IMG/VR virus record: IMGVR_UViG_3300035220_000638
Location: 1-24,595 of that record
DNA length: 24,595 nucleotides
Direction: 5' to 3' (one strand)
Origin: a virus
The notes beneath the pieces are model-generated. The model ran no database searches. It was not told the origin of the DNA and was given only the letters and a program-made list of their open reading frames with translations. Below, piece by piece: positions 1 through 24,595 of the stretch. Numbering within the stretch: position 1 is the first letter of the stretch; every line of letters starts with the position of its first letter. The translations under genes and the position numbers were made by a program.

Positions 1-2
1 TT

Positions 3-2018
3 GGCACCTCTACCACCATAGGCGATGACGATGTTAACGACCCTTGTCATATATCCAAGTATAGAATGGAGAACTTTTCTATAAGAGGTCAGTGGTATAG
101 AAGATCAGTTGTTAGCGGAAGTATTGCAGACGCTTCTGTTGAAAACGAGTGGGCTACCTGGCTTGCTGATACTAAGACTATTGGAGCTGAATATTCAAAT
201 GTTGCAGTGAACCTCCAACCCGACTCTCGTTGGAGAGATCTACAGATTTGTGGCTTATATGCTTCTGGTGGTACTACATTTAAACCCAGCTCTCCGCCAC
301 TTAATTGTCCTAACCTACAAAAAATAGACCTATGGCATACTCTTACCACAGGTCCAGTGCCTTCACTAGGATCAGCGGCAAATACAAACGCATTAACTTA
401 TTTCAGGCTCGGTGATCGCAACGTTATTTCAGGCATATCAGATGGCTCTTTTAATTACATCTTGCCGATAGATTTTGCTACTAACAGAGGCAACTCTGGT
501 ACAGATCACAAGTTAGCAACGTTCTCTATACATAGCGCTAATGTCAATGGGAGGTTTAGAGAGGATGACTTTAAGCATTGTTATAACCTCTCCTACATGT
601 ACTTCAGAAACGCTTCTGGGCTTAAAGGAAACTTTCCCATCTTCCCAACAAGAAGGAACCCTGGCACTGAGACTAAAGAGATAACGATCCGTGCCGATAG
701 ATGCAGGTTCTATGACTTTAGGGCTTTAAATCTTAACGCATCAAATAGATATGTTGCCAGAGATATAATCTCTATATACGCTCCTAATAACAATACGTCC
801 GGAGGAGGAGGCATTCTCCCCGATCTTACAGGTCTTGGCGGTCTCGACCAGATTAAAATTGAATATATTACCTTTAATAACTCTTTGCCTTCTGTCTATC
901 CATCAGCCTGGAGCGGAAACGCTCAGTCCGCTGGGCAATATATACTCGAAACAGACGGCTCTTCTCAGATATCTAGCTTGACCCCTAATAGGGAGACAAA
1001 CGGCTCTTCAGATAATGAAGACAATGTGTATTGGTTGTCAGGATCTGGGACAGACTATAGAACCAAAGTACTTGTCAACGACTACGTTCGAGCTAGTGGT
1101 ACTACTACTAATCTTGCCAGAGTGGTTAACGTAGATACAAATAATATATACATTGACGCGGATATACCGGGCTCTTCTGCAGCCACTTTTGAGTTCAAGA
1201 GAGACACAGTGGATATTACTGACTGGTTCCAGAAAGGGTTTAAGGACATAGAGATACTAAGAATGAGCAACTGCAGGCTATCCGGCTCGATTAATATAGA
1301 TGCAGGATTTGGTTCAATTACAGATGGTCCTAATTCTGAAAAAGCAATAGACCTCTCTAATAACAACATAACAGGCTACATACAGGGTTTTGGTAGGATA
1401 TTTACGGGCTCTAACCGAAAAATGACAATAACGCTATCTAATAATAATTTTCCTATTTCTGTTGTTAGAGGAATGTTAGAAGAGTTATTAGATATACAGG
1501 CGGAAGAAAGGTTTACTAATGTAAGAATTGATTTAAACAACGCAAACTTAAACCTTGCTACTAGATCTCATTCTAATTACTCACAGGATGAGATATTTAC
1601 AAATACTATTGAAGAAATCTCTGGACAGACTATCTCAATAACTAGGACCGAAACAGTTAGAGTATTTACCAGAGTAACTACAGTTAATGAAGACGGATCA
1701 GAGACTACTTCAACAGTACAGACCGGAACTAGGAACATAACAGTACCTGGTAAATTGATCACAGGTATATCCGGAGTGGCTAATGGCTATTACCAAACGC
1801 AGACCAATGCTCGACAGCAAGTGATAGAGGACCCCCTAGGAGCTAGGTTTAATTCTAACGGAAGGTGGACTATTAATCTAGGATTTACTTATAACCCCCC
1901 AAGTACAGTTCCTACAGTTACAAGTAGCACCTTCTCTAGCCCTACAACTAGGACCGCTTCTCTTGCGGCGTTGGGCTACAACGCTTCAGATGCCATCCCA
2001 GATGCAACTGGAGAGTGA
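3..2018 (+). CDS. Leucine-rich-repeat tail/adhesin-like protein (5' end outside window)
   Basis: The frame is open to the left edge of the window. The first ATG (position 66) has no ribosome binding site, and the 21 codons upstream read as ordinary protein, so the gene almost certainly starts further left. Numbering from that ATG, the protein has segments of the plant-type leucine-rich-repeat form (LxxLxLxxNxLxGxIP). Examples lie near residues 82-102 (CPNLQKIDLW, then TGPVPSL) and near residues 415-465 (DLSNNNITGYI, then LSNNNFP). LRR folds usually mediate protein or glycan binding, so a role as a tail fibre or receptor-binding adhesin is inferred. The last ~130 residues are Thr/Ser-rich and carry no recognised enzyme motif. 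It is followed after 46 bases by another long structural gene on the same strand. The real N-terminus and the phage particle location cannot be judged from this window. Confidence 0.7.
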   Translation, partial: GTSTTIGDDDVNDPCHISKYRMENFSIRGQWYRRSVVSGSIADASVENEWATWLADTKTIGAEYSNVAVNLQPDSRWRDLQICGLYASGGTTFKPSSPPLNCPNLQKIDLWHTLTTGPVPSLGSAANTNALTYFRLGDRNVISGISDGSFNYILPIDFATNRGNSGTDHKLATFSIHSANVNGRFREDDFKHCYNLSYMYFRNASGLKGNFPIFPTRRNPGTETKEITIRADRCRFYDFRALNLNASNRYVARDIISIYAPNNNTSGGGGILPDLTGLGGLDQIKIEYITFNNSLPSVYPSAWSGNAQSAGQYILETDGSSQISSLTPNRETNGSSDNEDNVYWLSGSGTDYRTKVLVNDYVRASGTTTNLARVVNVDTNNIYIDADIPGSSAATFEFKRDTVDITDWFQKGFKDIEILRMSNCRLSGSINIDAGFGSITDGPNSEKAIDLSNNNITGYIQGFGRIFTGSNRKMTITLSNNNFPISVVRGMLEELLDIQAEERFTNVRIDLNNANLNLATRSHSNYSQDEIFTNTIEEISGQTISITRTETVRVFTRVTTVNEDGSETTSTVQTGTRNITVPGKLITGISGVANGYYQTQTNARQQVIEDPLGARFNSNGRWTINLGFTYNPPSTVPTVTSSTFSSPTTRTASLAALGYNASDAIPDATGE

Positions 2019-2064
2019 CCCATCTTAGATGGATTAAAGTTAATATAGAATAATCTAAAGCGTT

Positions 2065-4317
2065 ATGGCAGGACTTTATAGTAAAAAGAATTTGGGCGAG
2101 GTTCAGTTAAACCTGAAGGACGCCCTTCAAAAACTCTATGAAACTGGGATCCAAGAGGATCTTAGGTTATTTGCCTTTGCTAATTCTATTTTCTCAGAAG
2201 TTAGATCTGGAGTAATAAGAACAAACGCAGATACCGGACTTGCCGAAGTAATAGACAATGAAGTAAAGGGCTTAATTAATGAGCCTTTTACAAATGAGAG
2301 TGGTGTTGTAGTTAAAAGAACAAAGTTTGTTACAAATCAATTTACTTTTTCTTCAGGTAATCTTGTATATTTTGACAAGATAGATATAAGTGGGTTTGAT
2401 CAAAGACAACAATACACTGACATCGTAGTCGGATCAGATGCAACTTCTGGCACCGATTCTAATTCGCAAATAAAGATAACGGCCGGTCCCGCAGTTGAAC
2501 TTGGTGATAGGATCATCACTAGTGATTCGTCCGTTTATTATATCCTTGATTCTGCAGCTGCTGGAGGTAACTTCAGGATATCTCGAAGCGCCAATGGAAC
2601 ACCTATCACCGGCGGAAACTTAACTACTATAGTTAGTAATATAACTGTTGCTAGTGGAGCAAAGATAAGAAAAACTGGGCCAGAAGGAGCTCCACTTGTC
2701 TTATCAGAAAATGGATCTATTGTCTCGGCCGTAGTCACAGGTGCAGGAAGTGGGTACGAGATCGAAAGAACAGACAGGCCCGGGGATTTCGTAGCGTCAA
2801 CCGTTTATAAGATATTAAACGTAGGTAGTTTTGACTGGACCTCAATTGGTGGGCCTACAGAGACAAATGCTGCTGTAGGAGTTTCATTTACCTCTTCTAC
2901 CGACGTATCAGGGCAAGATAGTACTACGTCAGGCTCAGCAACTAAAACTGTGCCCACAACTTCTGCCCAAACAGTAATGGTTAACGTTGTAGGACAAAGA
3001 TCTGAGTCCTCCAATGCTGTACTTAGAGTTAAGATATTAAACGGTAAGCTCTCTAGAACGGATTTAATCGAGGTTGTTGATGGAGGGAGCGGATATTTTT
3101 CTGACGAGCCATTAAAGATCGTAGAGCAATGTAGGCTTAATAGGTTTGGCCAGCAAGAGACTCCGCAACTACAGAAATGTAAAAATTACTCCGAGTATCA
3201 AGATAGATTAGTACATAGATCTTTTAAATACACCATTCCAACTTCCCCGGACGATATTGACTATAGCACAGCGGTTTTAGGCTATGAAGGCCAGCTTTCT
3301 TCTAGTAATTATTTCTATCAGACACAAGACGCTGGCGAAGACGGATTTTCTTTATACGACCCCGTTACTCAAAAGAATTTGTACCTTGGACAGGCTTACG
3401 ATCAACAATTTAACCTGCCAACAAACGTAGCCTCTCCAAAATTATTAATGAGAAGGTTTGATACCATTACGAGCCTAAATCTTTTAAACCTAGATTCTTT
3501 GAGTGCTGAAGCAAGGATCTTTGATTATGACGACGGAATCTTTAGTGTAGAAGATAACCTCGCCAGTCAGCTAAGAGCATACACACGAAGAGTAGAAAGC
3601 ATTAGAGAATCTTTTAAAACTCTTTTACAGAATAACACTCGCCAAAGACGAGTAACAGATGAGAAAAACACGTTAGGAACGCAATATAATATCTTTGAAG
3701 GTAGGAACTTTGACAGCACTTTTAGGCTTATCTTCAGAGACCCTGATGGTGTAATAGATAGAGCTGATGTTAACTTTAGCATATTAAATGCTATGGACGA
3801 CGAGGACGGAATTGAAACTCCGGAGATTGGCGGTGTGGTATATCACGCTCCAGGCATATGGATAAAAACAGGCGCTGACCCCGTAACTGGAAGTGCTCTA
3901 TACAAGAGAGCTTTTAGTACAGACGACAAACCCTTCTCTAGCTCAAAGGGGAAGCTTACTCTAAGCCCCATACTTTATAAGAAAAGTAGCGGAGATTATG
4001 CTACTGGGTCTTTTGTTGAAGCTTCAGAGACTGGAGACAACAAATATTCCATCTCAACAGCGTACCTTGCCTCTGGCGGCGCTTATGTTCAAGGTTTCTC
4101 TTCTAATATAGGTACTGTTGTTCAAAACCTCTCTGCTTCTCCTAGGAACGGAGGGTTTGTGTATCATAGAACCTTAAATACTCAGGCATTAATTACTGGA
4201 GATAACAACGACGGAGGTGCTGTGGTGGCTTATCCTCTGTTCGACTATCTAGACACCTCAAATATTATAAGATCGCCCTATATACTCACAGTAGAGGGCG
4301 CAGAAGAAGATAATTAA
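2065..4317 (+). CDS. Large tail/virion structural protein with GGSGY modules
   Basis: This 750-residue protein has no catalytic motif that I recognise. The N-terminal ~50 residues are helical (LKDALQKLYETG). A module with the G-x-G-S-G-Y signature starts near residue 226 (GAGSGY) and a second one appears near residue 340 (GGSGYF). Between them, at about residues 243-295, sits a module of the form YKI...G..DWTSIGG...VGVSFT...SGSA, which resembles a small beta module repeated in many phage fibre proteins. The C-terminal half is mixed beta with a short charged helical stretch (residues ~510-540). Such long, modular, cysteine-poor proteins are typical of marine myovirus tails, so a tail or fibre-associated role is inferred. 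The ATG start has no clear Shine-Dalgarno sequence. Its TAA stop overlaps the stop of the convergent gene on the other strand. Confidence 0.7.
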   Translation: MAGLYSKKNLGEVQLNLKDALQKLYETGIQEDLRLFAFANSIFSEVRSGVIRTNADTGLAEVIDNEVKGLINEPFTNESGVVVKRTKFVTNQFTFSSGNLVYFDKIDISGFDQRQQYTDIVVGSDATSGTDSNSQIKITAGPAVELGDRIITSDSSVYYILDSAAAGGNFRISRSANGTPITGGNLTTIVSNITVASGAKIRKTGPEGAPLVLSENGSIVSAVVTGAGSGYEIERTDRPGDFVASTVYKILNVGSFDWTSIGGPTETNAAVGVSFTSSTDVSGQDSTTSGSATKTVPTTSAQTVMVNVVGQRSESSNAVLRVKILNGKLSRTDLIEVVDGGSGYFSDEPLKIVEQCRLNRFGQQETPQLQKCKNYSEYQDRLVHRSFKYTIPTSPDDIDYSTAVLGYEGQLSSSNYFYQTQDAGEDGFSLYDPVTQKNLYLGQAYDQQFNLPTNVASPKLLMRRFDTITSLNLLNLDSLSAEARIFDYDDGIFSVEDNLASQLRAYTRRVESIRESFKTLLQNNTRQRRVTDEKNTLGTQYNIFEGRNFDSTFRLIFRDPDGVIDRADVNFSILNAMDDEDGIETPEIGGVVYHAPGIWIKTGADPVTGSALYKRAFSTDDKPFSSSKGKLTLSPILYKKSSGDYATGSFVEASETGDNKYSISTAYLASGGAYVQGFSSNIGTVVQNLSASPRNGGFVYHRTLNTQALITGDNNDGGAVVAYPLFDYLDTSNIIRSPYILTVEGAEEDN

Positions 4318-7300
4318 CCCTGAAGCTCAGGGAGATTACCGGAAGTAGAATCTGCTACGTCGTTTCTTCCGTTCACAAATAAGTAGTAGACGTCTTTAAC
4401 TTTGCTCTGATCTCCGATGTGGACATAAATGTCTTCGTCTAGAGCAGTATTAGGATTTAAAACATCAAAGATAGGTAGCTCGACTTTTAGTCTGTGCGAG
4501 TAGTTATTAAAGTTTAATTGAATACCGGTAATAGTTTCTACAATATCGGCTGGGGATTCTCCAACTACACCTATATCTGGATAGGCAAACTCTAGCTTTT
4601 CTGTGACGTTTAACACCATGTTCTTGCCGGACGGGAAATTGCTCCCTGTCAAGCCGTCACCAGTGGTGTCGTGGTTCCCCCAGAACACATCAAAATTACC
4701 AGATGGCTTAGCAGATCCACCCGTTGCGTATAAAGTAGCATCGTCTATTACAGTAGGTACTAACGGCGGAGACGAAGTAGCATACGGAGGATAGCAGATA
4801 TCTTGTGTATATAAAGGACTATCAAACCCAAACGGTGTGACTCTCTCAGAGGCTACTTTAGGTATCTCACTGGTGCTAGAATCAAAACCATTTGGGTTGG
4901 TGTTTGAGTCTATGATGGCTGAATCATAGGTTGCTTTTAGTACATCAGCAAAACTAATGGACTCTCCAGTGTCTACGCTACTATACTGGAACGCGACGTC
5001 AGCATCGTTGTAGTAAGTTATTGTTTTGGTGTCAAGAGCGGCACGAGAGGGTACGTAGGCAGTTGTGAAGGCCAATAGATATACTTGATTACCTGCGAGA
5101 GCAGTTGCAGAATTTTCGCTAATTCTGCTGCCTGGAGTTTCATCTCTGTCATATATGACTCTTTCCACGCCTAGCACTAGAGGTGCTACAAATTGACCGT
5201 CGCTATTAGGGCCGTTAGTAGTGTCGTCACTAACAGCCACTATAGTGATAGGTTGCGACCATATGGCGTTGTCAGCGGCTCCAAAAGCCGGTAGACCATA
5301 GGTATTAGGATCGTCCTGGGCAATAGTCGGGCCGGTTGAAGCTCCTAGATTGTCATGTAGAAGGAATTTTTCTTTACCAGTGATATCGGCCCCAGCCTCA
5401 GTCCCATCCCAATATATAGTAGCGGTTCTTGCAGTTAACTGGGCATTAATGGCTGTCTTGTGATTTTGCCCACCACCTAGATCATTTTGTCCTAGGGCTC
5501 TATCTTCAGTAAGTGTTCTCCCAGTCCAGTCAAAGTCCGCGTTGTTAATTGGTATACCAGTAAACTTTATCTTTCCTCCCTCTCCAAGGAAGTTGGAAGT
5601 TAGTCTTAGTCCTAAGTAATTAGAACTATCAGCCGCTGAAGGGTATTTCGCTTCTCCTAAGATCAGATTTTTCCTGGTAGAGAACACTCTATTTGGAGCA
5701 GCAGCTCCGTCGCCGTATAGTCCTAGGTAGGCGTTGTTTGGCCCTTCTGCAGATTTTAAAGTGTTTTGGAAATCGTTCCTCTTAAACCCGTCTAGTGGGT
5801 CGTTACTCTTACTAAGGGCGATTGATCTTATGTATCTATTACCATCACTTACTTTCCACCACTCAGGCCTCTGGTCCAGAGTTAACTTGTTTGAGAGAGG
5901 CTCGATGTAGTTAGGCACAGACTCCGTATAAGACTTACCTCCTAGTAAGTCAGCGTATCCCTGGTAGAACTCTTGCTTAGGACCAATGATCTTAGTGCTC
6001 CAAAGAGTAGTGTAAGAATACCCGGACCTATTAGGTGAGAACCTTAAGATGTATGTAATTGCCGTACCACTTGTCAAGGTGCTTTTTACATCGACTCCGT
6101 CGGCGTCAGTTGCGGTAGCTATATCTACATTAGTGCTATCTGATCCAGAAAACGTTATATTGATAGGAGTTATAGCGGACTCTGTAGTTACGTCGATGGT
6201 CTGAGAATCTCCATTCTCATCTATATAAGTTATACTTTCTGTTGTCTCTATTTTAACTAACTGTAGATTAGCAGCAACATTTAAAGTACCAGCGTTAACA
6301 GCAGCCAAGTAGTCGTCGATTAGTGGAGTATCACTTGCGTCCGAGATTGTTACATCAGTGTTATTAGATGCAATGGCTATTTTTACATCACCACTATAGA
6401 AGCTATCCACATCCCCAGCATTTGTCTCGGAGTGGGCATATTTTAAAAATAAGTCAGGCTCTAGGGGGACTTCATATAATTCCTGTTCTGGGTCGACCTG
6501 ATCCGACCCTCCATTCCACATCCTAATAGAGATCGGAACGTACCTATATTTTGTAGTAGCTGACGTGTCGTATGAGAAAGTTCCCGCAGTGTCTAATTCG
6601 TCAAGAGTAAAGCTATACCTAGAAACGAATCTATCCTTCTCTTGAGCAAAGTTAGAAGACAGTACGTTTGTCGTGGGGATCGCATTGGTCTGAATAGAGC
6701 CATAAGAAGTATCAATTACAGTTTCCCAAGCTGATGCGGTGATTATTTCTTCAGATGTAACTCCACCGTTATAGATATCAATTTTTACGGCACTATTTGT
6801 CTCTACTTCAAAGATATACTTCCTTGCCGTTGCTGCTTTGTCTATACGTAGGTACCCATCCCATCTTGCTCCCCAATTGTAAATATTGTCTCTAAGTACT
6901 CTAGGAGGTTGTAAAAACCTCATGTTAGAGTCTTTAGTTACATTATCTCCAAAGTAAGAGTTTTGGTCCTCAGCTGGTACCCTGTTAGGCGCGTAGGCTC
7001 CAGAATTGTAATACTCTGGTTCAGAATATAGTTTAAATCTGCCCTTATCAAAGAAAATAACAGAATCAGAAGTTTCAGGGTTAAAATCGTCAGGGCCACC
7101 TGGAGTAGGTGTTGTTATGCCAAACTGTGCCTCATGGCCAGGAGACTGAGTAAACCATCGCGGCTTAGTTAAAGCAGAGTACTCTCTTTCTAGGCTAAAT
7201 GCCGTAGAGGTGAAAGCTGTTGTGCCAAGGATGGCCCTTAGCTCTTTTAGTCTCTCAAGAGAGGCATCACTGCCGGCTTTAAATGTAGCGGGAGAAGCCG

Positions 7301-7994
7301 AAAAATCTGCTTCTAAGAAGATGTTTGTGCCAACTAAGCTTATTTCTTTACCTGTTGCAACGCTTGTGTACCCTGTAATTAGAAATGCTTGTTTGGAGCT
7401 TCCAAAGTATCCAGAGGGGAAGTCGCTTCCCCAACTTGCAGTATACCCAGTATTAACGGCGCCCGTGGTTAGATTGAAATCAGAAGTGAAAGTAAAAGCA
7501 CCTACTGGTTGCAATTTACCTGATTTTGTTTTATAGAAAATGGCCGTGGGGCCTTTATGAACATTATTAATAGACCCCTTGCCGGTGAAAGAATCGATAA
7601 GGTTCGTACGGTCTTGAATTCTTATCCTAGGGTTGGTGGCAACTACAGCTCCAGCAACGCCGCCTGCAAGAGAAACATCCTTCAGTGGCATTAAAAAACT
7701 AGAGGTGATCTCGTTATCTACAAATTTTCTTGTGATCTCAAAATCTTGTGGCTTATACTTGCCATAGATGCTAATCTCACCAGCATCATCAATACGAGTG
7801 ATATACTCGAGTATGTTAGTTAGTGCCTCGCCAGGATCGTCTAAATCTCCCAACGCGTTATTTCTTAGGAGGCCAATGTACTCAACATCATTAAGCTTTC
7901 TTCCGGCCCTTCTAAGTAAATAGGTTTTTAGAGTTGCGTAATTATTTGCAACACTCTCGTTTTGAGAAACTGTTTTGTCTATTCTGACTGCCAT
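4314..7994 (-). CDS. Giant tail protein with PA14-like module
   Basis: At 1226 residues this is the longest gene in the window. The N-terminal ~105 residues are largely helical and charged (VANNYATLKTYLLRRAGR), as in proteins that dock onto a tail structure. Around residues 370-510 there is a segment resembling a PA14 carbohydrate-binding beta barrel: WGARWDGYLRI, then YIFEVETNSAVKIDIYNGG, and later YVPISIRMWNGG. PA14 domains bind glycans, so attachment to a surface polysaccharide is a reasonable inference. The remaining ~700 residues are Thr/Ser/Asn/Asp-rich beta sequence without motifs I can name. It lies 39 bases downstream of phoH on the same strand and shares an overlapping stop with the convergent upstream gene. 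The start ATG has no clear ribosome binding site. The PA14 assignment is moderate; the virion role is inferred from size, composition and context. Confidence 0.7.
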   Translation of the reverse strand: MAVRIDKTVSQNESVANNYATLKTYLLRRAGRKLNDVEYIGLLRNNALGDLDDPGEALTNILEYITRIDDAGEISIYGKYKPQDFEITRKFVDNEITSSFLMPLKDVSLAGGVAGAVVATNPRIRIQDRTNLIDSFTGKGSINNVHKGPTAIFYKTKSGKLQPVGAFTFTSDFNLTTGAVNTGYTASWGSDFPSGYFGSSKQAFLITGYTSVATGKEISLVGTNIFLEADFSASPATFKAGSDASLERLKELRAILGTTAFTSTAFSLEREYSALTKPRWFTQSPGHEAQFGITTPTPGGPDDFNPETSDSVIFFDKGRFKLYSEPEYYNSGAYAPNRVPAEDQNSYFGDNVTKDSNMRFLQPPRVLRDNIYNWGARWDGYLRIDKAATARKYIFEVETNSAVKIDIYNGGVTSEEIITASAWETVIDTSYGSIQTNAIPTTNVLSSNFAQEKDRFVSRYSFTLDELDTAGTFSYDTSATTKYRYVPISIRMWNGGSDQVDPEQELYEVPLEPDLFLKYAHSETNAGDVDSFYSGDVKIAIASNNTDVTISDASDTPLIDDYLAAVNAGTLNVAANLQLVKIETTESITYIDENGDSQTIDVTTESAITPINITFSGSDSTNVDIATATDADGVDVKSTLTSGTAITYILRFSPNRSGYSYTTLWSTKIIGPKQEFYQGYADLLGGKSYTESVPNYIEPLSNKLTLDQRPEWWKVSDGNRYIRSIALSKSNDPLDGFKRNDFQNTLKSAEGPNNAYLGLYGDGAAAPNRVFSTRKNLILGEAKYPSAADSSNYLGLRLTSNFLGEGGKIKFTGIPINNADFDWTGRTLTEDRALGQNDLGGGQNHKTAINAQLTARTATIYWDGTEAGADITGKEKFLLHDNLGASTGPTIAQDDPNTYGLPAFGAADNAIWSQPITIVAVSDDTTNGPNSDGQFVAPLVLGVERVIYDRDETPGSRISENSATALAGNQVYLLAFTTAYVPSRAALDTKTITYYNDADVAFQYSSVDTGESISFADVLKATYDSAIIDSNTNPNGFDSSTSEIPKVASERVTPFGFDSPLYTQDICYPPYATSSPPLVPTVIDDATLYATGGSAKPSGNFDVFWGNHDTTGDGLTGSNFPSGKNMVLNVTEKLEFAYPDIGVVGESPADIVETITGIQLNFNNYSHRLKVELPIFDVLNPNTALDEDIYVHIGDQSKVKDVYYLFVNGRNDVADSTSGNLPELQG

Positions 7995-8033
7995 AATCGG
8001 GGCACTATATACGATCTATAATGTACTTTAAAC

Positions 8034-8765
8034 TTACGCTGCGTAAAGGTCAGCGTACTCTCTGATAACAGATTTCACGAATCCAGATCTCACAATCTCA
8101 TTAAATCCAAACTCTACATGACCGACTTCATTGAGCTTTGAAAGCCTCTTTGCCGCGTCAGAGAGCCCGTCTCTTCCAAACTTTCCAGCAAGGTCACGCT
8201 GCACAACATCACCAAGTAGAGCCACTTTGCTATCGTTACCCAACCTTGTAAGCACAGTGAGTACAGAATGAGGGATGGCGTTTTGCATCTCGTCAGCAAT
8301 AACAAAACACTTGGCCAGACTCCTCCCTCTGAGATGCTCTAACGGCACAAACTCAATGACTTTCTTCTCAATAAGGTAATCTGCCTTGCCTTTGGGCATA
8401 AATACCGACAAAGCGTCCTTTAACGGGGCGATGTGAGGAGCGGTCTTCTCATCGACTTCACCAGGCAAGAAGCCAAGGCCTTGTTCTCCCACCACATCTA
8501 CAATGGGCTTTACGTAATAGATCTTATCTATTTCTCTTTTTTGAAGGGCTTGACACGCAGCGTATACAGAGAGTAGGGTCTTTGCAGTGCCGGGAGGCCC
8601 GGTTAAAATCGTAAGGGTCTTTGTCTTGAGGTAATTGAGCGCATCAACCTGAGATGGGTTGCGGGGCATCACTATTCTAATCTGATCTTGTTCTCTGTTC
8701 TGTGGCATATAGGATTGTTCGGTACGAACTTTTTGTCTACGAGTGTTCTTTACTTTACGCGCCAT
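8034..8765 (-). CDS. phoH: PhoH-family ATPase
   Basis: This is a 243-residue P-loop ATPase of the PhoH family, a gene common in marine phages whose exact role is unresolved (RNA metabolism or phosphate-stress response have been proposed). Walker A is GPPGTAKT (residues 56-63). Walker B is CFVIADEM, with Asp158 and Glu159. The downstream block ALLGDVVQRD (182-191) and the Arg226 region (NEIVRSGFVK) match the usual PhoH pattern. The first ~30 residues are basic and probably disordered. I chose the ATG at 8765 because GGAG lies five bases upstream, the only good Shine-Dalgarno sequence I found in the window. A longer frame begins at 8801, but that ATG lies inside a strong terminator-like hairpin (8782-8819), so it is unlikely to be used. 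The hairpin suggests that expression depends on read-through or attenuation. Confidence 0.93.
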   Translation of the reverse strand: MARKVKNTRRQKVRTEQSYMPQNREQDQIRIVMPRNPSQVDALNYLKTKTLTILTGPPGTAKTLLSVYAACQALQKREIDKIYYVKPIVDVVGEQGLGFLPGEVDEKTAPHIAPLKDALSVFMPKGKADYLIEKKVIEFVPLEHLRGRSLAKCFVIADEMQNAIPHSVLTVLTRLGNDSKVALLGDVVQRDLAGKFGRDGLSDAAKRLSKLNEVGHVEFGFNEIVRSGFVKSVIREYADLYAA

Positions 8766-8781
8766 AGGGTCTCCATATAGC

Positions 8782-8819
8782 AAAAATCCCCCAGAGCACA
8801 TTTCTGCGCCTAAGGGATT
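8782..8819 (-). terminator. Rho-independent terminator or attenuator upstream of phoH
   Basis: Read on the minus strand, bases 8819-8785 fold into an almost continuous 15-bp stem with one bulged T, three G-U pairs and a GAAA tetraloop. The outer arm is AATCCCTTAG pairing with CTGGGGGATT. The 3' arm runs directly into a T tract (five Ts in all, 8787-8783 region), the layout of an intrinsic terminator. On the plus strand no T tract follows, so it acts toward phoH. It sits 16 bases before the phoH start, with the phoH ribosome binding site just after the T tract. Confidence 0.75.
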
Positions 8820-8888
8820 ATGCTCAAACTAGTTATAAAGTGACGAAACATTAAAGGAGTGATCTTAGTTAATGTTCGTATAACTTTA

Positions 8889-8907
8889 AACCTGGCATCA
8901 CCAGGTT
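8889..8907 (-). terminator. Short hairpin at the end of the fibre gene, possible weak terminator
   Basis: AACCTGG and CCAGGTT (8889-8895 and 8901-8907) form a perfect 7-bp stem with a 5-base loop. The TGA stop codon of the minus-strand gene lies in that loop. Only a short T run (TTTAAAG) follows on the minus strand, so termination would be weak. It may instead protect the 3' end of the transcript. The remaining bases from 8820 to 8888 show no convincing gene or promoter. Confidence 0.4.
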
Positions 8908-9467
8908 GCAATTGCTGCTCGTTTCCAATTATTATTTGTTACGCATATATAAACGTAATTAGCATCCCAGGCAACATCTCCAGCTACGCCCGGTGCAGTT
9001 GCAGAAGCGGGAGGTTGGGAAGGCAAGTTAATCTTACCTGCTACAGTGAGATCCCCAGCTTTTGAAAGTGATAGCTTAGAAGACCCACCCACTGTAACGC
9101 TGATGGGTTTAGATCCGGCTCCAGAAGCTGTGTCCGTAACAGTTAGCTTAAGGGCATATTGGTCAGTTGTATTATCATCCCAGGTAGTTGCGACTTCTAG
9201 CGGAGACGTAGGAGCTGATAAGCCGATCCCCACGCTCCCCGCAGAGTAGTATGCATTCGAGCCAGATTTGGCCCATACCCCGGCAAGTTTCTTGGCCGTG
9301 TCATCAGAATGATCTACGTAGTATACTTCTTGGAGGTTCTCATTGAGGAACAACTCTCCGGGCTTTGCAAAAGCGTTATCGTTAGTATACTGCGTTTGAA
9401 CATATGCTAGGTTCTTAGCAGAGTCGGAAGAGTATCTAATCCCCCACCTATGATTCGGTGTTGTCAT
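8898..9467 (-). CDS. Small tail-fibre-like structural protein
   Basis: This 189-residue protein resembles the distal part of a phage fibre. Its N-terminus (about residues 5-70) has the pattern of a fibre attachment or capping segment (PGELFLNENLQEVYYVD). Residues ~77-92 contain SVGIGLSAPTSPLEV, a variant of the 'GxVGIGTxxPxxxLxV' motif that recurs in phage fibres and bacterial adhesins. The last ~40 residues (APGVAGDVAWDANYVYICV, then NNNWKRAAIATW) match a C-terminal beta module I know from many marine cyanophage structural proteins. No catalytic residues or intramolecular chaperone are evident. It is transcribed away from the nucleotide kinase gene across an 80-base divergent spacer and precedes phoH. 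The ATG lacks a ribosome binding site. Function as a fibre or tail-associated protein is inferred from these motifs. Confidence 0.8.
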   Translation of the reverse strand: MTTPNHRWGIRYSSDSAKNLAYVQTQYTNDNAFAKPGELFLNENLQEVYYVDHSDDTAKKLAGVWAKSGSNAYYSAGSVGIGLSAPTSPLEVATTWDDNTTDQYALKLTVTDTASGAGSKPISVTVGGSSKLSLSKAGDLTVAGKINLPSQPPASATAPGVAGDVAWDANYVYICVTNNNWKRAAIATW

Positions 9468-9495
9468 GTGACTATAACAAAATATCTAATCTAGC

Positions 9496-9523
9496 TTTAA
9501 ACTCCGGCTATCTGTGATATAAT
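9496..9523 (+). promoter_or_regulatory. Extended -10 promoter for the nucleotide kinase gene
   Basis: TGATATAAT (9515-9523) is a perfect -10 hexamer with the upstream TG of an extended -10 element. A weak -35 candidate, TTTAAA (9496-9501), lies 16 bases before it. Transcription would begin near 9530 and reach the ATG at 9548 after a short AT-rich leader. This is the form of a host sigma-70-type (early) promoter. The rest of the 80-base divergent spacer shows no equally good element facing the minus-strand fibre gene. Confidence 0.6.
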
Positions 9524-9547
9524 ATATAGATATATACATTTTACCCG

Positions 9548-10111
9548 ATGCTTCCACGTATTATTGCTGTTCTAGGCCCAGATCGGGTTGGCAAAAGCAC
9601 TTTTGTTGAAAACAGCTATAATGTGATCAAAGACTTCTCTAGTGTCTCTAAGCTCCACTTTTCTGGGCCAAAACCGCATCACAACGATCCCATCACACAA
9701 TACATTGAGCCTTTAAATAAGATAATGAGCTCCGAGTCACCTGAATATATCCTATGTGACCGAGGATTCTCTGAAGTCTGTTTCTATGAGAAGTTTCGTA
9801 GGAACATTATTATCTCTCCAGAGTGGGCTGTAGCTGCCGAGTCTTACTTCGCATCATCTAGTAAAACTATCGATGTACTTATGGTAGAAAGATCTTGGAA
9901 CTGGGCAAGGAACCACCACATCGACGAGCTAGATCAACTCTTTCCAGAAGCCTCGTCTTATTGGAAACGTAATCAGCTCCTTGTAAGAGAGGAAGAGCAC
10001 AAACAATACTATAACTACATGAGATCTTATCTCGAAACAATAACCACTCTCCCCTACCAGGTCATAGAACCTAAGCTCGGAGAGTCAGTCCTGGACTACA
10101 TTCTGGTTTAA
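9548..10111 (+). CDS. Thymidylate-kinase-like nucleotide kinase
   Basis: This 187-residue P-loop protein belongs to the nucleoside/nucleotide kinase fold. Walker A is GPDRVGKS (residues 10-17). DRGFSEVCFYEKF (71-83) corresponds to the conserved Asp-Arg-Gly/Phe-Ser segment of dTMP kinases and deoxynucleoside kinases, which contacts the nucleotide substrate. An Arg-containing stretch near 115-127 (ERSWNWARNHHID) may act as the lid. The length is slightly below the ~200-215 residues usual for dTMP kinase. The likely role is phosphorylation of a (deoxy)nucleotide for phage DNA synthesis, but the substrate cannot be told from the sequence; a polynucleotide kinase-like activity is another possibility. 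It follows an extended -10 promoter candidate and lies 33 bases before the next gene, so it may be an early gene embedded among virion genes. Confidence 0.82.
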   Translation: MLPRIIAVLGPDRVGKSTFVENSYNVIKDFSSVSKLHFSGPKPHHNDPITQYIEPLNKIMSSESPEYILCDRGFSEVCFYEKFRRNIIISPEWAVAAESYFASSSKTIDVLMVERSWNWARNHHIDELDQLFPEASSYWKRNQLLVREEEHKQYYNYMRSYLETITTLPYQVIEPKLGESVLDYILV

Positions 10112-10144
10112 AGACAACTAGATTTGTTATTATAAAACAATACT

Positions 10145-10900
10145 ATGGCTAATATTCTGAACGAGGGACTATCTCGTACCCTCGGTATTGAATTTGAATT
10201 TAAGTTAAGGCTCCAGACTCTGCTTGCAGAGTTTAAGGATGATCCCCTTGTTCGATACGTAAACGGTGCATCTGGCACCGAGACTGCTCAATACACTGCA
10301 GCTACTGCTGCATTAACAAAATTTATCAAGTGTGGACCTTCCATGGGTTTTGAGGCTAAGCGTAACGCTTACGCCGTCCTAGAGGAAGTGGTCACGGCTC
10401 TTAAGAACTCTGGCAAAGTCCCAGCAGCTGACGACACGGCACTAACTTCCGAGCTAGTGAACGTTACCCGTTTTGTGGGTCTTGAAGGCGAAGAGGACTT
10501 CCACTTCATGGTGGCAGTGTTTAATCTTTGCGAGAAGGTCTCTGGAGTGGTTGGCGAAGTTGAGACTGAAGTCAACGAAGGAGTTGCCGCTACTGGCGGA
10601 ATCACAACTATCGTCCTACTCGACGGTGGATCTGGATACACAATGGACGGATCTGATGGCGACGAAGCGGCCTATAAGGTTCTTCTTGTTGGCACCGAAG
10701 ATACCGGAAACGGAACTGGAGGCAAGGCAACTGCAGTCCTCGAAGGTGGTATCATCACTGGAATCACTTCAGTTGATACAGCTGGTTCTGCATACTCTGT
10801 CGGCGACATCCTCGTTCTTGAGGTTGACACCGGAGCAAGTGGACAAGGATCGGGTACGCTCGATACCGAAGCACTCGTCGAAGTCACCGCTGTTTCCTGA
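10145..10900 (+). CDS. Probable abundant virion protein with GGSGY C-terminal domain
   Basis: I do not recognise the family of this 251-residue protein. Residues 1-~145 are helical (LLAEFKDDPLVRYV, then FHFMVAVFNLCEKVSGVVGEVETEV). Residues ~150-251 form a Gly/Thr/Val-rich acidic beta domain of two related units: GGSGYTMDGSDGDEAAYKV, then AGSAYSVGDILVLEVDTG. The same GGSGY signature occurs in the gene at 2065-4317. Codon use stands out: Arg is mostly CGT and Lys mostly AAG, with many C-ending codons, whereas neighbours prefer AGA/AGG. This points to high expression, as does the hairpin terminator that follows. A role as a decoration, tail or other abundant structural protein is inferred. A 164-residue frame on the same strand (10473-10967) runs through the terminator and is a shadow. 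Confidence 0.75.
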   Translation: MANILNEGLSRTLGIEFEFKLRLQTLLAEFKDDPLVRYVNGASGTETAQYTAATAALTKFIKCGPSMGFEAKRNAYAVLEEVVTALKNSGKVPAADDTALTSELVNVTRFVGLEGEEDFHFMVAVFNLCEKVSGVVGEVETEVNEGVAATGGITTIVLLDGGSGYTMDGSDGDEAAYKVLLVGTEDTGNGTGGKATAVLEGGIITGITSVDTAGSAYSVGDILVLEVDTGASGQGSGTLDTEALVEVTAVS

Positions 10901-10923
10901 TAAAAAACTAAATAATCACTTTG

Positions 10924-10954
10924 CCCCTCAGGAGGAGATCCCTTCTGGGGGTTT
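10924..10954 (+). terminator. Rho-independent terminator after the abundant virion protein gene
   Basis: CCCC-T-CAGGAGG (10924-10935) pairs with CCTTCTGGGGG (10941-10951) to give an 11-bp stem with one bulged T, one G-U pair and a 5-base loop (AGATC). TTT follows immediately. It begins 23 bases after the TGA of the preceding gene, which suits a gene whose transcript is made at high level and insulated from the hub gene downstream. Confidence 0.7.
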
Positions 10955-11074
10955 AAAGTATCTATAGCATATCTGTTTACCTTGAGTAATTTATATAGAT
11001 GCCACGCTAGATTGGCATATAAGCCATTTAAATCTAAGTACGCCATTGTCTTTGAAGAGAGGCAGATTCAGTCA
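10955..11074 (+). promoter_or_regulatory. Leader region of the hub gene with hairpin
   Basis: This 120-base stretch separates the terminator from the preferred hub start. It contains ATGCCA and TGGCAT (10999-11004 and 11013-11018), which form a 6-bp stem. The second arm can instead pair through TGGC with GCCA at 11023-11026, so two exclusive folds are possible. No standard -35/-10 pair was found, although an AT-rich TTATATAG (10991-10998) could be part of a phage-specific promoter. The region is also an open extension of the hub frame from a TTG at 10982. Confidence 0.3.
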
Positions 11075-13924
11075 ATGCGCGTGAACTTAGTTGCCAATTT
11101 TTCGGACATCGTCAAAGCTGGCTCGCCCTCTTTAACCGGGCTATTTAACGAGTCGAGTAACTCCTGTGTAATAACACTCTCAGATCCCTATCTTGATGGT
11201 GTTGCTTGGACTTCTTTGAACGAGATTAATTCTTTGACCGGGCTAGGCACCTCTGCAAATCAAGATGCCGGGGCTGGGTTCTTAAAGAGGAAATGTAAGC
11301 CAGGAGAAAGCCCTGCTAATGGTTGTTTTCCTTACGCCTTAATAGATTCTCAAGGAAGCGAGTCTAACTTAGCAACAACTGAACGTTCTAAGCCCACACT
11401 AATATTAACTCTTTGGTATGTAATAGGCGGAGACAAGAATCAGGTCGTGGAGACCACATTTTATTTTGATCTAGTTGCAACAAATATAAAGCACGGGATT
11501 AGCGGAGAACCCACGGTAACGCTAAGCGGAAAGCACGCTTATGACGTTAAGTTTCAACAAAACCTTCAGCCTACTTTCTTTGACCAAGGAAAGAACTGGG
11601 TAGATGAGTTTAATGAGAAGCTGTTCTATGACGCCGAAGGATTTAAAGTAGAAGACGTATGTTCTGATTCCGCTGAAGAAGTGAAAATGGATAGGGTCTA
11701 CCGGGTGAACAATCTCACACCTGCAGAGATCCTAAATAAGTTTATGAGCACAAAGCCAGGCTCCCAAGTCTTATCCCTACCAACAAAAGAGTTTGCGAAT
11801 AAGATACAAATTTGTACCAAAGCCGATAACTTTTGCTATGGAAGCACAGTGTTTTATCTTGGTAAGGGTCTCTATGAGCAGTATAAGATAAATGTAGAAA
11901 TTCCAACTGCTGATGTACAAAGAAACTTAAAAGCAGCGCCTCCTAAGATCGAAGGTCCAAAAGGACCAGAGACAACATACAGCGTTTCTATCCCAGACCC
12001 AGAAACCACAGCAAATCAACTAAAAGAAGTTTCTGCGGACGCTTCCACGGCGTTTGCCCCTCAGTTTGTTAACGTAGAGGACTATTCTACTACTGATATT
12101 TGGAAAGGCTCCGGAAACAAAGAGACCTTTAAGATAGAGAAGCTGGAGAAAGTTGCAGCGTATGGTGATGCCAAAGGGCCCCTAGCCTATTACGGCGGGG
12201 AGGTACTAAATGTAAACAATGAAGAGAAGTCAGTTAGGATAAAAAGCAACTTCTATATACAGTATTGTGGCGCTGATGACAAATGTAACAGAGCAACCTT
12301 ATACCAGGAATATAAGAAACTAAGCAGTATATCAGTTAAAGAGACCGACAAACTAGCAGTGAATGCCTCTATAGGAGAGATAAAGTCAGGTGATCCACAA
12401 GAAGCATCTAAGACTAAGTTCTATGTTCAATTGAGCACAGGAGAAGAGGTGGTGATGGATCCTTCTTCGGTCCAGTCTATGATCTCAGCATACAAAGGAG
12501 ACTCCGACAAAGAAAACGAAGAGGAAGCACCTACAGACGGTAACGAAGATCTCGCTAAAAAAATTGTTGCAAGAGTGGGTTGGACAGGTAGCGTTGTGCC
12601 TGCCGGAGAGAACGGGACGCACCTTCACACTGAGTGGCAGCCTAACTCTAGGAGTATCTCTCGAGCCGACGTAGAGAAATACATAGAACTAGGAAGTAGC
12701 TACAGTGTAACAGGTAGTTATGGTGAAGATCGCGGAAATCGAAAACACGCAGGAATAGATTTTGGTGGTATGGAGCCCGGCACGCCAATATATCTAAAGG
12801 GCGGTGCTACTGCGGCTAATGCAGTTACAGTGTGCAAGAACGGGGATACAAAATGCTCGGGTGGATTTGGTAATAACCTACTCATAAATACGCCAGAGGG
12901 ACAAATGCTTCTAGCTCATTTACAGCCGGGATCTATTGATGAAGGCATTCCAGAGAGCAGCGGTGGGACAAGTGTAGCTACGGCCTCTAACTCAGGGAGT
13001 GTAAAGAATGGAAATCAGCAGAGCTCAAGTGACAAGAACTCAACAAAGATATCCACAAGTATAAAAGGTGTTCCGAAGGCTTTAAGAATACTCCCAGGTA
13101 GAACGATCTTGTCTTTCATCTCTGATTACGATAAGTGGATAGAGAATGGAAGGTCATCTGACATTGATCCTAACGTTTGGATACCTGAAAAATATAAGAG
13201 TTGGTACATTGGCAAAGTGGAGTATAACTGGGACAGGGGTGATCTTAGGGTTAAGATTGACGGATACCTGCCTTGGCAATTGCAAAATAAAGGCTTAGAA
13301 GCCGTTCCTAACTGGGTCACCCATAAGGAAAACAAAGGCTATTCGGATTACTACGATTATATAAGATCAGCTGGAGATCTATGTTATATTAACAAAAACA
13401 ATAAAGACTCTTGCTCTGAGTGTAGCAAAACTAGACAAAGTACTTCCGCGGATGGATCGGCGCCTGGAGAGATAAATAGCAATTTTGCTAAGGGCAAATT
13501 TACTTACACAGGCAGCAATCAACAATCTGTACAGAGCTTGATAAATGCTTCAGAGGCCGCAGGAGTAAAGTCTAACATAGGTCAAGCGGCTATTGTAGGT
13601 AATGCACAGAAAGAGAGCTTTGCAAATTTAGACCCTACAGCCGTAGGAGATGATGGAACTGCCTTAGGAGTTTTCCAGTGGAGAGCTGATAGACAGGATA
13701 ACCTAAGAGCTTTAGGAAATGCTCCGCTATCTAGAGAGCAGCAAATGAGGTGGTTTGTAAAAGAAATGCAGGACTATCCAGATTTAATTAATTACTTAAA
13801 TAGAAACGACATAACATTAGATCAAGCTGTAAGAGAGTTTGGCAGAGTCTATCTAAGGCCCGGCACTCCGGTCTATGAAGATAGACTTAGAAACGCTCAA
13901 AATATATTTAATAACATGAGATAA
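11075..13924 (+). CDS. Tail hub protein with permuted M23 peptidase and lysozyme domains
   Basis: This 949-residue protein combines tail-hub and murein-degrading parts. The N-terminal ~260 residues resemble the gpD/gp27 type of tail hub (weak similarity: TVTLSGKHAYDVKFQQ; TPAEILNKFM). Residues ~490-625 hold all the M23 zinc-endopeptidase motifs, but in permuted order: GTHLHTEW (His516, His518), then KHAGIDFGG (His558, Asp562), then LLAHLQP (His615). A middle beta domain follows (~670-735, ILPGRTILSF to YLPW). Residues ~810-945 match the phage tail lysozyme family (GNAQKES with likely catalytic Glu847, then GVFQWRADRQDNL). It would cut peptide and glycan bonds of peptidoglycan during DNA entry. 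I prefer the ATG at 11075. The same frame extends to a TTG at 10982, but those 31 codons look unlike a hub N-terminus. The next gene starts one base after its stop. Confidence 0.85.
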   Translation: MRVNLVANFSDIVKAGSPSLTGLFNESSNSCVITLSDPYLDGVAWTSLNEINSLTGLGTSANQDAGAGFLKRKCKPGESPANGCFPYALIDSQGSESNLATTERSKPTLILTLWYVIGGDKNQVVETTFYFDLVATNIKHGISGEPTVTLSGKHAYDVKFQQNLQPTFFDQGKNWVDEFNEKLFYDAEGFKVEDVCSDSAEEVKMDRVYRVNNLTPAEILNKFMSTKPGSQVLSLPTKEFANKIQICTKADNFCYGSTVFYLGKGLYEQYKINVEIPTADVQRNLKAAPPKIEGPKGPETTYSVSIPDPETTANQLKEVSADASTAFAPQFVNVEDYSTTDIWKGSGNKETFKIEKLEKVAAYGDAKGPLAYYGGEVLNVNNEEKSVRIKSNFYIQYCGADDKCNRATLYQEYKKLSSISVKETDKLAVNASIGEIKSGDPQEASKTKFYVQLSTGEEVVMDPSSVQSMISAYKGDSDKENEEEAPTDGNEDLAKKIVARVGWTGSVVPAGENGTHLHTEWQPNSRSISRADVEKYIELGSSYSVTGSYGEDRGNRKHAGIDFGGMEPGTPIYLKGGATAANAVTVCKNGDTKCSGGFGNNLLINTPEGQMLLAHLQPGSIDEGIPESSGGTSVATASNSGSVKNGNQQSSSDKNSTKISTSIKGVPKALRILPGRTILSFISDYDKWIENGRSSDIDPNVWIPEKYKSWYIGKVEYNWDRGDLRVKIDGYLPWQLQNKGLEAVPNWVTHKENKGYSDYYDYIRSAGDLCYINKNNKDSCSECSKTRQSTSADGSAPGEINSNFAKGKFTYTGSNQQSVQSLINASEAAGVKSNIGQAAIVGNAQKESFANLDPTAVGDDGTALGVFQWRADRQDNLRALGNAPLSREQQMRWFVKEMQDYPDLINYLNRNDITLDQAVREFGRVYLRPGTPVYEDRLRNAQNIFNNMR

Positions 13925-13925
13925 G

Positions 13926-14522
13926 ATGCTAGTTCCTGTAATAGGCCTTGCTAGATTCTTTCTAAGAGAGGCACTACTCGACGCAAAAAATCTAATCGAG
14001 AAAGATGCTAAAAGAAAGATCTTGCAGTCTGCTTTCCCTGCTGTAAGAGATCTATTAGCAGAACAGCTCGCCGAGTCTTACTCTAACTACATAAAAGACT
14101 TGTCCACAGGGTATGTCCAGGCTGTTGCGGACATGAGCCTAGAGGCGAGTGTAAAAGACGAAGATAGCGATAAGCTCGTAATAATAGCAGAAAATGCCTT
14201 AAAAGAACTCGAGATATTCCTTGAGGAGCAGGACCAAGATGGCCCTATTATCACCTATATAAAGAGGAGATACGAGGAAGAAGGTGTAAGGAAGATCACC
14301 GGAAGGTTGTTTGCAGGGCATTATGTCCGCAAGCAATCAGAAGGAGCGTTTGATATCTATAACAGGATGGCCTATGCCCCGCTTGTTGATAAGAACAAAC
14401 CCTGGTTAAGTGGAGAGACCACCGCTCAGGGTGTTAGTGATATAATAGCAGATAAAGCAAATAGCATATTTGAGAAAGCATTTGATGTTAATTTATCTGG
14501 AGATGACATCTTAAGAAGCTAA
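13926..14522 (+). CDS. Helical protein of unknown function linked to the tail hub
   Basis: I do not recognise this 198-residue protein. It is mostly helical and rich in Glu, Lys, Ala and Leu. Residues 1-15 are hydrophobic (MLVPVIGLARFFL) but lack the features of a clear signal peptide, and a membrane or virion-docking helix is possible. Charged heptad-like helices follow (AENALKELEIFLEEQ near 95). The C-terminal ~60 residues include YNRMAYAPLVDKNKPWL. Its ATG comes one base after the TAA of the hub gene, so the two are probably translationally coupled. Candidate roles are a hub chaperone, tail completion protein or small baseplate component, but the sequence alone does not choose between them. 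The TAA stop overlaps the TAG of the convergent DUF3223-HNH gene by three bases. Confidence 0.65.
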   Translation: MLVPVIGLARFFLREALLDAKNLIEKDAKRKILQSAFPAVRDLLAEQLAESYSNYIKDLSTGYVQAVADMSLEASVKDEDSDKLVIIAENALKELEIFLEEQDQDGPIITYIKRRYEEEGVRKITGRLFAGHYVRKQSEGAFDIYNRMAYAPLVDKNKPWLSGETTAQGVSDIIADKANSIFEKAFDVNLSGDDILRS

Positions 14523-15229
14523 CCGTAGTACTTAGATCCCTTCTTTAAGTTTTCTTTAGCAGATAAAACCTGAAGAGTCGCATTCATCATATGATAATCA
14601 AAGAAAGCCTCAGCTACCTCTGTGTTTTTTAGATAGCACTTAGTACCCCTGCAGTACACATCAACATTCTCTAAGTCTATCTTATAATCTCTACAAAATT
14701 CCTGAACAATATTTTTAAACGCGTATCTATGATCTATGTGAAACTCACCAGCGTTTATAGCCTGTCCTGATACCGCACATTTTATCTTGTGCCCCATAGA
14801 ACCTTGCAGCTGGCGTAGCACACTTTTTCTGTAGGATATGATCTGTGGCTCTATGATTTGTCTCATGGCCACAAGAGCTTCTTGCTTATTTTTCTTATAC
14901 TCCGGTATGGGTTTCTTTCTAGGGAACAGTTCTTCGACTATCTTTCCTTTACCCAACCACACCTCACTCTTTGACTTAGGGGTTATCATAACAATACCCC
15001 TAACAGCTCTCCCTTGAAACTTCTTGTTTCTTATCTTATACTTCAACCCAACCCTTGAATGAAGGAGCTTCCACTTCTCTATCTTACTAACAACCTCATG
15101 GACAAAGTCAAAATCTGGAGGTTTTACGAAGTAGTTGCATTCTGTCCCTTTGACGATTTCTGACCACTTTTTCTCGAACCCTGTTTTTGTATAGTCTTGT
15201 CCCAGGACTCGAACGACTTGTCTGCCCAT
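14519..15229 (-). CDS. DUF3223 domain protein with HNH-type nuclease domain
   Basis: This 236-residue protein has two parts. Residues ~5-90 fit the DUF3223 pattern (KTGFEKKWSEIV to FVHEVVSKIEKWKLLHSRVG). Residues ~150-235 resemble the HNH-like domain often found after DUF3223: CAVSG (151-155), HIDHRYAF (164-171, with the His-x-x-His pair and Asp166), and SAKENL with Asn227. Cys193 and Cys198 may bind a structural metal. A DNA endonuclease is therefore likely. Its target is unknown: homing, host DNA degradation and packaging are all possible, the last because HNH proteins near terminase genes aid packaging in some phages such as HK97. The first 106 bases of the gene overlap the 3' end of the sigma factor gene in another frame. 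The ATG has no ribosome binding site, so coupling to sigma translation is plausible. Confidence 0.78.
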   Translation of the reverse strand: MGRQVVRVLGQDYTKTGFEKKWSEIVKGTECNYFVKPPDFDFVHEVVSKIEKWKLLHSRVGLKYKIRNKKFQGRAVRGIVMITPKSKSEVWLGKGKIVEELFPRKKPIPEYKKNKQEALVAMRQIIEPQIISYRKSVLRQLQGSMGHKIKCAVSGQAINAGEFHIDHRYAFKNIVQEFCRDYKIDLENVDVYCRGTKCYLKNTEVAEAFFDYHMMNATLQVLSAKENLKKGSKYYG

Positions 15230-15906
15230 AATACATAATTTATTAATTTTGTGGAATAGCTCTTAATATCCTCAATGTTTTTAAGGTGGGGGTTTTTTCT
15301 CAACAAAGTTGATACGGACCTCTTTTTAACTAAGTAGTCAATTAAAAAAGTCTCGTCTTGAGACTCTAGGTCCGTGATCCTAAATAATAACTCATTGTGG
15401 TTTGTTAGAAGATCCCCAAAGTTTGTCTCTGTGTTTTCAGAAGACTCCATTATACAGTTTTGTTCTGTAACAGGATTAAAACTCATGGTAAACGCAGTGC
15501 GTACCATATCAACTTTCTTCACAGGGATCTTTAGATCGTCCGCTATCTCTTGATTTGTGATGTTTGGGTTCTTAATTAGATATTTTCTAATCTTCAAGTA
15601 TAGGTCCGAGTAAGAGCGGGGCATCTTCACCAACCTAGAGCTATCTCTGAGATAGTTAAGCATATGAAACTGCAGGCACCTATTTACCCAAGTAGAAAAG
15701 TTTGCTCCTTTGCTTTGATCCCAGGTATCATAGATCCGTACAATGTACTCTAAAGCTGCATCTCTGAGCTCCTCAAATGGCAACCCGGTGAAGTTAGAGA
15801 TCTTCCTAGCGACCTGATCAGCTTTCCACATCTGTGATATGATGTGCTCGTCGCGTTTATCCCTAGCCCTTTTGGACTTGATCCTATTTTTTGTTACCTC
15901 TGTCAT
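15124..15906 (-). CDS. Sigma-70-like phage RNA polymerase sigma factor
   Basis: This 260-residue protein has a readable sigma region 2 at residues ~28-97: FEELRDAALEYIVRIYDTWD, then GANFSTWVNRCLQFHMLNYL and a K-MPRSY end typical of region 2.4. Region 3-like sequence follows (~100-140, LTNQEIADD-type NITNQEIADDLKIPVKKV). No clear region 4 helix-turn-helix is visible after ~175, as in T4 gp55, the late sigma factor, which also lacks region 4. The C-terminus, however, is basic and Ser/Gln-rich (KQGSRKSGQKSS) rather than the acidic/hydrophobic tail by which T4 gp55 binds the sliding clamp. It would bind host core RNA polymerase and select a phage promoter class. Its ATG overlaps the thioredoxin stop (ATGA). 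The last 35 codons are shared, in another frame, with the DUF3223-HNH gene. It may be a gp55 analogue, but identity is not established. Confidence 0.8.
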   Translation of the reverse strand: MTEVTKNRIKSKRARDKRDEHIISQMWKADQVARKISNFTGLPFEELRDAALEYIVRIYDTWDQSKGANFSTWVNRCLQFHMLNYLRDSSRLVKMPRSYSDLYLKIRKYLIKNPNITNQEIADDLKIPVKKVDMVRTAFTMSFNPVTEQNCIMESSENTETNFGDLLTNHNELLFRITDLESQDETFLIDYLVKKRSVSTLLRKNPHLKNIEDIKSYSTKLINYVLWADKSFESWDKTIQKQGSRKSGQKSSKGQNATTS

Positions 15907-16217
15907 TTCTCAATAGAACCTATGATAAAATCTTTTAGCTGTCCAACTGCAAGCATTCCCTCGGTGCTTAAGCCAAGGAGACTTCCGTCTTCATTGAATA
16001 CTGCAAAATTGGGAGTGCCATCGCACTCGATTTTATCGCAAAATTCCCAGTCATCAGCAGATACATCCCACTCACCAAAACCTATTGAGTGGTGGGGGTA
16101 CTCTTCTGCGAGTTCGTTTGCAGATTTTGTCCATATGGGCTTCATTGCCTCGCAAGCAGCACAGCTTGGTTGCTTAAAAAAGACCACTCTGTGCTTAAAT
16201 TTTTGTTTTTCTGTCAT
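15903..16217 (-). CDS. Phage thioredoxin
   Basis: This 104-residue protein has the length and features of a thioredoxin. The redox motif is CAAC (Cys19, Cys22) within FKQPSCAACEAMKPIW, in place of the usual WCGPC. The conserved cis-proline is at GTPNF (Pro69). It would supply electrons for ribonucleotide reductase or reduce other proteins in the cytoplasm; a role as a polymerase processivity factor, as with host thioredoxin in T7, is possible but unsupported. Cys60 and Cys65 are extra cysteines near the cis-proline loop. It is the first gene of a three-gene run (thioredoxin, sigma, DUF3223-HNH) behind an extended -10 candidate at 16287-16295, and its stop overlaps the sigma start by four bases. 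Confidence 0.9.
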   Translation of the reverse strand: MTEKQKFKHRVVFFKQPSCAACEAMKPIWTKSANELAEEYPHHSIGFGEWDVSADDWEFCDKIECDGTPNFAVFNEDGSLLGLSTEGMLAVGQLKDFIIGSIEK

Positions 16218-16251
16218 TGATATTAATAAGTAAGAGTAAAGCGCGTGCGCT

Positions 16252-16283
16252 CGTAGTTTTATCCTACAAAACTAAGAACTACG
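16252..16283 (-). promoter_or_regulatory. Alternative hairpins in the thioredoxin leader
   Basis: Two exclusive hairpins can form: TAGTTTT with AAAACTA (16254-16260 and 16268-16274), and CGTAGTT with AACTACG (16252-16258 and 16277-16283). They lie between the promoter candidate and the thioredoxin start, just after the terminase gene. The stems are AT-rich with no T tract, so they are poor terminators. A leader switch, operator or transcript-end structure is possible. Confidence 0.3.
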
Positions 16284-16286
16284 TAA

Positions 16287-16295
16287 ATTATACCA
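16287..16295 (-). promoter_or_regulatory. Extended -10 promoter for thioredoxin-sigma-HNH genes
   Basis: On the minus strand this reads TGGTATAAT, a perfect -10 hexamer with the TG of an extended -10 element. No good -35 is visible at the right distance. It begins five bases after the terminase stop, and transcription would start about 60 bases before the thioredoxin ATG. It is the same type as the element at 9515-9523, suggesting that both modules can be read by host-type RNA polymerase. Confidence 0.55.
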
Positions 16296-16299
16296 TGTA

Positions 16300-17883
16300 C
16301 TAAAGATAACGTACACCGCCCGCATTTCGCACGTTTCTCTTGTCACCTAGTAAGTTACTAAGCGAAGATGATTTCCTATAAGACGGGTCATAAGTTAACT
16401 TAGGCAAGGAAGATCTTATGCCGCCGGAGGTCATAGCGCCGCCCATTAGCTCATCTCTATATACAGTTATCCCATATACAAAAGCATCTACAAAGTCATC
16501 ATTTTTAATGAAAGGAAAAGACGTAAGTTCATTTAGCCTATCTTGAAGGTTAGGGATGTTTTCGTAGATGCTAACGCACCCATCTTCCACTAGAGGGGCA
16601 ACAGAGTTTGCTCTTAGTACTTTATCTTTAGACGGTACGAGTTCCTTGATCTGTATGGTGAGAGTAGACTTTAAAGTCTGGATTAGAGGGACTCCGCTAG
16701 CTCTACCTTCTATGTATACACATCTAATTTTCCATTGCTTAACAATCTTAGGTATAAGTTTTTGAAGATCTGGGAACTCCATCCTCTCCATAACTACGTG
16801 CAAGAGCCTTAGCTTCTTACCTTTATCCAAACCCCAGACGCAGATTGCTGTGAAGTCGTTCATACTCTCAGCCTTATAAGCCGTGTCTATGGTGGCATAG
16901 ATATAAGAATACTTTACTTGCTTGTCGTAGATCTCCAGCCAATGCTCTTTAAATATCGCGCCTGCATCGCCAGCGGGTTGCCCTTGGTACAATGAGTTAA
17001 AGTCCCTCTCGCCGATTGACTTTTTGATTGCCTGAAGATTCTCTATAGGGAAAAACTCAGGCCAATGAGACTCACCTAGTTCCCTACCTAACGAGTCGTT
17101 TTCTTCATCGACGCAGATTGCCGGAACATTAAGCTCTTTCCAGTTGGCCCTATCTGCACTAAGTAACCTGCCAATCACATCATCGCAATGAAACCTCGTG
17201 CCCATAGAGATAATGGCATGGTTGGGTAGACCACGAGTCAAGAACTGAGCCTGAACCCAGCTAAATGTACTCTCCATAACAGTTAACGAGTTACCATCTG
17301 CCAGAAGGTCATCAAGGAGCCCAACACCTGGTAGGTCCTGATCATCAATAACCCCGTATCCAAATCCGGTAACACTAGATCCAGCAGAAGCGACCTTAAT
17401 TAGCCCACCGTTCTCTGTCCTCAAAGCGGTGAGGTTACATTTCTCCTTGTTGATCTCGCACTCTGGAAATATCCAAGAGAACTTCTCAGAAGTTATGTAA
17501 TCCATCACTGCTCTAGAGTTTTCTGTAGACAGACCTAAGGCATATGAGCTCATGATAAACTGGGCAGTAGGGCTTCTTCCCATCTGCCATGCCGGAAAGA
17601 TCCGGCTAATAAGCATAGATTTGCCTGTCCTTGGAGGTAAGGAGATTGCGCTATACTTGTAGTCTTTATTACCGTCTCCGATGTTCTGTAGATAAGAGCA
17701 TATTAGCTCGTGAACGGGATAAGATTTAAATTGAAGATCTGTGATCACCTTAGCAAAAGTAATGAAGTCTGTCCTGCACTTCAGTCTTAAAAGCTCTTCT
17801 TTGTCCGTTGCTGACAAGGAAGAACCTCTCTTTTGCATATCAGCTACAATCGCCCTCTCCTCTTCTAGCTCTTTCTTGTTCAT
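16300..17883 (-). CDS. terL: Terminase large subunit
   Basis: This 527-residue protein is the DNA-packaging motor and nuclease. The N-terminal ATPase has Walker A PPRTGKS (83-89, Lys88), a Walker-B-like segment GVIDDQD (177-183) and the conserved GTRFHCDD block (228-235). The C-terminal RuvC-like nuclease has Asp333 (ATIDTAYK), Glu392 (YIEGRASG) and the Asp463/Asp466 pair (DDFVDAFVYG). Overall it looks like the TIGR01630/Terminase_6C type rather than T4 gp17, which is a little unexpected for a T4-like neighbourhood. The ATG at 17883 overlaps the end of the spike gene by 44 bases. An alternative ATG at 17838 (residue 16) lies one base after that gene's TGA and avoids the overlap; neither has a clear ribosome binding site. 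No small terminase subunit is recognisable in the window. Confidence 0.93.
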   Translation of the reverse strand: MNKKELEEERAIVADMQKRGSSLSATDKEELLRLKCRTDFITFAKVITDLQFKSYPVHELICSYLQNIGDGNKDYKYSAISLPPRTGKSMLISRIFPAWQMGRSPTAQFIMSSYALGLSTENSRAVMDYITSEKFSWIFPECEINKEKCNLTALRTENGGLIKVASAGSSVTGFGYGVIDDQDLPGVGLLDDLLADGNSLTVMESTFSWVQAQFLTRGLPNHAIISMGTRFHCDDVIGRLLSADRANWKELNVPAICVDEENDSLGRELGESHWPEFFPIENLQAIKKSIGERDFNSLYQGQPAGDAGAIFKEHWLEIYDKQVKYSYIYATIDTAYKAESMNDFTAICVWGLDKGKKLRLLHVVMERMEFPDLQKLIPKIVKQWKIRCVYIEGRASGVPLIQTLKSTLTIQIKELVPSKDKVLRANSVAPLVEDGCVSIYENIPNLQDRLNELTSFPFIKNDDFVDAFVYGITVYRDELMGGAMTSGGIRSSLPKLTYDPSYRKSSSLSNLLGDKRNVRNAGGVRYL

Positions 17884-20704
17884 TAGATATTTGTTTTAGT
17901 AGTGTATCGAAGTCACCTGAGTTTAACTGATCAGCAGATAAAGATCTAATATTAGAAGAATTAGAAAGACTAAAGTCTTTGTAGCTGTAGTTTAACGTAT
18001 CTTCCTTAGGTTGGCTTGTAGATAACTTAGCAGATAAAGAATCTTTTAAGACTTTAGACTCTGTATTTATAGTTTTTAAGTCTTGGAACGGAGCGGCCAG
18101 CTCCGGGTCTAGTGTTGCTAGAGTGTTCAGGCCCTCGAGTATGTTCTTAATGAGGTTGATAAGAGCTCTTGCCTTGGATTTAGAAAAATAACCAGGTATC
18201 GAAGCCGGGTTTGCCATCGTTGCTATGAGTGCGGGTGTAGGAGCTACATTAGCAGACCCACCCTTCTTAACAGAGTTAAGTTGTTTTATCATTAGATAAA
18301 GGTCTTTAATTGCCAAAGATTGCTCTATGTCATCAGCTGACATCTTACCAAGTAACCCTCCGTCCTTATCGGCAATTATATTATTCATGAAGTCACTACT
18401 TCCAAGCAGGTTAAGTCTTTGGATTAACTCCATGATACTCATGTTGTTATCGGCCATTTTAAAAGTCTTCTCAATGGCTTCAAACGTGTACTGCATTTCA
18501 AGTTTAAGGTCGTCGTCCTCAGCACCACCTTGAATTGCTTGTTCAAAGCTACTAGCCATCTCTCCAACCCTAGGAATAGATTTGATAACACTCGTGAAGT
18601 CAAATATATTAGAAGGGATTAGCTCTTTGCCGATACCTGTAAAACTAAGACCTAGGCCTTTTGCAAGGCAAGTGTTATTATTATTTAAGATATTACCGCC
18701 ATAAACATTTGAGTTTTTAATTGTTAGGTTACCAGCGGGATCTAATAGCCTGTTTCCATCACTATCTACACCGTGATCTACTTTTCTACAAACTGGCTCA
18801 CATGGACAACTAGGCCCGCCGCCTCCACCGAACAACCCACCCAAAGCGCCAAATGCACCCCCACCACCTAATATAGAAGACAGCGGATTGTTGCCTCCTA
18901 ACAGAGCTGTTACTCCTGATATTGCAAGGCCAGCTCCAGGAAACGCGAGGTTTAAAGGACCTCCTAGTCCAGCAGCTCCTAGTAAAGACGAGGCACTAAG
19001 AGGAAGCCCTCCGCCTAGGAAATTCAAAGAATCAAAGCCGGCAAAGTCTTGAAAGATGCCGGCAACTGGGCCAAAATTGCCGCCAAGTAGCTGATCGGTT
19101 AAAGCTCCAACATTAACTCCACCGAAGTCAAGGCCTTCCGCGATTCCGGCAACGGAGTTAATAAGCCCCCCGCCAGCTCCGCCTCCTAATATGGAAGATA
19201 GCATCTGAGGGGCGTTTGCTAAATCTAGTCCTCCTATAGCTTGACTAAATATCTCAGATGCAGGTCCGGTTACTTGATCCAGTCCGTACTGCACAGCCGC
19301 GTCTAAAGCTCCTGCCCCACCTCCAGCTAATAGCGACGTGAATTGACCTACGTCTGCAGAAGATAAACCTCCTAGCCCGTTTGTTAGAACTTCTGATCCT
19401 GCTGCTGATAGAAGCGCGGCGGGATCTACAGACCCACTTTTTAAAATAGCTTCTGCATTTTGCCCTAAAGAAGCCAATAGGTTACCAGAATTAGAGATAT
19501 CTCCTAGAGCTCCTGTAAGCTGGGGGATGCTTATACCTTGTTCTCCAAGTATCTTACTCCCAGTCGCCATTGCCAGGTCTAGACCAGCGTTACCGCTCAA
19601 GAGGGACTTAATTTCATCTCCGTACCCCGCACCGATCGTTCCAGCAGCTATACCACCAGCAAAATTTAAGGCGGACGAAGTAAGACCTGAAGCTGCTAGG
19701 GGATTGGATGCGGCAGAAGCGAGTTGTGTAGCTAGCCCTGCGTTAGAAGTTACGTTACCTATTAGTTGTGATTTTGAGATCGGAGCTGGTTTATCAGCAA
19801 ATTTTAATACAGTCCTTGTACCATATTTTATCCACTTCATATCTCCGTCGAAGCGAACGCAAATACTTAATTCAGAGTTATTACCGTCGTCTATAACCGC
19901 GAGTTGGCCGTGGATCTTCTCTGTGCATTTAGGAAACGTAGTTTTAAAATACGTAGGTACCGCAGACGGGGGAACCCAGGCCCACTCTTTATTCTCGTCC
20001 TTGCGACAGACTAACATAGTCTGTCTAAAATCTCTATCTTCGGAAAAAGTGATTAGCTCACCTTCTAGCTCCTCAGAGCATTTCTTTAAAGGCTTTGGAT
20101 CTCCTTTTACGTTTGACTGCTCTAACTGCTTAGGGTCCGTGGATTTCTCTACAACGAGGCCCCTAGTTAAATTCTTCCACTCCCATACATCGCCATCTGG
20201 GTTGGTCTGACGGTTATTTCTTCTCACACAGATCTTAAGATCCTGAGACATGTTGTCAGAGAAGAGATACACCCTACCTTCGTTATCCTTGTCGCATTGT
20301 GCTCCAGGATCTTCTGAGTTTGCAAGGTCTGCCTTATCAAGTTTTGGTATGACAACAGGAGCTGAGTTTAATATGTACTCAGAGTTAAGATCGTTGTACA
20401 GTCCTAAGACTACAGCATCGTCCGCATTACCAGATACAGCGCCAATGAGGCACTTAGATCCTAGGTATTGAGTGCTGATCCTACCAGAACTATTATTTAG
20501 TACGGGAAGCCAGTCAGACTTAGCACTAGTGCTATTCTCGTCAAACAGTACTCTCACCCTTGATAGGTTTTCTGGATCATCAACGCTGTCTATCTTGGCG
20601 GGTTGGATGAAAAACTCAGCAGCACCGCCAGCGATTTTTTCCCCTAAAATTTTAAGTCGCTTATCTTGATTTGCAAGTGCTTCAACAAAAGAAGAATTCT
20701 GCAT
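17840..20704 (-). CDS. Tail spike/hub protein with gp5/gpV-like OB fold and Gly/Ala-rich core
   Basis: This 954-residue protein begins with an OB-fold like that of T4 gp5, P2 gpV and VgrG (about residues 30-105: PAKIDSVDDPENLSRVRVLF, then SKCLIG and VVLGLYND), which trimerises at the base of the membrane-piercing spike. Three related modules follow at ~137-176, 209-244 and 260-294, each of the form C...G-x-L...L-x-I-C-V-R...W-x-W (ICVRRN, LVCRKD, ICVRFD). Residues ~318-630 are a very long Gly/Ala/Leu/Ser-rich segment. It ends at CPCEPVCR (633-640) with DSDGN (647-651), a probable metal or disulfide knot. The C-terminal ~280 residues are helical and acidic. No lysozyme domain is present; that activity sits in the hub gene at 11075. 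It starts three bases after the LamG fibre gene stop, suggesting coupled translation. Confidence 0.8.
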   Translation of the reverse strand: MQNSSFVEALANQDKRLKILGEKIAGGAAEFFIQPAKIDSVDDPENLSRVRVLFDENSTSAKSDWLPVLNNSSGRISTQYLGSKCLIGAVSGNADDAVVLGLYNDLNSEYILNSAPVVIPKLDKADLANSEDPGAQCDKDNEGRVYLFSDNMSQDLKICVRRNNRQTNPDGDVWEWKNLTRGLVVEKSTDPKQLEQSNVKGDPKPLKKCSEELEGELITFSEDRDFRQTMLVCRKDENKEWAWVPPSAVPTYFKTTFPKCTEKIHGQLAVIDDGNNSELSICVRFDGDMKWIKYGTRTVLKFADKPAPISKSQLIGNVTSNAGLATQLASAASNPLAASGLTSSALNFAGGIAAGTIGAGYGDEIKSLLSGNAGLDLAMATGSKILGEQGISIPQLTGALGDISNSGNLLASLGQNAEAILKSGSVDPAALLSAAGSEVLTNGLGGLSSADVGQFTSLLAGGGAGALDAAVQYGLDQVTGPASEIFSQAIGGLDLANAPQMLSSILGGGAGGGLINSVAGIAEGLDFGGVNVGALTDQLLGGNFGPVAGIFQDFAGFDSLNFLGGGLPLSASSLLGAAGLGGPLNLAFPGAGLAISGVTALLGGNNPLSSILGGGGAFGALGGLFGGGGGPSCPCEPVCRKVDHGVDSDGNRLLDPAGNLTIKNSNVYGGNILNNNNTCLAKGLGLSFTGIGKELIPSNIFDFTSVIKSIPRVGEMASSFEQAIQGGAEDDDLKLEMQYTFEAIEKTFKMADNNMSIMELIQRLNLLGSSDFMNNIIADKDGGLLGKMSADDIEQSLAIKDLYLMIKQLNSVKKGGSANVAPTPALIATMANPASIPGYFSKSKARALINLIKNILEGLNTLATLDPELAAPFQDLKTINTESKVLKDSLSAKLSTSQPKEDTLNYSYKDFSLSNSSNIRSLSADQLNSGDFDTLLKQISNEQERARRGEGDCS

Positions 20705-20707
20705 GGA

Positions 20708-22624
20708 TTAAACGTGGTTAATGATCTGAATGCCAATGGCTCCCGAATCTATGGCGTTATCGTTAGCTTGGTTCTTTACTATTATATCTACGTGTCCTGC
20801 GGATCTAGCAATTCGGATGTAGGACGACGCACTGCTGCTATGGTCCATGCCCTGAGCCATAACAAAGTAATCATCGCTGTTGCTATAAGCATTCGCAAAA
20901 GTTAGTCTGTATGTACCGTTGGTCGGCCGAGTTACAGTCAAACCAGAAGAACCCTTCCATGCAAAGGAAGCTCCTAATGTGATCTCTCCTTTCTTGTCAG
21001 CTGGTGGAGGTACTATCTGTGTGGTTGATCCAGATACAGGTAGTTGGGTGGCTGCTGGAATAAAAGTACTATTGTAGCGAGCGGTCTTAGAGATCCTCAG
21101 ATCATCTATTATACCATCAAAGTCTTCTCCGTAGTACTCTTGATATCCTAAAGCAAACTCGTCTGGATTAAGTATATTGTTATCTGTTAAAACAGAACCG
21201 TAGTTCTCACCATCTAGATACAACGTCATATCCCCCGTTAGACCATCTTTAACATAAGCTATATGATGCCAAGATCCTATGTAAGTGGAGGCGGTTAAAG
21301 TAACGATATCCGTGCCATCTTGGGTATTGTGATTACTATTGTTGCCATTAAACCAAGAGAAGGTTATGTTGGAGGTGCTTGATGGTTTGCGAATTTTTAA
21401 TCCCCAGTTCTTTGATGCTGTACTCGAGTTCCCGCCAAAGATACAATCTGGACTATTAAACCCGTTAATATCATCTATATATACCCAAGCTTCCATCGTC
21501 CAGGCGCTTACAAAATCATATTTTGTTGTATCTGTTACGTCCCATTCTATATAAGCGTCGTCTAGCCTTAGAGCTTTTACACCTACTTTAACAGGAGAGC
21601 CGGTGAGCAGAGTGTCTGTAGCGCTACTTCTGTAAGGTGTTGCATTATATTTAATGTCGTCAAAGCTTGTGTCAAAAGTCGCTCGGATCAGCACACTGTC
21701 CCAAAGAGTATCCGCAGGGATCTCTCCAGCCTCATTTATTAAGAAGAAAGGTCGCCAGGCTGTACCATCATAGAAATGTGGGGCGTTGCCTATGACTTTT
21801 ATCTCTCTTGTGCTTCCTGATGATGGCGTAGTAGCATTATTTGATAGTCTAAGAGTACTACTTTTTACGTCGCCCGTGATATTAATCGTGCCAGTTCCTT
21901 CTATTGTCTTATTACTAAGGTCTAGATCGCCTCCGAGTTCAGGAGTGAGGTCAAGCTTAATTTCAACACCTGAGGGTAAAGACGATAAGTCCGGTGGAGT
22001 GTAAGTAAACACCCCATTAGTATCATCATAAGATAGGCTAGGAGACGAAGAAGCATCATTCGTGCTTACGGAAAAACTAGCAAGGCCTATGCTAGCGGCG
22101 ATTGTTTGATTTTTCCATTTTTGATCATCGCTATCGTACCTGAGTACCTGATTGCCAGTGGGACCACTGATCTCTACATCACCTACATCATTTAATCCGT
22201 TGATTGTAGTGCCCTGTGATTCGGCCGCAGCAACCCATGAGTTACCGTTCCATTTCAGTATGTTGCCTGCTGTGACTGTTGAAGTATCTACATCGTTTAA
22301 AAGGTCAATACTCTGAGCTGAGATAGATTGCAGATATCCTTGTGCTGCATGATTACCCCACCCATAAGCGGCGTCCCACTGCTCTGTGTTTGTAGAGGTT
22401 ATACCACCAGCCACCGACGCAATAAACACTGGATCTTCTTCAACAAAATCTGTATCAATTTCTTGTTGTATCGTAGCCTTAAATACGGAGTAAGATACTT
22501 TCTTAGTCTCTCCAGAAGTATTAAAAGAGGTGTCGCTAATATCCACGACTGGGATTAAATCGCCGTCTGAAATCCCGCCTAAAGTAGGGAGCTCTGAAAT
22601 TTTCTTGGGTATAGGATTAGTCAT
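20708..22624 (-). CDS. Tail fibre protein with LamG (concanavalin-A-like) domain
   Basis: This 638-residue protein is a modular fibre. Residues 6-50 (KISELPTLGGISDGDLIPV) match a common N-terminal fibre segment. Fibre motifs follow: WDAAYGWGNHAAQGYL (83-98) and two repeats of the form L-N-D-V...G-x-x-L-x-W/Y...W (about 108-131 and 143-171). Residues ~308-522 form a LamG/concanavalin-A-like glycan-binding domain, with WTMEAWVYID, SWHHIAYVKDG, MTLYLDG and FDGIIDDLRIS in the expected order. The last ~95 residues are a beta-rich tip (GTYRLTFANAYSNSDDYFV) of the type that ends many fibres. It probably recognises surface polysaccharide. Its ATG is two bases after the stop of the baseplate gene, and the OB-fold gene follows three bases after its own stop. 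Confidence 0.85.
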   Translation of the reverse strand: MTNPIPKKISELPTLGGISDGDLIPVVDISDTSFNTSGETKKVSYSVFKATIQQEIDTDFVEEDPVFIASVAGGITSTNTEQWDAAYGWGNHAAQGYLQSISAQSIDLLNDVDTSTVTAGNILKWNGNSWVAAAESQGTTINGLNDVGDVEISGPTGNQVLRYDSDDQKWKNQTIAASIGLASFSVSTNDASSSPSLSYDDTNGVFTYTPPDLSSLPSGVEIKLDLTPELGGDLDLSNKTIEGTGTINITGDVKSSTLRLSNNATTPSSGSTREIKVIGNAPHFYDGTAWRPFFLINEAGEIPADTLWDSVLIRATFDTSFDDIKYNATPYRSSATDTLLTGSPVKVGVKALRLDDAYIEWDVTDTTKYDFVSAWTMEAWVYIDDINGFNSPDCIFGGNSSTASKNWGLKIRKPSSTSNITFSWFNGNNSNHNTQDGTDIVTLTASTYIGSWHHIAYVKDGLTGDMTLYLDGENYGSVLTDNNILNPDEFALGYQEYYGEDFDGIIDDLRISKTARYNSTFIPAATQLPVSGSTTQIVPPPADKKGEITLGASFAWKGSSGLTVTRPTNGTYRLTFANAYSNSDDYFVMAQGMDHSSSASSYIRIARSAGHVDIIVKNQANDNAIDSGAIGIQIINHV

Positions 22625-22626
22625 TG

Positions 22627-24594
22627 CTATTCATCAGTAAGTGGGTCTGAAGATTCTGTAAGTAGTATATTACTGCCTTCTGAAGTAATATTTGCATCTA
22701 ATGTACTTTCATCTATAACAAGCGGATCAAAAAACGCATCGCCTTGTTTCCAGAGGCCGGCCGCCAGGTAGGCGTACTGAACTCTAGAGTTAAGCTTTGC
22801 TTGAACCCAGTAATTTGCTATAGACTGTACTAAGTCCCAAGATTTTCCGTCTCTATTATAATAAAAGGGGAGCCTGAAGAATATGTTATCAGATTCCTCA
22901 GCAGTGGTGACTTTTGTTCTATCAGCCACTAATTGATTCTCAAAAGAACCAACTCTATAATGCTCTAAAGTTCCCACCTGAGGCAGGTCATATTTTGTTG
23001 GCAGGAGGATAGGAGCATCTAGCTCTTGGGCTCTCAACCCGCTCTTTACTTGAAATTTCCCATTTTTATAGGTTATTTCTCCCTCTGTATAGGCCTTAAT
23101 CTTAAACAAACTAAATAGGAATATCAGAGTTAAGATGCTTCCCTTAGATTCTCCTAGCCCATCCCATTCTTTTTTATATACAGAGATATCTTGAGGAGAA
23201 GTCGATGACAAATCTATTCCGAACAGGTCAATCTTATCATCTGGAGCATCTTCCCCATCTCTCCAAGGAGCTGCATTAAAGGGGTGGAGGCTTAGCACCT
23301 CTCCTTTTATTGTTTTATACTCTTTATTATTTACTTCTTGCACTAGCTCTCTATCAAACCATCCTAAAGAGTTTTTAATTAGCGCCCTTTTATATTCCGC
23401 TGCCCATTCTGTGTTCCAGACAGGAGCAGATAGGCCTACATGCTGAGCGAGCCAATCTAGGTTCTTAGGGCTACACTCTGTAGGATCTAAGTAGGTATAA
23501 TAGAAATCTTCTATCTCATGCTTCTTCTCTCTTAAGAACTCGTCAGCACCAGCTAGCATCCACTTAGCAACAGGGGACTTTGGAAGCTGATCTTCTATTA
23601 TCCTAGACCAAGACTTATCGTCTATAGGGGAATATAGTTCTTCTTTTGTTCTTGAAGAGTATAAGGGAGACATTTTAAATCTCCTTCGCTCGGTTTCGTC
23701 TGTTATCACTCTAGGTAAGAATTGATAAGAGATCTTCCTGTCAGATGTCGTTACCATTGTGCCTATCTCAAGAGACGATATTGGCAGATTAAATCTATCT
23801 TGTTCTTTTGCAATTATTAATACTTCTTCGTATCCTTCTGGTCTGTAGCTATTTGAAGAGGAGGGTAGTCTCAGGTAGATAGGTCTTGCTGATTCATCAG
23901 ATATATATCTAATACTCGATCTTTTAAGTCCGCTTCTAGTAACTTGAGTAGTCTTTGTGAACAAAGATCTCATGTATCTGAATGTAGTGGTAATAAACTC
24001 TCTGTTTGTCTCATGTGTGGTATGCTTAACATCCCACTTTGCTTCCATATAAGACTTGACTTTCTCTTTCCAAACATCTGGTAAAGAAAATACTATGTCC
24101 TCAATAGAACTCATAACTTTTCTGTCCAGAGGGCTATCACATATAGAGGAGTACGTAGGCCCGGTCTTTAAAGCATAGAAGTTTTTATACCCTATGTCAA
24201 TAATCTGTCTTATAAAATCTTCTTCTGTGGTTATTATACCATTTAATGTCTCGCTATTATCAAGAGCCATTGTTAAGTTAAAGAACTTAACGTAGGTGTC
24301 AGAGAATACGCTCCCTGCATATCCTACAGGAGGCAGATACACTGTAGTATTTTTACTTGCCGGTCTATCTACAGATACCTCTGTGCCATCAGGGTTTTGA
24401 TGATTACCTCTGATGATGGTCTTTAACTCTAAGAACTCTTTACCTCCTATGAAGTACTCTAACTTTGTTCCATCATAAGTTGAGGCAGAGATGTATTTCC
24501 ATTTGTAATTGCTAATCTTTTTCAGCTTTCCTATCAAACATTTCCCAGGCTTACAATCTTTGTCTGTACCATCGGTGCAGATCATCCCTTCCAC
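22627..24594 (-). CDS. P2 gpI-like baseplate protein (5' end outside window)
   Basis: The frame is open to the right edge; a GTG at 24594 and an ATG at 24585 are in frame, but neither has a good ribosome binding site, so the true start is probably outside the window. Residues ~363-410 (CSPKNLDWLAQHVGLSAPVW, then YKRALIKNSLGWF) match the Tail_P2_I signature of P2 gpI, a baseplate wedge protein of contractile tails. At 655 or more residues it is far longer than P2 gpI (~175 residues), so the wedge domain is embedded in a larger protein. Residues before it are beta-rich with a positively charged part (~200-260), and residues after ~430 have WRDGEDAPDDKIDLFG. Likely role: joining spike, fibres and tail tube in the baseplate. 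It is the first gene of a tail block that continues with the LamG fibre and OB-fold spike. Confidence 0.75.
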   Translation of the reverse strand: MEGMICTDGTDKDCKPGKCLIGKLKKISNYKWKYISASTYDGTKLEYFIGGKEFLELKTIIRGNHQNPDGTEVSVDRPASKNTTVYLPPVGYAGSVFSDTYVKFFNLTMALDNSETLNGIITTEEDFIRQIIDIGYKNFYALKTGPTYSSICDSPLDRKVMSSIEDIVFSLPDVWKEKVKSYMEAKWDVKHTTHETNREFITTTFRYMRSLFTKTTQVTRSGLKRSSIRYISDESARPIYLRLPSSSNSYRPEGYEEVLIIAKEQDRFNLPISSLEIGTMVTTSDRKISYQFLPRVITDETERRRFKMSPLYSSRTKEELYSPIDDKSWSRIIEDQLPKSPVAKWMLAGADEFLREKKHEIEDFYYTYLDPTECSPKNLDWLAQHVGLSAPVWNTEWAAEYKRALIKNSLGWFDRELVQEVNNKEYKTIKGEVLSLHPFNAAPWRDGEDAPDDKIDLFGIDLSSTSPQDISVYKKEWDGLGESKGSILTLIFLFSLFKIKAYTEGEITYKNGKFQVKSGLRAQELDAPILLPTKYDLPQVGTLEHYRVGSFENQLVADRTKVTTAEESDNIFFRLPFYYNRDGKSWDLVQSIANYWVQAKLNSRVQYAYLAAGLWKQGDAFFDPLVIDESTLDANITSEGSNILLTESSDPLTDE

Positions 24595-24595
24595 A

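Follow-up and report, generated by a model that had tools for sequence, protein, structure and literature searches.

The locus examined here raises the question of whether the active-site motifs of an M23 zinc peptidase, encoded in swapped order within a single phage gene, belong to one intact but circularly permuted domain. The window, i.e. the whole stretch of 24,595 nucleotides analysed (IMG/VR virus record IMGVR_UViG_3300035220_000638, positions 1 to 24,595), derives from an S-TIM5-like cyanophage, and the ORF concerned (10982-13924, plus strand) encodes, from a TTG start, a 980-residue S-TIM5-type virion structural protein. In tblastn searches, matches over 100% of the ORF length were obtained with S-TIM54 (40.8%) and with S-TIM66, S-TIM61 and S-TIM5 (33%), and close relatives are annotated as 'virion structural protein'. 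The gene order around the ORF is similar to that in these four phages.

The N-terminal third of the protein (residues 1-360), which is 97% identical between the window and the relative L002, matched no known family in PHROG or PDB profile searches; the identification of the protein as a tail hub is plausible. At the opposite end, the lysozyme domain matched PF18013 with an E-value of 3.3e-16 (60.2 bits, curated cut-off 28.2) and the lysozyme of phi29 gp13 (3csr) with an E-value of 1.9e-12. Just upstream of the ORF, positions 10145-10900 (plus strand) encode a 251-residue protein weakly similar to baseplate wedge/hub PHROGs. Elsewhere in the window lies a gene for a protein with a Phage_base_V OB-domain (spike-type; 17840-20704, minus strand), which, together with a gene for a Laminin_G_3 protein (20708-22624, minus strand), is adjacent to the terminase; these two are baseplate or adhesin genes. 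The features of the 980-residue protein are collected in Table 1.

Table 1. Coordinates of protein features in the window and of cyanopodovirus proteins (the latter given by contig).
Feature	Residues	Nucleotides	Strand	Remarks
N-terminal region	1-360	10982-12061	+	Conserved scaffold, suspected tail hub
Domain A	372-504	12095-12493	+	M23/LytM-like, canonical order, without catalytic motifs
A-B linker, flexible	506-526	12497-12559	+	pLDDT < 50 (model residues 134-154)
Domain B	527-653	12560-12940	+	Circularly permuted M23 peptidase (very probable)
Canonical C-half, now first: GWTG..GTHLHTEW		12578-12637	+	H547 and H549; profile 5-36 = 3slu 306-337
Canonical N-half start, now second: GSYG..HAGIDF		12713-12763	+	H589 and D593; profile 56-122 = 3slu 228-300
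Canonical N-half end: LLAHL		12908-12922	+	H646, invariant
Phage tail lysozyme domain, C-terminal	868-979	13583-13918	+	PF18013
Cyanopodovirus virion proteins (P60 gp33 and relatives) ending in a permuted M23-like domain		L096:22777-25776, L097:189-3182, L098:882-3845, L155-L234

The canonical M23 order of HxxxD, a single His and then HxH is not followed in domain B, which carries a permuted variant: HxH (H547/H549) comes first, followed by HxGxD (H589/D593) and finally xHL (H646). All of the motifs that the sequence-only reading had described in swapped order at this place were recovered in one uninterrupted ORF, with GTHLHTEW, KHAGIDFGG and LLAHLQP starting at nucleotides 12620, 12746 and 12908, respectively. 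Whilst their positions were correct, the residue numbers first assigned to them (516/518, 558/562 and 615) are 31 too low, consistent with counting from an internal ATG and not from the TTG start, which lies upstream of it and is conserved. No second HxH or HxGxD of this kind was found in the frame of the ORF across the window and, as already noted in that reading, no HxH follows H646.

A domain profile of 130 columns was built from 47 permuted B domains and compared with solved M23 chains. E-values as low as 4e-17 were obtained, and most chains were matched twice in inverted order, amounting to sequence homology over the M23 core in two stretches per chain (profile columns 5-36 and 56-122). 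In the alignments read these pieces abut, columns 56-122 corresponding to residues 228-300 of 3slu and columns 5-36 to residues 306-337. The Pfam model PF01551 aligned to residues 588-672 of the window protein over model positions 2-76 of 96, scoring 22.1 bits against a curated cut-off of 28.7, and since this match stops at position 76 the C-half is absent from its usual place. The same model matched all 47 B domains, weakly or well (40.9 bits for L022).

The junction between two consecutive copies of a canonical domain should be bridged by an alignment to a permuted profile, hence each of 46 bacterial canonical M23 domains was doubled, with a shuffled second copy serving as the control. With doubling, the median number of the 130 columns aligned collinearly rose from 28 to 112 and the best single alignment from 30.5 to 47.1 bits; a gain of more than 5 bits was observed for 33 of the 46 domains, and for none of 46 in the control. 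Among 56 M23 loci of bacterial genomes, picked by a pattern that covered the HxH half only and gave few candidates, 46 gave a two-piece match in the canonical arrangement and none gave a permuted one; permuted M23 domains may nonetheless occur in bacteria. Matches to Lactococcus, Gordonia and Listeria phages (tblastn, E 0.05-1) were considered as distant permuted kin and rejected, their sequences being canonical.

The permuted order was present in all 51 relatives that have the region, including the isolates S-TIM5, S-TIM54, S-TIM61 and S-TIM66. This order is conserved and marks a family rather than an accident, which the sequence-only reading had put forward as a matter for a wider search; homologues in normal order, which it had named as the contrary case, were not found among the 51 relatives of the protein. 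A chance match is excluded by profile E-values of approximately 1e-17, by the two inverted pieces against solved M23 chains and by an order kept in 51 of 51 relatives. The two pieces could also be imagined as remnants of two M23 domains, left by a decayed tandem array, or as the product of a rearrangement in assembly, and in either case not as parts of one fold, and the second, site-less M23 domain upstream does make a tandem ancestry plausible. However, the two halves, matched to canonical chains, meet precisely at the boundary, they form one collinear alignment against doubled canonical domains, and they lie in frame in all 51 relatives, which come from numerous contigs and include four isolates; the remnant explanation, to which we attach next to no probability, is in practice refuted. 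As judged by sequence comparison, domain B is permuted, and its fold is very probably that of the M23 zinc endopeptidases (LytM/lysostaphin) in a truly circularly permuted form, serving alongside other wall-cutting modules in a tail-type virion protein.

Structure prediction, proposed in the sequence-only reading as a check, was conducted with AlphaFold2. Domain B alone folded compactly (pLDDT 87.9, pTM 0.85) and was separate from domain A in a joint A and B model; it is thus confidently predicted to be an independent domain. Sequential structure alignment placed residues 43-138 of the B model on residues 201-289 of the Vibrio cholerae zinc peptidase 2gu1 (81 residues, 2.7 Å, Z 4.6), recovering the N-half alone, and the sequence profile placed the other half at 2gu1 293-355, immediately after. 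The fold is therefore a predicted one, with its N-half superposed on 2gu1. Profile and superposition agree on where the new termini lie: they are flanked by the xHL strand on one side and by the GxxIGxVGxTG strand of the HxH half on the other, as had been proposed from the motifs. Structure matches ranked below 2gu1 (mostly RRM, Z 3 or less) were discarded as a common arrangement. No whole-domain match of B was found in the PDB, Foldseek returning nothing at E < 0.001, as is expected for a permutant; this absence is no evidence for a new fold. The BFVD models of S-TIM5 and P60 matched the whole of domain B (TMq 0.64 and 0.59, respectively).

Phage hub proteins are usually trimers, and the sequence order would be compatible with strand swapping, whereby, in an oligomeric hub, each HxGxD half would be completed by an HxH strand from a neighbouring chain. 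Such inter-subunit complementation is very improbable, however, given that AlphaFold2 folds a single B chain as one compact domain at the above pTM of 0.85, that the spacer between the halves is short in all members, and that the permuted unit recurs in unrelated podovirus proteins.

Domain A aligned weakly (53%) with six phage M23 domains in hhalign comparisons, and its assignment to the M23 type follows from a profile match to SpoIIQ (E 0.0027) together with structural matches of its AlphaFold2 model (residues 1-133) to DipM 7qrl (Z 9.9, 102 aligned residues, 3.5 Å), SpoIIQ 3tuf (Z 9.3) and ShyA. Neither HxH nor HxGxD was found in this domain, which directly precedes the permuted domain B and is conserved in the relatives aligned. 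Its presence fits, without proving, a tandem M23 ancestry, in which M23 copies lying in tandem may have lost their outer halves and thereby given rise to the permutation. In 14 of the 51 relatives, an insert of approximately 200 residues at the A-B linker (for instance L022:4260-5000 and L039:7383-8096, with 12 others) carries AGHAD/PGHGD, EIHND and ILEVG motifs; having given one marginal match to Amidase_3 (E 0.081), it is tentatively regarded as amidase-like.

Identities were compared over five regions of the protein, namely N, A, B, C (C-linker) and lysozyme. In that order, the window and L002 were 97, 97, 42, 100 and 100% identical, S-TIM66 and S-TIM5 99, 100, 45, 100 and 100%, and L050 and L082 99, 98, 53, 99 and 98%, with sharp nucleotide borders at B, where identity fell, for example, from 98-100% to 37-60% and then returned. 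Across 990 pairs the identities of N, A and C correlated at 0.93-0.95, and that of B with these regions at just 0.46-0.49. The lysozyme was swapped separately, with L022 and L053 being 97-98% identical except for a lysozyme identity of 57%; different C-terminal lysozymes on nearly identical scaffolds were seen in the pairs L022/L053, L036/L038 and L060/L065. The permuted M23 domain and the lysozyme are thus swapped as cassettes between related phages. Recombination between these phages would exchange the hydrolase modules and leave the scaffold constant, and it is presumably host wall chemistry, or else the avoidance of inhibitors, that selects the swapped modules. Cassette exchange offers a testable link from tail lysins to cyanophage host range, for which a cultured pair is available in S-TIM5 and S-TIM66, the main difference between their two proteins being domain B.

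A fold search linked domain B to gp33 of Synechococcus phage P60. In a search of three proteins, the C-terminal domains from P60, S-CBP1 and DSL-LC07 were collinear with the permuted profile (i-Evalues 8e-8 to 2e-13), and 79 IMG/VR virion ORFs likewise matched it. Amongst those of the 79 with a readable motif, HLD replaces HxH, and the place of the second motif is taken by GSHGID in most and otherwise by GSHGVD, indicating that the podovirus zinc site is degenerate. In a tree all permuted sequences fell on one side of a branch separating them from canonical ones (SH-aLRT 95); this tree, inferred from a small alignment of 97 columns made with a profile built from permuted proteins, is suggestive of, and consistent with, one origin. 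Opinion is evenly poised on the broader proposal that a single permutation founded a cyanophage-specific family in two unrelated virion proteins, these being tail proteins of long-tailed phages with an intact site and internal proteins of podoviruses with a degenerate one. Under the same proposal, the intact-site form would act as a wall-cutting cassette that is matched to the host and can be exchanged on an unchanging scaffold without the lysozyme being swapped along with it.

In M23 peptidases zinc is coordinated by His and Asp from the Hx3D motif together with the second histidine of HxH, whilst the first HxH histidine and the His outside both motifs act on water (PMC9662197). With all five residues present, domain B of the window has a complete site, as the sequence-only reading had held, and by homology H549, H589 and D593 would be expected to meet at one zinc. 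The five residues were likewise present in 45 of the 51 relatives. H547, D593 and H646 were invariant in all 51, whereas H549 was His in 47 and Asp in four, and H589 was His in 49 and Tyr in two, leaving six relatives with a changed ligand (four HLD, two YxGxD), such that some of the relatives may not depend on the activity. HLD stands in place of HxH in an otherwise intact permuted domain in L002:3507-6443, L003:877-3798, L045 and L049, and YPGID in place of HxGxD in the permuted domain of L039 and L082.

The six altered relatives would suit an explanation in which B retains the permuted M23 fold but is no longer an enzyme, instead binding peptidoglycan or shaping the virion protein and leaving the cutting to the lysozyme. 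So would the neighbouring domain A, an M23 domain without catalytic motifs, and the podovirus lineage within the 79 virion ORFs, with its degenerate site of HLD and GSHGID. We nonetheless consider this explanation unlikely, as five catalytic residues kept in 45 of 51 relatives, and three kept in all, are not expected of a drifting non-enzyme when most B domains are only 26-47% identical to that of the window.

For domain B as a permuted peptidase, the likely role is the local cutting of peptidoglycan at DNA entry, in line with what virion-associated M23 proteins, phi29 gp13 among them, are known to do (PMC9662197). Upon adsorption the 980-residue protein, in what we infer to be a tail-tip position, would be brought to the cyanobacterial peptidoglycan, where B would cleave bonds in the stem peptide or the cross-link, H589, D593 and H549 binding the zinc and H547 and H646 activating the water. 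Cutting of the glycan would fall to the lysozyme, in some relatives assisted by the amidase-like module, and the tail would deliver DNA through the resulting local hole in the wall.

A precedent for circular permutation exists in the NlpC/P60 superfamily, which includes cell-wall peptidases, in its LRAT and YaeF types (PMC6403190), though this is a cysteine peptidase fold unrelated to M23. This remark alone was relevant in the literature searched, which was covered incompletely and yielded no description of a permuted M23 domain; the 2022 M23 review 'One fold, many functions' contains no word beginning 'permut' (PMC9662197). Among virion proteins, the tail-tip proteins phi29 gp13 and phage Gp16 (9m7n) pair a PF18013-type lysozyme with an M23 domain, as here, but their M23 domain is canonical and C-terminal to the lysozyme, whereas the permuted domain precedes it. 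Lactococcal tail-associated lysins, such as ORF53 of proPhi1, similarly carry an M23 module in a tail protein, but in canonical order (HNAMD, YAHQ, GPHLHF). The baseplate hub of cyanophage A-1(L) (8kea) has an M23-like region near its C-terminus, of which residues 781-893 match the canonical-order domain A (Z 5.3), and no permutation was seen in 8kea. Domain A also resembles the fold of the LytM factors SpoIIQ, DipM and EnvC, which are cellular and not virion parts; like domain A, SpoIIQ and EnvC are without a complete catalytic site.

The M23 peptidases themselves (PF01551, MEROPS M23), which rank with the best-studied enzymes of the cell wall and include LytM, lysostaphin, ShyA and NMB0315 (3slu), share HxxxD, HxH, the third His and their flanks with domain B, each half of which aligns significantly to the corresponding canonical half. 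In domain B these halves are inverted, with new termini between the xHL and GxxIGxVGxTG strands, and the Pfam match is partial; because the order is permuted, such domains are missed or cut short by Pfam and by sequential structure searches. As a natural permutant conserved in 51 phage proteins, domain B would indicate that the M23 fold tolerates new termini exactly between its zinc-ligand halves.
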